Shown here piece by piece: positions 1 through 64,000 of a DNA stretch of 64,000 nt. Source of the stretch: Spirochaetota bacterium (GTDB lineage Bacteria; Spirochaetota; UBA4802; UBA5550). Made by a program: the position numbers and the translations under genes. How positions within the stretch are numbered: the stretch's first letter is position 1; each line of letters starts with the position of its first letter. Location: positions 1-64,000 of the forward strand of contig QKCL01000035.1 in the NCBI GenBank assembly GCA_003246895.1. The letters run 5' to 3'. The notes under the pieces were generated by a model, which ran no database searches, was not told the DNA's origin, and saw only the letters and a list, made by a program, of their open reading frames with translations.

Positions 1-16
1 AAAATGGCCATAAATA

Positions 17-802
17 ATGAACAGAATCAATACCGATAAACTTCGAATAGGAAACCGGGAATTTTCATCACGGCTCTTTGTTGGAACTGGAAAATTTTCA
101 TCAAATAAAATTCTCGCAAAAGCCATAGAATCGTCAGGAACTGAAATGGTAACAGTTGCCCTTCGCAGGGTAGACCTTGACAATCATGAAGATGAAATGC
201 TTGAAACAGTAGTAAAAAATGACAATATTCAGCTTCTTCCAAATACAAGCGGAGCAAGAGACTGCGACGAAGCAGTGAGACTTGCCCGTCTGTCGAGAGC
301 AATGGGATGCGGTTCCTGGGTAAAACTCGAAGTAACTCCGGACCCGAGATATCTTCTCCCGGACCCCATAGAAACACTGAAAGCCACAGAAATTCTTGTA
401 AAAGAGGGTTTTACTGTATTACCATACATAAATGCAGACCCAATACTTGCAAAACGCCTTGAAGAGGCCGGCTCGGCAACTGTAATGCCCCTTGGTGCCC
501 CCATAGGATCAAACAGGGGACTTCAGACTCTGGAAAACATCAAAATCATTATTGATATGTCAAATATACCCGTTGTGGTTGACGCAGGCATCGGAACTCC
601 TTCCCATGCTGCACAGGCCATTGAAATTGGAGCGGATGCAGTCCTTGTAAATACTGCAATAGCAGTTGCGGCTGACCCTGAAAAAATGGCTCTTGCATTT
701 CGGCTTGCTGTTGAGTCCGCCATGCTTTCCCGTGAAGCAGGTCCTGGAGAAAAAAGGGAACAGGCAAATGCATCAAGCCCTCTTACAGGATTTCTAAGAT
801 AG
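17..802 (+). CDS. thiG: Thiazole synthase ThiG
   Basis: Full-length ORF with ThiG motifs ([57 protein letters not shown]); followed directly by thiH. Confidence 0.97.
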
Positions 803-1912
803 ATGTTCAGTGAAATACTCCAGAACATAGTCTGGGATGAGACAGCTCAAAAAATATACTCATGCAGCCGGGAGGATGTCAAACAGGCCCTGAACAGGAC
901 ATCACTCACTCAGGAAGACATTGCCTGTCTCCTTTCTCCGGCAGCTGATCCTTTTCTTGAAGACATGGCACGGAAATCCTGTTCAATAACCAGAATGCGT
1001 TTTGGAAATACAATTCAGATGTATACGCCAATATACATTTCAAACTTCTGCACAAATGCCTGTGTATACTGCGGTTTTAATGTTCAGAACAAAACCCCCA
1101 GGAAAACGCTCTCTCATGAAGAGATAGTAAAAGAATTTACCCATATCTACAACATGGGCTTCCGGCATATAATTATCCTCACAGGAGAGGATAGAAATGC
1201 GGTTTCTCCGGAAAAACTCGCTGAAATATCAAAAAAAATGCACAGCAGGTTCTCCTCCTTAACGATTGAAGTTTACCCAATGTCTATTGACGAATACAGA
1301 CTTTTGATGGATTCAGGAATAGACGGCCTTACGGTATATCAGGAAACCTATAACAGGGAAGTCTATGGGGACCTGCATCCTTCAGGCAGGAAAAGGGATT
1401 TCACCTGGCGTCTTGATACACCTGACCGCGGAGCAGTTGCGGGGATGAGAAAACTCGGCATAGGTGCACTACTCGGTTTTACAGACTGGAGAGTTGAATC
1501 GTACTTCACTCTCCTCCATGCAATGTACCTTACAAAAAAATACTGGAAATCACATGTTCAGATTTCATTCCCCCGCCTGCGCGAAGCGGAAGGAAGCTAC
1601 AAACCGCACTGCATTGTATCCGACAGAGACCTTACTCATCTCATATGCGCGGCAAGAATTCTACTGAATGATGCCGGCATAGTTTTATCAACGAGAGAGC
1701 CCATGGATCTCAGAAACAATCTGGCGCCGCTGGGTGTTACAAGCATGAGTTCAGGTTCGAAAACAGATCCGGGCGGACACACTGGTTCGACTAAAGAAAG
1801 CAAACAGTTTGAAATAATGGATCCACGTGAACCATGGGAACTTTCGGAATACCTGAAGACAATCGGCCTTGAACCGGTCTGGAAGGACTGGGACAGGGAA
1901 TTTATATTATAA
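803..1912 (+). CDS. thiH: 2-iminoacetate synthase ThiH (radical SAM)
   Basis: ThiH-like sequence with radical SAM motif CTNACVYCGF and PRLREAEG; abuts thiG. Confidence 0.96.
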   Translation: MFSEILQNIVWDETAQKIYSCSREDVKQALNRTSLTQEDIACLLSPAADPFLEDMARKSCSITRMRFGNTIQMYTPIYISNFCTNACVYCGFNVQNKTPRKTLSHEEIVKEFTHIYNMGFRHIIILTGEDRNAVSPEKLAEISKKMHSRFSSLTIEVYPMSIDEYRLLMDSGIDGLTVYQETYNREVYGDLHPSGRKRDFTWRLDTPDRGAVAGMRKLGIGALLGFTDWRVESYFTLLHAMYLTKKYWKSHVQISFPRLREAEGSYKPHCIVSDRDLTHLICAARILLNDAGIVLSTREPMDLRNNLAPLGVTSMSSGSKTDPGGHTGSTKESKQFEIMDPREPWELSEYLKTIGLEPVWKDWDREFIL

Positions 1913-1949
1913 ACAAACAGTTTAAATAAAAAAATACGGAGCGTAATCA

Positions 1950-3635
1950 ATGACTGGAATAGCAATAACCGTTATTGGAGGACTCGGACTTTTTCTCTTC
2001 GGAATGAAAGTAATGAGCGAAGGACTGCAGTTTGCTGCGGGAGATAAGCTAAAAAACATCCTCTGGAAAGCCACGAACAACAGAATAAAGGGGGTGCTGA
2101 CTGGATTCGGAATTACTGCAATAATACAATCCTCAAGTGCCACTACCGTAATGCTTGTCAGTTTTGTCAGCGCCGGATTAATAAACCTCTTTCAGGCAAC
2201 CGGTATAATCCTGGGAGCAAATATTGGAACCACAATTACGGGATGGATTGTTGCAATAGTCGGATTCAAGATTAAAATCCAGGCATTTGCACTTCCCGCA
2301 ATCGGCATCGGTTACTTTATAAGGTTTTTAAACAATGAGAAATTCAAGAACTGGGGGGATGTCCTGCTGGGCTTCGGTATTCTTTTCCTGGGGCTCTCCA
2401 TCATGAGTGACTCAGTCAAGGAACTCAGAGGATCTGAAACAATAATGAATTTCATGTCCACCTATAAGGCATCGGGAATTTTTTCCACTATCGTTGTTGT
2501 AATGATTGGTACCGTCATAACAATGATTGTTCAGTCTTCAAGCGCTACCATGGCAATGACCATGACCCTTGCGGTCGCAGGAATTATAGACTTTTATACA
2601 GCGGCAGCACTTATTCTGGGCGAAAACATAGGAACAACCATCACTGCAAATCTTGCAGCCATGGGCTCATCGGTTGAAGCAAGACGAACTGCAAGAGTCC
2701 ATCTCCTCTTTAACATTTTTGGAGTTATATGGGTTCTCATTATATTCCGGCACTTTTTCATCCCGTTTGTTGACTACATGATACCCGGGAATCCGTTTTC
2801 CGATGACCCTGCGGTACGAAGCAAAGCAATAGCAGACCACATGGCTGCGTTCCATACCACATTCAACATTATAAACACACTGCTGTTTCTGCCATTTATA
2901 AAGTATCTTGCAAAAGCTGCTGAAAAACTCGTACCTGGAAAAATTGAAACAGGCTCAGAACTTCACCTGAAATACATATCAACATCCATTGTGTCCACTC
3001 CTTCAATCAACATAAATCAGGCAAGACTGGAAGTAAAAAGAATGCTTGAAATAGCCTCGGAAATGTATGACCTTACAATAGATCTCATGCATAATCCGGA
3101 AAAGAAAATGGGCAAAAGTGTTGAAAAAATTCTCACAATGGAAAACCACACCGACCTTCTGGAAAAGGAAATTTCCTCGTTCCTTGCCAAGGTATCAAGA
3201 GGAAATCTTTCTGAAGATCAGAGCAATGAGATATCGGTTCTTCTCCAGAAAGTTAATGAGATAGAAAGCATAGCTGACCAGTGTGAATCTCTCATGAAAC
3301 TGTTAAGAAGAAAGTATGACAAGGATCTTGACTTCTCTGAAAGCGGAATTAAGGACATAGAGGAAATTTCCGCGAAGGTACGCAAATTTCTTGATCTCAT
3401 AATGAAACATTCCATGGATGAAAATGTGAACATCATGCCTGAAGCGGAAGTTCTTGAAAACCGTATCGATGAAATGAGAAGGGAACTTCGCAAGCATCAC
3501 ATAAAGCGACTGAATACAGAAAAGTGCAGTGTAGATTCCGGCCTGGTCTTTATAGACATGCTGACCAGTTTTGAAAAAATAGGTGACCATGCTTACAATA
3601 TAGCAGAGGGAATCTCAGGTTTAAGATACTACTGA
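1950..3635 (+). CDS. Na/Pi cotransporter family protein with PhoU-like C-terminal domain
   Basis: Repeated QSSSAT motifs (IIQSSSATTVM, IVQSSSATMAM) and GANIGTT/GENIGTT; helical PhoU-like C-terminus. Confidence 0.93.
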   Translation: MTGIAITVIGGLGLFLFGMKVMSEGLQFAAGDKLKNILWKATNNRIKGVLTGFGITAIIQSSSATTVMLVSFVSAGLINLFQATGIILGANIGTTITGWIVAIVGFKIKIQAFALPAIGIGYFIRFLNNEKFKNWGDVLLGFGILFLGLSIMSDSVKELRGSETIMNFMSTYKASGIFSTIVVVMIGTVITMIVQSSSATMAMTMTLAVAGIIDFYTAAALILGENIGTTITANLAAMGSSVEARRTARVHLLFNIFGVIWVLIIFRHFFIPFVDYMIPGNPFSDDPAVRSKAIADHMAAFHTTFNIINTLLFLPFIKYLAKAAEKLVPGKIETGSELHLKYISTSIVSTPSININQARLEVKRMLEIASEMYDLTIDLMHNPEKKMGKSVEKILTMENHTDLLEKEISSFLAKVSRGNLSEDQSNEISVLLQKVNEIESIADQCESLMKLLRRKYDKDLDFSESGIKDIEEISAKVRKFLDLIMKHSMDENVNIMPEAEVLENRIDEMRRELRKHHIKRLNTEKCSVDSGLVFIDMLTSFEKIGDHAYNIAEGISGLRYY

Positions 3636-3642
3636 TAATCAT

Positions 3643-3672
3643 AAAAAACCCCGGCACAGACCGGGGTTTTTT
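3643..3672. terminator. Bidirectional intrinsic terminator between convergent genes
   Basis: AAAAAACCCCGG-CACAGA-CCGGGGTTTTTT. Confidence 0.93.
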
Positions 3673-3691
3673 ATATGTAAAAATTGCTGCT

Positions 3692-5191
3692 TTAAAACAG
3701 AGCAGTGGTTGAAACACTTATATTTTTTATTGTCTCATCCTCACCCTTTATCTCTCCGTCTCCGTTTCTGTCCTCGAATGTTACCAGATATTTAAAGTCA
3801 AGACTCGCACCGCCGCCGAGTTTAATGCCCAGGACTCCTCCGATGAGTGTACTTTCTGTCTTCCATTTGAATTCACTTACATCGTTCTGCACATAGAATC
3901 CCTTAGCCTTTGAGATCATTGGAACCATATCGGTATTTAGTTCAACCTCTCCTCTCAGAGACTTTGTAACATTTTCATCATCAGTTCCGGCACCGGTACG
4001 CAAATTCTGATATGTCCCCTTGGCCCTTATGAGATTAAAAAAGTTAAGCTTCATGCCTGCATAAAATCCCTTTGTGGCGATTGCATTATCCAACTGCTGT
4101 TTTTTTGTGACAACATAAAGGTCCGTACCGTCGCTAACATACTTAGCCCTTTCAAGATCATAGGTATCATTATAGTATCCGAAAATAAAGTTATCGGAAT
4201 TCTGCTTGTATTCGGCATAGAGTGTGAGAAAATTTCCAAGCTGAAGATTAAGGCCCGGCGCAGTAAAACCCCAGCCCTTTGTGTTCATGCACTGGGCAAA
4301 CTGTGAATATATGCTCATCTTGACGATGCTGTTATCAACAATTTTAAGCCCTATATCACCGGCCCAGAATCCTGTACGAGAGGCTTCATCTTCATAATTT
4401 CTGATCTCACTTCTGTCAAGGCCGGAAATAATACCATCAGTAATCATAGCCGATATAGTTCCAGGTGACGCACCATGTCCTGCATAGTATTCCTGCTCTG
4501 TGACATAGTCAGGATCATCGGGGTATGCGTCAACCTCATCCGGGTACCCGTCACCGTCCGTATCCCTGAGGCCCTCATACTCATTGATGTCTCCGGCCAC
4601 AGATACGCCGATCTGCAGACGCTTAAACGGTCTAATATAGATTCTTCCGCCTCCCATAAATGATGGAGTTCTTTCAGCAACTTCCTTGATGTCATTGAGA
4701 ATGAACTCTCCTCCGAAATGCTCTGTCTGAAAAGAAAAATCGATACCCTGTCTTTTATATGACGGATACTCAAGAAGGTTTGTATAGCCGTTTATGAGTA
4801 TGCCGTATCCGAGAAATGTTGTGTCAAGGCCGCCGTATTTAAAATAGAGCGGTTCTCCCTTTTTACCGTAGCTTATGTAGTATAGCTTGTCAATATAGTC
4901 TCTGCGCTGGTCCCAGTCCTCTTTTCTCACCTTCCCGTTCTCATCGAGAAGTATATGCAGATCAAGCCCAAGCCCAAATTTCCAGATTTTGATCTCAGGA
5001 CGAAGACCAATCTGCTGATAGTTAATGCCGTTAATGGTCGTTGCACCAAAAACTCCGCCCATTAAAAAGTTAAATCCGCTCTCTCCTGCCTTGTCTGTGT
5101 CAACTTCAACAGAAGTCTTTGTTTCCTGTGAAAAACCTGAAACAACAGCAGAAAACAGGAACAGAGATATCAGGATAATCCTTCCAAACAT
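3692..5191 (-). CDS. Predicted outer-membrane beta-barrel protein with Ca-binding-like Asp-rich loops
   Basis: Signal peptide (MFGRIILISLFLFSAVVSGFS), alternating beta-like sequence, loops DTDGDGYPDEVDAYPDDPD and DRNGDGEIKGEDE. Confidence 0.6.
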   Translation of the reverse strand: MFGRIILISLFLFSAVVSGFSQETKTSVEVDTDKAGESGFNFLMGGVFGATTINGINYQQIGLRPEIKIWKFGLGLDLHILLDENGKVRKEDWDQRRDYIDKLYYISYGKKGEPLYFKYGGLDTTFLGYGILINGYTNLLEYPSYKRQGIDFSFQTEHFGGEFILNDIKEVAERTPSFMGGGRIYIRPFKRLQIGVSVAGDINEYEGLRDTDGDGYPDEVDAYPDDPDYVTEQEYYAGHGASPGTISAMITDGIISGLDRSEIRNYEDEASRTGFWAGDIGLKIVDNSIVKMSIYSQFAQCMNTKGWGFTAPGLNLQLGNFLTLYAEYKQNSDNFIFGYYNDTYDLERAKYVSDGTDLYVVTKKQQLDNAIATKGFYAGMKLNFFNLIRAKGTYQNLRTGAGTDDENVTKSLRGEVELNTDMVPMISKAKGFYVQNDVSEFKWKTESTLIGGVLGIKLGGGASLDFKYLVTFEDRNGDGEIKGEDETIKNISVSTTALF

Positions 5192-5255
5192 ATTTTCACC
5201 CCATTATTTTTATTTATATATCCAACAAATAACATATAATGGAACTGGAGGGAAA

Positions 5256-5828
5256 TCATTTTTTTATTCCGGCAATAGAAATAAAATTTTCAAAGAGTCT
5301 GCTGCCGAATTCCGTCTCATATGATTCAGGATGGAACTGCACACCGTATATTTTATATTTCTTATGACTGATTCCCTGAATTGTACCGTCAGATGAATGG
5401 GCCTCAATTTCCAGATCCTCCGGCAGTGTGTCCTTCTGACCGCACAACGAGTGATACCTCACAGCCTTGAATCTCTGGGGGATTCCGCTGAATATATTCT
5501 CTCCCGTATGGCTTATGTAGTCAATCTTGCCGTGCATGATCTGTGATGCCCTGACAACCTTCCCTCCGAAAGCCTGAACCATGGCCTGCATACCAAGACA
5601 TATCCCGAGCATGGGCTTATCCAGATTCCTCTTAATCACCTCAAGGGTGATGCCGGCATTATCAGGATTTGACGGCCCCGGGGAGAGAATAATGGCATCA
5701 TATCTGTCAAAGTCAATGTCTTCGATATTATGGTCATTTCTTACCACATCAATATCGTAACCCATCTTTTCAATTTCATGTATAATATTGTATGTAAATG
5801 AATCATAATTGTCTATCATCAGTATCAT
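5256..5828 (-). CDS. trpG: Anthranilate synthase component II / glutamine amidotransferase
   Basis: MILMIDNYDSFTYNI, LGICLGMQAM, GVQFHPESYET; ATG 5828-5826 follows GGAGGAG. The listed ORF start (5858) is probably too long. Confidence 0.9.
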   Translation of the reverse strand: MILMIDNYDSFTYNIIHEIEKMGYDIDVVRNDHNIEDIDFDRYDAIILSPGPSNPDNAGITLEVIKRNLDKPMLGICLGMQAMVQAFGGKVVRASQIMHGKIDYISHTGENIFSGIPQRFKAVRYHSLCGQKDTLPEDLEIEAHSSDGTIQGISHKKYKIYGVQFHPESYETEFGSRLFENFISIAGIKK

Positions 5829-5829
5829 T

Positions 5830-7302
5830 TCACTTCTCCTCCATTGCGTAACCCACACTCTTGATCAGGGCCATGAGTTTGTTGTTTATCTCCTGCACCT
5901 CTTTTTCCGGAACGCTGTCATAAACTATTCCGGCACCGGCCTGAAGATATGTGCTCTCCTTTTCGAAAAATGCAGTTCTCAGCGTTATGCATGTGTCGCA
6001 GCTGTTGTTGAATCCGAAATATCCGACGGTTCCGGCATAGGCACCCCGTACTTCAGGTTCAAGTTCATTGATTATTTCAAGAGCCCTGACCTTTGGAGCA
6101 CCGGAAACGGTTCCGGCTGGAAAGGTATTTTTGTATGCCCTGACAATATTCCCTCCCTCCCGGAGCTTTCCCGTTACAAGTGAAACAATGTGCATGACAT
6201 GGGAATAGTCCTCGACCGTCATGTATTTCTCCACTTTCACAGAACCTCTTTCTGCGATACGGCTCAGGTCATTGCGGGCAAGGTCAACAAGCATGAGGTG
6301 CTCAGCCCTCTCCTTGGGATCATTGAGGAGCTCCTTCCTGACGATCTTCTTTTCAGAAAGACTTTTGGGAATAGGAGCTGTACCTGCGATAGGTTTAAGA
6401 GTCATTACACTGTCTTTTATCTTGATATGTGTTTCCGGAGAGCAGCCCACGATGTGTCTGTCACCAAGTTTAATTATATACATGTATGGCGATGGGTTGA
6501 CATTTCTCAGTTTCAGATATAGGTGATAGGGAGAAATTTTGTCTTTCACATATAGACGCCTGCTGAGCACGGCCTGTATGATCTCCCCGGCTGTTATATC
6601 ATTTTTCACAGACATAATCTTGTCCATGAACTCCTCATCAGTTTCAGGATACTCCATGTGCACATCACAAGGTTTGGAAGGAAGATAAGGAATCTTCTGC
6701 CTGTCGATGAGAGCAAGAATATGCTCCTCCATGAGATTCATTTTTTTCCCTGCCTCTTCAACAAGTACGGAAATTTCACCCTTTTCGGGATATATGGATG
6801 TTGATATATAGTATTTATCAAGCTCATTGTCATAGACTATGAAGTTGTCGACTGCAAGAAATTCTCCAAGAGGAATGTCTTCACTCTCCTTTATCTCCTT
6901 TCTTAATATGCCGGTTCTGTTTATGGCCTCAAAGGCGCTGTAGCCCACAAACCCGCCGTTAAAGTCACCGAATTCTTTTATTGTAGGAGATTTATACCTT
7001 CCAATCTCTCTCTCGAGATATTCGAATATACCTTCATCCAGAACAGTATCCCTGCCCTTTTCACTAACTATAACTTTTCTGCCAAATGCCCTGACTGTAA
7101 ACTCAGGATTAAAACAGAGGTATGAGAACCTTGATATCTTTTTATTGTCTTTGGCACTTTCCAGAAAGATATAGTTATCTTCATTTTCAAGAGCCTTCAG
7201 TACCAGCGTAAAACCGAGCGAACTCATATTCAGTTCCCTGTAAAGAGGTATCCTTGTGAATTCTTCCGCATACTTTTTAATCTTCTTCAACTGAGGCAGC
7301 AT
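5830..7302 (-). CDS. trpE: Anthranilate synthase component I
   Basis: Chorismate-binding motifs (HIVGCSPETHIKI, PIAGTAPIPKS, FPAGTVSGAPKVRA, GAGIVYDS). ATG at 7302 preceded by CAGGAG; the ORF's GTG start at 7320 is less likely. Confidence 0.92.
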   Translation of the reverse strand: MLPQLKKIKKYAEEFTRIPLYRELNMSSLGFTLVLKALENEDNYIFLESAKDNKKISRFSYLCFNPEFTVRAFGRKVIVSEKGRDTVLDEGIFEYLEREIGRYKSPTIKEFGDFNGGFVGYSAFEAINRTGILRKEIKESEDIPLGEFLAVDNFIVYDNELDKYYISTSIYPEKGEISVLVEEAGKKMNLMEEHILALIDRQKIPYLPSKPCDVHMEYPETDEEFMDKIMSVKNDITAGEIIQAVLSRRLYVKDKISPYHLYLKLRNVNPSPYMYIIKLGDRHIVGCSPETHIKIKDSVMTLKPIAGTAPIPKSLSEKKIVRKELLNDPKERAEHLMLVDLARNDLSRIAERGSVKVEKYMTVEDYSHVMHIVSLVTGKLREGGNIVRAYKNTFPAGTVSGAPKVRALEIINELEPEVRGAYAGTVGYFGFNNSCDTCITLRTAFFEKESTYLQAGAGIVYDSVPEKEVQEINNKLMALIKSVGYAMEEK

Positions 7303-7319
7303 ATAAATCTCCTGAACCA

Positions 7320-7359
7320 CATTCGGTCATGTTTCTATATATAGAAACATGACCGAATG
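7320..7359. promoter_or_regulatory. Perfect 40-bp palindrome overlapping the likely trpE promoter
   Basis: CATTCGGTCATGTTTCTATA|TATAGAAACATGACCGAATG; abuts TTGACG (7360-7365, minus strand), with TATATA at the dyad centre. Confidence 0.85.
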
Positions 7360-7375
7360 CGTCAACCCAATTTTT

Positions 7376-7408
7376 TAAAAAAATAAAAAAAGACCGTTTA
7401 TACGGTCT
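7376..7408 (-). terminator. Intrinsic terminator for the upstream minus-strand gene
   Basis: Minus strand: AGACCGT-ATAA-ACGGTCT followed by a T-rich tract. Confidence 0.8.
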
Positions 7409-7510
7409 CTTCTGCATAATACAAAGTTACTTTACTCCCCATCAATCATGATCAAACACAAAGAAAAACACAAAACCTGTATACAGCCGGCCTATTACAA
7501 TGTACTTTTT

Positions 7511-7849
7511 TCAGGTCAGCAAAAACGCCAGTATTCCGAGAAAGGCAAGAACTCCCGACAAAACAAGCGTAGCCCTTATCTTGTCCGTCTTCCTCTTCAT
7601 CCTCATGAAATTAAAAACAATACCTGCTATACTCAACAGTACAAGAAAAACAAGCAGAAAGAATACAATATCAAGCCATCCGGCGTTCCAGCCTCCCTGG
7701 ATCGCCCCCATTCCCCTTCTGAATCCCTCAAATTTTGGTTTTGCAAGAGCCACAAAAACAAAAATCATAAAAATACAGATCCATGCGGACCCTGCAATGA
7801 CATTAATGACTTTAATAACAAAATCGGGACCTCTTCTTCTGTTTATCAT
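7511..7849 (-). CDS. Small membrane protein, unknown function
   Basis: 112 aa with three predicted hydrophobic segments; terminator downstream. Confidence 0.6.
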   Translation of the reverse strand: MINRRRGPDFVIKVINVIAGSAWICIFMIFVFVALAKPKFEGFRRGMGAIQGGWNAGWLDIVFFLLVFLVLLSIAGIVFNFMRMKRKTDKIRATLVLSGVLAFLGILAFLLT

Positions 7850-8154
7850 AAAAGCATCCTCCGATAATAGTTTCCAGATATATCATCATATATAAATGTA
7901 TTAAATCTTTTTATAAAAGGCACATATTTTTTGCAGATAAAGAAACACAGTTGTCATTAATGTTTCGTACATTATTGCAGATGAATACGCAAATTATTAT
8001 GGAATTACAAAAGAATCACGAAAGCGCTACACGATATTTATTGATGATTGACTTTTGCATGTACCATCCAATAATTTGATGCAGCTAAAATTGTCATTGA
8101 CTCAGAACAAAATTTGAGTATCATATATAATATATTAACTATAGAGGTAAAACG

Positions 8155-8769
8155 ATGAGTGAGAATACCATTAAAGCTCTGATTTTCATCCAAAACTGGG
8201 GAGACAAAAAACACCTTATAAATGAACTGAACAAAGACAAAAACGTTATCTCTCTGTTCCACATAATGGGCAGATACAGCTATCTGCTTGATGTTAATTT
8301 TGACGACAAGGCGCAGCTTGAACAGTGGATCAATAAATATAAGTCAATGGAGCTTCCAAGCGGAGTGCCTGTACTGAAGGATATTCAGACTCAAAAAATA
8401 ATCAGGGTATTCAAGCAGAAGGAAAACTTTTCACTCGAAGACTATGAAAAAATGAAGGATAAGTATCACTTCTTTATGATAATAAAGGCTCCCCATCACG
8501 GAGAGAAGCTTATTGATGCCATGAAGGGAGAGGATTCTGTATACTCAACTCTTCATATTCAGGGATATAATGCGCTTATTGCCGAAGTTATTACCAATTC
8601 GCAGGAAAACTTCCTGAAGTTCCTGGAGCAGCTAAAAGACATTCAGTCCATTCAGCAGATTGACATTCTCGAAGTGCTTCATGTTGACAAGTACAGAAAC
8701 CAGGTCCTTGACAATGTGGGGAACCTGGTCTACCCGGACAAGGACATACGAGAAATATATATTCTCTGA
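8155..8769 (+). CDS. HTH-less protein with two tandem Lrp/AsnC (RAM)-like halves
   Basis: Two similar halves (FHIMGRYSYLLDV / LHIQGYNALIAEV); no N-terminal HTH; GAGG RBS and a downstream terminator. Confidence 0.55.
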   Translation: MSENTIKALIFIQNWGDKKHLINELNKDKNVISLFHIMGRYSYLLDVNFDDKAQLEQWINKYKSMELPSGVPVLKDIQTQKIIRVFKQKENFSLEDYEKMKDKYHFFMIIKAPHHGEKLIDAMKGEDSVYSTLHIQGYNALIAEVITNSQENFLKFLEQLKDIQSIQQIDILEVLHVDKYRNQVLDNVGNLVYPDKDIREIYIL

Positions 8770-8780
8770 TAAAAAAGATT

Positions 8781-8809
8781 AAAAAACCCGCTCTGCAAGC
8801 GGGTTTTTT
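8781..8809 (+). terminator. Intrinsic terminator
   Basis: AAAAAACCCGCT-ctgca-AGCGGGTTTTTT. Confidence 0.9.
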
Positions 8810-9073
8810 AATACCTGCAAAGAGGCATAAAAAAAGAGTGCCTGAAAAATTAAATTCTCCATACTTATACAAATATCATCTAACAGAATAGTTTTTTCTT
8901 ACATAGGTAACTATATTTATTCAGGACATAACCATCTCTGAAATTTAACAAAATTTTCAAAAAAATCTTTACATAAAATATAGTATGAATAAAAATATTT
9001 ATCTATAAGGAAAATTATGTAGAATATTAATCATTTTACATAAATAAAAAAAGAAAAACAGGAGTACACTATT

Positions 9074-10225
9074 ATGAGCATAAGAGAAAAAGCGCTTGAA
9101 ATGCACGAAAAGTGGCAGGGTAAAATCGAGACTGTTGCAAAATCAAAGGTAAACTCAAAGGAAGACCTTTCTATTGCCTACACACCTGGTGTAGCGGAGC
9201 CCTGTAAAGAAATCGACAGAGACGTAGAAAATGCCTATAAATACACAATAAAAGCTAATACTGTTGCTGTTGTTTCTGACGGAACTGCTGTACTCGGTCT
9301 TGGCGATATCGGTCCAGAAGCGGCTATGCCTGTTATGGAAGGAAAATGTGTACTTTTTAAAGAATTTGCAAATGTAAACGCCTTCCCTATCTGTCTTGCA
9401 ACAAAGGACACAGAGGAAATCATTAAAACTGTACAGTACCTCGCTCCAACATTCGGCGGAATCAACCTTGAAGATATTGCCGCTCCAAGATGTTTTGAAA
9501 TCGAAAGAAGGCTGAAGGAAACTCTTGACATTCCCGTATTTCACGATGACCAGCATGGTACAGCAATCGTTGTACTTGCGGCAATAATAAATGCTCTTAA
9601 AGTTGTGGGCAAAAAATCTGAAGACTGCAGAGTTGTTATTAACGGTGCAGGATCAGCAGGTATAGCAATCGGAAAACTTCTTATTCAGGAAGGTTTCGGG
9701 AATGTTATCATGGTTGATAAAGCCGGAATTATCTATGAAGGAGCAGAATGGGCAAACTGGGCACAGGCAGAAATCGCCAAGACCACAAACAAGAACAAAG
9801 AACAGGGAACACTTTCTGACGCCCTTAAGGGAGCCGATATTTTTGTCGGTGTTTCCGCTCCGGATATAGTATCACCTGAAATGATCAGCACAATGGCCAA
9901 GGATTCAATAGTTTTCCCAATGGCGAACCCGGTTCCTGAAATCATGCCTGACCTTGCAAAACAGGGAGGAGCAAGAATAGTAGGAACAGGTCGATCTGAC
10001 TATCCAAATCAGGTAAACAACGTACTTGCTTTCCCCGGTATTTTCAAAGGTGCGCTGGAGGGAAGAGCAAAGTCAATTACTGAAGAAATGAAACTTGCAG
10101 CAGCTTACGGAATCGCAAGCATGATTCCTGACAATGAACTTAGCGAGGAAAACATTCTTCCTGCACCTTTTGCAAAGGGTATTGCAGACAAGGTTGCAGC
10201 AGAGATCAAAAAATGCATTAAGTAG
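9074..10225 (+). CDS. NAD(P)-dependent malic enzyme
   Basis: AYTPGVAEPCKEI, VFHDDQHGTAIV, NGAGSAGIAI, ANPVPEIMPD. Confidence 0.96.
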   Translation: MSIREKALEMHEKWQGKIETVAKSKVNSKEDLSIAYTPGVAEPCKEIDRDVENAYKYTIKANTVAVVSDGTAVLGLGDIGPEAAMPVMEGKCVLFKEFANVNAFPICLATKDTEEIIKTVQYLAPTFGGINLEDIAAPRCFEIERRLKETLDIPVFHDDQHGTAIVVLAAIINALKVVGKKSEDCRVVINGAGSAGIAIGKLLIQEGFGNVIMVDKAGIIYEGAEWANWAQAEIAKTTNKNKEQGTLSDALKGADIFVGVSAPDIVSPEMISTMAKDSIVFPMANPVPEIMPDLAKQGGARIVGTGRSDYPNQVNNVLAFPGIFKGALEGRAKSITEEMKLAAAYGIASMIPDNELSEENILPAPFAKGIADKVAAEIKKCIK

Positions 10226-10244
10226 TTTCTATTAAATTGAACAT

Positions 10245-10274
10245 AAAAAAGCCCGGAAAATTCCGGGCTTTTTT
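10245..10274. terminator. Bidirectional intrinsic terminator
   Basis: AAAAAAGCCCGGAA-aa-TTCCGGGCTTTTTT between convergent genes. Confidence 0.92.
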
Positions 10275-11470
10275 TAATCACATCTGTAGATAAACTTGTC
10301 CTTTCTTGAGATTGCAGTAAACGTTACGAGAGCAAAGACAGAAAGGGAAACCGGAATCAACCAGAAAGAAGTAAAATCGGGTTTTGAATTTTTAATTACA
10401 TACAGATCCATTGCAAAACCGGCAGTGATATTGGCAATGAGTGTACCGAACCCGGATGTTACCAGTGAAAATATCTGATGTACCCCTGCCCTGTAATATT
10501 CTTTACAATGACTGTCTATATACACATAAACTGATGTGAAAAAAAACGCATAGGCCAGCCCGTGAAAACCTATACCGGCTAGTATCCCGGCAACTGAATC
10601 CTTGAAAAATATAAAGAAGAAGAATCTCGTAATTTCCGATATAATGCCGAAAATCAGCATATTTTTGAATCCGAACTTTCCAAGAAATAATGACAGGTAG
10701 AGCATGACAATAACTTCGGTAACCTGTCCCACGCTCATTAATGGAAATATTTCAGATTCAGTAAACCCTGACTCCGAGAGAAAAGGAGCCATGCCGAAAT
10801 AATAATATTTATCCACCACTACTATGAGCAGACTGGTGAAGGAAATCATGAAAATTTTTCTGTCCCGGAATACAGTAAAAGCCTCAACCGGAAGAAGGCC
10901 GCCCCTATACCTGTGTCTCTCCAACTTTGAAACAGGCAGAGTCAGGGCATACAGTGACAACACAAACGATGAAACAGAAGAAAGAAGCAATGGAGCTGAC
11001 GAACTGTTTTTTTGAGAACTTATAACATGAAAAATCCCCCATACCACAAAGGCAGCACCTATCCACCCCACAGTTCCCCATAGGCGGATATTTCCGAATC
11101 TGCTCCTGTCTCCTCCATGCTGAAAGGTGATTGAATTTGAAAGCGCAATAGTGGGGCCGATGCATAGTGAATAGAAAAAATAGGCTGCAGCAATTGAATA
11201 AAAACCTGCAGAGTCAAGAAGAAGAAGCATCAGTCCTCCCCCCATAAGATGACAAAGGGCAAACAGCCTCTCGGAGCTGACAATTCTGTCGGCGACAACT
11301 GCTCCGATCATGGGTGAAATAAAGGCCACAGCAGAGGCCAGAGAAAGTATAATGCCCATCTGACCGCCAGTGAGACCTGCATGATTTTTCAGATAAAGAG
11401 TCATGACCGGGACATAGGCTCCAAGTACAAAATACTCACAGAACATCAACAGACTCAGCCGTACTCTCAT
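10274..11470 (-). CDS. MFS transporter (nucleoside:H+ symporter / LacY-like)
   Basis: About 12 hydrophobic segments; N-terminal MRVRLSLLMFCEYFVLGAYVPVMTLYLKN. Confidence 0.8.
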   Translation of the reverse strand: MRVRLSLLMFCEYFVLGAYVPVMTLYLKNHAGLTGGQMGIILSLASAVAFISPMIGAVVADRIVSSERLFALCHLMGGGLMLLLLDSAGFYSIAAAYFFYSLCIGPTIALSNSITFQHGGDRSRFGNIRLWGTVGWIGAAFVVWGIFHVISSQKNSSSAPLLLSSVSSFVLSLYALTLPVSKLERHRYRGGLLPVEAFTVFRDRKIFMISFTSLLIVVVDKYYYFGMAPFLSESGFTESEIFPLMSVGQVTEVIVMLYLSLFLGKFGFKNMLIFGIISEITRFFFFIFFKDSVAGILAGIGFHGLAYAFFFTSVYVYIDSHCKEYYRAGVHQIFSLVTSGFGTLIANITAGFAMDLYVIKNSKPDFTSFWLIPVSLSVFALVTFTAISRKDKFIYRCD

Positions 11471-11500
11471 GGCCCAAAACCTCTCAAAGTAACAGTATAA

Positions 11501-12040
11501 CTACAATCCCAGTATAATCCCTGCTGCCTCCATGAGGTCATTGGCTATAAAATCAGGCTTGTACGAACTCTCCTCAATCATACGGTAGTGTTTCCTGCCA
11601 TGTCCTGTAAGCAGATAGATTCCTCTACCGCCGGATTTTGACCCCATTTCCGGGTCATGGAGATGATCTCCCACAGAAAAGGAAGCGGCAAGATCAAGGC
11701 CGTAGTTTGCGGAAAGCTCATCAATGAACTGTGTAGAAGGTTTTCTGCAGCTGCAACCGTATTCAGGAGTGTGGGGACAACATTTTGTTTCTGTGATAAT
11801 GACACCATTTTCACTCAGAATAGATGTATATTCGGTTTCAAACTTCAGGTATTCCTCAAAAGAAAACTCCCCCCTGCCGATACCAGACTGATTGGTAATT
11901 ATAAAAATCAGATAATGTTCCTGAAGTTTTTTCAGAGCCTCAATCGAACCGGGGATAAAAACAATATCGTTTACACGGAAAAGATTCCCCACATCTTCAT
12001 TAATTGTTCCATCCCTATCCAGAAATACTGCGGGTTTCAT
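11501..12040 (-). CDS. gmhB: HAD-IIIA phosphatase, D-glycero-D-manno-heptose 1,7-bisphosphate phosphatase-like
   Basis: FLDRDGTINED, ITNQSGIGRG, CPHTPEYGCSCRKPS, VGDHLHDPEMG. Confidence 0.88.
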   Translation of the reverse strand: MKPAVFLDRDGTINEDVGNLFRVNDIVFIPGSIEALKKLQEHYLIFIITNQSGIGRGEFSFEEYLKFETEYTSILSENGVIITETKCCPHTPEYGCSCRKPSTQFIDELSANYGLDLAASFSVGDHLHDPEMGSKSGGRGIYLLTGHGRKHYRMIEESSYKPDFIANDLMEAAGIILGL

Positions 12041-12041
12041 T

Positions 12042-12368
12042 TCAGGCGGAAACTCTTACAAACTCTACCTGAAATGCAGACATTATGTTTTTCAGCATTT
12101 TATATTCAATGAGAGTTTTCATCCTCTGGCTATAGACGAGTATAATCATCCATTTGCCGCTTTTGTTAATATTAACAACATTATCGTTAAAATAGGAGAA
12201 ATCCTCTCCTTCAGACAACTCTTTCAGTTTCAATAAACCATTCTTAATTTCTTCGGAAAAATCGTCCAGCCTGTCCATAACAGGGACAAATCTCTCTGTT
12301 GTAATTTCACTGTGAGCTTCAAACTCAATAATTTTATTGTCAATGAACCCAATAGCTTCTTTAGCCAT
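12042..12368 (-). CDS. Hypothetical protein
   Basis: 108-aa ORF immediately upstream of the HAD phosphatase, same strand. Confidence 0.5.
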   Translation of the reverse strand: MAKEAIGFIDNKIIEFEAHSEITTERFVPVMDRLDDFSEEIKNGLLKLKELSEGEDFSYFNDNVVNINKSGKWMIILVYSQRMKTLIEYKMLKNIMSAFQVEFVRVSA

Positions 12369-12463
12369 AATTTATCACCCGTAAAAAAGATTTTAACCAA
12401 ATACTTGAATAATTATAAAATGTGTCAATAAAGTTTCTTTGGTAAAAAAAAGCCTTTAAACCA

Positions 12464-12994
12464 TTATAGTTTATATTTTTCAAGAATTTTCATAACTTCC
12501 GCAATCTTTTCTGAAGAGTTTCCGGAGAATTCATTATTACTTCTGCATATATTTTTCATTTCTGTAATGTCCTGAGATAGCACCCTTTTAAGCTTTTCAA
12601 GCGACTCTGAGATTTCAATAAGCTGGTCCTTTCTTCTTATCCATGCAGAAGTGGAAAGTTTTCTGTCCGCAAGTTCCCTGAGTACCGCGTTAAATCTGTG
12701 AAGGGGGCCGGCAATTCTGTGACTGAGGATGTTCACAAAAAAGAAGAGCATTATAATTGAGATCAAGGTAGAAACGAAGGACAAAGTAACAATAACAGTC
12801 CTGAATTTGGACTTTATCTCCTCCATGGAAAGAAATCTTCTGGATATAGAATCAGCCTCACTCTCTACAAAGATATCCATTACCAGAAAAAACAGCACAA
12901 TAATAAAAGCATAAAAAATTATAAATTTAAGCAGAAACATTAACTGAAATTTTCTGTTAATGAGCAGTTGTTTTCGTTTAATTTTATCCTTCAT
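12464..12994 (-). CDS. Membrane protein with two TM segments and a HAMP-like domain
   Basis: Two hydrophobic segments then HRIAGPLHRFNAVLRELADRKL; ATG at 12994 overlaps the upstream stop (ATGA). Confidence 0.65.
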   Translation of the reverse strand: MKDKIKRKQLLINRKFQLMFLLKFIIFYAFIIVLFFLVMDIFVESEADSISRRFLSMEEIKSKFRTVIVTLSFVSTLISIIMLFFFVNILSHRIAGPLHRFNAVLRELADRKLSTSAWIRRKDQLIEISESLEKLKRVLSQDITEMKNICRSNNEFSGNSSEKIAEVMKILEKYKL

Positions 12995-13446
12995 CTTTTC
13001 TCCTGATGACACTTCTTGCAAAGTTGTCCATTGCTGTTCATTTCTACCAAAAAAAACGTCTTATATACCTTCTGTCTGTTAAACAATGAGTCAAAGAGGC
13101 TATTTGATCTCCACGGCACACTATCATATCTTTTACTATATATATCGTGACACGTGATACATCCCATTCTCCCCCGGGAAAGCAGTTTGTATTGCCTCCT
13201 GTCTGCCTGACTTACCGCCATTTTAACAGGATGATGTTTTTTCATATCATGACATTTCACACATGACTCAACGCAGCAGATTCCATTTATGAAATTTCTT
13301 TCACTGCCAGGATGGCATTGCTTACACTGTGACCCGTTTTTAACTGCACCATGAATTTCTGCAGGCTCATGGGAAAAAAGAAGAAAACCTGAACAGAGAA
13401 GAAAGATCAAAAAAACTTCAACTGATATGTACGCTCTGCTTTTCAT
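12991..13446 (-). CDS. Tetraheme c-type cytochrome
   Basis: Four CXXCH motifs (CKQCH, CVKCH, CITCH, CKKCH) and an N-terminal signal/anchor. Confidence 0.88.
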   Translation of the reverse strand: MKSRAYISVEVFLIFLLCSGFLLFSHEPAEIHGAVKNGSQCKQCHPGSERNFINGICCVESCVKCHDMKKHHPVKMAVSQADRRQYKLLSRGRMGCITCHDIYSKRYDSVPWRSNSLFDSLFNRQKVYKTFFLVEMNSNGQLCKKCHQEKR

Positions 13447-14621
13447 CAGAATTTTATAACCAGCTGAATATCAGCTTCCCTTTCAGTAAAATATTCATCA
13501 TTGATAAACCGGCTGTCATTACTTTGATTTATACTGTATTCGAACTTGATGTATGAAATATCAGAAATATTTACATTAAGACCCAAAGTAAACCTTTCCA
13601 GTCTGTCTTTCAGTTCGTCATTATCTGCAGCATCGTCATAACCAGCTGTCGTGTCGTTAATTATCTCATAATATCCGTATCTGAAATACAGTACCAGCGG
13701 AATTTCGATAATATGGCTGAAACGGATCCCGCATGTGGCATGCGCACCATTCTCCTCAACTTTCATCACATTCTTTCTTTTCAGATATTCAGACCTTACA
13801 AAAAAATATTTACAGCTGAGAGTAAAGTCAAGGGCAAAGGCTTCTTCAGATTTTGCACCATTGCTGTCTACGTCATAGATATATGAAAAACCTGCCTCAA
13901 ATCTCTTTTCTCTGTCATAGGAGAGGAGATATGGGTTATTCAAGGGAGTAAGTCCGAATCTAAACCCATAGGAATTTCCGCCATAGGATTCTTTCTTGTC
14001 TATTCCCCGTACAACATAGGCAGAAATATTAACAGCCTGAAATCCAGCAAGCAGCCTTATTCCGGTATCACTGTACCCTCCATCCATAATTTTTTCAGTT
14101 GTCAGGGGCGCAGTGAATGTAATTCTTGAAGGAGATTGAAAATACTCCCAGTCATTGCCGAAAGGCACATCGAATTTCCCCACCTGAAGATGTATGCCTC
14201 TTTCAAGGAGGAGATTGCCGCGTGCCGTCACCGTCTGGCCGTATATGGTATAGTCAATAAAACCCGTTTTAAGGGAAGTGTCTTCATTAACAAGGATAGC
14301 TGCCGCAACGTTAAAATTATTATTATACCTGTGGATAAGATCAAGCTCCAGCCCGCCGATCTGAAAAATGTTCGGTTTGTTTTTCTGGTTGGACATATAA
14401 ACATCGAAATATCCGCTTAACTTCAGTCCGGATATTGCCCTGAAGGCATCTTCCAGGTACGCAACCCTTTCACTGAGGGATTCAACCTTCCTTTCAAGTT
14501 CCTCAACTTTTTTCCTGTTTATACTTTCGTTACTCTCAGAAACAGTTTCACTATATAAACCCATGGAAAATAACAGAAAACAGAAAAATATAAAAGCATT
14601 AAACAATTTCATAATATTCAT
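13446..14621 (-). CDS. Porin-like outer-membrane beta-barrel with N-terminal coiled coil
   Basis: Signal peptide, coiled coil (VEELERKVESLSERVAYLEDAF), beta-barrel-like body ending in VIKF. Confidence 0.65.
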   Translation of the reverse strand: MNIMKLFNAFIFFCFLLFSMGLYSETVSESNESINRKKVEELERKVESLSERVAYLEDAFRAISGLKLSGYFDVYMSNQKNKPNIFQIGGLELDLIHRYNNNFNVAAAILVNEDTSLKTGFIDYTIYGQTVTARGNLLLERGIHLQVGKFDVPFGNDWEYFQSPSRITFTAPLTTEKIMDGGYSDTGIRLLAGFQAVNISAYVVRGIDKKESYGGNSYGFRFGLTPLNNPYLLSYDREKRFEAGFSYIYDVDSNGAKSEEAFALDFTLSCKYFFVRSEYLKRKNVMKVEENGAHATCGIRFSHIIEIPLVLYFRYGYYEIINDTTAGYDDAADNDELKDRLERFTLGLNVNISDISYIKFEYSINQSNDSRFINDEYFTEREADIQLVIKF

Positions 14622-15331
14622 TCACCGGAACGCCTGTAGCTTTCATCAGCAGTACTCACCTGTCTGTACAGAAATTCATAATATCTGACACTGTCTTTGG
14701 GAACACCATAAATATACTGCATCCTGGCTGCATCATTTTCTGTAATAAGACCAGTCCTATCTACAGGTGTTTCCGTTACGGATTCAATTGTTTTTTCTCC
14801 ATTTATCGAAAACGCATATTCGGGATAATGCATAATTGAATGATAATCATAGGGAAAGTCACTCTCGACATAGAGCGGATTATCCCTCTTATCAAACTCT
14901 TCTGCCTCAGAAGAAAGAATATTCTCAAAAAAAACTTTTACATAACTATCCCTGTCCGGACGCTGGTGTTCATGATAAAGGCCGAGGCAGTGTCCCAATT
15001 CATGTATTATATGTTCATACCTGTTTAATGGCGCATCCGCCTTGAAATTCATATAACACTTTGTATTATTTTCACCCACAGTTGATGACCACCCCTGATC
15101 ATATACCCTCCTGATCTCATAGGCGCTGCTTGAGGGTGTGGTCATATAGAAATGAACATCTGCGACACTTTCCCATGCATCCATTGCATTTTCAAGGTCA
15201 GCGATTTCCACATCTGTAAAGTCCCCTTTAAGGTAATAGGGGATCTCTCCTTCACTCCAGGAACTCACAGAAAAATCTATACTGCAGCCGATAAGAAAAA
15301 TAGCGGTCAACGCTGTGATTATCAATTTCAT
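14618..15331 (-). CDS. Astacin-like (M12A) metalloprotease lipoprotein
   Basis: Lipobox LIGC; HIIHELGHCLGLYHEHQRPDRD (HExxHxxGxxHExxRxDRD); Met-turn SIMHY. Confidence 0.88.
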   Translation of the reverse strand: MKLIITALTAIFLIGCSIDFSVSSWSEGEIPYYLKGDFTDVEIADLENAMDAWESVADVHFYMTTPSSSAYEIRRVYDQGWSSTVGENNTKCYMNFKADAPLNRYEHIIHELGHCLGLYHEHQRPDRDSYVKVFFENILSSEAEEFDKRDNPLYVESDFPYDYHSIMHYPEYAFSINGEKTIESVTETPVDRTGLITENDAARMQYIYGVPKDSVRYYEFLYRQVSTADESYRRSGE

Positions 15332-15371
15332 AGGGAGAATATAATACTATTGGCTGGAAAAAAAATTGAGA

Positions 15372-15830
15372 TTAAATATTGAGGAATGTTCCCATATTGT
15401 AAAAGGAACCTGATGCCGTATTTATGAGTTTTTCATTCTGATCATAGAGCCTGCCCTGAGCATAGAATACACTCCTGCCGGCATGGTCAATTTCAGCCTT
15501 TCCAATGACAAGATCACCCTCTTTCACAGAGCTTACAAAGCTTGATGCAAATTGTATTGTCACGCAATTATAATTGATGGTCCTGATGGCCATGCCCATT
15601 GCTGTATCAAGAACAGCAAAATAAACAGCGCCGTGGGCAATTCCACGCGGATTGATATGTTTCTCATTTATGCGGCATTTTATCTCTGCGAAACCGGGTC
15701 CCAGGGCTGAGACATAGATTCCCATCTCCTGAAAAAATCTGCATGAAAGATTTGTCTTTATTATGTCCTTAAAGAGATCATCAGGTATTCCCTGATTTTC
15801 AGGAATTATGCTTTTTCCGAAATCATCCAT
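15372..15830 (-). CDS. PaaI-family hotdog thioesterase
   Basis: INPRGIAHGAVYFAVLDTAMGMAI and ASFVSSVKEGDLVIGKAEI. Confidence 0.8.
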   Translation of the reverse strand: MDDFGKSIIPENQGIPDDLFKDIIKTNLSCRFFQEMGIYVSALGPGFAEIKCRINEKHINPRGIAHGAVYFAVLDTAMGMAIRTINYNCVTIQFASSFVSSVKEGDLVIGKAEIDHAGRSVFYAQGRLYDQNEKLINTASGSFYNMGTFLNI

Positions 15831-15974
15831 GAAAATATTGTGAACCGTTAACAGTTCATGTCAACAAAATATTTTTTAACGATTTTAATTTATCAAGACC
15901 ATGCACTCCGCAAAACATTACAATAATTCCGAAGCCGAATTCAAAAATATTATGTCAATAAACAGTTAAGAAAG

Positions 15975-18900
15975 CTACTCAATAACATCTTCAATTTCCC
16001 CTTCCATTTCAAGGAATATATTCTGAAGTTCATTTATCCTTTCATCTGAGGTTTCCCACATTCCTCTGGCAGAGGCTTCAAGCAGCTTGCTCACAATATT
16101 CTGCAGGGCATATGGATTAACTTCCTTCATCCATTCGCGCATTTCCGGGTTAAGGGCATATTTTTCAGAAAGCATATCATAGAGAAAGTCATCAACTATC
16201 TCTGCTGTTGCATCCCAGCCGAAGACTATATCTACTATTTTTGAGAGGTCTCCTGCTCCCTTATATCCATGTTTTTTCAATCCATCAATATATTTGGGAT
16301 TGAATATCTTTGCCCTGAAAAGCTGTTTCGATTCTTCATCAAGAGTTCTGTTTTTTACGTGTGAGGGATCACTGGAATCTCCATATACAGAAAAAGGAAA
16401 TTCGCCCTTAACAGTTTTTACTGCAGAAATGAGTCCGCCGTAATAATTGTAATAATCGGTACACGAAAACATATCGTATTCCCTTGAATCATTGTTCTGG
16501 ACAGTTGCATCTGTTCTGGAAAGAAGATTTTTAAATGCACCTGTTTTCAACGCTCCATACTCTCCATTTTTATAACCGTATGAAGACCAGTTAATAAACA
16601 TATTGCCGAGTTCGAAACTGTCGTTCCAGACACTGCACTCAACCAGTTCCTTGACACCTGCCCCGTATGTTCCCGGAGGTGAACTGAACACACGGAATGT
16701 GGCCTCATTCATTGCCTCATCCTGAGACATGCCGCTGACTGTGTATTTTTGAATATCGGAATATACATTCTGTTTGAGAATATTGCTTTCAGGAGGTTCA
16801 TCCAGAGCCACAACCATGGCCACGGCATCGTTCATCAAATCCATGAGATTGGGGAAAGCATCCCTGAAGGAACCGGAAGCGCGTGTCATTACATCATACC
16901 TGGGCCTCTTCAATTCCTCAAGAGGTATTATCTCCAGATCAGTCACTTTGCCTACGCTGTCCCATACAGGTTTTACTCCCAGAAGGTAAAGAATCTCCGC
17001 CAGAGTCTCCCCCTTTGACCTCATGACAGAGGTGCTGGTCATAAAAAAAGCAACAGTTCTAAGTTCAGAGCCTGTTTCTCCTTCGTACTTCTCTATTAGA
17101 CTGTCTCCGAGTTTAACACCGGTATCCCAGGCGACCTTGGTCGGAATTTTAGACGGATCGACCGAATAGAAATTCTTACCCGTTGGCAGGATATCCGCCT
17201 CTCCCCGGGTTGGGGCACCCGAAGGGCCGGGCTCAACATATTTACCATCCAGTGCAGCAAGAGTTGAATCAATCTCCTCCCTTGTTCTTAAAATATTCGA
17301 GTAAAGCCTAGAGCATATATATTCCATAGATTTTTTTATTGCCGGAATGTCTCTGCCAAAAAATTCATTTATAATTTCAGGAATTGAGCCTGCATCAAAA
17401 TTTTTATCAGACAGTGCCTGTACAATACTCACGCATTTTTCATGTGCAAGTGAAATGATCTGCCCGCCGGTTTTCCGCTTATAATGGGACAGAATCTTCC
17501 CTTTATTCTCAATTAATTCATCATAGTCATAGCCCATTGCATAAATTACAGACTCCCTCAACGAAGGAGCTTCGTCATTGTCTATGCGTGTCAGCTGAAC
17601 AATGAACTCCACAAGTTTGCTGCCCTCAGGATGTTCACCGATTGTATGAAGGCCGTCACTGATCATTGTATCAGAGATATCCTCAAGATACCCGTGTATC
17701 TTTTCAACAGAGGACACAAGGTTTTTCTGAAAAATATCCTGAGTCAAATTCATATCCTTGTCCAGATTCGCTTTTACAACGGCTTCCCATATCTGCTCAC
17801 CGGCAGTTCCCATTTGTGTCTGATTATTAAATTTGGCATCATAATAATTCTTTATGGTATTTTCAAGATCGGTCAGTTCATCATATAGTTTGGAATTTGT
17901 CATTGGAGGAGTTAAATGGTCAATGATGCAGCAGTAGCTTCTACGCTTTGCCTGCATACCCTCGCCCGGATTGCTGATTATGTAATAATAGATATTCGGC
18001 AGATCCATTATGGAAAGATCGGGATAGCATTCCTCACTGAGTCCAAGGGCTTTCCCAGGAAGCCATTCGAGGGAGCCGTGTGTTCCAACATGAATCACAG
18101 CATCGGCTCTGAATATATTTTTTATCCATCTGTACTTTGCCAGATAATGATGTGTAGGGCACAGATCCGTATCATGCATTAACTCATCGAGTTTTTCCAT
18201 TTCCCCTCTGGGAGGCTGCATCGTTATAAAGAGATTCCCGTTATGGACACCTGCAAAATTCAGAGTATCGTCATGGACAAAAACCTCTCCCGGCATCTGC
18301 CCCCAATGTTTAACCATATGTTCCCGTACTTCATAGGGGAGTTTTTCATGCCAGGGTATATAAACTTCCCTTTCTGCCCAGGCTTCAGACTTTTCAGCCA
18401 TAGTTTCGGGAATTACATATCTCTTGTCATATGTCATCCTTGACAGCATATCACTTGAAAGGGCATCACCGTTTTCATATGTTCTGTCAACATTATAGCC
18501 CTCTTCTTTCAGCCGGTCAATGAGATTCTTTATACTTGCGAATGAATCCAGGCCCATTGCACATCCGATTCTGTCATTCCTCGGCGGATAATGATGAAAG
18601 ATAATCGCTACTTTCTTGTCTTTATTTTTCTTCTTCGAAAGCCGGATCCAGTTTAAGGAGAAAGAAACAAGTTTTTCAATCCTTTCAGGCATACCCACAT
18701 TTCTGGAAATCAAAGCTCCGGAATTTTTATCAATAATGTCTGATTCTCTGGTTCCTGTGTTCATATTGATAATGACACCGTCAAATTCAGGCAGGGCAGC
18801 CGAAGCCATTACATCAATTACAGTTACTCCCTGTTCGCTCTCTTTCCATTCTTCGTAGCTGTTGCGCCCGTTCATTACCTGTAGAACAGGAACACCGAGA

Positions 18901-19745
18901 TTTTCAAACATTCCCTTAAGGTCAGGCCTTAAGAGGTTCATTGAAAAGCTCAATGAATTAAGGAGAAGATCGATTCTGGATTTGCCGTTCTCCATAAAGA
19001 AACTATCTATAACTGAGTCGGGCCCCATGCCTCCTTCAATTTTATCACCGTTCCTGTTCAAGAATACAGCAACCACACCTGTACCCTGTTTTTCAATTTC
19101 CCTTATTATCTTGTCAATATTATCGAGGTTACTGTTTTTCCAGAAAGTGTTATGAAACCACAGGCCTATTACAGGCTGATCCTTTTTGATAAATTTTTCA
19201 TAATACTCTTCCGGTTCTGGGATACAATCCAGATCAGGATGATATATACCCTGCTCAGCAGTTTTTATTACAGGAGAGTATTCTATATATTTATTACCCA
19301 GAATATTGAACATATAGCAGAACATATTTCTGATATTTGTGACACCGCCGTTATCACTGTATTCACAGATTTTGATCCAGTTCTCTGTATTGAAACTGCT
19401 TGAATATTTTCCACATATATCAGCCACAACCATTCCCGGACCGCTCGACTGGATATGAACATATGGAGTTTCCCTGCCTTCATTTTTACATCTGTCAATT
19501 TCCCCGAAAAACTTATCCGAAGCGGGAAAGGAATCTTCTGCACCGTGCAGGCCTATGTAGACTATATCTGAATTCATTGCATTTTTGACAAAGCTATCTA
19601 TGCTGTTTTCATCAAAGAACTGATCCTTTGTTCGGGCATGGCATTTAATATCATGACCGGATCTTTGCATTTCAGTGATAGCTGAATTTAGGTTGGATAG
19701 GTCGTTCCCCGAGGAACTGAAGTAGGCTATTTTATATGTTTTCAT
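15975..19745 (-). CDS. cobN: CobN-type class I chelatase large subunit (copy 1)
   Basis: 1256 aa; VAIIFHHYPPRNDRIGCAMGLDS, DAVIHVGTHGSLEWLPGKALGLSEECYPDL, REYDMFSCTDYYNYYGG. Confidence 0.93.
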   Translation of the reverse strand: MKTYKIAYFSSSGNDLSNLNSAITEMQRSGHDIKCHARTKDQFFDENSIDSFVKNAMNSDIVYIGLHGAEDSFPASDKFFGEIDRCKNEGRETPYVHIQSSGPGMVVADICGKYSSSFNTENWIKICEYSDNGGVTNIRNMFCYMFNILGNKYIEYSPVIKTAEQGIYHPDLDCIPEPEEYYEKFIKKDQPVIGLWFHNTFWKNSNLDNIDKIIREIEKQGTGVVAVFLNRNGDKIEGGMGPDSVIDSFFMENGKSRIDLLLNSLSFSMNLLRPDLKGMFENLGVPVLQVMNGRNSYEEWKESEQGVTVIDVMASAALPEFDGVIINMNTGTRESDIIDKNSGALISRNVGMPERIEKLVSFSLNWIRLSKKKNKDKKVAIIFHHYPPRNDRIGCAMGLDSFASIKNLIDRLKEEGYNVDRTYENGDALSSDMLSRMTYDKRYVIPETMAEKSEAWAEREVYIPWHEKLPYEVREHMVKHWGQMPGEVFVHDDTLNFAGVHNGNLFITMQPPRGEMEKLDELMHDTDLCPTHHYLAKYRWIKNIFRADAVIHVGTHGSLEWLPGKALGLSEECYPDLSIMDLPNIYYYIISNPGEGMQAKRRSYCCIIDHLTPPMTNSKLYDELTDLENTIKNYYDAKFNNQTQMGTAGEQIWEAVVKANLDKDMNLTQDIFQKNLVSSVEKIHGYLEDISDTMISDGLHTIGEHPEGSKLVEFIVQLTRIDNDEAPSLRESVIYAMGYDYDELIENKGKILSHYKRKTGGQIISLAHEKCVSIVQALSDKNFDAGSIPEIINEFFGRDIPAIKKSMEYICSRLYSNILRTREEIDSTLAALDGKYVEPGPSGAPTRGEADILPTGKNFYSVDPSKIPTKVAWDTGVKLGDSLIEKYEGETGSELRTVAFFMTSTSVMRSKGETLAEILYLLGVKPVWDSVGKVTDLEIIPLEELKRPRYDVMTRASGSFRDAFPNLMDLMNDAVAMVVALDEPPESNILKQNVYSDIQKYTVSGMSQDEAMNEATFRVFSSPPGTYGAGVKELVECSVWNDSFELGNMFINWSSYGYKNGEYGALKTGAFKNLLSRTDATVQNNDSREYDMFSCTDYYNYYGGLISAVKTVKGEFPFSVYGDSSDPSHVKNRTLDEESKQLFRAKIFNPKYIDGLKKHGYKGAGDLSKIVDIVFGWDATAEIVDDFLYDMLSEKYALNPEMREWMKEVNPYALQNIVSKLLEASARGMWETSDERINELQNIFLEMEGEIEDVIE

Positions 19746-19767
19746 GATTATACCTTAATATAGGAGA

Positions 19768-19797
19768 AAAAGCAGCATGGGATTCCATGCTGCTTTT
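19768..19797 (-). terminator. Terminator-like hairpin between a TonB receptor and cobN
   Basis: Minus strand: AAAAGCAGCATGG-AATC-CCATGCTGCTTTTT. Confidence 0.7.
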
Positions 19798-19823
19798 ATG
19801 AATAATAAAGTTTTTACTTTTAT

Positions 19824-21905
19824 TTATATCTTGAATGATGCGCCAACGCCTATATAACGCCCATCCTGCGGGTAGTATCCAAAGCTACTTGAATATCTCA
19901 TCCAGATATTGTTAAAGATGTTGGTGCAGGTTGCATAAACCTCAGTATTTTTATATGAGTACGTTGCCTTCATATCAGCGAAAACTGCTGAATCAAGTTC
20001 ATAGTCTTTGTCATTGAGGTCATCGCTGTACTGTTTGCCGAATCCGTAAACATCGAAAGAAACAAGGAATTTTCCAAATGAGGCATTATCAAGTGGATAT
20101 ACATCAAGACCAACTCTGAACTCATAGTCAGGTGTATTTTTTATCTTTTTGCCTTTGAGGTCCTGTATTACACTGCTGCTGTCTTTTAGCTGGCCCTTCT
20201 CCCATTCCGCATCTATGGTTGTAAACCCGATTCTGTAGCCTATTAGTTTTACAGGCCTTCCGTCTACTTCAAGCTCTATACCTTGGTGAATCGAATCACC
20301 ACCGTTGTAATACCCTTTAACATCGGTGCCTACATAATAATAAACAATTTTATCACTTATTTTTGTTCTATATGCAATAATGCTGTAATTAAAGGCTGAG
20401 TTGAAACGGTGTTTGAAACCAAGTTCAAATGTATCAAATACTTCGGGTTTAAGATCATCAACCTGAGGCAAAGTCAGATCAGAAGAATTTCCAGCATTTA
20501 CTGAAAGATTGTAAATATTGGTAAATGCATTAGAATGGTTGTAGTTCAAAAACAGGTTGCTATCTTCAAAAATTGCAATCGATGGAGATACATTATAATC
20601 ATAATTATTATCATATGTATGTGTAACATCGTCTTTTCCGGTACTTTCATCGTATCCATATTTATATTTTAAATAATTGTATCTCAAACCGGCAGTGAGT
20701 CTGAAAATTCCGATGGCAAGATCATTATTAACATTTATACCAAGACTGGATTTCTTTGAAACAATATCACTGCTTGTTTGGGATGCATCTGTATCTGCCT
20801 TGTTGACATAGGTCACATCATAATCATAAGTCTCAAAATTATAGTCGGCACCAATGTTAAAAGTATTTACAATACTATCTCCAAGGATAAAACGGTATCC
20901 TCCATTAGCTTTTGCTGAATATTGATGGTCAATACCATCATATTGGTAACGGCTGGTAGAAGTTGATCCAACATATAATTTATCATAAAACTCATCCTGT
21001 TTCCCGTATGTCAGATATGCGTTCAGAATAATATTATCTTTGTCATAGTTGAAGTTCAAACCTGATGTGTATTGTGTAAACTCCTTGGGGCATCCAGGTG
21101 TACCGTTTGCAATGTCACGGGGATTATCTTCAGCATACTCCAAAGGTTTCATTCCCTGGGCAGAAGTGTATGCATTATTCATATAGTTGGCAACGAACTG
21201 CAGTTTGCCGCCATTTATATTCATGCCCACATTTCCGCCGATGCTTTTTGATTTATCATCGGTGTGTCTGAATCCGTCTGTTCTCATCCCTGAGGCATTA
21301 AGGCTATAGTCAAAAATACTCATTGTTCCGTTAATGTTCGCACTTTCTCTATATGTGTTCCAGCTGCCGTATTCAGCTGACAGCTGAGCGTGAAAAGTGT
21401 TTTCAGTTGAATCTTTTTTTCTTTTTCCTTTTTTGGTTGTAATGAGTATTACACCCTTGGCAGCATTTTTCCCGTAAATGGCAGTAGATGGAGACTTAAT
21501 TACCTCAATCTTCTCAATACTGTCCATTGGTATCAGGTCTATACTGCAGTAGTCAAATCTTCCGCCAAACATTGGCACACCATCTAAATAAACAACCGGG
21601 CCGCCGGACATTCCAGTAGGCCTTGTTCCCCTGATACTGAATTCAGTTCCGGAACTGTACCTCTGGTTTACCACCCCGGGAATCGTTGAAATATAGTCAC
21701 CAATTCTGGTTTTCCCGCTCTTCTTGATGTCTTCTGCTGTGATAACCGTAATCGATGAATTAGTATCCAAAATTTTTGTCTTTTTACCTGTTTCTGTTAC
21801 TACAACAGTACCAAGTACAGTGTCATTGTCAGTCTCTTCCTCCTGCGCAAAAACAGGCAGAATCGACAAAGACACTAACAGTGAAACATAAATCAAACGT
21901 CTCAT
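19824..21905 (-). CDS. TonB-dependent outer-membrane receptor, BtuB-like (copy 1)
   Basis: Signal peptide; plug domain (IGDYISTIPGVVNQRYSSGTEFSIRGTRP, IEKIEVIKSPSTAIYGKNAAKGVILITTK); C-terminal barrel; cobalamin riboswitch upstream. Confidence 0.92.
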   Translation of the reverse strand: MRRLIYVSLLVSLSILPVFAQEEETDNDTVLGTVVVTETGKKTKILDTNSSITVITAEDIKKSGKTRIGDYISTIPGVVNQRYSSGTEFSIRGTRPTGMSGGPVVYLDGVPMFGGRFDYCSIDLIPMDSIEKIEVIKSPSTAIYGKNAAKGVILITTKKGKRKKDSTENTFHAQLSAEYGSWNTYRESANINGTMSIFDYSLNASGMRTDGFRHTDDKSKSIGGNVGMNINGGKLQFVANYMNNAYTSAQGMKPLEYAEDNPRDIANGTPGCPKEFTQYTSGLNFNYDKDNIILNAYLTYGKQDEFYDKLYVGSTSTSRYQYDGIDHQYSAKANGGYRFILGDSIVNTFNIGADYNFETYDYDVTYVNKADTDASQTSSDIVSKKSSLGINVNNDLAIGIFRLTAGLRYNYLKYKYGYDESTGKDDVTHTYDNNYDYNVSPSIAIFEDSNLFLNYNHSNAFTNIYNLSVNAGNSSDLTLPQVDDLKPEVFDTFELGFKHRFNSAFNYSIIAYRTKISDKIVYYYVGTDVKGYYNGGDSIHQGIELEVDGRPVKLIGYRIGFTTIDAEWEKGQLKDSSSVIQDLKGKKIKNTPDYEFRVGLDVYPLDNASFGKFLVSFDVYGFGKQYSDDLNDKDYELDSAVFADMKATYSYKNTEVYATCTNIFNNIWMRYSSSFGYYPQDGRYIGVGASFKI

Positions 21906-21926
21906 TTTTTACCTCTCTCTTATTTA

Positions 21927-21991
21927 TTCAGTGATTTTTCGGGATAAAAAGAGATACCTGAATCTCTTTGATACCGGTATTGCCGTACCGG
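21927..21991 (-). ncRNA. Candidate structured leader element, copy A
   Basis: Minus strand: CCGGTA-CGGCAA-TACCGG, then hairpin AAAGAGAT-TCAGGT-ATCTCTTT, then AAATCACTGAA; lies between a cobalamin riboswitch terminator and the TonB receptor. Confidence 0.55.
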
Positions 21992-22014
21992 AACAACTTC
22001 CAGTCTCAGGGCAC

Positions 22015-22250
22015 AAAAAAACCCCATGACCTATCAGACATGGGGCTCCCTATTTACCTCATTACTGAAATTCCCAATCCCGTAGGGAACAATTCATGAC
22101 AGGGCAGGTCTTCTGACTTCCATCTCTTCCTTAATCACCGGCCTTCCCGCGTTAGTACGCAGTGGCATCTACGGCTTTAGTCAATGGTTACAGCGGCGGG
22201 TCCGTACCCGATTTGAACGGGTTTCCCTATTAATCCAAATAGAACCTTGT
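22015..22250 (-). promoter_or_regulatory. Cobalamin riboswitch 1 with intrinsic terminator
   Basis: Minus strand: GGACCCGCCGCTGTAACC, GATGCCACTGCG, AGTCAGAAGACCTGCC, then CCCCATG...CATGGGG-TTTTTTT. Confidence 0.95.
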
Positions 22251-22378
22251 CATTTATTAAAAGTTGTTGCATACAGAAAATTCTGAAAGAAAATTTTGTA
22301 AAGTTTATTTTAAAAAAATGTAACTTTTTAACAGAAATACCTATTTAACCGCAACCGGTACCGTTGATAATCCGCTTT

Positions 22379-23623
22379 CTATTTGCCAGCACCGCAGATA
22401 CTCTTAATCAGTCCATGGTCCGAATCAAAAAAAATTGCATTACTACTGCCGTTTTCAATATTAAGGGACTCGAACTCCTTGCGGCTTCTTAATGTATAGA
22501 GTTTCTTTCCGGACTTAAGAGCTTTCCCTATAAGCCTTGTATTGGCTCTGTTGAGATCACCAATAATAAATCCGGTATCTATAACATAGTCTGCTTCCAG
22601 CATAAGTTTTTCACTCTCTTTTATTGATGATTCATCAATCATTGCATAGGGTTTTGCGCCAACAACTTTCATTTCCAGAGAAGTGGCTACGTGATAGTCA
22701 ATTTCGTTCTCATGAATAGTGCCGGACGAAACATCAAATCCGGATTTAAGAAATGACCTGAACAGTACTGCACCATAACTCGAACCGGAAACACAAAAAA
22801 TCTTTTTCCCTTTTACATGATCAGACCAATACCTTATTTCAATTGACCCAAGAGTTCTGTCATAACAGACAGTATCAATATCATAAAGACTCCTGACATT
22901 ATCCTCGTTTAAAACCTCCTCCGGAATACCCCAGTCGAGTATCCGACCTTCCTTAACCAGTGCAACCTGATCTGAAATTCGTGCAGCAAGGTCAATATCG
23001 TGAAGAGAGGCAACTATGGTAATATTCTTTTCCCGGCATGAATTTCTCAGGATTGACATCACCTCCAGCCGGTGTTTCAGGTCAAGATGTGACGTTGGTT
23101 CATCAAGAATTATGTATTCAGGGTCCTGACAAATGGCCCTTGCAATGTATAATTTCTGTTTCTCTCCGTCGCTCATCTGGTTCATCTGCCGGTTTGCAAG
23201 ATCTCCTGCATTCACCAGCTTCAAGGATTCCATTACATGTTCTCTGTCATCGTCTGAAAGCCTGCCGATGAAATCGGTATGAGGATATCTTCCCATAGCC
23301 GCAAATTCAAAACCGGTAAAAAGTTCTGTATTCAGTTTGGTGGTAAGGACTACCGCTAGCTTTTTGGCAAGTTCCTTCTGGGAATATTCACTGATATCCC
23401 TGTTATTCATTAGAATGGTTCCGTTAAGACGTTCCAGGTGACGGCTCAATGTACGCAGGAGAGTCGTTTTCCCCACTCCGTTTGGACCAAGTATTGAAAT
23501 AAAACACCCTTTCCCTATGTGTGCTTCTATATCTGAGAGTACAGTCCTGTCACCGTACCCCACAGCAAGATTCTTAATTTCTATTACTTCATTCATTTTA
23601 TGGCTGTTTTCCGCCAGATTCAT
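22379..23623 (-). CDS. BtuD/FecE-like ABC ATPase with about 150-aa C-terminal extension
   Basis: Walker A LGPNGVGKTT, MSDGEKQKLYIARAI, IILDEPTSHLD; extra C-terminal region after about residue 260. Confidence 0.9.
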   Translation of the reverse strand: MNLAENSHKMNEVIEIKNLAVGYGDRTVLSDIEAHIGKGCFISILGPNGVGKTTLLRTLSRHLERLNGTILMNNRDISEYSQKELAKKLAVVLTTKLNTELFTGFEFAAMGRYPHTDFIGRLSDDDREHVMESLKLVNAGDLANRQMNQMSDGEKQKLYIARAICQDPEYIILDEPTSHLDLKHRLEVMSILRNSCREKNITIVASLHDIDLAARISDQVALVKEGRILDWGIPEEVLNEDNVRSLYDIDTVCYDRTLGSIEIRYWSDHVKGKKIFCVSGSSYGAVLFRSFLKSGFDVSSGTIHENEIDYHVATSLEMKVVGAKPYAMIDESSIKESEKLMLEADYVIDTGFIIGDLNRANTRLIGKALKSGKKLYTLRSRKEFESLNIENGSSNAIFFDSDHGLIKSICGAGK

Positions 23624-24651
23624 AGTGAATACCTCCTCTTTAGAAGCAGTGCAATAACAACTGGAGCCCCGAAAATAGCAGTAATTGATGAAAGCGGCAG
23701 TTCTGCGGGAGAAAAAACTGTCCTTGCGATGAGATCACAGATACATGTAATGAGTCCTCCAAGCAGCATGCAGGATGGGATCAGGACCCTGTTATTCTGG
23801 GTTCTAAGCAGAATTCTGCTCATGTGTGGAACCGCCATCCCGATAAACCCAATGGGTCCGGCAAATGCAGTTACAAGCGCTGCGAGTGCACATGCAAAAA
23901 GTACTATGCCGAGCCTGAATCTCTTTATATTTACTCCCATTGACTGCGCATATTCCTCCCCCAGAAGAAACGCATTAAGTGGTTTGCTGAACAAAAAGGT
24001 AACAACCAGAATTACACCACCAAGTGCAAGGAGTATGTTTACCTCGCTCCATGTAAATCCTGAAAAACTGCCATTCCCCCAGAGAATAAATCCTTTTATC
24101 TTCTGTGCATTTGCAAAGGCTACAAGAATACTTGTAACAGCCGAAGTTATATACCCCAGCATGATACCAATCAGAAGAAGAGAAATTATATTTCTCATTC
24201 TTGCAGCTACCCCAATAATTACCATCATAACTGTAAAGGCTCCGGCAAAGGACGCAAATACTGTCATATAGGGGCTGATACCCGCAAAGCCAAGACTCAG
24301 GGTTGAAAGCATGACTATACCCACAGAAAGTGTTGCTCCTGATGAAATCCCGAGTATATATGGACCTACAATGGGATTTCTAAAACAGATCTGCATCAAC
24401 AGACCGGAGACAGCAAGCAAACCTCCTCCCATCAAAGAAGCAACTATTCTTGGTATCCTTATATTTAAAAGGATAAAACTTTCAGGACTGTCCGATGGCA
24501 CACCCCCTGTAATAATACTCATTATCTTCTCAAGATCAAGGTCTATGGCCCCATTGAAAAGGTTAATAGACGCAACCGCCAGTGCAAGGACAAGGAATAC
24601 CGGAAGAAAATACATATAACGTTTGTTTTCTTTTACTACTATCTGATTCAT
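23620..24651 (-). CDS. FecCD/BtuC-family ABC permease
   Basis: RIPRIVASLMGGGLLAVSGLLMQICFRNPIVGPYILGISSGATL, GFIGMAVPHMSR. Confidence 0.93.
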   Translation of the reverse strand: MNQIVVKENKRYMYFLPVFLVLALAVASINLFNGAIDLDLEKIMSIITGGVPSDSPESFILLNIRIPRIVASLMGGGLLAVSGLLMQICFRNPIVGPYILGISSGATLSVGIVMLSTLSLGFAGISPYMTVFASFAGAFTVMMVIIGVAARMRNIISLLLIGIMLGYITSAVTSILVAFANAQKIKGFILWGNGSFSGFTWSEVNILLALGGVILVVTFLFSKPLNAFLLGEEYAQSMGVNIKRFRLGIVLFACALAALVTAFAGPIGFIGMAVPHMSRILLRTQNNRVLIPSCMLLGGLITCICDLIARTVFSPAELPLSSITAIFGAPVVIALLLKRRYSL

Positions 24652-24660
24652 AACTCTTAC

Positions 24661-25722
24661 CTATTTGAGTTTAATAAAGTATTTGTATTTGGGTTCCCCA
24701 AAAATTGCAGGCTGAATTATAGATGCTATTTCATACATAACTTCATCCAGCTTATGGTATGACTCATAGTATATCTCTTTGGGAGAATAGATGTTACCCG
24801 ATATCATGGGTTTAATCTTTCTCATTATGGGATTCTCGATGGCAAGCTGTTTCTTGGTATTTATACCAGTCTTTGCTGAACGGTATGTGAACATTACATC
24901 AGCGGTTCTTCCTGCAAGAAAAAACCTTTCCAGTGTTATTTCAAGACAGGAAGTTCCCTGAACATCGTCCAGTTCATATTCACCGCCTGAAACCTTCACA
25001 AGTTCACTGACCCATGCATTCTTCGGCTCCACAAGAACCCTCTTATTGTATACATCACCCCATATTACACGCGGCCTTTTCCCGGCTGCTGCAGATTTTT
25101 TCCTTATATCATTTGCAGCCTTCAGAAACTTCCCGCAGAAGACTTCAGCTTCTTTCTCCTTTTCATAAAAGGGGGCCACAAACTTGACATACTTTATCTG
25201 CGCTTCAAGTCCCAGAGCTGAATCTGTACTTGTAATTATTACCGGAATTTTCATTTTATCAAGAACAGGTACTATAGCTGTATTCCATGTAAAAACAACA
25301 TCAGGCTTTGTCTGTTTTAAAAGTTCATAGTTTATCATTGAACTCTGTCCGATAAAGACAATTTTTCCATTATCGAGTGACTGCCTGATAAACTCATTGG
25401 TCCAGTCTTTCTTTTCCTGGGTAACCCCAACCAGAACCTGTTTTAAAATTCCAAATCCCATAAGGAACGACACATCGCATGTAGAATATGCAATTACCCT
25501 CTTAACAGGTGTGTAAACAACAGTTGCTTCTCCGATATTTTCGGGAGGCTTCTTGCCTCTGGGAACAAGTATAAACTTGCGGCCTATACCGTCTCCAACC
25601 TCGGTATACCCTTCACATTTTTTTACAGTGAAAGCGCCAATTGATTCAAACGAGTTTTTACTGCATGATGAAAAAATCATAAATGAAAACGCAGTAATGA
25701 TGATATATTTAAAAAAATTCAT
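24661..25722 (-). CDS. ABC substrate-binding lipoprotein (BtuF/FepB-like)
   Basis: Lipobox FSSC; RVIAYSTCDVSFLMGFGILKQVLVGV and KPDVVFTW; next to FecCD permease and ATPase. Confidence 0.85.
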   Translation of the reverse strand: MNFFKYIIITAFSFMIFSSCSKNSFESIGAFTVKKCEGYTEVGDGIGRKFILVPRGKKPPENIGEATVVYTPVKRVIAYSTCDVSFLMGFGILKQVLVGVTQEKKDWTNEFIRQSLDNGKIVFIGQSSMINYELLKQTKPDVVFTWNTAIVPVLDKMKIPVIITSTDSALGLEAQIKYVKFVAPFYEKEKEAEVFCGKFLKAANDIRKKSAAAGKRPRVIWGDVYNKRVLVEPKNAWVSELVKVSGGEYELDDVQGTSCLEITLERFFLAGRTADVMFTYRSAKTGINTKKQLAIENPIMRKIKPMISGNIYSPKEIYYESYHKLDEVMYEIASIIQPAIFGEPKYKYFIKLK

Positions 25723-26531
25723 CTATCTCCTCTCTGAGTATTTTTAAAATTGTATATGATATACAGAAAAGTTCCTGTTATAAAAAGTATTATACCCATG
25801 ATAAAAAGCGGTATTCCGGCATTCTTTCTTATGGTCAGGTTTACCGAAATTTCTCTTGACATGGATCTTCCCGACTTCGGAGTGAAATCATTCAAATGAA
25901 TACTGTACCCTCTGAAATAGACAGGGTTGTTTAACCCGAAAACTTTTCTCTCCATTGTATCACCTTCCGATATTTCCAGATCTATTCGAGGATCAATAAA
26001 CTTTCCGTTAAGGCCTTCATATAGTCTGCTTTTATACGGGGTTGCGCTGAACTTCAGCAAGCTAATCTTTATGTCGGTCTCATGAATTGTGACCGGACAA
26101 TCCTTTCTGAGAATATTATTATATGAATTAATTCCGAACGAATAAAGCATGAAGTACCCAAGCAGCAGAATTATGAATGAAAAATGCATAATATGCGGAG
26201 AAAGAAGAAGCAGTACTAAATTATCTTTTTTCAGTTTATTGTATCGACTCAGTATTATCCATGTTCTGTCAAGGGTACAGAAAAAAGTATTCATACCAAG
26301 GAGAAACATGAATACTATAAAAAGATAGAACCACCATGTATATGCCAGGTTGTTCTGTCCATAGGTCTGCAGCCATTCCAAAAGACTCAATGTGTTAAGA
26401 GGAACAAAGACTTCACTATTAAGATTATAAAAAACAGAACCCACGAATAGACTGATTGAAACCAGCAGCAAAAAAATTCTTGCAAGTGCGATACTCCCGA
26501 GTATTGATATTACTTTTGTAATATTCATCAC
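25719..26531 (-). CDS. ResB/CcsB-like membrane protein
   Basis: Hydrophobic N-terminal segments, large extracytoplasmic loop (GYSIHLNDFTPKSG), C-terminal TM; overlaps the CcsA-like gene. Confidence 0.65.
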   Translation of the reverse strand: MMNITKVISILGSIALARIFLLLVSISLFVGSVFYNLNSEVFVPLNTLSLLEWLQTYGQNNLAYTWWFYLFIVFMFLLGMNTFFCTLDRTWIILSRYNKLKKDNLVLLLLSPHIMHFSFIILLLGYFMLYSFGINSYNNILRKDCPVTIHETDIKISLLKFSATPYKSRLYEGLNGKFIDPRIDLEISEGDTMERKVFGLNNPVYFRGYSIHLNDFTPKSGRSMSREISVNLTIRKNAGIPLFIMGIILFITGTFLYIIYNFKNTQRGDR

Positions 26532-27292
26532 ATACCCCCAGGTATTGCAAATTTCCCGGTATCAGGGATATAGGTAAACAATATTGTCAGAAGCCCTCCT
26601 AGAAGTGCCGCTTTAAAAAGTTTCGAATTTTCAGTCTTTCTGCCAATTTTAAGATGAAGGTACCAGGAATAGTAAAACCATACTCCGGCCATGGCCAGGA
26701 AAATATGTGACTGCCACTGTACAGGATTTCCCCATCCCACAAATGACCACATAGCACCTGAGAACATACCGATACACTGCATTGCAAAACCTGCAATTAT
26801 GAGGTTTGTATTGAACCTGAGAAGATTCGACTTGAATGATTCTTCATTTTTACCGAATACTCCATACAGAGCAAGCACAAACGAAACCATATATGCAGCC
26901 CTTGCTCCGGATGAAAAAACCGAAAAAATATGAGCAAATATCGTGTTCGTCTTAATAAAACTTACATAGATATCTGCAGGAAAAAAGGCACTAAACAGAG
27001 AAACAGACGCAGTCAGACCGGTCAGGAGAAGAGTTACCCTTTCGAAACCGGTGAAGAATATCATATAAATGGATATGATACCGCAGGCTGCAGAAATCAG
27101 GTAGGACTCCTGAAACAGTGTAACAAGCGGCCAGTTCAAAATAATCTTAATGATACAGGAAACTGACGTGCAGAGCACCCCTCCTGCAAAAATATAATTT
27201 CTTACTCTTCCAGACCTTATAAAAGAGACCAGGAAGGAGAGTGAACAAATTACTGAACCTGCCAGAAATAGCAGAGAAATATTTCCCCTCAT
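26528..27292 (-). CDS. CcsA/CcmC-like heme-handling membrane protein
   Basis: Polytopic; GAMWSFVGWGNPVQWQSH resembles a degenerate tryptophan-rich heme-handling motif. Confidence 0.65.
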   Translation of the reverse strand: MRGNISLLFLAGSVICSLSFLVSFIRSGRVRNYIFAGGVLCTSVSCIIKIILNWPLVTLFQESYLISAACGIISIYMIFFTGFERVTLLLTGLTASVSLFSAFFPADIYVSFIKTNTIFAHIFSVFSSGARAAYMVSFVLALYGVFGKNEESFKSNLLRFNTNLIIAGFAMQCIGMFSGAMWSFVGWGNPVQWQSHIFLAMAGVWFYYSWYLHLKIGRKTENSKLFKAALLGGLLTILFTYIPDTGKFAIPGGM

Positions 27293-27301
27293 TGCCAGTA
27301 C

Positions 27302-28036
27302 CTAATCCCTTGCCTTTACTACTACCCGTACTGCCATTATGAAACATAGCAGACCCAGTACTGCAAGTACAGCAAATGGCTGATAACCTACAGTTTCTCC
27401 ATGCGATGCACCTCTTATGGCATGGGAAGCATGCGTTAACGGAAGTATGTAAAGTACCTTCTGCACAAACAAAGGCATATTTTCAACTGGGAAAACAGTA
27501 CCTCCAAGAAATGACATTGGAGTAATGACAAAACTGGAAAGAAGCGACTGGTCAGCATGGGATTTTACAAGCATGGCAAGTCCCACTGCAAGTGAAGCAA
27601 AAAGAAAACTGTTCAGAATCACAGCAATCCAGAACTGAATGCCAAAATACAGTTTTACACCGGATAGCAGTCCCACGGCCAGTATTATGAAGACAGCAAG
27701 CAGAGCCCTTGTCATTCCGGCAAGGACCTCTCCTGCAACATATGAAACATTGCTTACAGGCGACGACTGAAATTCCTCAAAAATTTTCCAGTAGAATCTT
27801 GCCACATTTATTTCAGTGGCGATTCCGAATGAATAGACCATACTGCTCATTGCGACAAGACCTGGAATCAGAAATTCTATATAAGGTTTTCCTCCAACCT
27901 CAAGCCCTTTTCCAAGTCCTATACCAAAGGCGACATAATATAATACAGGAGAAACTGACATCGAAAGTATCTGCCTAATCTCCTTTCTCCTGAAAATCAA
28001 CAACTCTCTTAAATATACTGCAAAACATTTATTCAT
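27302..28036 (-). CDS. ABC-2 type permease (copy 1)
   Basis: ABC-2 membrane architecture, closely similar to 44843..45580; coupled to the adjacent ATPase. Confidence 0.88.
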   Translation of the reverse strand: MNKCFAVYLRELLIFRRKEIRQILSMSVSPVLYYVAFGIGLGKGLEVGGKPYIEFLIPGLVAMSSMVYSFGIATEINVARFYWKIFEEFQSSPVSNVSYVAGEVLAGMTRALLAVFIILAVGLLSGVKLYFGIQFWIAVILNSFLFASLAVGLAMLVKSHADQSLLSSFVITPMSFLGGTVFPVENMPLFVQKVLYILPLTHASHAIRGASHGETVGYQPFAVLAVLGLLCFIMAVRVVVKARD

Positions 28037-29016
28037 CAGTGTGCACTCCCGTGTTTATTACTGCTGTGTTTAGAAGAATCATGTGCACTTTGTGCGCTAT
28101 GTGCACCCCCTCCTCCATGAGGTCCATGCGCTCCTCCATGCGGCGATGCCCCGGCTGCTGAACCGTTCAGTCCACCGTTTTCGGCAATCTTAAGTCCTGT
28201 TCTGGCAATAAAGGCATCTTCCAGATTTACCCTTCTCTTTGTGCAGCAGAGTTCCCTGCCGTTTATGAACGCATCAAGACTCTGCATGTCCCTGAAGTAC
28301 TTTGTCACAAGTTCACCGTGAGCCATTATGTCCAGAGCCCATACGCCCATCTCATCTATAAAATGCTGCGGAGTATTCACGGAAACAATCTCTCCCTCCT
28401 GAAGGAATGCTACCCTGTCAGCGAGAAATTCAGCCTCTTCTATATAGTGAGTAGTAAGAAAAACCGTTGTCCCCTTCTGCTGTATTTTCTTGATCAGTGA
28501 CCATATCTTTCTTCTTATTACGGGATCAAGGCCCGCTGTGGGTTCATCGAGAAAAAGAATTCGTGGAGAATGCATCATGGCGCGGGCAATCATGACTCTT
28601 CTTTTCATACCGCCAGATAGTTCCATTACCCTGCTGTCAATACGGTCTGCTAGTTCCACATAATCAAGAACCTCTTTTATTGCAGCATCCCTGTCTTTTC
28701 TTGACATACCGTGAAGCCTTCCATGTATGTCGAGATTCTGCCTGATGGACAGTTCCTGATCAAGGTTTACCGCCTGTGTAACAAGACCGAACTGGTTTTT
28801 GCATTCAAGAACATTATCCTCTATACTGAATCCATTCAGCTTTGCTGAGCCAGATGTGCTTTTGGTAAGGCCTGTCAGTATTCTGATAGTAGTTGTCTTG
28901 CCTGAACCGTTTGGCCCCAGATATGCGAAGAGTTCACCTTTACCTACTTCAAGTGATATGCCCTTCAACGCCTGCACTCTGGGATATTTCTTCTGTAAAT
29001 TTTCTATATTAATCAT
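28036..29016 (-). CDS. ABC-2 exporter ATPase with His/Gly-rich C-terminal tail
   Basis: LGPNGSGKTTTIRILTGLT, LSGGMKRRVMIARAM, LFLDEPTAGLDP; tail SPHGGAHGPHGGGGAHSAQSAHDSSKHSSNKHGSAH. Confidence 0.9.
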   Translation of the reverse strand: MINIENLQKKYPRVQALKGISLEVGKGELFAYLGPNGSGKTTTIRILTGLTKSTSGSAKLNGFSIEDNVLECKNQFGLVTQAVNLDQELSIRQNLDIHGRLHGMSRKDRDAAIKEVLDYVELADRIDSRVMELSGGMKRRVMIARAMMHSPRILFLDEPTAGLDPVIRRKIWSLIKKIQQKGTTVFLTTHYIEEAEFLADRVAFLQEGEIVSVNTPQHFIDEMGVWALDIMAHGELVTKYFRDMQSLDAFINGRELCCTKRRVNLEDAFIARTGLKIAENGGLNGSAAGASPHGGAHGPHGGGGAHSAQSAHDSSKHSSNKHGSAH

Positions 29017-30071
29017 CAGGCGTTCAAACCTCTCTTCATTGATGCTTCCTTTCTAACCTGTGAAATATCCTGCCTTATTTCCTGAAGAGGCAGTCTTCTC
29101 ATTCTGTGAGGAAGGACAAACATTGAAGCCTTTTCAATATCCTCCATGGAAACCTTGTTTCTCCCCATATGCGCAGCTATTGTTTTGGCCGCTTTCAGCA
29201 TTATGATGTCCCCCCTGTGGCCGTCCACATCAAGCTCAACCGAATACCTCGCTATCTCTTCAAGTATATCATCCGTATATTCTACACTGTTTACATCCTT
29301 CGAGGCACTGACAATGGATTCTGCAATCTTATCAGACTCACCTGACCAGTTTTCACAGAATCGTTCAGGATTATCATCAAAATCGATTCTCCTTTTCATT
29401 ATCTCGACCCTGTGGGATACTTCATTTATACCCTCAACATTCACGCACAGGCCGAATCTGTCCAGAAGCTGCGGCCTAAGCTCACCCTCTTCAGGATTCA
29501 TTGTTCCCACAAGTGTGAACTTCGCGGGGTGAGAAAAAGACACCCCTTCTCTTTCAACTGTGTTGAGTCCCATTGCAGCCGAATCAAGCAGAACATCTAC
29601 AACATGATCATCAAGAAGGTTTACTTCATCCACATAAAGAATACCCCGGTGTGCCTCTGCAAGTATGCCGGGTTCAATTTTTTTTTCACCCTTCTGAAGT
29701 GCATGTTCAAGGTCCATCGTACCAACTACCCTGTCTTCAGTGGCTCCCACTGGTAGTTCCACGACACGGATTTTTCTCAAATAGGTTTCGGCTTTCCCGG
29801 ACTTGACCATTTCACGACACTCTCCTTTCTGGCAGTTCTCGCAGAGTTTAATATCTTCACCCGGTGCAAGCTGAAATGGACAGTCCTTTACCACTTCAAT
29901 TTCCGGAAGAATTTCAGCAAGAGCTCTTACCGCTGTTGATTTAGCTGTTCCTTTCTCTCCTCTGATAAGTACACCTGAAAGTCCAGGATTGATAATATTC
30001 AGAATGAGTCCTTCCTTCATTTTTTCCTGCCCTACAATTGCCGCGAATGGGAATATTTTTTTCCTAGCCAT
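29016..30071 (-). CDS. ChlI/BchI-type AAA+ chelatase subunit
   Basis: GEKGTAKSTAVRALAEILPEIEVV, GILYVDEVNLLDDHVVDVLLDSAAMG, GTMNPEEGELRPQLLDRFGL; Cys-rich insertion. Confidence 0.92.
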   Translation of the reverse strand: MARKKIFPFAAIVGQEKMKEGLILNIINPGLSGVLIRGEKGTAKSTAVRALAEILPEIEVVKDCPFQLAPGEDIKLCENCQKGECREMVKSGKAETYLRKIRVVELPVGATEDRVVGTMDLEHALQKGEKKIEPGILAEAHRGILYVDEVNLLDDHVVDVLLDSAAMGLNTVEREGVSFSHPAKFTLVGTMNPEEGELRPQLLDRFGLCVNVEGINEVSHRVEIMKRRIDFDDNPERFCENWSGESDKIAESIVSASKDVNSVEYTDDILEEIARYSVELDVDGHRGDIIMLKAAKTIAAHMGRNKVSMEDIEKASMFVLPHRMRRLPLQEIRQDISQVRKEASMKRGLNA

Positions 30072-32169
30072 TTTTATTACTCCTGTTTATTACACCAAGT
30101 ATATCTGATGCCTTAAGATCTTCTATTTTAAAGTATTCAGCACCTAAATGGTCTGATAGTTTGCGCGCAAGCCCGAAAGTAACGGCACCTGCTTCTTCTG
30201 TATCTATGACGATGTATTTAATTCTGCTTTCACGTGACATTTTATCTGCATATTCAAAAACCTCATCCATGGGTTTACCATTCCCGACAGCGTAGTTCGA
30301 CCTGCCGTCAGTCATGAGTATCATTACAGGCCTCATTGACGGGTCCTTTATAAGGTTTGCAGAAAGTATTTCATACCCCTTTGCAAGCCCCACGGAAAGC
30401 GGTGTCCTGCCGCCCACAGGCATTTCGCGAAGTTTTCCGGCAGCCATGTCCACTGATGATGTAGGAGGGAGCAGTACTTCCGCTTCTTTCTTCCGGAAAG
30501 TTACAAGTCCCACCCTGTCTCTCTTCTGATATGCATCAAGCAGGAGAGACATTACTGCACCCTTTGACGCAGCCATTCTTCCCTTTGCCCCCATTGAGCC
30601 TGATGCGTCTACCGTAAAAAGAATCAGGTTGCCTATCTTCTTCTCCCTCTCCTTTATACGGATATCTTCTTTCTTTATAGATATAAGAACGTCGTTGCTT
30701 CTCTTTCTGTGTTTCTGGAACGGTGCCGCAGCCCTGATTGTTGCATCAAAAGCGATATCCGAACTTTCCCTTTTGGAAAAAACAGAACGCATATAACGTC
30801 CCTGTTTCTGCCCGGTTTTAGTTCTCGAACGCCTGCCGGATCCCCGTCTCTCTACCCTGTCCCTGGCAATACTTATCTTTTTTACCTTGAAGGTTTCTCC
30901 AATCGAAAAAACTTCTTCCTTCACGTTATCATTATCATCATTGGATGGAGGCGGAGGAGACATGTCAGGCATTCTGTCATTTTCACCTTCGGACTCATCA
31001 GGCTGATCCTGTTGTTCATTCTGTTCCTGATTCATTTCCTCTTCAGGAGATTCATCTTCACCTTCATCCTCATCGTCTTCTTCCTCTGTCTCACCGTTAT
31101 CCTGTTCAGGCATATCAGGATTCTCATCCTGTTCCTGATTATCCTGATCATCTTCATTATTTTCAGGAGGTTCCGGCGGAGGAGGAGTCTGATTATGTGA
31201 TTCCCGTGTCCTGTGAACAAGAACCATTTCGGCCACTGCTAGTATTTCATCTACAGTTACCTCTTTTTTACCCTTGTAGGCGGAGAGTGCCTTAGCCGCC
31301 CTTTTCAGAATAATATCAGCCCTGTGCCCTGCAACATTTCTGCTGAGGCAGAGTTCAGATATGTATTTTTTCAATGTCTTTGATATTGTCACAGATGGAA
31401 GGTTTCTTCTTGCCGCAAGTATATCATCAGCAATCGATTCATTTTCTCCTGAATATTTAGCGATAAATGCATGAGGTTTTGTATCAAACTCTTCACGAAG
31501 TTTCATGAGTCTTATTCTTTCAGCAATATCTCTGCTTCCCGCAACATTCACACACAGGCCGAACCGGTCAATAAACTGGGGCCTCAGGTCACCCTCTTCG
31601 GGATTCATTGTACCCACAAGCATAAAGGAACAGGGATGCGAATATGAGATACCTTCACGTTCAATAATATTTATTCCTGAAGACGAAGAATCGAGAATTA
31701 TATCTACAATATGATCATCCAGAAGGTTAACTTCATCAATATACAGTATGCCCCTGTTAACCCTGGCAAGAAGGCCGGGCTGAAAAACCTTTTTCCCAGA
31801 CTTGATGGCAGACTCAAAATCTATGCTCCCTGCTATCATGTCTTCTGTACTGTTTAAAGGAAGAGTCTCTACTCTGACCCTGCGCATCTCTGATTCATCT
31901 GAAAAAGAGGCACACGTCTGACAGAAAGAACAACCCTGTATACTTCCGTAATGGCAGCCTTTTCGTACCTCAATTTGAGGAAGAATCTCCGCAAGGGCTC
32001 TGACAGTAGTCGATTTGGCCGTTCCCTTTTCACCGCGGATAAGCACACCGCCGATATTTGGATCAATGGCATTGAGGATGAGGGAAAGCTTCATATCATC
32101 CTGTCCCTCTACCGCCGCAAAAGGGAAAAGAAGCCGTGACTGTTTAATTTCAGGCAACCTAGAATTCAT
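30064..32169 (-). CDS. ChlD/BchD-type chelatase subunit (AAA+, acidic/Pro linker, VWA domain)
   Basis: AAA+ N-terminus, PPPPEPPENNEDDQ... acidic linker, MIDAS DASGSM, C-terminal VWA. Confidence 0.93.
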   Translation of the reverse strand: MNSRLPEIKQSRLLFPFAAVEGQDDMKLSLILNAIDPNIGGVLIRGEKGTAKSTTVRALAEILPQIEVRKGCHYGSIQGCSFCQTCASFSDESEMRRVRVETLPLNSTEDMIAGSIDFESAIKSGKKVFQPGLLARVNRGILYIDEVNLLDDHIVDIILDSSSSGINIIEREGISYSHPCSFMLVGTMNPEEGDLRPQFIDRFGLCVNVAGSRDIAERIRLMKLREEFDTKPHAFIAKYSGENESIADDILAARRNLPSVTISKTLKKYISELCLSRNVAGHRADIILKRAAKALSAYKGKKEVTVDEILAVAEMVLVHRTRESHNQTPPPPEPPENNEDDQDNQEQDENPDMPEQDNGETEEEDDEDEGEDESPEEEMNQEQNEQQDQPDESEGENDRMPDMSPPPPSNDDNDNVKEEVFSIGETFKVKKISIARDRVERRGSGRRSRTKTGQKQGRYMRSVFSKRESSDIAFDATIRAAAPFQKHRKRSNDVLISIKKEDIRIKEREKKIGNLILFTVDASGSMGAKGRMAASKGAVMSLLLDAYQKRDRVGLVTFRKKEAEVLLPPTSSVDMAAGKLREMPVGGRTPLSVGLAKGYEILSANLIKDPSMRPVMILMTDGRSNYAVGNGKPMDEVFEYADKMSRESRIKYIVIDTEEAGAVTFGLARKLSDHLGAEYFKIEDLKASDILGVINRSNKNG

Positions 32170-33901
32170 TTTTCACTCCCATCAGGAATCGCCTTGGATA
32201 ACCGTCGTATCCGTCAGCCATTGTATATGACCTATCTGCAATATTTTCTATTTTGAATGTCATGATGAATGTCCCGAAATTGTATTCACCATATCCGTTA
32301 AAGAGGACTCTGCCACCTGCGACTTTGGTATTTGCAGTATTTGTATAACACTTTGACTGATAATCCATTTCTCCGCTCAGGGACATTCTGTCTGTGGGCC
32401 TCAGTTTTAATGTCACATTGGCATAATGCCTTGACTTACATGACATCCAGAGATCAGTATCCTCATCGGTTGCCACAAGGTAGGTATATGATACATTAAA
32501 CATTATATATTTGTCATAACTTAATTTGAGAGATGATTCTGCTCCTTTGTATGTTACTTTGCCAAAATTTTCATATCTGTTATGGACACCGTCAAAATAA
32601 TATACATAAGTTATTCGGTCTTTTATCTCATTATAGTAGGTCCCTACAGAAAAATTAAACCACTTGGCAGGAGAGATAAACAGAGTTGCTGAGTAATTTT
32701 TCGCTTTTTCCATGTCCAGTGAAGGGTTAGGCATTTTTGAACTCGTAGCCTGATATCTCTGAAGAAATGTAGGAGTATTATTGGTCTGCGAGTATGCAAA
32801 TCTTACCCCGAAGATACTGTTCATATGGCTTATACTGACCTCAGGATTAACTACATCTTCATATTCAGAATAGTGGCCGTATCTTGCTCCGGCTGTCATA
32901 TAGAGTGAAAGCGGTTTTATTTTCATCTTGTTGGAAAGGTATACAAATGAATTATTCTCTGTCTCCTTGTCAAAACCGTAATCTGTTGCACCATAGTATC
33001 CTTCTCCTTCACCCTCCAGATATTCATAACCTCCGCCTGCACTAAAGTTCAAATAATCATTGAATTTTAGGCCTGTCTTTAGTTCATGCCCTGTCTTGAT
33101 AACTTCTACAGTTGTGTCCTTGCTTTTTGACTCATCAATATCATTGTTGATGCCTTTATTAACATAGGAACAGATTTTTACTTTATTGAGTTTTACATTG
33201 AGACCTGCTGAATAAAAATCATAATCCTTTCTTGCATATGGAGTTTCATAACCAGGCATTCCAGGCATCCCGCCCTCCTGGCCATAATAGTTAAAAGCAG
33301 CACCAATGCCATATTTTTCATTAAAATCATAATCAAGCCGCATTCCTCCGCGGTACTTCTGCTCATCATCATTATCCCAGAAACCTTCAGTCTCGTAGTA
33401 TGAACCGCTTGCATTTACCCTGAGTTTTCCAACCGATGAATTAACATCAACTGATCCTTCTCCTGTTGAAAAGTTTCCTCCCTTCATCTCCACTTTACCT
33501 GAAAGTTTTGAATCCTTGTTTGATGTTATAAGGATTACTCCACCGCTTGAGTTGTCTCCGTAAGAAACTCCACCTCCTCCCTTTATGACCTCAATCTGCT
33601 CGATACTGTTAAGCGAAATCTGATCCCATTTGATACCGCCGTGTCCTGAAGTCGGATCATTAATGGGTCTTCCATTAAACAGTACCTTTACAGATGTTGA
33701 CCCTCTCATGGTCACAGATGAGTCGCCTGCATTAATACCGGGGATCTGGTTAAGTATGTCCTGAATGTTTGTAAAATTCATTTTCTTGATCTGATCAAGT
33801 GTAATAAGAATCCTGCTGCTGTCTTCCTGAGCAGACAGACTGGTGACTTTTACTGAAAAAATTGCCATTGCTATCGCAATTGATAATGCTATCCTCTTCA
33901 T
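32159..33901 (-). CDS. TonB-dependent outer-membrane receptor (copy 2)
   Basis: Signal peptide, plug motifs (IQDILNQIPGINAGDSSVTMRGS, IEQIEVIKGGGGVSYGDNSSGGVILITSNK), terminal barrel. Confidence 0.9.
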   Translation of the reverse strand: MKRIALSIAIAMAIFSVKVTSLSAQEDSSRILITLDQIKKMNFTNIQDILNQIPGINAGDSSVTMRGSTSVKVLFNGRPINDPTSGHGGIKWDQISLNSIEQIEVIKGGGGVSYGDNSSGGVILITSNKDSKLSGKVEMKGGNFSTGEGSVDVNSSVGKLRVNASGSYYETEGFWDNDDEQKYRGGMRLDYDFNEKYGIGAAFNYYGQEGGMPGMPGYETPYARKDYDFYSAGLNVKLNKVKICSYVNKGINNDIDESKSKDTTVEVIKTGHELKTGLKFNDYLNFSAGGGYEYLEGEGEGYYGATDYGFDKETENNSFVYLSNKMKIKPLSLYMTAGARYGHYSEYEDVVNPEVSISHMNSIFGVRFAYSQTNNTPTFLQRYQATSSKMPNPSLDMEKAKNYSATLFISPAKWFNFSVGTYYNEIKDRITYVYYFDGVHNRYENFGKVTYKGAESSLKLSYDKYIMFNVSYTYLVATDEDTDLWMSCKSRHYANVTLKLRPTDRMSLSGEMDYQSKCYTNTANTKVAGGRVLFNGYGEYNFGTFIMTFKIENIADRSYTMADGYDGYPRRFLMGVKNEF

Positions 33902-33915
33902 TGTTACCTCTTTAT

Positions 33916-36900
33916 TTATTTAAGACTCTTTTCACTAACAACAGCATCTTCGATCTCTCCCTCAATTTCGAGATATGCTTCACGAAGTGCCTCTTCCCTC
34001 TGCTCATCGGCATTCCACATTCCCCTGCCAATGGCCTCGAGAAGTTTATCTATTATATTCTGAAGCGCGTATGGATTTACTTCCTTCATCCATTTCTGCA
34101 TTTCAGGATCAAGTGCATATTTATCTGCGAATCGGTCATACATATGATCCTCAACAACCTCTGCAGTTGCATCCCATCCGAGCACAACATCCATCATCTT
34201 GGAAAGATCTCCCGCACCCTTGTATCCGTGACGTTTCAATCCTTCTATATACTTGGGATTAAGAAGCCTTGCCCGGAAAACAAGTTTGGCCTCCTCATCT
34301 GTAGTTCTTACCTTAACTCTTCTGGGATCACTGGTATCGCCGTATACAGACATTGGGTATGATCCCTTGACTGTTTTAACTGCTGCGATCAGTCCGCCAT
34401 AGTAGTTGTAGTAGTCTGTACATGAAAACATATCGTATTCTCTTGAATCGTTGTTCTGTACTGTGGCATCGATCCTTGAGAGCACTTTTTTGAATGTATC
34501 CGGTTTCTTCGCACCATACTCTCCTGAACCGTATGCATGGCCTGACCAGTCTATGTAGGCATTGCCGAGGTCATCCCGAGACTCCCACTGCTTGGATTCT
34601 ACCAGTTCGGAAACTCCTGCTCCGTATGTTCCGGGAGGGCAGCTGAATACCCTGAATGAAGATTCTTTTTTTGCATCTGCCTCAGACATCCCCTGTTTAC
34701 GGTAGTCCTCATAGTCCCTGTAGACATTTCGTCTGAGTATATTGCTTTCGGGAGGCTCATTCAGTGCAGCCACCATCTTCACTGCATCATCCATCATCTC
34801 CATGAGATTCGGGAATGAGTCCCTGAAAAAACCGCTTGCACGCATTGTTACATCGAATCTGGGCCTTCCCAGTTCAGAAAGCGGGATTGGTTCAACCCCC
34901 TTGACTTTTCCACCGTTCTGCCATACAGGCCTTACTCCCATGAGATATAAAACCTGCGCAAATGTATCCGCCTTTGTTCTCATGGTGGAGGTTCCAGTTA
35001 TATATACAGCAACCTGTTCAGGATACTTGTTCAGCTCCTTCAGACTTCTTTCGATGAGGGCTTCAGCCAGGCTCACACCCACTTCCCATGCTCCGGGACT
35101 TGGAAGTTTTGAAGGATCTACCGAATAAAAGTTTCTTCCTGTAGGAAAAATATTTGCCTCTCCCCTTGTTGGCGCGCCTGAAGGCCCCTCTTCAACGAAG
35201 CCCCCCTTAAGTGCTGTCAATATAGAATCAATCTCCTGCACCGATTTTTCAATATTAGGTACAAGGGTATCTACTATGTATTTCAGGACTTCTTCAAGCT
35301 GAGGTGTCAGTTCGAGTTCTGCATCAGATACAGCCTGTGCAATACTTTCATGGGCAAAACCTTTACTTTCAATGTGTTCTACAATTGAAAGACATTTCTC
35401 ATGGGCCATCTGAACAATCTGTCCGCCTGAACGTCCGTTAAAATGGGGCAAAACCCTGCCCTTGTTTTCAAGGAGTTCATCATAATCGTACCCCATGCCT
35501 CTTATGACTGATTCTCTCAGTGACGGCGTCTCATCATTTGCAAGTCTTGTGAGCTGCACGATAAATTCGACAAGTCGTCTTGCAGCAGGAAAAGTCCCCA
35601 TTGTATGAAGTCCGTCGGATATCATTGTATCGGATATTCCTTCCAGGTATCCGTGCATCTCTTCCATGAAAGTTTCAAAGTCGGCCTTTGCCTCCTCCTC
35701 TGTTATCTTCATGTCCTTATCTATTTCAGCCTCGGCTACTGCATCCCAGACAAGGTCACGGTGGATAGGCAGTTTTTCAGGATCCTGCCGCTCTGCATCC
35801 TGATAGTCACGGATGGCATTATCGAGCTTCTCCATTTCTTCATAGAGGCCTGAATTTGTTGTTGCAGGAATCATGTGATCGATGATACAGCAGTAGCTTC
35901 TTCTCTTTGCCTGTGTCCCCTCTCCAGGATTATTTATTATGTATGGATAAATATTCGGAAGATCCATTATGGCAAGGTCCGGATAGCACTCCTCACTCAA
36001 TCCAAGGGCCTTTCCTGGCAGCCACTCGAGGGTACCATGTGTTCCGACGTGAATAACTGCATCTGCCTTGAATACATTTTTTATCCACCTGTACGTTCCA
36101 AGATAATGGTGAGGAGGAGACATATGCTTATCATGAACAAGTTCCTCCATGTTTTCAAGTTTGCCCCTTGGAGGCTGCATAGTGATGAAGACATTACCAT
36201 TCACTGTCCCTGCAAAATTTATTCTGTCATTATATGTAAAGAGTTCACCGGGCATTTCTCCCCAGTTTTTTATCATATGGTTCCGGGTCTTTTCAGGAAG
36301 TGTTTCATGCCAGGGCATGTATGTTTCTCTTTCGGCAAAGGCTTCAGCTTTTTCCGCCATGGCGTCAGGAGTCTCCCATCTCCTGTCATAGGTCATTCTT
36401 TCGAGAATCTCCGATGCCATGTGATCTCCGTCATCATAGGTTCTCTCAACGACATATCCTTCTTCTTTCATTCGGTCCATGAGGAGTTTAATACTCATGA
36501 ATGTATCAAGACCGGATGCACATCCGATTCTGTCATTTCTCGGAGGGTTATGATGAAAGATTACAGCTACTTTTTTATCTTCATTTTTCTTATGGGAGAG
36601 CCTTGCCCAGTTAAGGGCAAGTGATACAAGTTTTTCCACACGATCTGGAATAGGTCTGTTCTTTGAAATAAAGGCTCCGGTTAGTGGTTCTACAATATCA
36701 TTTTCCCTTGTTCCAGTATTTACGTTAATCAGGGCACCGTCAAATTCAGGCTGTGCAGCAGAAAAAATTACATCAAGAGTACTTACTCCCTGCTCTCCAT
36801 CTTTCCAGTCAGCATAGGAGTTAGTCGATACCATTGTCTGAAGAAGCGGTACTCCAAGGCCTTTGATTACCCCCTTAAATTCAGGTTTGATCAGATTAAG

Positions 36901-37689
36901 AGAAAAATTCATTGCATTTAGCAGTACTTCAATTACAGGTTTCCCATTATCCATGAAGTAGTGTTCTACCAGCCTGTCCACAGACATATTTCCTTCTTTG
37001 TTTCCCGCATATCTGTTATGGAAAACTGCAATAACAGATGCCCCCTGTTTCTCTATTTCACGGATAAGAGCATCTATATGTTCCAGATTTTTGTTTATCC
37101 AGTATGTCTGGTAAAACCAGATTCCAACTACAGGCTGACCCTTCTTTAAAAATTTTTCCCTGTACTCATCCACATCAGGAAGATGTTTAAGATCAGGATG
37201 ATAAATACCCTGCTGTAATGTATTAACAGGTTCGTCATATGGTATATCTTTATCTGATACTATATTGGCAAGAAGCAAAACCATATTTTTCAGGTTTTCC
37301 ACTCCTCCGGCAGTATAAAACTGTACAAGTTTTTTCCAGTTTTCAGATCTGCCTTCTGTTGAATACTTCTGTGCAGCTGTAAGAGCCTCCATATCTCCCT
37401 GAATATGAACGTATGGAATCTTTTCTCCTTTCCTTTTCTTCTCTTCTATAGCATCCATAAGAGGTGCAAATGCAGGACATGACTCCTCTCCTCCATGCAA
37501 TCCTATGTATATCAGATTTGAATTCAGAGATTTTACTATATAATCATCTATGAGAAATTCATCTTCAAGCTGAACCTTAGTCTTCGCCTGTATCCTTATG
37601 CTGTATTTCTCCGCAATTTCTGAAAGGGCAATTCCCAGATTCCCCATTTCTCCGCCTGTTGCGCTGAAATACGAAATTTTAACGCTCAT
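33916..37689 (-). CDS. cobN: CobN-type class I chelatase large subunit (copy 2)
   Basis: 1257 aa; DAVIHVGTHGTLEWLPGKALGLSEECYPDL; collinear with 15975..19745. Confidence 0.93.
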   Translation of the reverse strand: MSVKISYFSATGGEMGNLGIALSEIAEKYSIRIQAKTKVQLEDEFLIDDYIVKSLNSNLIYIGLHGGEESCPAFAPLMDAIEEKKRKGEKIPYVHIQGDMEALTAAQKYSTEGRSENWKKLVQFYTAGGVENLKNMVLLLANIVSDKDIPYDEPVNTLQQGIYHPDLKHLPDVDEYREKFLKKGQPVVGIWFYQTYWINKNLEHIDALIREIEKQGASVIAVFHNRYAGNKEGNMSVDRLVEHYFMDNGKPVIEVLLNAMNFSLNLIKPEFKGVIKGLGVPLLQTMVSTNSYADWKDGEQGVSTLDVIFSAAQPEFDGALINVNTGTRENDIVEPLTGAFISKNRPIPDRVEKLVSLALNWARLSHKKNEDKKVAVIFHHNPPRNDRIGCASGLDTFMSIKLLMDRMKEEGYVVERTYDDGDHMASEILERMTYDRRWETPDAMAEKAEAFAERETYMPWHETLPEKTRNHMIKNWGEMPGELFTYNDRINFAGTVNGNVFITMQPPRGKLENMEELVHDKHMSPPHHYLGTYRWIKNVFKADAVIHVGTHGTLEWLPGKALGLSEECYPDLAIMDLPNIYPYIINNPGEGTQAKRRSYCCIIDHMIPATTNSGLYEEMEKLDNAIRDYQDAERQDPEKLPIHRDLVWDAVAEAEIDKDMKITEEEAKADFETFMEEMHGYLEGISDTMISDGLHTMGTFPAARRLVEFIVQLTRLANDETPSLRESVIRGMGYDYDELLENKGRVLPHFNGRSGGQIVQMAHEKCLSIVEHIESKGFAHESIAQAVSDAELELTPQLEEVLKYIVDTLVPNIEKSVQEIDSILTALKGGFVEEGPSGAPTRGEANIFPTGRNFYSVDPSKLPSPGAWEVGVSLAEALIERSLKELNKYPEQVAVYITGTSTMRTKADTFAQVLYLMGVRPVWQNGGKVKGVEPIPLSELGRPRFDVTMRASGFFRDSFPNLMEMMDDAVKMVAALNEPPESNILRRNVYRDYEDYRKQGMSEADAKKESSFRVFSCPPGTYGAGVSELVESKQWESRDDLGNAYIDWSGHAYGSGEYGAKKPDTFKKVLSRIDATVQNNDSREYDMFSCTDYYNYYGGLIAAVKTVKGSYPMSVYGDTSDPRRVKVRTTDEEAKLVFRARLLNPKYIEGLKRHGYKGAGDLSKMMDVVLGWDATAEVVEDHMYDRFADKYALDPEMQKWMKEVNPYALQNIIDKLLEAIGRGMWNADEQREEALREAYLEIEGEIEDAVVSEKSLK

Positions 37690-38738
37690 ACAAAACTCCT
37701 TTTCTTTTCGTTGTTTTCATCCGAACCTGCCATTATATTATTGAGAATTCCGTAAAGATCAGGCCAGTCTTCCTCTGACCTGTTATAGAACTTCCGGCTC
37801 GGGCAGTCCCACCTGCTGCTGTGGCAGCTGTTTATATTTTTGTAGTCGAATAAAATACCGCTTTTATCTATTGGAAGAGATGCTGAATTAAAATCCTTGA
37901 TGTGGCCCATGTAAAAAAGTCTGTCATCTATTACCTGTCCGCATGGATAGAGTTCACCTGTGGGTGATACTGCAAGAGATTCACCTTTTTCCGCATGACA
38001 GTAGGACTTTGAATTATTATACTCACATACTTTGTTTATTTCCCTTAACTGAAGCGGAACTTTACGCATCCTGTTAATGAATTTTATATTATCAATGAGT
38101 CTGTTCAGGGCCCGTTCTAGTTCTTCACGTTCCGGAAAGGTTACGTCATTCTCCATTGACATCCCCTTGGCCACAAGCATATCAAGGGCCATGCCTCTGG
38201 AATTCTCGAATGCTGAAAGTATGAATGGAATTTCGTGAATATGGTTTACGTTAAGATTGCTTACAACTGTGGTTGTTCTGAATTCGACATTATTTTTCTG
38301 TAAAAGTGCAAGACCCGCAAAAACAGATGAAGACTGCCCCCGTATAGATTCATTTACTTCCTTCCTTCCATCAAGACTCACCCCAACCTGCAGGTCGTAT
38401 TTTTTCACTATACCTGTAAATTCTTCGTTCATAAGTGTACCGTTGGTCTGTATGCCGATTGTTACCTTCCTCATGGTTTTTCTGATCTTCCACGCTATAT
38501 ATTCCACCAGGTCACAGTGAAGGAGAGGTTCTCCGCCGGTTATCTGAACATGTGCTCCTTCCATTGGATCAAGGAGCTCAATGGCGCTGTCTGCCACGTC
38601 CCTGGACATTACCGCACTGCCGGCTGTTCCCCTGTAACAGTATTTACAGTTCAGGTTACATCTCTTTGTAACAGAAAGAACCAGATACTTTATTTTTCTG
38701 TTATCTTTCAAAATCTTAAACACCCGGACATTCTCCAT
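37686..38738 (-). CDS. Radical SAM protein (SPASM-like C-terminal cysteines)
   Basis: CNLNCKYCYRG, VQITGGEPLLH, C-terminal YCHAEKGESLAVSPTGELYPCGQV and further Cys. Confidence 0.88.
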   Translation of the reverse strand: MENVRVFKILKDNRKIKYLVLSVTKRCNLNCKYCYRGTAGSAVMSRDVADSAIELLDPMEGAHVQITGGEPLLHCDLVEYIAWKIRKTMRKVTIGIQTNGTLMNEEFTGIVKKYDLQVGVSLDGRKEVNESIRGQSSSVFAGLALLQKNNVEFRTTTVVSNLNVNHIHEIPFILSAFENSRGMALDMLVAKGMSMENDVTFPEREELERALNRLIDNIKFINRMRKVPLQLREINKVCEYNNSKSYCHAEKGESLAVSPTGELYPCGQVIDDRLFYMGHIKDFNSASLPIDKSGILFDYKNINSCHSSRWDCPSRKFYNRSEEDWPDLYGILNNIMAGSDENNEKKRSFV

Positions 38739-40194
38739 TTAACAGTATTTCATAATCAAAATCATGATATAGTCTCTTTTTCCTCAGGGATTCGGTATCG
38801 AGAATATCCATTGCATATCCCCTGCCGCTTGACTGATCCTGCTTCCATCTTGAATGTGCTGACGGCGGAGAGGATACAGATGCATAATCATTGAACGCCA
38901 CTGCAACTGCCGTATTCTCGGTTGATCTTATCCCGCTCAGTATATCGATATTTTCCGGTTTTTCTTCACCGCAAAGAATAACCACGTCACAGCCGGACTT
39001 AGCGAAATGGTAGAATCTTTCAGGATGATCAAGTTCATGTGCGTTCAGCAATGCTATCTTTGCCGATGAACAAATCAGTTCAGATTCATCTGAATCAATG
39101 CTCTGTTCTTCTCCGGAATCAAATACATGCCATGCGGCTGTACCATTCATAGTGTTCCTCAGCACAATCCCGCATGAGGTTTCTTTTGAGAGCCCCCTGA
39201 TTAGCTCGAGATCGTATGTACTTTCAGGAAGTACAAGAATACGGTTATCATTAAAATTGCAGATTGAATGCTTCACTTCTTCCATATCATCAGCTGATGG
39301 AGGGAATGAACATGCATATGCGGTAACGTTACCTGCTTCCGGAAGACTGAAATGCTCCTGTACGGTTGAAAGCCCCTTAAGGTTCAGATATATATTGGTA
39401 TATTTTGAAGGAGATCTCCCTTCCATAATACTGGAGTCGTTTACTATCCGGCCGTCACATAATTCGATATCCGAATACTTTATCATTGATACTACGGATG
39501 TTTCATTAACCAGCAATTTGCCATGATAGTCTATTACAGCGGAAGGAGCCTTTTCAAAACTCATTGTTTTGTCTGTTCCGGCCCTGTTTGCGGCAAGAAT
39601 TGTGACTCCATTCTCAACAGCCCTGGCTCGCCATACTTCAAGAGGATTCATCCCCATATCAGGCCAGTTCGCGGGCACCAAGATCATTTTCGCTCCGCGA
39701 AGAGCCGTGCCCCTTGCAAGGAGTGAGAAATATGAATCGGCACAAACTAGAACCCCAACCCTGCCCCATGGAGTTTCAAATATATTCTCCTGTGCAGCAT
39801 CTCCACAGCAGGCCCATCTGAATTCACCATTTACTTTAAAATACTTAAGAACAGCTTTACCTTCCGGGCCGAAAACGATTGCAGAATTATATATTATTCT
39901 GTTGTATTCTTCCTTGTATGCAACTCCAAGACATATATAGTTTTCATGTCTGGCCGAAAGTTCAGAAAAACTCTTATAGATTTCAGAATTTTCATTAACC
40001 GTTAGATTTTCGAGTTCATCCCTTGACTGAAACGAGTATCCCGAAAGTCCCATCTCGGTATTAACTATTATATTTGCACCATGACTGCATGCCTCTTTAT
40101 TCAGTCTGAGCAGCTCTTCACAGTTTTTCTCAAACCATGAATGTTCAATTTCTGGATGTATAACGGCAGTTTTAAGATATTCTGTTTTCCCCAT
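38716..40194 (-). CDS. Nitrilase-superfamily C-N hydrolase with degenerate second half
   Basis: Candidate E-K-C triad in NTEMGLSGY, LKYFKVNGE, VLVCADSYF; overlaps the radical SAM gene. Confidence 0.8.
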   Translation of the reverse strand: MGKTEYLKTAVIHPEIEHSWFEKNCEELLRLNKEACSHGANIIVNTEMGLSGYSFQSRDELENLTVNENSEIYKSFSELSARHENYICLGVAYKEEYNRIIYNSAIVFGPEGKAVLKYFKVNGEFRWACCGDAAQENIFETPWGRVGVLVCADSYFSLLARGTALRGAKMILVPANWPDMGMNPLEVWRARAVENGVTILAANRAGTDKTMSFEKAPSAVIDYHGKLLVNETSVVSMIKYSDIELCDGRIVNDSSIMEGRSPSKYTNIYLNLKGLSTVQEHFSLPEAGNVTAYACSFPPSADDMEEVKHSICNFNDNRILVLPESTYDLELIRGLSKETSCGIVLRNTMNGTAAWHVFDSGEEQSIDSDESELICSSAKIALLNAHELDHPERFYHFAKSGCDVVILCGEEKPENIDILSGIRSTENTAVAVAFNDYASVSSPPSAHSRWKQDQSSGRGYAMDILDTESLRKKRLYHDFDYEILLNGECPGV

Positions 40195-40195
40195 A

Positions 40196-41389
40196 TTATT
40201 TTACCCACTTTTCTTCAAAGCCCATGGCTATGAGGTCATTTATAAAATTCGTAAAAGTTTCTCTCTCAAGTTCAGGCTCAAGCACCTTTATTTTTTCCAT
40301 ATAATAAGTTATTCTTTTATATTTACCCGAAACAGATGCGGCGATGTATGCACCCTGATGATTAAATATTTCCGGAATACAGCTTTCAGGAAGTATACCC
40401 CAGACGATTTTATCCCGCAGATGTATGAGAGAAACCACTGACGCAACTACAAGCGGGTCCTTGTCTATTACTGAAAAATTATCCCTGAATAGGTCTGCAT
40501 CCTCACTGTTAAGACGACTCTGAATTCGTTCTATCATTGACTCTCTTGTCAGACCGAAACGGATCATATGATTAAGGCATGATCTCTGTGTCTCAGGTGT
40601 AAGATCATTCTGAAGAGCAAGTGTTCCCTTTATAGCGGCATGTACAGCCTTACCGATAAGTTCCCCTAGCATTGAATGTTTGCCGGCACTGGCAAGCGGT
40701 GTACCCGTATTCATGACACAGGCAACTCCTATCTGATCAGTACCTGTTCCTGTCGCAAGGCCGCTTGAATACTTAGATCCAACAGCCAGTTCCTGCAGGA
40801 CAGCACTCTTGGCCTCGGTCGATGTCATAATGGACCTTACCATTGCCCCTTCTGTGAGTTCCCTGTTTATGAAAAGCATTGTGTTTATTGTACCATGAAG
40901 AACCGGCTTTATGTCTCCGACCTGATGGAACCTGCCGTTCTCCTCGAATACAGTTGCAGGATCTCCAACTCTTCCTGCATTTCCTTCGACTCCACCAGTA
41001 CAGACAGCAAGCACTGACAAATCTTTAAACGATGCTTCCCTGAATACAGCATTTCTCATATTGGCAGCAGTACCTAAAGTTACACATTTTTCATGCGGGA
41101 GATCATGAAGACCGCAAATCATCTCCTTATCTCCCTGTGGACTCCTGGCTGCAATTGAATGACTCATGCTGTGATGATTGGCCGGTTCACATGACTGGTG
41201 ATTATACATATAGAGCATATCATCATGTATCCCTCCGCTTACTCTGCACGTAGATATGACACGGTGAGGTTTCAAAAATTCCGCATAGACAATTCTTTCT
41301 TCCCTGTAAACAACCACTGTATCATCAAACCTTTTAAGAATCATCTCTCCACCCAGTTTCCTTCTCTTCTCACCATTTTTCAGTCTCAT
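40196..41389 (-). CDS. cbiZ: Adenosylcobinamide amidohydrolase, CbiZ family
   Basis: VCTGGVEGNAGRVGDP, TSTEAKSAVLQEL, SGLATGTGTDQIGVAC; start may be internal at 41344. Confidence 0.8.
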   Translation of the reverse strand: MRLKNGEKRRKLGGEMILKRFDDTVVVYREERIVYAEFLKPHRVISTCRVSGGIHDDMLYMYNHQSCEPANHHSMSHSIAARSPQGDKEMICGLHDLPHEKCVTLGTAANMRNAVFREASFKDLSVLAVCTGGVEGNAGRVGDPATVFEENGRFHQVGDIKPVLHGTINTMLFINRELTEGAMVRSIMTSTEAKSAVLQELAVGSKYSSGLATGTGTDQIGVACVMNTGTPLASAGKHSMLGELIGKAVHAAIKGTLALQNDLTPETQRSCLNHMIRFGLTRESMIERIQSRLNSEDADLFRDNFSVIDKDPLVVASVVSLIHLRDKIVWGILPESCIPEIFNHQGAYIAASVSGKYKRITYYMEKIKVLEPELERETFTNFINDLIAMGFEEKWVK

Positions 41390-41392
41390 ATT

Positions 41393-41785
41393 CTACATGT
41401 AGTAAACATATTGTTTAAAGTCTTCAGGATCCGGAAATGATATGGCCCGGGAAGGGCATTTGGGCATGCACCCTCTGCAAAGCATTACGCATGCGTAGGG
41501 ATTTACAACCACAGCTATTCCTGTTTTTTCATTCATTTCAAAAACACCCTTTGAGCAGAAATCCACACAGATGCCGCAGGCAGCACAGGCTTTTTCATCG
41601 ATATCCGGAAACCAGTTAATTTCACGCCTGTCCTTTGTAAGTTTACGCCGTTGCCCCATCTCCTTCATAAATTTCTTCTGAAGTGACCTGTTGTTTTTAC
41701 GTATTTTTTTTACATAAAGCAGCCTGATCCTTAGCAGAATAGGCATTCGAATATTTTTGTAGTTAAATGGACTGTGCTCTTTCAT
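41393..41785 (-). CDS. 2x[4Fe-4S] ferredoxin-like protein
   Basis: CAACGICVDFCSKGVF and CVMLCRGCMPKCPSRAISF. Confidence 0.85.
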   Translation of the reverse strand: MKEHSPFNYKNIRMPILLRIRLLYVKKIRKNNRSLQKKFMKEMGQRRKLTKDRREINWFPDIDEKACAACGICVDFCSKGVFEMNEKTGIAVVVNPYACVMLCRGCMPKCPSRAISFPDPEDFKQYVYYM

Positions 41786-41924
41786 TGAAGTTTCTTTTAA
41801 AACATACTCCGGGGCGGAATTTACCTGTGAAACAGCGAATTCTGGAATCCGAAAATGTTGAAATATCTCCTTATTTTTTTAACAATTTGATTGACTCCAG
41901 AATAAGAGGATATTAAACTTACTA

Positions 41925-41994
41925 TTTCAGTGATTTATCTCTCTCTTGGGAGTAAATTCTCAGGTATCCGGGTAATTGCCGTTATCCGGATACC
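41925..41994 (-). ncRNA. Candidate structured leader element, copy C
   Basis: Minus strand: GGTATCCGG-A-TAA-CGGCAA-TTA-C-CCGGATACC ... CCCAAGAGAGAGATAAATCACTGAAA. Confidence 0.6.
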
Positions 41995-42360
41995 ACCTTA
42001 ATATTCAAAAATTTTCATATAAGTAACTGCTGCATTCTGTTCTCAGGAACATGCACGCCCCGGAGCAATCCTCCTGCCTTTATATTTTTTATGTTCATCA
42101 CTGTACCCCTGGATAAACATGGAATTAAAGACAACGCACCGAAAGATGAAAGTGATAAAATATGGATGGTATATAATTCAGAATTGAACTGGCAGAATTT
42201 AGATACTGCCGCTTGTAAAAACAGCAGGAACTCTATCTGTTCTGTTTTGAACAAATTGCGGAAAAGATTATAATTCAGAATTTTTTTCATACCACACTCC
42301 TTCCGGATTATTTTTAAAACCCGAGTGACAGCAGATACACAATTCAGGAGTGAGTTTTTC

Positions 42361-42421
42361 TTTCAGTGATTTATCCCTCTCCTGGGCCTTTTAAAATCAC
42401 ATAATTGCCGCTATGTGATTT
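42361..42421 (-). ncRNA. Candidate structured leader element, copy B
   Basis: Minus strand: AAATCACATA-G-CGGCAA-T-TATGTGATTT ... CCCAGGAGAGGGATAAATCACTGAAA. Confidence 0.6.
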
Positions 42422-42435
42422 ATTATTTCCGGGCA

Positions 42436-42685
42436 TAAAAAAACCCCGAAACCTTTACTGGCCACGGGGATTCCCATTTTATCCTCGACTATTCCACAGA
42501 CTGCTGCCCTGCATTGCGGATTTAGTATCAACAGGTCTTCTGGCTTCCGGATCATTCTGAAAAACTGAGCCTTCCCACCCTAAGGCAGTGGCATCATTTC
42601 AGTTTCAGTCCCCGGTTACAGCGATGGGTTCGCTCCCGACTTTAACGGGATTCCCTTTGACCTCCGTGTTATGGAGGATTGATAC
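42436..42685 (-). promoter_or_regulatory. Cobalamin riboswitch 2 with intrinsic terminator
   Basis: Minus strand: GAACCCATCGCTGTAACC, GATGCCACTGCC, AGCCAGAAGACCTGTT, then CCCCG...CGGGG-TTTTTTT. Confidence 0.93.
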
Positions 42686-42790
42686 AACAAATATTTCAAA
42701 TAACTTTCTTTAAGACTAAAATCTTCCAGACTGCTGTCAATAAAATTTTAATTTTATTGTAACAATTTCTCATGACTATTTAAAAAACAG

Positions 42791-43429
42791 CTACTGATAT
42801 TTCAGACTATAATCTACAGTCACTACAAATGTCATACTGCTTTTCTTTGCAGCTATTTCTTTCGGAAATACCGGGAATGGACCGGCCTTTTCCACAGTAG
42901 AAACTCCTGCCCTGTTCAGAACATCATGATCACATCCATTTAATACCGATGCCGTTCCCAGAATCTTTCCTGACTTATCAAGGGTAAACTTCAATTTTAC
43001 ATCCCCTTCAAGATGCATTCTCCTCGCGATTGCCGGATAATACTTCCTTCTATGAATCTGCTGCAAAACCTTTGTAATGTAACTCTCCCTGACCTCCATT
43101 GCCTCTTTGGAAAGAGACTCCTGAACTTTTTCATGTCTTTTTATTATTATCTTTTTTTTCTTATCGAGAAGACGCGGAATTTCACCTGCAGAAGACTTCT
43201 TTTTCTTTACAGGCTCCACCCTCTCCCAGTTATCAAGCATTACAACATTTATCAGTGTCATATTGGATTTTTTTGATTTCAGAACAACCTGCTCTTCAAC
43301 ACCTGCCCTTGTATGCAGTTTTATTAAAAATGAAAGATGGATTACAAGAGAAAAAACAAGAGTCATTTTTAAACACTTTTCAGGGCATCTGGCAATATTC
43401 AGGATCATGGATCTGCTATTCATGTGCAA
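42791..43429 (-). CDS. tonB: TonB-like energy transducer
   Basis: N-terminal TM anchor and C-terminal YYPAIARRMHLEGDVKLKFTLDKSGKI; downstream of exbBD. Confidence 0.85.
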   Translation of the reverse strand: MHMNSRSMILNIARCPEKCLKMTLVFSLVIHLSFLIKLHTRAGVEEQVVLKSKKSNMTLINVVMLDNWERVEPVKKKKSSAGEIPRLLDKKKKIIIKRHEKVQESLSKEAMEVRESYITKVLQQIHRRKYYPAIARRMHLEGDVKLKFTLDKSGKILGTASVLNGCDHDVLNRAGVSTVEKAGPFPVFPKEIAAKKSSMTFVVTVDYSLKYQ

Positions 43430-43829
43430 TATTTATCTCCCCGACTCCGGTATTTTTTATAATATCTATTATCTTCACAAAAATTTTATATGGTATATTT
43501 TCATTTCCATAAAAAATGACACGCTTCTTGTGACCTTCCTTCACACTGATATTCTCAATCGCCTCGGAAAGTTTTACAGGCAAATCATCTACTGAAACAC
43601 TTTCCTTATTGATATATACATTTTTCTTCTCATCAACAGAAACCACAACATCTGTTCTCTTGAGTTTGTCCTGATCCGTTGCCTGGGGAAGACAGACAGG
43701 AATACTCGGCTTCATAAAGGCTGAGGTTAATATAAAGAACAGAAGAAGCATGAATATTACATCAATGAGAGGTGTAAGATTCGGCTCGGACAGTTTCTTT
43801 CTTTTTTTAAGAGACAGTTTCATCTGCAT
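43416..43829 (-). CDS. exbD: ExbD/TolR biopolymer transport protein
   Basis: NLTPLIDVIFMLLLFFILTSAF. Confidence 0.92.
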   Translation of the reverse strand: MQMKLSLKKRKKLSEPNLTPLIDVIFMLLLFFILTSAFMKPSIPVCLPQATDQDKLKRTDVVVSVDEKKNVYINKESVSVDDLPVKLSEAIENISVKEGHKKRVIFYGNENIPYKIFVKIIDIIKNTGVGEINIAHE

Positions 43830-44526
43830 GCCTCAGAATATTTATTGTTTTCTCCGAAGAATATTTCTCATCGTTTTTCTCATCTCCGTTTTCATCAGAA
43901 TCTGATGTTATTCCAAAAAGAAGATTCAGTTCAGATACACGTCTTTCTATTCTGGAAATTCTTTCATAAACCAGATTCTGAAAAAAATGATGAAATCCTG
44001 TTACCGGAATAGCCACTATCAGACCAAAGGCTGTTGTCAAAAGCGCCTGCCATATTCCTCCTGCAAGAACATTTATATCGGCCTGGCCTCCCAACGCCGC
44101 TATATCCTTAAAAACATAAATCATTCCTATTACTGTACCAAGGAGCCCCATAAGGGGAGCAAGATTGGAAACTGCTGAAAGTATTGAGAGATGCTTTTCC
44201 AGCATGATAACCTGATGCTGGGATTCTACATTTACCGCTTCTTCAAGTATCTTACTGCCCCTCTCAATATTTTTGAGATAGGAATGTGTAACACGTCCTA
44301 TGGCACTTTTTGATTTAGACGACAGGTCAATTGCATCTTTCAATCTTTCATCTCCAACAAGCTTTTTAACCTCTTCAAACATTGTCTTGTTTCTGCTTCT
44401 GGTTAATCTGTAGTATATAGTTCTTTCAATTGCAATGGCGAGAGCTACAATTGAAGATCCGAGAATAAAATACATTACGAAGCCGCCACGGTGTAATAGT
44501 TCCAGCATATTATTTCCTCCCAACAA
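43807..44526 (-). CDS. exbB: ExbB/TolQ/MotA proton channel protein
   Basis: APLMGLLGTVIGMIYVFKDIA, GGIWQALLTTAFGLIVAIPV. Confidence 0.92.
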   Translation of the reverse strand: MLGGNNMLELLHRGGFVMYFILGSSIVALAIAIERTIYYRLTRSRNKTMFEEVKKLVGDERLKDAIDLSSKSKSAIGRVTHSYLKNIERGSKILEEAVNVESQHQVIMLEKHLSILSAVSNLAPLMGLLGTVIGMIYVFKDIAALGGQADINVLAGGIWQALLTTAFGLIVAIPVTGFHHFFQNLVYERISRIERRVSELNLLFGITSDSDENGDEKNDEKYSSEKTINILRHADETVS

Positions 44527-44531
44527 TTAAT

Positions 44532-44785
44532 TAAAAAACCCCATACCAGTTGGTATGGGGTCCCATTTTTTCCACATATCATTTAAAGGTGAAGTCATCC
44601 CTACCCCGGATTTCCTCACATAAAACAGGCAGGTCTTCTGACTCACGGATCATCCTACTAACCACGCCTTCCCGGAATATTCCAGTGACAATCTGTGGCT
44701 TTCGTCCCCGATTACAGCGGTGGGTCCGTACCCGAATTTAACGGGTTTCCCTATTCTCTTCTTAATTCAAAGAAGAACCTGATTT
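44532..44785 (-). promoter_or_regulatory. Cobalamin riboswitch 3 with intrinsic terminator
   Basis: Minus strand: GGACCCACCGCTGTAATC, GTCACTGGAAT, AGTCAGAAGACCTGCC, then CCCCATACCA-AC-TGGTATGGGG-TTTTTT. Confidence 0.95.
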
Positions 44786-44842
44786 ATACAAAAGTTATTT
44801 CTAACATCAATTTTTGTAAGAACTTGTCAAGAAAAAAATCAT

Positions 44843-45580
44843 TTAATCTCTGGCTAAATGCACGACCCTGAAGGCAATAATAAAGAAGACAATTCCCAGA
44901 AACAGCAGAACCAGGACAGAAGCCTTGTCCGGCATATCACCATAGGCGGAACTTCTTATTACTGATGATGCATGAGTAAGGGGGATAAAATACAGTATTT
45001 TCTGTACAATTTCAGGCATATTCTTCATGGGGAAAAAAGTACCTCCCAGAAAAGCCATTGGCGTAATTACAAAATTTGACAGCAGTGCCTGATCAGCATG
45101 TGACTTAACCACCATTGCAAGCCCCACTGCCAGTGATGCGAAGAGAAAACTGTTTAGAAATATGCCTGTCCAGAAGAAGATGCCGTAGTGCAGTTTTACT
45201 CCTGAGATGAAACCCACCGCAAGAATTATAGCAACAGCCATGAAAGATCGTGTCATTCCGGCCAGAACTTCTCCTGCAACAAATGCAATATTCCTGACCG
45301 GTGAGGCCTGAAACTCCTCAAAAATCTTCCAGTAAAATCTGGCCACATTGATTTCAGATGCTATTCCGAATGAATAAATCATACTGCTCATCGCCGCAAG
45401 GCCTGGAATCAGAAATTCCATATAGGGCCTGGAGCCCACGTCAAAATTTTTCCCCATGCCGAATCCGAATGCAATGAGATAAAGTGTAGGAGATACCGAC
45501 ATGGAAGCCACCTGCCTCCAGAATTTTCTTCTGAGAATAAGCAGTTCTCTGAGATATATGGCAAAACATTCATTAATCAT
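44843..45580 (-). CDS. ABC-2 type permease (copy 2)
   Basis: Closely similar along its length to 27302..28036. Confidence 0.88.
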   Translation of the reverse strand: MINECFAIYLRELLILRRKFWRQVASMSVSPTLYLIAFGFGMGKNFDVGSRPYMEFLIPGLAAMSSMIYSFGIASEINVARFYWKIFEEFQASPVRNIAFVAGEVLAGMTRSFMAVAIILAVGFISGVKLHYGIFFWTGIFLNSFLFASLAVGLAMVVKSHADQALLSNFVITPMAFLGGTFFPMKNMPEIVQKILYFIPLTHASSVIRSSAYGDMPDKASVLVLLFLGIVFFIIAFRVVHLARD

Positions 45581-46468
45581 TTATAATTCCTTAATTCCGG
45601 ATCCTACATTTCCGTTTCCTGAAAGACCGATCTTTTTACCGGTTATTGCAATGAAGGCGTCTTCCAGATTAACCCTTCTCTTTGTAAATCCCTCATAACC
45701 GCTGGCAATAAACCTGTTGGCATCCTCGGATGACTGGAAAAACTCGGTATAGAGCCCGTCCTCCCCGAGTATGTCAACGGCCCAGCTTCCAAGCTTTTCC
45801 ATAAAGGAGGCAGGAGTGTTCACTGCAACTATTTCCCCCTTTTCCAGAAAGGCAACCCTCTCTGCAAGGAACTCAGCTTCCTCAATATAATGGGTTGTCA
45901 GAAAGATTGTCGTGCCGTCCTGCTGTATCTTTTTGATGAGAGACCAGATTTTACGCCTTATCCCCGGATCAAGCCCTGTAGTAGGCTCATCAAGAAAAAT
46001 TATTCTGGGAGAATGAAGCATTGCCCTTGCAACCATGACCCTTCGTTTGAGGCCTCCTGAAAGATGTTTCACTAGGCTTTCAGATCTGTCACTCATATCA
46101 ATGTATCCGAGAAGAGCCTCAATCCTCTCTTTTCTGTCGCTTTTCTTCATGCCGAAAAGCCGCCCATGTATATCAAGATTCTGCCTCACCGTTAGTTCGG
46201 GATCAAGATTTATGACCTGAGGCACAAGGCCGAACTGTCTCCTTGATTCAATTCTGTTGATCTCAATGTCCTTCCCGTTCAGAAGGGCAGTTCCGGACGT
46301 GGCCCTGGAGAGGCCGGTGAGAATTCTTATTGTAGTCGTTTTACCCGATCCGTTGGGCCCCAGATATGCGAAGAGCTCACCAGGTGCCACATTAAGATTT
46401 ATCCCCTTGAGGGCCTCAACCTTTTTGAATTTCTTTTTTAAATTTTTAATTTCAATAATATTGTCCAT
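45581..46468 (-). CDS. ABC-2 exporter ATPase (copy 2, no His-rich tail)
   Basis: LGPNGSGKTTTIRILTGLS, LSGGLKRRVMVARAM, IFLDEPTTGLDP; domain starts at MDNIIEIKNL, so start probably 46468 rather than 46522. Confidence 0.9.
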   Translation of the reverse strand: MDNIIEIKNLKKKFKKVEALKGINLNVAPGELFAYLGPNGSGKTTTIRILTGLSRATSGTALLNGKDIEINRIESRRQFGLVPQVINLDPELTVRQNLDIHGRLFGMKKSDRKERIEALLGYIDMSDRSESLVKHLSGGLKRRVMVARAMLHSPRIIFLDEPTTGLDPGIRRKIWSLIKKIQQDGTTIFLTTHYIEEAEFLAERVAFLEKGEIVAVNTPASFMEKLGSWAVDILGEDGLYTEFFQSSEDANRFIASGYEGFTKRRVNLEDAFIAITGKKIGLSGNGNVGSGIKEL

Positions 46469-46484
46469 GCAAACCCGATACATG

Positions 46485-46745
46485 CTATTTATTCTTTTTT
46501 TGTGGCCGCAGTCCCTTGACAACTTTTATGCAGAGGGAAAGAAGAATGACTATGAAGCCAGCCCTGAAAATGCCAAGACTCACAAAGAGATGTCTGTCTT
46601 GTGAAGCTATTGAAGCAGGGTCAGTCCCACTGTAAATAACATCAAGTATTATGTAGTCATATAAGAGGCTTGCGATAAGAAGGAGAGATCCCACAATCAT
46701 CATTTTCAGTTCAAAGGTCATTTGCAGTTTAAAAATACTTTTCAT
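46485..46745 (-). CDS. Small membrane protein, unknown
   Basis: 86 aa with two hydrophobic segments, upstream of the ABC-2 ATPase on the same strand. Confidence 0.5.
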   Translation of the reverse strand: MKSIFKLQMTFELKMMIVGSLLLIASLLYDYIILDVIYSGTDPASIASQDRHLFVSLGIFRAGFIVILLSLCIKVVKGLRPQKKNK

Positions 46746-46817
46746 TTATAGCCACCTCGCAGATTTTAACTAAAGCTATTCACCGATACCATAGATACAA
46801 GCAGAATATTCAATCAT

Positions 46818-46844
46818 AAAAAAAAATGCCCCTCAGGGGCACTT
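46818..46844 (-). terminator. Intrinsic terminator of the RND gene
   Basis: Minus strand: GTGCCCCTGAGGGGCATTTTTTTTT directly after the stop. Confidence 0.88.
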
Positions 46845-46845
46845 T

Positions 46846-49800
46846 TCACTTCTTCTTTCTTATTATGAGTTTATTGAGAATACCCTTTTTACAGCTTTTC
46901 GGTGCCCCGCCAGATCCCTCTTCAGTTTCAGAACCGAAAATTGTGGGTCTCATATGGATTCCTAGCGGACACAAAAGACGGCATGTTCCCCTTTTTACAT
47001 CCTCTGCGATATTGTAAAAGCATGGAACAAGTACGAGTGTTATTACCGTGGCAAAAATAAGTCCGTATCCGAATCCAAGGGCAAGAGGAGCCACCATATA
47101 GTTTTTGTCACCTATACCGTATATACTCGGCAGAAGCCCCAGAACAGTGGTTCCTGTTGTAAGGATAATGGGCCTGAGGCGCAGCACGGCAGCCTCCGCA
47201 ATTGCATCCTTCAGACTGTGATCCTCATCCCGTTTCAGATTTATAAATTCAACGAGTGTAACCGTATTGCTGACTATTACACCTGCAAGGCTGAAGAGCG
47301 CAAGGATACTCATAAAACAGAGAGGCTCTCCATGAAGGAACAGCGCCCCGATTACTCCGATAAAAGCAAATGGTATGGCACTCATTACAACAAACGGCAC
47401 CATCAGGGATTTAAAAAAGACAGCCAGTATAATAAAGATGACCACAAGGGCTATCTGGAAGAACACTCCAAGTTCAGACAAGCTTTCCTTTGTGTCCTCC
47501 TGTTCTCCACCGTATGAAACAAAATAATCGGGATATTTTTTTGATATGCCGGAGAATTTCATTGCCAGATCCTTATTTACCGCCATTGAATTTGTCTTTG
47601 CAAGATCTACATTGGCTTTTACCTGCACTATACGCTTGTAATTCAGTCTGTTTATCTGTGAATAACCGGGCTGTGTAACCCTCTTTGTCACCATCCCAAG
47701 AGGAATCAGTCCTCCCTGATTGTTGGAGATCATTACTTCGTTAAGCCCCTTCATTCTTTTCCGTGTATTTTCATTGAAACGGACTCTCAGTGTTATTTCA
47801 TCCTCTCCGTCTCGGACAGTGGTTGCCTGTGCTCCCTCAAAGGATGCATTTATTGATGTTGCGATATCCCTGACAGAAAGCTTTGCCCTGGTAGCGAGGA
47901 GCTCATCGGTTTTGTACCTGAACTCTGTCTTTCCCGGTTCAAAGTCCGACCTTATATCAAATACTCCCTTTACTGTTTTAAGGTAGGAGATATATTCACC
48001 GGCTATTTTGTTGAGGGTATCAAAATCCTTACCCCTTATCTCTATATTTATCGGATCCCCCACCGGCGGTCCCGACTCCTGTACCGCAACATTGACACGC
48101 ATATTGCCGGCTATTTCACCTTTTGACTGTGCCGTACTTATGTCACGCCGCAACTGTTCCTCTATTTCGGATGCTATCCGATCCCTGTCCTTTTCAGGTG
48201 TGAGATAAATAAATATAGTTGATTTATGGGTTCCGTCTCCGGGCTTTGGATCAAGCCCATCCGCAACTTCGGTACCTACCCTTGAGTAAAAACACTCAAG
48301 TTCCTTTTTAGGAAGCTTTCCTATTATTGCTTCAATTTTTTTAATCTCCCTCAGGTTGGCATCAAGGTTTCTGCTGTTGGGAAGATAGGTTTTGATCTCA
48401 ATATTCTCGGATCCACCTCCTGGAAAGAATACAAAACCGACTACAGGGAGAAGTTTTAATGACGCCACAAGAAGCAGAAAGAGAGACAATACTGTTACAT
48501 ACCGGAACTTCAGCATGAACTTCAAAAATTTCATATACTTAAGCTGAACCCTGCCGAATAGACCCTTCTCCAGTCTCTCTCCGTCTTCAAGAACAGTAGC
48601 CTCTTCCTCCCTGCCTTCATGTTTGTGCCCTTTCATGAATGAATCAAGAATCGAAGGAAGCAGAAAAAGGGCCACAATCCATGAAGCGGCAAGGCATATC
48701 ATTACCACCATTGGTATATACTTTATGAATTTACCCATTATTCCTGTTAAAAGCATGAGGGGTGTAAATGCCGCTGAAATACATAGGAATGTAACAGTAA
48801 CAGGCCACACAAGCTCCTTCACGCATTTCATTATTGCTTCATTTTTTCTCATGCCCATTTCATAATACCGGTGAGCGTTTTCTGAAATTACTATTCCAAA
48901 ATCAACAATCATTCCAAGAACCATTATCATTCCGAAGAGACTGACAACATTAAGAGTTACACCGAAATAGCCCATACCGATAAAGGCGAACATAAATACC
49001 AGGGGGATAGTTGCAGTCACTATTATGGCCATCCTCATCCCAAGAAAAAAGAAAAGAATTGCAGCAAGGAGTATAAAACCGGTAATGGCATTTGTCACAA
49101 CCGATTCAATATTATTGCGGGTAAATTCACTCCTGTCGTTGAACATCTCAAGTTTCACATTTGCAACATCAGGATTAACATAAACCTTCATCTTCTCCTT
49201 GATTTTATCAGCCAGGACAAGCTCATCGGCACTTCTCTTTTTCCAGATTCTGAAAACAACAGCCCGCTTTCCGGTATATCTTTCCAGTATGTCCGGTTCT
49301 TCCACAGTATCCTTTACTGTGGCAATATCCCTTATGCGTGCAGAATATCCTGCATCATTTGAAACAATAACCGTATCAAGCACCTCATTAATATTATTGA
49401 ACTGCCCCTTTGTTCTGAGTGTGTACTCATCATCACCGATTCTCAGAGGCCCTCCGGGGAGGTCTATATTTCTGTCTGAAAGTTTCCTTGTCACATCGTT
49501 CATACCGAGACGGTATTTAGCCAGTTTGCCCGGATCAACTTCTATGAGGAACTCCCTGTCATAGAATCCGAACTTCTCCACTTCTGCCACACCATTAATG
49601 TCATAGAGGAAATCTTCAAGTCCGTCTCCTACATCCCGGAGCTTCTTCAATGAGATATCTTCATTTTTTGCAATAATTGCCACATCTATGACCTGGGTCT
49701 TGTCAACCTTGATCTCCTCTACAACCGGGTCATCTGCATTATCCGGAAGCCCCTCTACCAGATCTACGCTGTCCTTTATATCCTGAATCACCTTATCCTT

Positions 49801-50106
49801 GTGGGGATGGCCCTTTTCAATATACACAGCAAGAACCGATACGTTTTCAATATTATAGGACCTTACTTTTTCAATGCCGTCAATTTCCCTGAGTTTCTTC
49901 TCAATGGGTATGGTAATGAGGCTTTCAAGTTCATCGGGGGAACCGCCGGGATATACAGTCTTTATGCTCACCATGTCAAAACTGACTTCCGGAAATGATT
50001 CCCTGTTCAGACCGGATATTGTCATGAACCCAAGAAGATAGATGAGTCCGATGAGAAGACCCACGACGAGCTTTTCCTTTATCAGATACTGTATAATACC
50101 AACCAT
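46846..50106 (-). CDS. RND-family efflux permease (AcrB/SwrC-like)
   Basis: 1086 aa with RND motifs (NRESFPEVSFDMVSIKTVYPGGSPDELE, VLGMIVDFGIVISENAHR). Confidence 0.94.
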   Translation of the reverse strand: MVGIIQYLIKEKLVVGLLIGLIYLLGFMTISGLNRESFPEVSFDMVSIKTVYPGGSPDELESLITIPIEKKLREIDGIEKVRSYNIENVSVLAVYIEKGHPHKDKVIQDIKDSVDLVEGLPDNADDPVVEEIKVDKTQVIDVAIIAKNEDISLKKLRDVGDGLEDFLYDINGVAEVEKFGFYDREFLIEVDPGKLAKYRLGMNDVTRKLSDRNIDLPGGPLRIGDDEYTLRTKGQFNNINEVLDTVIVSNDAGYSARIRDIATVKDTVEEPDILERYTGKRAVVFRIWKKRSADELVLADKIKEKMKVYVNPDVANVKLEMFNDRSEFTRNNIESVVTNAITGFILLAAILFFFLGMRMAIIVTATIPLVFMFAFIGMGYFGVTLNVVSLFGMIMVLGMIVDFGIVISENAHRYYEMGMRKNEAIMKCVKELVWPVTVTFLCISAAFTPLMLLTGIMGKFIKYIPMVVMICLAASWIVALFLLPSILDSFMKGHKHEGREEEATVLEDGERLEKGLFGRVQLKYMKFLKFMLKFRYVTVLSLFLLLVASLKLLPVVGFVFFPGGGSENIEIKTYLPNSRNLDANLREIKKIEAIIGKLPKKELECFYSRVGTEVADGLDPKPGDGTHKSTIFIYLTPEKDRDRIASEIEEQLRRDISTAQSKGEIAGNMRVNVAVQESGPPVGDPINIEIRGKDFDTLNKIAGEYISYLKTVKGVFDIRSDFEPGKTEFRYKTDELLATRAKLSVRDIATSINASFEGAQATTVRDGEDEITLRVRFNENTRKRMKGLNEVMISNNQGGLIPLGMVTKRVTQPGYSQINRLNYKRIVQVKANVDLAKTNSMAVNKDLAMKFSGISKKYPDYFVSYGGEQEDTKESLSELGVFFQIALVVIFIILAVFFKSLMVPFVVMSAIPFAFIGVIGALFLHGEPLCFMSILALFSLAGVIVSNTVTLVEFINLKRDEDHSLKDAIAEAAVLRLRPIILTTGTTVLGLLPSIYGIGDKNYMVAPLALGFGYGLIFATVITLVLVPCFYNIAEDVKRGTCRLLCPLGIHMRPTIFGSETEEGSGGAPKSCKKGILNKLIIRKKK

Positions 50107-50210
50107 TTTTCAACCCTCATGACAAAACTGTATTTAAATAAAAATATAAATTTTTAAAAATTATTTTCATAAATTGCTCAAATATAACGCATTCAGTCAA
50201 GTTTAATTTT

Positions 50211-50233
50211 ACAAACAGACCTTGTCTGTATGT
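50211..50233. promoter_or_regulatory. Operator-like inverted repeat in a divergent promoter region
   Basis: ACAAACAGAC-CTT-GTCTGTATGT; 9 of 10 arm positions complementary. Confidence 0.5.
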
Positions 50234-50299
50234 ATTATAGTTCTATAAGACTTCAGTAATTAAATTGACAGAACCCTCCCAAAGAATAAAGTACCATCC

Positions 50300-50719
50300 A
50301 TGAAAAAAATAATAACAATACTTCTGATATCAGTCAGTGCATACGCCGGCATATCATTCAATACAGCAAAGCTTCTTATCAATGGAAAAAAATTTACTGC
50401 AGAAATAGCCGATACCAACGAAAGAAGGGAACACGGCCTCATGTACCGGAAATTTTTACCGGAAAACAGAGCCATGATTTTTATTCATGATGATGAGGAT
50501 TACTATTCATACTGGATGAAAAACTGTTTCATAAGCCTGGATATGGTTTTTTTAAACAGCCGGAAAGAGGTAGTGCACATATTTTATGATGTGCCGCCGT
50601 GCAGGGAAATATTCTGCAGCACCTACAGAACTCCGGTTAAGGCAAAATATATCATAGAGTTCAATTCCGGTACTGCAAAAAGATTAGGGATCAGAAAAGG
50701 AACAGTTGCCCGTTTCTGA
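50300..50719 (+). CDS. DUF192-family secreted protein
   Basis: Signal peptide; REHGLMYRKFLPENRAMIFIHDDEDYYSYWMKNCFISLDMVFL. Confidence 0.87.
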   Translation: MKKIITILLISVSAYAGISFNTAKLLINGKKFTAEIADTNERREHGLMYRKFLPENRAMIFIHDDEDYYSYWMKNCFISLDMVFLNSRKEVVHIFYDVPPCREIFCSTYRTPVKAKYIIEFNSGTAKRLGIRKGTVARF

Positions 50720-50731
50720 TCCGTTTCAGAA

Positions 50732-52507
50732 CTACTTATTCAGAACAAAAAATGCAAGTGATTCATGAAGTCTTTCCGCATCTGCTTCTATTTTTCTGGA
50801 AAGTGACGCAAGTTCCTCAGCCTCTGAAGCAGTATGCTGAATCATGTCATTCATGTTCCCTATGGATTTAACAATTTCATTTGTGGCAGTTTTCTGTTCA
50901 TCAGTGGTTGTATGAATGATATCAGATGTATTCTTAACTATTGTTGTTTCACTTGTGACTCTCTGATTCATTTCACCCTGACGTTTCATGAGTGAATCAA
51001 TGGATGACATCATTTCATTAATGACATTGATTCCGTCCATGATTGTCTTGATTTTTGAAACAGTGTCCTCTGCAGTTTTTAGATTCTCGCCGATTTCCCT
51101 GTTATTAACAAGAATGAGAGAACTGATATCACCGGTACTTGTAGCAGTCTGGTCTGCAAGTTTTGAAATCTCATCGGCAACAACTGCAAAGCCCTTTCCG
51201 GCCTCTCCTGCCCTGGCCGATTCGATAGCAGCATTCAACGAAAGAAGATTTATTTTGTCGGAGATATCATTTATGATATCCACAATGTTTTTCATCTTTT
51301 CGGAACTGTCCATGACCATGCCCAACTTCTGGTTCATGCTCACAATGGATTCCTCTCCATTTTTTGCCTCCAGGCTGATCGATTCGATCTTGCCTCTAGA
51401 ACTTACCATATTCTCATTAACATCCCTGATAAGGGCGGAGAGTTCATCAAGCAGTGTTGTAAACTGGACAACAACATCAAACTGATTCTTGGCTCCATCG
51501 GCAATCTGATCCATGCCTGCTGAAACCTCTTCGATTGAGGCGGTCATTTCCTCTATTGAAGCAGCCTGTCCCTGTGCATGTTCAACAAAACTGCCTGAGG
51601 ATCTGGACATGCTTTCTGAGGCGGTTTTAAGCCCCTTGGAGATGACATCTATTTCATTTAATACCTTCTTCACCTGATCTACAAGTTTACACAATGATTT
51701 GGATATCTCGCCCATCTCATCTTTTGACCTGATATTTATCTCACAGGTAAGATCACCGGAACCTATCTGTTTTATTATTTTTAAAATTTTCTCAACTGAA
51801 CTGTTTATTCGTCCAACCATTACACGTCCAATGATCAAAACAATCAGGACAACTCCGCCGGAAACTCCAAGTACCATAAACATGGTCTTGTTTTTATTTG
51901 CCTTGAGTTCAGCCTGAATCTCCTTGAGCTCGGCTTCAATATCATCAGTATATGTACCGCCGCATACTGTCCATTTCCATGGTTCATAATACTTCGTATA
52001 AACTATCTTCTCGCTTATCTCTTTGGTGGTTGGTTTTTCATAATAATAAGACACAAAACCTCCCCCCTCCCTTGCGGTATCCATCAGTGCAGCCCTGAAT
52101 TTGAACCCTTTTACATCTTTTCTTTCAAGGCTTGCAACTGTTCCCCAGAATTTTCTATTGGTACCGTGAAATGCCCATATCCATGAGTTGTCCTTCTGGA
52201 GCTCATATGCAAAGAAATATCCGCTGCCGTTGTCATACCTGAGCTTTGCCACATGATCCTTCGCTCTGTTCATTCGCTCTTCAATGGAAAGGTCTTTCAG
52301 TTCATCACAGTACTTGACCGAATCATATGCTATTTCTACAAGATTCTTAAGGTAGTCCTTTTTGGAACTGTAGAGCTGCTTTCGGGAATTTTCAAATCGC
52401 AGCTGATATGAACGATTAATAGAAAATACTACAAGCAGCAGAATGATAGCAGCAAGAGCTGTGAGTGAGCTGAGATTTAGCAGATAAATTTTATTTTTTA
52501 ACTTCAT
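50732..52507 (-). CDS. Methyl-accepting chemotaxis protein with Cache-type sensor and HAMP
   Basis: Two TM segments, Cache-like periplasmic region, signalling tip ([35 protein letters not shown]). Confidence 0.94.
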
Positions 52508-52533
52508 CTTTCATTCCTTGAATAGTGCAGACA

Positions 52534-52588
52534 CACTTAATTGTCGGATATAAAAACTGGATTCTCCAATAGAGAATCACATTAAGTG
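52534..52588 (-). promoter_or_regulatory. Nested inverted repeat in the MCP leader
   Basis: Minus strand: CACTTAAT...GATTCTC-TATTG-GAGAATC...ATTAAGTG. Confidence 0.5.
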
Positions 52589-52699
52589 ATAATTACAAGA
52601 AATTTTTTTACTTTTGAATACTTCATGAAAATATTTTATAAATCTTGACTTCTGGAAATTCCATTTTAATTATATCCCGGTCAATATATGGATTAAAAA

Positions 52700-53482
52700 A
52701 TGAATACCACAAAGATAGAGATATCAAAAATATCTGACCTAAATGATCATGACAGGGACATAATAAACAGCTTTGTCATCTCGCATATGGAAAGAACTCT
52801 CCCTGACAGGGACTTCAACTCTCAATTAATGTCAAAACATCTCAGAGATACCGATTTTGTCACAATCGCATGGAACGTTACAGATCATGGCAAAGTTCCG
52901 GCTGGAGCAATATACTTTCGAATAACCAAACCTGAATTTATGCGGTCAAAAGTGCTTTTCATGATCTGTGCAGTAATTGCGACTGACAATGAATCTTCCG
53001 GTCTTGCAAGCAGGCTTGCATACATTACAGTAAAAAAATCAATGGGAATTATTCCCGTCATGCCTCTTGTATTTGTCTGCCGCACTGCAATACCAAGACT
53101 GGTTTCCGGATGGATAAATAATTCCGGAGCATGGCCCAGAATCAGGGAAGATGCACCTGCACGGATAAAGGATCTGGCGGATAAACTGGCACAGTTATTT
53201 TACCCCAATTCGGAATATGACAGGGAACAGATGATGTTTCATAACTGCTATGGTTTCTCCAGAGAATGGTCATATGAAATAAACTATGATTCCATAAAAT
53301 CAAAAGATGAAAAAATCAACGACTACTTCAGGGATAAAATTTTCTTTGAAAAGGACGGGAAACTTTTCACTTCAGCGCATGCACTGTTCATGATTTCTGA
53401 AATAACCATATGGAAAGTCCTGAAATACCTGATAATAAAAAAAACTAGGATCCCAGGCCTCCAGCCAGGACACCAAGTCTGA
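52700..53482 (+). CDS. Hypothetical protein, possibly acetyltransferase-like
   Basis: 260-aa ORF; no motif confidently recognised; convergently overlaps the MocR gene. Confidence 0.6.
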   Translation: MNTTKIEISKISDLNDHDRDIINSFVISHMERTLPDRDFNSQLMSKHLRDTDFVTIAWNVTDHGKVPAGAIYFRITKPEFMRSKVLFMICAVIATDNESSGLASRLAYITVKKSMGIIPVMPLVFVCRTAIPRLVSGWINNSGAWPRIREDAPARIKDLADKLAQLFYPNSEYDREQMMFHNCYGFSREWSYEINYDSIKSKDEKINDYFRDKIFFEKDGKLFTSAHALFMISEITIWKVLKYLIIKKTRIPGLQPGHQV

Positions 53483-54863
53483 TTACAGCGTTTTTTACTC
53501 TTTCATTCCAGATACCGGCACAAATTCTGAAACAGTTATGGTAACTGCTTTTCAATGAGAAAAGGCATCCCGGCGCGATAAGAATCCCCTCCCTTACAGC
53601 AAGTTCGTAGAGCCTGAATGTGTCATAGTTTCCGGGAAGTTCAACCCACAGAATATTTCCCCCTGCAGGTTCTGTTACTGCCGTACCTTCCGGGAAGCAT
53701 TCCAGAATGGTTGTTCTCATATCCATGACCTGTTTCTGCACAACGGTTCGTATTTTTCTCAGATGCCGGTCATATCCCCCCTCCTTCAAAAATCTTGCCA
53801 TGGCGATCTGGTTAATTGAAGGTGTGGATATATTCATTAGAGTTTTGAGTTTGTTGACTTCACTGTAATATTTACCGGGTACAATCCAGCCCACACGGAG
53901 CCCCGGAAATGTCGTCTTTGAAAACGATGAACAGAGAATTACATTTTCACCATTGTCATAGGCCCTGCACACTGACGGTCTTTTGTCAAAGTATAGATCC
54001 CCGTATATATCATCTTCAATGAGAGTTATATTATACTTTTTTATAAGCTTAACAAGTTTTCTTTTATTATCATCAGGCATGGTAAATCCGCTTGGATTAT
54101 TGAAATTTGAAATAAGAAAGAGCGCCCTGACCGGATGATTTTCAAAAACAAATGTAAGTGTATCAATATTTATTCCGTCTTCACCTGTTGGAAGTTCTAT
54201 GACCTTAAGGCCCAGCCTGTCTATGAGTTCAAGTGCACTGAAATAAAGTGGGCTTTCAAGGACAATTGTATCACCGGCACTGCATACGGTCATGAGTGCC
54301 AGAAAGACCGCCTCATGACAGCCGTTTGTGATAACCACGTCCTCAGGAGTAATATCCATGCCGCTGGAGAGACTGATTCTTGCAATCTGCTTTCTCAGTT
54401 CATAAAACCCCGGAGACATGAGATAGGAATATGATTCCAGTTCATTGTACTTCAGTGCATCATTGATGAATTTGTTAAACCTCTGGAGCGGCCAGAGCTC
54501 GTGGTTCAGATTCGAAATACCCAGATTTATTTCAGGCGTAAAATTTTCTCCGTCCTGAAAAGCGCCATAGACCTGGCAGAAATTCATTATTCTCGGATCA
54601 AGTTCGGAAGGGTCTATTTTTTTTGTAATACATTTAAAATCCGGATTATCCTTTACGAAAAACCCTGACTGCGGAACTGCATATATGTAGTTCTGGTTTT
54701 CCAGCATCCAGTAAGCGTCCTTCACAGTGTTGACACTCACATTCAGTTCCTGGCTCAGAGACCTGACAGATGGCAGCCTGTCCCCGTTCTTAAGAGTTCC
54801 GCTCTCAATGAGTTTGAGAATTCTGTCTGCAATTTTCTCATACTGGGTTGTCTTCATGTTCAT
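53445..54863 (-). CDS. MocR-type regulator (GntR HTH plus class I aminotransferase domain)
   Basis: GDRLPSVRSLSQELNVSVNTVKDAYWMLE; VLCSSFSKTTFPGLRVGWIV. Confidence 0.93.
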   Translation of the reverse strand: MNMKTTQYEKIADRILKLIESGTLKNGDRLPSVRSLSQELNVSVNTVKDAYWMLENQNYIYAVPQSGFFVKDNPDFKCITKKIDPSELDPRIMNFCQVYGAFQDGENFTPEINLGISNLNHELWPLQRFNKFINDALKYNELESYSYLMSPGFYELRKQIARISLSSGMDITPEDVVITNGCHEAVFLALMTVCSAGDTIVLESPLYFSALELIDRLGLKVIELPTGEDGINIDTLTFVFENHPVRALFLISNFNNPSGFTMPDDNKRKLVKLIKKYNITLIEDDIYGDLYFDKRPSVCRAYDNGENVILCSSFSKTTFPGLRVGWIVPGKYYSEVNKLKTLMNISTPSINQIAMARFLKEGGYDRHLRKIRTVVQKQVMDMRTTILECFPEGTAVTEPAGGNILWVELPGNYDTFRLYELAVREGILIAPGCLFSLKSSYHNCFRICAGIWNERVKNAVIRLGVLAGGLGS

Positions 54864-55027
54864 GCCTCATTATCACACATTAATAATACACTGTAAAGAC
54901 ACAGTTGCCAATATAATACAGGGTACAGTTCATGAATCAGTGCAAATGTTACCAGTTTTTTTTTGGGAACTGCTGCTTTTCAATAAAATTTTTCTGTTCT
55001 ATATTCATTGTCAACATGGAGGAGATT

Positions 55028-55330
55028 ATGCACTTACTGAAATATCAAACCGGAATTCAAAGAGGAAAAACTTTTTTCACCAAAAAACGTGTCTGCACAA
55101 TATCATGCACTTCCGGGAAAATCTGGATTACATTTCCCTGTTCCGGAGATACTGTTCTATCCGCCGGCGGGACATTAAACGTGGATTCAGGAAATGTATG
55201 CATTATGGCTTTTGAAGATTCTGAAATTACAGTCACAGAACAGTCACACAGATTTTTCCCTTTCTCTTTTAAGAAAGAAAGGGAAAAATTATCCTCATCA
55301 AAAAAAAGAAATTTTGCATCTGTTCAATAA
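55028..55330 (+). CDS. Small DUF2917-like protein
   Basis: GGAGGAG RBS before ATG at 55028; KRVCTISCTSGKIWITFPCSGDTVLSAGGTLNV resembles DUF2917. Confidence 0.55.
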   Translation: MHLLKYQTGIQRGKTFFTKKRVCTISCTSGKIWITFPCSGDTVLSAGGTLNVDSGNVCIMAFEDSEITVTEQSHRFFPFSFKKEREKLSSSKKRNFASVQ

Positions 55331-55419
55331 TCTCGTGTCGATCTTACATCAGACCCGTAAGTTGGGAACTTATGCCACATTTTAAAATACGGCTGTGACA
55401 GTGAAACTCAATTCTGCCT

Positions 55420-57165
55420 TCATCCTCCGTATGACGCAATAAATTCCTTCACAGACGGAATAATATCCTCTACCTGTTTCGCAATCTTTTCAGAAGTCTT
55501 TTCATGGGATTCCGAAAATGCTGAAAAATAGAACTTTATTTTCGGCTCAGTACCAGACGGACGGACAGTCACTTTTGACCCGTCGGATAACAGATACTGA
55601 AGTACATTTGATTTTGGAAGGATCTGTCCGTCAGTTTCCGAATCCGGTATGTCATTATTTGCAAAATCCCTCACAGTAACAACTTCAGTTCCACCAATCA
55701 CTGACGGAGCACTGTTCCTGAAATTTTTCATTATGGCGGATATTATCTCCTGCCCCTTAAGCCCCGGTGCTTCGATTGAAACGTTTCTATCATCGTAATA
55801 ACCGTATGTTCCAAATATCTCCTGAAGGAAATCTCCGATGCTCCTTCCGGAATTCATGAGCCAGGCACAGCACTCGGCAATCATCAGTGTCGCAAGGACG
55901 GCATCCTTGTCACGGGCATAGGTGCCGGCAAGATACCCGTAGCTCTCCTCTCCTCCAAAAACATATTTAAATGTATTTTCACTTTCGAAGGTTTTTATCT
56001 TTTCACCGATGTACTTGAAACCGGTAAGGACATTGAACACCTTCATCGAGAAACTTTCCGCTATCCTGTCCTGAAGATCTGTGGTGACAACTGTTTTAAC
56101 CACTGCACCGTTACCCGGCAGTACTTCCTTGTTTTTAAGTGAAGACAGTATATAGTATTCTATAATAGCCCCAATATGATTTCCTGAGATTACATCGAAT
56201 TCACCGCTGCTGTTCTTTACGGCAATTCCCATGCGGTCTGCATCGGGATCTGTTGCAATTACAATATCCGCCCCGTTATCAAGTGCGTACCTGATAGCCA
56301 TATCCAGGGCTTCCTTCTCTTCGGGATTGGGTTTTTTAACAGTTGAAAACTGTGAATCCGGCTTAAGCTGTTCCTGAACATATATTATATTTTTAAATCC
56401 CAGCCTCTCGAAAAGTTTTGGAACCATGGTTCCGCCTGTTCCATGAATTGGAGAATAAACAATTTTTATATCGCTTTTACCTATCTCCTCAGGCCTGATG
56501 GAAAGAGCAAGAACCTCCTTCAGATAGGCATCATCAATCTCCTGTCCTATCCATTCTATCATTCCGCTATCAAGAAGTTTTTCAAAATCTTCACTTTTCA
56601 CGTCATTCATGGACCTGATTTTTCTGACTTCTTCAATTATTTCCTTATCCTGTGGAGAAATGATCTGCGCGCCGTCACTCCAGTATGCCTTGTAGCCGTT
56701 ATACTCCTTTGGATTATGACTTGCCGTAATTACTATACCGGTTATGCATCCAAGATAGCGCACCGCAAAACTCAGTTCCGGTGTGGGCCTCATCTCGCTG
56801 AAGAGATATGCCTTGATTCCGTTTGAGGCAAATACTCTTGCAGTTTCCATTGCAAATTCCCTTGAGTACATCCTTGAATCATAGGCTATTGCTGCTGACT
56901 TCTCACCTGAAGCAGATCTGTTTACATAATTGGAAAGCCCCTGGGTGGCCTTTGCAATGACATATCTGTTCATTCCGTTTGTGCCATTTCTTATTATACC
57001 CCTGAGGCCTCCTGTACCGAATTCAAGTTCTACGGCAAACCTCTCATTGAGTTCCTGTTCATCACCGGAATCAACGAGCGATTTTATCTCATCAATACAC
57101 TCCAGTTCATATGGTTCAGCTGTCCATTCAGCAACTCTCTGCATCACTTCCTGTGATAGGGACAT
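55420..57165 (-). CDS. Phosphoglucomutase/phosphomannomutase
   Basis: GTGGLRGIIRNGTNGMN, TASHNPKEYNGYKAYWSDGAQI, TDPDADRMGIAV, GGEESYGYL, VRPSGTEPKIKFY. Confidence 0.95.
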   Translation of the reverse strand: MSLSQEVMQRVAEWTAEPYELECIDEIKSLVDSGDEQELNERFAVELEFGTGGLRGIIRNGTNGMNRYVIAKATQGLSNYVNRSASGEKSAAIAYDSRMYSREFAMETARVFASNGIKAYLFSEMRPTPELSFAVRYLGCITGIVITASHNPKEYNGYKAYWSDGAQIISPQDKEIIEEVRKIRSMNDVKSEDFEKLLDSGMIEWIGQEIDDAYLKEVLALSIRPEEIGKSDIKIVYSPIHGTGGTMVPKLFERLGFKNIIYVQEQLKPDSQFSTVKKPNPEEKEALDMAIRYALDNGADIVIATDPDADRMGIAVKNSSGEFDVISGNHIGAIIEYYILSSLKNKEVLPGNGAVVKTVVTTDLQDRIAESFSMKVFNVLTGFKYIGEKIKTFESENTFKYVFGGEESYGYLAGTYARDKDAVLATLMIAECCAWLMNSGRSIGDFLQEIFGTYGYYDDRNVSIEAPGLKGQEIISAIMKNFRNSAPSVIGGTEVVTVRDFANNDIPDSETDGQILPKSNVLQYLLSDGSKVTVRPSGTEPKIKFYFSAFSESHEKTSEKIAKQVEDIIPSVKEFIASYGG

Positions 57166-57213
57166 ATCAATCCTCCGACATATATTTTTTTAATTTTCAT
57201 TTATTCAATTTCG

Positions 57214-57301
57214 CCCGGATCACTGGCATTTAGCAGTGCCGGACAGAAAAACCCCATTCGCAGATATTCAATCCTGAATGATTACTATTCTGCGGTCCGG
57301 G
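57214..57301 (-). promoter_or_regulatory. Candidate structured leader upstream of phosphoglucomutase
   Basis: CCCGGA/TCCGGG enclosing CGCAGA/TCTGCG (with inner ATTCA/TGAAT) and CACTG/CAGTG. Confidence 0.45.
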
Positions 57302-57597
57302 AATTACACCTCAATATCAATATTATTCACACCCCGGGAAGATATCAAATCTTTAACTGCTCCGTTTATCTTTTTTTATTCCCTGATTTCAGCAATGCCA
57401 GCAAAATTCAATGGAATACTCTGTCCATTCTAGTTACAGGCGAAACCCTTATGATTTATCATGACTGATTGAGGATATTTCTGAGAACTGCTCATTGCAG
57501 GATATTTTTGATTTTAAAGCTTCCAGGAAGGATTATAATAATTAATGAATAAAAACAAATGCAGACATGGCAACCGAAAACCATGCCTGATAAAGTT

Positions 57598-58104
57598 CTA
57601 TATTGCCATTGCATCACTGAAAGAGGAATGCCATGCTATTTCAGCTTCAGTGAAAGTGTTTGTTATCCCCATTTCAACATAATACTGCTTTAAAATTTTA
57701 AGATGTTCGATCTCTCTTTCTTCATCGGAAATTTCTGCATCTGAAAATGAAGCGTTTTCATGAGAATCCACCCATTTATAAAAATCATTGCCCTTGTCAT
57801 TAAATATCAGATAACTTGATATTATATCAAATTTTATTGTATTTAATGAACGGAGAAGTTCATCATCATCCTTGAAAGCATGGGCAGTTGCCACATCGGC
57901 CTGAAAATAATCTCCCCATGTTATTATATCGGGAAATATGCCGTACTTTTTCTCAAGCTTTTCAAGATCAGGTTTACTGATATAGTTCTTTGATGAAACA
58001 CGGTCAACAAACTCTTTCAGGTAGATGAGACTGCTGATTCTATGGGCAGACATTCCATTACGGTTTATAATCGGCATTATTGATGGGTTTATCAGATCTG
58101 TCAT
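57598..58104 (-). CDS. Hypothetical protein
   Basis: 168-aa ORF with no motif recognised. Confidence 0.6.
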   Translation of the reverse strand: MTDLINPSIMPIINRNGMSAHRISSLIYLKEFVDRVSSKNYISKPDLEKLEKKYGIFPDIITWGDYFQADVATAHAFKDDDELLRSLNTIKFDIISSYLIFNDKGNDFYKWVDSHENASFSDAEISDEEREIEHLKILKQYYVEMGITNTFTEAEIAWHSSFSDAMAI

Positions 58105-58166
58105 AAAAATCTCCCGGTAAAATAAAATTGAGTTATTTTACCTTCGGCAGATTGCAGAACAGGAGA

Positions 58167-59030
58167 TTAGCATTTTTTATCAGGAATATCCTGCATTTTA
58201 GAATGAAGGCTTTCATACACTTCATCATAGGGAATCGCTTCTCCGGGCTGATAGTAACCGATTACCTCGTTTTTATCACCATGGTAATCGCTCCCCCCTG
58301 AGATGACCAGCTTATATTTAACTGCAAGCCTTCTGAGTTCTCCGATTTCAGCCGGTTTATTGAATGAAGCATAGACTTCTATTCCTTCCACTCCGGAATC
58401 CACAAACCCCTTGAGTTTGGCTTCAAATTCCGAAATACCGTTATAGTTTATTGATGAAGGATGGGCTATTACAGGTATACCTCCGGCATTTTTGACTAGC
58501 CTGACAGCATCATGAAGACTGACCCTCTCCTTGCCAACATATCCCGGCTTCCCCTTGACCAGAAATTTCTGGAAGACATCGTTTGTATTCACTGCATAAC
58601 CGTGTTTAACAAGGGTTCGCGCAACATGGGGCCTTCCCATTACTCCGCCTCCGCTCTCCTCAATGACATCTTCAACGGGAATGTGTATTCCGTTTCTTGA
58701 GAGATCCTCTATTATTCTGTATATTCTGTTATCCCTGACCTCCTGGAGATGAGCTGAGACGGACGAAATTTCCCGGTCCCTGTGGTCAATTCCCAGCCCC
58801 ACAAGATGGAATGACCCGTCGTGGTAATCTATACTGAACTCAATCCCTGTTACGAGTGTTATATCCCTGTCTTCTGAATATGATACAGCCTCTTCCAGCC
58901 CTGAAACAGTATCGTGGTCGGTGATAGCCAGTACTGAGATACCGTTCTTAATTGCAAAATCTATTAATTCCGAGGGTGTTTTCAGCCCGTCTGATGCACT
59001 CGTATGGCAATGAAGATCAATTTTTTTCAT
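58167..59030 (-). CDS. PHP-domain phosphoesterase (YciV/RNase AM-like)
   Basis: MKKIDLHCHTSASDG, AITDHDTVSGLEEA, ITLVTGIEFSIDY, GGSDYHGDK. Confidence 0.92.
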   Translation of the reverse strand: MKKIDLHCHTSASDGLKTPSELIDFAIKNGISVLAITDHDTVSGLEEAVSYSEDRDITLVTGIEFSIDYHDGSFHLVGLGIDHRDREISSVSAHLQEVRDNRIYRIIEDLSRNGIHIPVEDVIEESGGGVMGRPHVARTLVKHGYAVNTNDVFQKFLVKGKPGYVGKERVSLHDAVRLVKNAGGIPVIAHPSSINYNGISEFEAKLKGFVDSGVEGIEVYASFNKPAEIGELRRLAVKYKLVISGGSDYHGDKNEVIGYYQPGEAIPYDEVYESLHSKMQDIPDKKC

Positions 59031-59228
59031 GAATTTTTACCGGACCCTGTTATATTAAAAGAGGCAAATGTACACAAATGATGTTTATATCAGATAAGCA
59101 CACACTGTTTACTAATGAAAGCCTTTTTTAAAAAAATTATTGCCGAAAAATAGGGGTTTAGAAAAAATATTCAAAAAATAATATATATATAAAAACACCC
59201 CCAAAAAATAATACATGAGGATATTTGA

Positions 59229-60185
59229 ATGTTTGTAGGAATTGACATCGGCGGTACTAATATCAAGGGAATTTTAACAGATAAATCAGGAAAAATTCTT
59301 TCATTCAGGGAAACAGAAACCCCTGACAACTCCAGGGATATTGATCAGGCCATATTCAATCTCATTGAGAACCTTGCCACTTCAGTATCGGTTTCTAAAA
59401 TAGACATAGAAGCTGCAGGAATCGGAGCAGCCGGGACAATAGACAGGGCAAAGGGCACTGTAATAGCCAGTCCCAATATTCCTTCCTGGAAAAACTATCC
59501 CCTTTCAAAAAACCTCGAAAAAAAGACAGGCATAAGAATATTTCTCGAAAACGACGCAACTGTTGCCTGTGTTGGCGGGTGGTGGCAGGGGAACGGAACG
59601 AAGTTTAAAAACTGGATCATGGTAACCCTTGGAACAGGAATAGGCGGCGGAGTTGTAATAGATAACAAAATTTACACTGGCCAGTCCGGCAGTTCCATGG
59701 AAATCGGACACATGACAATAAATACAGACGGAAGGGAATGCAGCTGCGGAAACAGGGGATGCCTGGAACAGTATGCATCAGCCTCGGCTCTGGTCAGATA
59801 TGTTAAGGAAAATATAAACAAAAACAAGAATTCCTCCCTGTACCAGTATGTGAAAGACGGATCGGTCACCGCCAAAATTATCCACGATGAAGCCCTTAAC
59901 AAAGATGATTTCGCAGTAGAGGCAATGACGGATATTGCAACTTACCTGGGAGTTGGTATTGCAAATCTGGTCAATATTTTTAATCCGGAAGCTGTCATTC
60001 TGGGAGGAGGACTATCCCAGGCACACAAAATGATAATTCCTGTGGTGAAAAACGTTGTAAAAGAAAGAGCTCTGAGCGGACTGAAGGAGAAGGTCAAATA
60101 CCTGCCCATAAAGGACCAGTCAAAGATACCTGCACTCGGAGCTGCAAAGATTGCAATTGACAGATACAACTTCGAAAACAGGTAG
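59229..60185 (+). CDS. ROK-family sugar kinase (glucokinase-like)
   Basis: GIDIGGTNIKGILTD, ENDATVACVGGWWQG, EIGHMTINTDGRECSCGNRGCLEQYAS. Confidence 0.94.
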   Translation: MFVGIDIGGTNIKGILTDKSGKILSFRETETPDNSRDIDQAIFNLIENLATSVSVSKIDIEAAGIGAAGTIDRAKGTVIASPNIPSWKNYPLSKNLEKKTGIRIFLENDATVACVGGWWQGNGTKFKNWIMVTLGTGIGGGVVIDNKIYTGQSGSSMEIGHMTINTDGRECSCGNRGCLEQYASASALVRYVKENINKNKNSSLYQYVKDGSVTAKIIHDEALNKDDFAVEAMTDIATYLGVGIANLVNIFNPEAVILGGGLSQAHKMIIPVVKNVVKERALSGLKEKVKYLPIKDQSKIPALGAAKIAIDRYNFENR

Positions 60186-60239
60186 CACTCTCAAAGGGCC
60201 TGTACATTTTCCTTGACTTTTTACTGCATTATTAATCAC

Positions 60240-60278
60240 ATGAAGAAGGCCTTTATTTTTTTAAAGGCCTTCAAATAA
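60240..60278 (+). CDS. Possible Phe-containing leader peptide MKKAFIFLKAFK
   Basis: ATG AAG AAG GCC TTT ATT TTT TTA AAG GCC TTC AAA TAA; inside perfect hairpin GAAGGCCTTT/AAAGGCCTTC, just upstream of pheS; no clear RBS. Confidence 0.3.
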   Translation: MKKAFIFLKAFK

Positions 60279-60297
60279 CTATACCTGGAAGCAAAAA

Positions 60298-61329
60298 ATG
60301 GAAGAAAAGCTTAAAAAAATAAAAGATGACACTCTGGAGTTCATTAAATCCACAAAAATACTGGATGAACTTGAAGATATCAGGGTAAAGGTTCTCGGAA
60401 GGAAGGGGCTGCTCACCGGAGTTCTCCGTTCACTGGGAGAACTTGAGCCTGAAATCAGGGGAATGGTGGGAAAAAAATCCAATGAAATAAAATCCATTAT
60501 TGAGGAAGCCCTGAAAGACAAAAAGGACGAGCTTTCCAAATCAAGACTCGGGGATGTAATTTCACAGGAATGGATAGATGTCACCCTGGATCCTGAAAAA
60601 TCTGCCAGAAACAGGACAAGAGGCTATCTCCACCCCATTTCACAGATACAGTACCAGATTGAGGACATCTTTACATCAATGGGCTTCCAGATACTTGACG
60701 GTCCCGAGACTGAAAGCGATTACTACAACTTCGAAGCCCTGAATATTCCGAAACACCACCCCGCCCGTGACATGCAGGATACGTTCTGGACAGAGGACGG
60801 CAATCTCCTTCGTACACACACTTCTGCCATACAGATAAGGGGAATGGAAAAGATGACTCCCCCATTCAGGGTAATCGGACCTGGAAGGGTATTCAGATAT
60901 GAATCAATAGACGCCTCGCACGAAAACACATTCTACCAGGTAGAGGGGATGATGATTGACCGTAATATCTCAACCTCAAACCTCATATACATAATGAAAC
61001 AGCTTCTCAGTGAAATTTTTGAAAGAGATGTAAAGGTCAGGCTTAGGCCGGGGTACTTCCCCTTTGTTGAGCCGGGCTTTGAACTGGACATAAACTGCCT
61101 CATCTGCGGAGGAACAGGCTGCAAGGTCTGCAAGCAGACCGGATGGGTGGAACTTCTTCCATGCGGACTGGTACACCCCAATGTTCTCAGATTCGGAGGA
61201 ATTGATCCCGACGAATGGTCAGGCTTTGCATTCGGACTGGGACTCAACAGACTCATAATGATGAAATACGGAATAAATGACATCCGCCACTTCATGAACG
61301 GCGACATCCGATTCGTTAAACAATTTTAA
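60298..61329 (+). CDS. pheS: Phenylalanyl-tRNA synthetase alpha subunit
   Basis: HPISQIQYQIEDIFTSMGF, HPARDMQDTFW, VEGMMIDRN, GLGLNRLIMMKYGINDIR. Confidence 0.97.
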   Translation: MEEKLKKIKDDTLEFIKSTKILDELEDIRVKVLGRKGLLTGVLRSLGELEPEIRGMVGKKSNEIKSIIEEALKDKKDELSKSRLGDVISQEWIDVTLDPEKSARNRTRGYLHPISQIQYQIEDIFTSMGFQILDGPETESDYYNFEALNIPKHHPARDMQDTFWTEDGNLLRTHTSAIQIRGMEKMTPPFRVIGPGRVFRYESIDASHENTFYQVEGMMIDRNISTSNLIYIMKQLLSEIFERDVKVRLRPGYFPFVEPGFELDINCLICGGTGCKVCKQTGWVELLPCGLVHPNVLRFGGIDPDEWSGFAFGLGLNRLIMMKYGINDIRHFMNGDIRFVKQF

Positions 61330-61341
61330 GGGGAACAGAAA

Positions 61342-63738
61342 ATGCTATTATCACTGAAAATAATAAACCAGATGGTTGATATATCTGACATTGATCCTGA
61401 GGTTATCGCAGACAGACTCACAATGTCTACTGCTGAAACAGAAGGAATAGAATACATATACGGTCATCTAAACACCATATATACCGCGAAGCTCACAAAG
61501 GTTGACAGACATCCTGACGCGGACAAGCTTACCCTATGTGAAGCCGATACGGGAAGTGAAAAACTCCAGGTAATCTGCGGAGCCACCAATCACAAGGCTG
61601 GAGATATCGTTGCTTTCGCGAAAATCGGCACAAAATTCAGCGAAGACTTCATTATCAAGAAGACAAAGATCCGGGGTGTTGAATCAAACGGAATGCTCTG
61701 CTCTGAAAAGGAACTTGGACTGTCTGATGAAAGTTCAGGAATCCTGATTTTCCCGACAGACACAAAAATCGGAGTCCCCTTAAGTGAAATATATGCGGAC
61801 TGGGTTGACACCGTAATTGAGATCGACAACAAATCCATCACACACAGGCCTGACCTCTGGGGCCACAGGGGATTTGCCTGGGAAATAGGGGCCCTCTTCA
61901 ACAGGCCTGTAAAAAATCCCGTTAACAGGTCTCTTATTGCAACACTGAAAAACGAAGATTCCATAAACATAAAAATAGAAGATTCATCAGCTTCACCAAG
62001 ATACAGCGCACTGATTGTAAAAAACATCAGAATTGAGGAGTCTCCACAGTGGCTGAAAGCCAGGCTTTCAGCAATCGGCATGAGACCAATAAACAACATA
62101 GTTGACATAACAAACTATGTAATGGCCGAAATCGGAGAGCCCATGCACGCCTTTGACAGAAGCAAACTCAACGGAGATTCAATTTTCATCAGATTTGCAA
62201 AGCAGGGAGAGGAACTTGTCACACTTGACGGCAAGGGACATGAACTGACGTCCGAGGATATCGTAATTGCCGACGCAAAAGGCCCCATTGCACTTGCCGG
62301 AGTCATGGGCGGCGGGAACAGTGAAATCTGCGACACAACCTCTGAAATTGTTCTGGAAGCCGCAAACTTCACACCAGTAAATATAAGAAAAACCGCTCAC
62401 AGGTTTGACTGCAGAACCGATGCTGCAATGAGATTTGAGAAATCCCTGAGCCCTGAGTTCACAGTTCAGGCCCTCATCAGATGCTATGACCTTATCAGAC
62501 AGGTACTGCCGCAGGCTGAGGCGACTTCCCAGATACTAGATGACTATCCCCTGCCCTTAAAGGACATTGAAATTGAGATTACAATGGATCTCATCAGGAA
62601 AAAACTTGGGCAGAATATCAGCGATGAGAGGATAAAGGAAATTCTTCAGTCTCTGAGATATGACATAGAAGACAAAAACGGCACACTAACCATAAAGGTT
62701 CCTCACTTCAGGGCCACAAAGGATATATCAATCGCTGCGGACATAGTTGAAGAAGTGGGAAGAATTTACGGCTATGACAACATAGACCCGGTTGCCCCTC
62801 TGGTCCCATGTGTTCCTCCTCAAAAAAACAAACACAGAATATTTGAAAGACAGGTGAAGGAGATTCTTTCCGGTACCCTTAACCTTACAGAAGTTATGGG
62901 ATATTCCTTTGTAGGAGAGGACATCCTCAACAACCTTAAAATCAACAATGACCAGGAACTGAGACTGAAAAACCCGCTGTCACAGGAACAGGACAGACTG
63001 AGAAGAAGCATTATTCCAAACATTGCTTCTTTTATCAGATACAACCAGAGATTTCATGATTCTTTCGAAATATTTGAAGTCGGCAGGATTTACTTAAAAG
63101 ATGACAGAAAGTCAGACAAACTTGCAGAGGAAAAATTCAGGGTTGCCGGAGCGGTTTTCATGAAGAAACCCGAGGCTCCCCTTTTCTACGAAGCAAAGGC
63201 AATTGTAACACAGCTTCTTGAAGAACTGAGGATAAAAAAATTCAGGCTGTCACCAGCCTCGGAAAACATTCCTCCATATGCACATCCCGGAAGAACCATG
63301 TCTCTGGAAATTGACGGAAACCCGGCAGGTTACATTTTTGAACTCCACCCTGAATCAAATGATGACCTTGAAATAAACGGCAAAGCCGCGATATTTGACC
63401 TTGACCTCGACATTCTCTACAATGCGAAAAAAGAGGCCATCAAATTTACCGAGCTTCAGAAATTTCCGGAAGTTCCTTTTGAGATATCTGTTCTCATGGA
63501 TAAAAACGCATATACAGAAAAGGTTATCAGCCTTATCAAAAACAGCAACCAGAAATATATCAGGGATGCAAAGGTAATCTCTGTATATGAAGGCAAACCA
63601 ATACAGGATGGATATAAGTCTGTTTCCATAAAAACAGTATTCTCTGACAGGGAAAAGACAATGGAACCTGATGTAATTGAGTCACTTCAGAAGGGAATAA
63701 TGGACAGCCTTAAAAACAAGGGATACGAGATAAGATAA
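61342..63738 (+). CDS. pheT: Phenylalanyl-tRNA synthetase beta subunit
   Basis: 798 aa; tRNA-binding domain, B3/B4 and B5 regions; downstream of pheS. Confidence 0.97.
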   Translation: MLLSLKIINQMVDISDIDPEVIADRLTMSTAETEGIEYIYGHLNTIYTAKLTKVDRHPDADKLTLCEADTGSEKLQVICGATNHKAGDIVAFAKIGTKFSEDFIIKKTKIRGVESNGMLCSEKELGLSDESSGILIFPTDTKIGVPLSEIYADWVDTVIEIDNKSITHRPDLWGHRGFAWEIGALFNRPVKNPVNRSLIATLKNEDSINIKIEDSSASPRYSALIVKNIRIEESPQWLKARLSAIGMRPINNIVDITNYVMAEIGEPMHAFDRSKLNGDSIFIRFAKQGEELVTLDGKGHELTSEDIVIADAKGPIALAGVMGGGNSEICDTTSEIVLEAANFTPVNIRKTAHRFDCRTDAAMRFEKSLSPEFTVQALIRCYDLIRQVLPQAEATSQILDDYPLPLKDIEIEITMDLIRKKLGQNISDERIKEILQSLRYDIEDKNGTLTIKVPHFRATKDISIAADIVEEVGRIYGYDNIDPVAPLVPCVPPQKNKHRIFERQVKEILSGTLNLTEVMGYSFVGEDILNNLKINNDQELRLKNPLSQEQDRLRRSIIPNIASFIRYNQRFHDSFEIFEVGRIYLKDDRKSDKLAEEKFRVAGAVFMKKPEAPLFYEAKAIVTQLLEELRIKKFRLSPASENIPPYAHPGRTMSLEIDGNPAGYIFELHPESNDDLEINGKAAIFDLDLDILYNAKKEAIKFTELQKFPEVPFEISVLMDKNAYTEKVISLIKNSNQKYIRDAKVISVYEGKPIQDGYKSVSIKTVFSDREKTMEPDVIESLQKGIMDSLKNKGYEIR

Positions 63739-63756
63739 ATAGCATTAAATACACAG

Positions 63757-63784
63757 AGCCGTCCTGATGGACGGCTCTTTTATT
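63757..63784 (+). terminator. Intrinsic terminator after pheT
   Basis: GAGCCGTCC-tgat-GGACGGCTCTTTTATT. Confidence 0.88.
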
Positions 63785-64000
63785 GATTACAAAAATAAAG
63801 AAGCTCCAGGTATGATCTCTTCTCGAACCTGTCCAGGTTCAGTTTGTTTGCGAAATCGAGAAGCTCATTCTCTATCTCATCGGATACTTCTCCTATCTTT
63901 TCTATTTCAACAAAATCTCCAAGCCCTTCAATACGGTCTAGCACTATGGTAAAATCTTCGTATTTATACAATTCTCTCTTTTTTGCCACTATGCCGCTCT
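63780..64000 (-). CDS. C-terminal part of a CYTH-domain protein, truncated by the window edge
   Basis: ELYKYEDFTIVLDRIEGLGDFVEIEKIGE is CYTH/CyaB-like; probable start lies beyond 64000. Confidence 0.6.
   Translation of the reverse strand, partial: SGIVAKKRELYKYEDFTIVLDRIEGLGDFVEIEKIGEVSDEIENELLDFANKLNLDRFEKRSYLELLYFCNQ

Follow-up and report, generated by a model that had tools for sequence, protein, structure and literature searches.

In the leaders of corrinoid-uptake genes of a Spirochaetota bacterium we identify a conserved RNA element composed of two hairpins, the first of which (SL1) carries a CGGCAA hexaloop, while the second (SL2) begins roughly 10 nt after it. The existence of this element is well supported, and it is probably a second, receptor-specific control point above the usual B12 riboswitch. 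The functional reading that we put first, tentatively and at a little short of an even chance, is that of a cis-acting 5' UTR element of corrinoid-uptake cistrons, mostly those of TonB-dependent receptors, which would be read by a trans factor, probably at translation initiation.

Three copies (A, B and C) lie in the window, i.e. the whole 64,000-nucleotide stretch of DNA that was analysed, all on the minus strand and with the sequences and coordinates given in the original prediction. Two further copies (D and E) lie on another contig of the same genome (G000):

21974-21991, minus strand: hairpin 1 of copy A (CCGGTA-CGGCAA-TACCGG), which precedes the TonB-dependent receptor gene at 19824-21905; arm pairing p=0.016 against shuffles
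21980-21985 and 21927-21937, minus strand: copy A, CGGCAA and AAATCACTGAA respectively, from the sequence
21908-21963, minus strand: remainder of copy A, with a AAAGAGAT/ATCTCTTT hairpin, AAATCACTGAA and the Shine-Dalgarno sequence AAGAGAGAGGT
42394-42421, minus strand: copy B hairpin 1, an 11-bp stem around CGGCAA; arm pairing p=0.0006
42405-42410 and 42362-42372, minus strand: copy B, CGGCAA and AAATCACTGAA respectively, from the sequence
42343-42384, minus strand: copy B putative hairpin 2, CAGGAG...CTCCTG, with AAATCACTGAA in the loop; stability not above shuffles
41963-41994, minus strand: copy C hairpin 1, a stem around CGGCAA with one mismatch; arm pairing p=0.0002
41976-41981 and 41926-41936, minus strand: copy C, CGGCAA and AAATCACTGAA respectively, from the sequence
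41891-41951, minus strand: copy C hairpin 2, ACTCC..AAGAG..GATA-AATCACTGAAAT..TATCCTCTT..GGAGT, then CAA; z=-1.8
L011 7465-7518, minus strand: copy D, preceded by a cobalamin riboswitch with a terminator and followed by the gene of a TonB-dependent receptor
L011 10341-10393, minus strand: copy E, in the same setting as copy D (cobalamin riboswitch and terminator before it, TonB-dependent receptor gene after it)

These five copies are exactly the matches returned by the pattern CGGCAA-N25-55-AATCACTGAA in the whole genome (3.57 Mb), in which the reversed control pattern has none. Neither word is significant by itself, as CGGCAA alone occurs 49 times in the window and AAATCACTGAA alone 16 times in the genome. 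All five are transcribed towards corrinoid genes. The same pattern gave five scattered matches in 58 relatives, none of which was flagged by a screen for a stem around the loop.

In SL1 the hexaloop is closed by R-U and carried on a stem of 6-15 pairs, the arms of which pair better than shuffled arms in all nine copies that we now recognize, including four from two other genomes (F1-F3 and H, see below; p = 0.016 for A and <=0.0073 for the others). The stems of A, B and C had been described as entirely different yet complementary, which is borne out by their pairing, except for the mismatch in copy C. Similarly, the loop is invariant within this genome, as originally claimed, but copy H has CAGCCA in its place, leaving CGGCAA in eight of the nine copies. 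In an alignment of eight copies 92.9% of the SL1 cells are paired, six pairs have changed on both sides, and the covariation score is reached by none of 500 shuffles; when the register is slid the paired fraction drops to 25-45% and no register attains that score. SL1 is also stable by itself. These shuffle statistics ignore the relatedness of the copies: several are close paralogs (D/E and F1/F2), the leaders of D and E being 94% identical and hence not independent, and the covariation accordingly rests on few independent events, with perhaps five or six of the nine copies in three genomes being independent. As read from the alignment, the covariation supports pairing at the RNA level, but cannot alone separate translational control from a static stabilizer.

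A covariance model (R1) built from copies B-E was used to scan the 46 genomes of the order and recovered homologs in only two others, both of another family, namely F1-F3 in G024 and H in G033 (E 2.6e-5 to 1e-3). The model had not seen these genomes; F3 had been spotted by eye before R1 was built, but was not included in it. The homologs come from two further genera, retain the order SL1-linker-SL2 and are sited before TonB receptors or a lipoprotein gene. Independent grounds for homology are provided by the R1 matches together with the shared order of parts and the shared genomic position. The four additional copies and the SL1 covariation bear out the original contention that this is a constrained RNA rather than a chance pattern. 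A second model (R2), built from eight copies, returned these with E-values of 1e-7 to 1e-20 (5.4e-16 for copy C), which are values for its own training sequences; when 393 genomes from across the phylum were scanned with an E cutoff of 0.01, it found no match beyond G000, G024 and G033 and otherwise gave weak opposite-strand echoes of the same sites. The element thus has a narrow distribution in these scans, which use filters that lose weak matches. Copy A was missed by both models, probably because its SL2 arrangement differs.

None of the 4227 Rfam families matched the element at the gathering score, in agreement with the earlier view that it fits no known class; with E up to 10, for copies B, C and F1, the best sub-threshold match, at 24.5 bits where the threshold is 47, was CyaR on the strand opposite to F1. 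The cobalamin riboswitch (RF00174) matched only upstream of the element, and had no match at copies B, C and F1 even at E up to 10. Like this riboswitch, the element is a leader RNA of corrinoid genes and is found on the same transcripts in the case of A, B, D, E, F3 and H, but it follows the riboswitch terminator, shows no aptamer match and also occurs without an adjacent riboswitch (F1 and F2). In its combination of a conserved loop, a variable stem and a conserved neighboring word it recalls protein-binding hairpins of the lambda nut boxB type, although the boxB loop is unlike CGGCAA and a search of G000, G024 and G033 turned up no dedicated NusG paralog.

The AAATCACTGAA word, initially taken for a conserved tail, is present in all five genomic copies but not outside this genome, and its position is in most copies the terminal loop of the second hairpin, SL2 (C-E in this genome), rather than a free tail. 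In F1-F3 and H the loop at the corresponding position differs (e.g. AACCCTTTCAT, AAACTCTACAT), indicating that AAATCACTGAA is lineage-specific, unlike CGGCAA. F1-F3, H and C share a fold of 15 pairs with almost no covariation (ACTCTC-GGAGA-GATA-loop-TATC-TCTCC-GAGAGT-CAA), and D and E have an equivalent stem in a different register. The stability of SL2 exceeds that of shuffles in D, E and F1-F3 (z -2.0 to -4.7), less clearly so in C (z -1.8) and H (z -1.5), and not in the corresponding regions of A and B.

To place the element in its genomic setting, we list the principal features around the window copies:

42513-42698, minus strand: cobalamin riboswitch aptamer upstream of copy B (RF00174, 99.5 bits), then the terminator CCCCG...CGGGGTTTTTTT
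22086-22264, minus strand: cobalamin riboswitch aptamer upstream of copy A (RF00174, 114.2 bits), with the terminator CCCCATG...CATGGGGTTTTTTT
19824-21905, minus strand: TonB-dependent receptor (BtuB-like), the cistron behind copy A (PF07715 E=3e-23, PF00593 E=5e-29)
42015-42290, minus strand: ORF of 91 codons that separates copies B and C and lacks a Pfam match
40196-41389, minus strand: CbiZ (adenosylcobinamide amidohydrolase), downstream of copies B and C (PF01955 E=6e-59)

Pfam matches characterize this setting as one of corrinoid uptake and processing (CobN, CbiZ, CbiK, ExbB, ExbD, TonB, a FecCD-type permease, a binding protein and receptors). The same cluster codes for two CobN/Mg-chelatase-type large subunits (15975-19745 and 33916-37689) and ChlI/ChlD-like genes (29016-32169). 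Copies A, D, E and F3 occur in the order riboswitch, terminator, element, receptor, and copy H is followed by a lipoprotein-like gene and then the receptor. Copies B and C are in a single leader, which is followed by a ferredoxin-like gene and CbiZ; of the three copies said to lie between a cobalamin riboswitch and the next gene, C is ~520 nt downstream of the riboswitch, with copy B and the 91-codon ORF intervening. B and C may be the leaders of deleted receptor genes, and a tblastn search gave no convincing receptor remnant. In G024 copy F2 lies behind a riboswitch, ExbB, ExbD and TonB and ~44 nt before the receptor start, and F1 lies behind other genes, with a riboswitch ~4.7 kb upstream and the receptor start ~34 nt downstream (gene names in G024 and G033 were read from translations, the receptors having Pfam support).

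That the element belongs to cobalamin riboswitches is not supported, the link being looser than proposed. Several such riboswitches in the same genomes lack it (44611-44797 in the window, L011 1228-1413, a pair on contig C56 of G000 and one on contig C20 of G033), and F1 and F2 precede receptors without an adjacent riboswitch. Most receptors lack it: in G000 it accompanies three of the five and is absent from two, and in G024 it accompanies three and is absent from 13 of the 16. Taken together, these leaders and receptors without it indicate that the element tracks a subset of corrinoid-receptor cistrons rather than riboswitches. The corrinoid-uptake repertoire of G024 is unusually large, with 19 cobalamin riboswitch matches and 16 TonB-receptor plug domains on contigs C22, C25 and C41. 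The pair on contig C56 of G000 consists of two tandem riboswitches, each with a terminator (L042 1621-2093), with an apparent decayed third near 2300 and no obvious corrinoid gene directly behind.

The SL2 strands suggest how the element might act. The 5' strand is Shine-Dalgarno-like (GGAGAGAGATA), and the 3' strand complements it as an anti-Shine-Dalgarno. Eight leaders have this 3' strand separate from the gene's own Shine-Dalgarno sequence, and in each of them the complementarity between the two exceeds that of strand shuffles (duplex p 0.001-0.046, values that are optimistic since the test came after the complementarity had been noticed), reaching 11 contiguous pairs in F1 and F2. With other genes' Shine-Dalgarno regions as the yardstick, only the complementarity in B, F1, F2 and F3 is exceptional (3-5% of other genes being as strong), that in C, D, E and H being unremarkable (24-40%). 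In most leaders folding prefers SL2 in its closed state. Even with the 5' strand kept unpaired, only some of the leaders form the pairing between the 3' strand and the Shine-Dalgarno sequence. Copy A has the same three segments in another arrangement, in which the anti-Shine-Dalgarno strand can pair to either side: its ATCTCTTTTT strand pairs with either neighbor (ensemble P(1:2)=0.77, P(2:3)=0.13). In copy B CACTCCT can alternatively pair with the Shine-Dalgarno sequence AGGAGTG. The support for an anti-Shine-Dalgarno switch is hence mixed, and we tentatively propose translational control with a trans-read loop as the most likely mode of action. The short distances of F1 and F2 from their receptor starts fit an element of the initiation region. 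We infer that the CGGCAA loop and the SL2 loop would be bound by a trans factor, either a protein or a small RNA, which would shift SL2 between two forms. In the closed form the anti-Shine-Dalgarno strand would be hidden and the ribosome site of the gene free; in the open form this strand would pair with the ribosome site. The receptor would thereby get its own translational setting in transcripts already gated by the cobalamin riboswitch and its terminator. A pattern search for a small RNA with complements of both loops gave one scattered match, as did the control.

The main rival to translational control is a static mRNA-stabilizing or processing structure, which we judge unlikely on balance but a serious contender. 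Under this explanation the two hairpins would shield the receptor cistron against ribonuclease attack or flag a site for cleavage, and the receptor would be made in amounts unlike those of its operon neighbors without any switching. The stems, long and near-perfect and in F1-F3 very stable, the intercistronic position of F1 and F2, and the favored closed form of SL2 all agree with it. A static clamp, however, needs neither a hexaloop kept in eight of nine copies nor an 11-nt word kept in all five genomic copies while the stems change. A bolder version of the translational reading is that the CGGCAA hairpin and the anti-Shine-Dalgarno hairpin form a new class of translational riboregulator, sensing a ligand or a dedicated RNA-binding factor and setting each corrinoid receptor separately in operons that cobalamin riboswitches already gate; we regard this as rather unlikely.

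An outright new riboswitch class, in which SL1 and the SL2 loop would form an aptamer for a corrinoid or other metabolite and SL2 the expression platform, appears improbable. The leader position, the conserved unpaired words on variable stems, the anti-Shine-Dalgarno/Shine-Dalgarno complementarity and the tandem arrangement with cobalamin riboswitches speak for such a device, but little sequence is conserved across the two families (AAATCACTGAA is replaced and one loop is CAGCCA), whereas known aptamers mostly retain many more fixed positions, and the distribution is very narrow.

An origin at the level of DNA, as a small mobile REP-like palindrome or as an antisense promoter or small RNA on the opposite strand, is comparably improbable. 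The suggestion of a small palindromic repeat fits poorly with five copies that are all oriented alike with respect to corrinoid genes and confined to their vicinity in this genome, and with stems that vary by compensation, unlike those of REP or MITE elements. On the other hand, the 94% identical leaders of D and E precede receptors sharing only 32% of their residues, suggesting that leader cassettes may move. The identity spans riboswitch, terminator and element (L011 7341-8000 against 10218-10877, neighboring leaders on contig C90) and 24 of the first 30 receptor residues; leader and signal peptide together look like a cassette that has been exchanged or converted. As for an antisense promoter, GAGTCAA reads TTGACTC on the other strand and copy C contains a 9-of-12 promoter match, but a promoter scan finds none in F1 or F2, and it was rejected as a general explanation.

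It is quite doubtful that SL1 is a second L13-type kissing partner of the upstream cobalamin riboswitch, providing a translational platform besides the terminator. In a studied corrinoid riboswitch the functional kissing bases are CCG in L5 and CGG in L13 (PMC10653944). An initial reading of L5 as UGCCACUG was discarded in favor of the literature consensus UCCCG (PMC10653944), with which the pairing was re-examined. The SL1 loop starts with CGG, L5 of A, B, F3 and H contains CCCG, and the post-aptamer hairpin loop of F3 has CGGTAA, resembling CGGCAA; the SL1 CGG can pair with the L5 CCG in A, B and F3, but not in H, whose loop lacks CGG despite an intact L5. Conversely, D and E keep CGGCAA though their L5 has CCTG, F1 and F2 have no adjacent riboswitch, most of the listed riboswitches already possess their own hairpin between aptamer and terminator, and SL1 is stable unaided.

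A binding site for an ANTAR or NusG-paralog antiterminator, by analogy with ethanolamine operons, in which a B12 riboswitch works jointly with ANTAR hairpins, is very improbable: two hairpins with an invariant hexaloop on variable stems in B12-riboswitch leaders do resemble ANTAR targets (EutV/EutX, Rli55 type) in architecture, but these require a pair of hexaloops that carry A1 and G4 (PMC3369931), while the element has a single hexaloop with C at both positions, a large second loop, and no overlapping or subsequent terminator in the sequences read. A classical ANTAR target is thus disfavored; as for NusG, the genomes G000, G024 and G033 each yielded a single gene of the family.

Returning to translational control by a trans-read element, there is a natural precedent for an additional layer of control over a corrinoid receptor mRNA that does not depend on the riboswitch: E. 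coli btuB is controlled in trans by the small RNA OmrA with Hfq, downstream of its riboswitch (PMC11162775). OmrA pairs within the coding region, whereas the element described here is a conserved structured 5' UTR for which the trans factor is only proposed; its nine copies suffice for designing loop and stem mutants. Corrinoid uptake is usually described as being under the control of one riboswitch. A conserved second leader element on receptor cistrons would point to an undescribed RNA-binding factor or ligand, and would suggest individual setting of the corrinoid receptors in bacteria that possess many of them.
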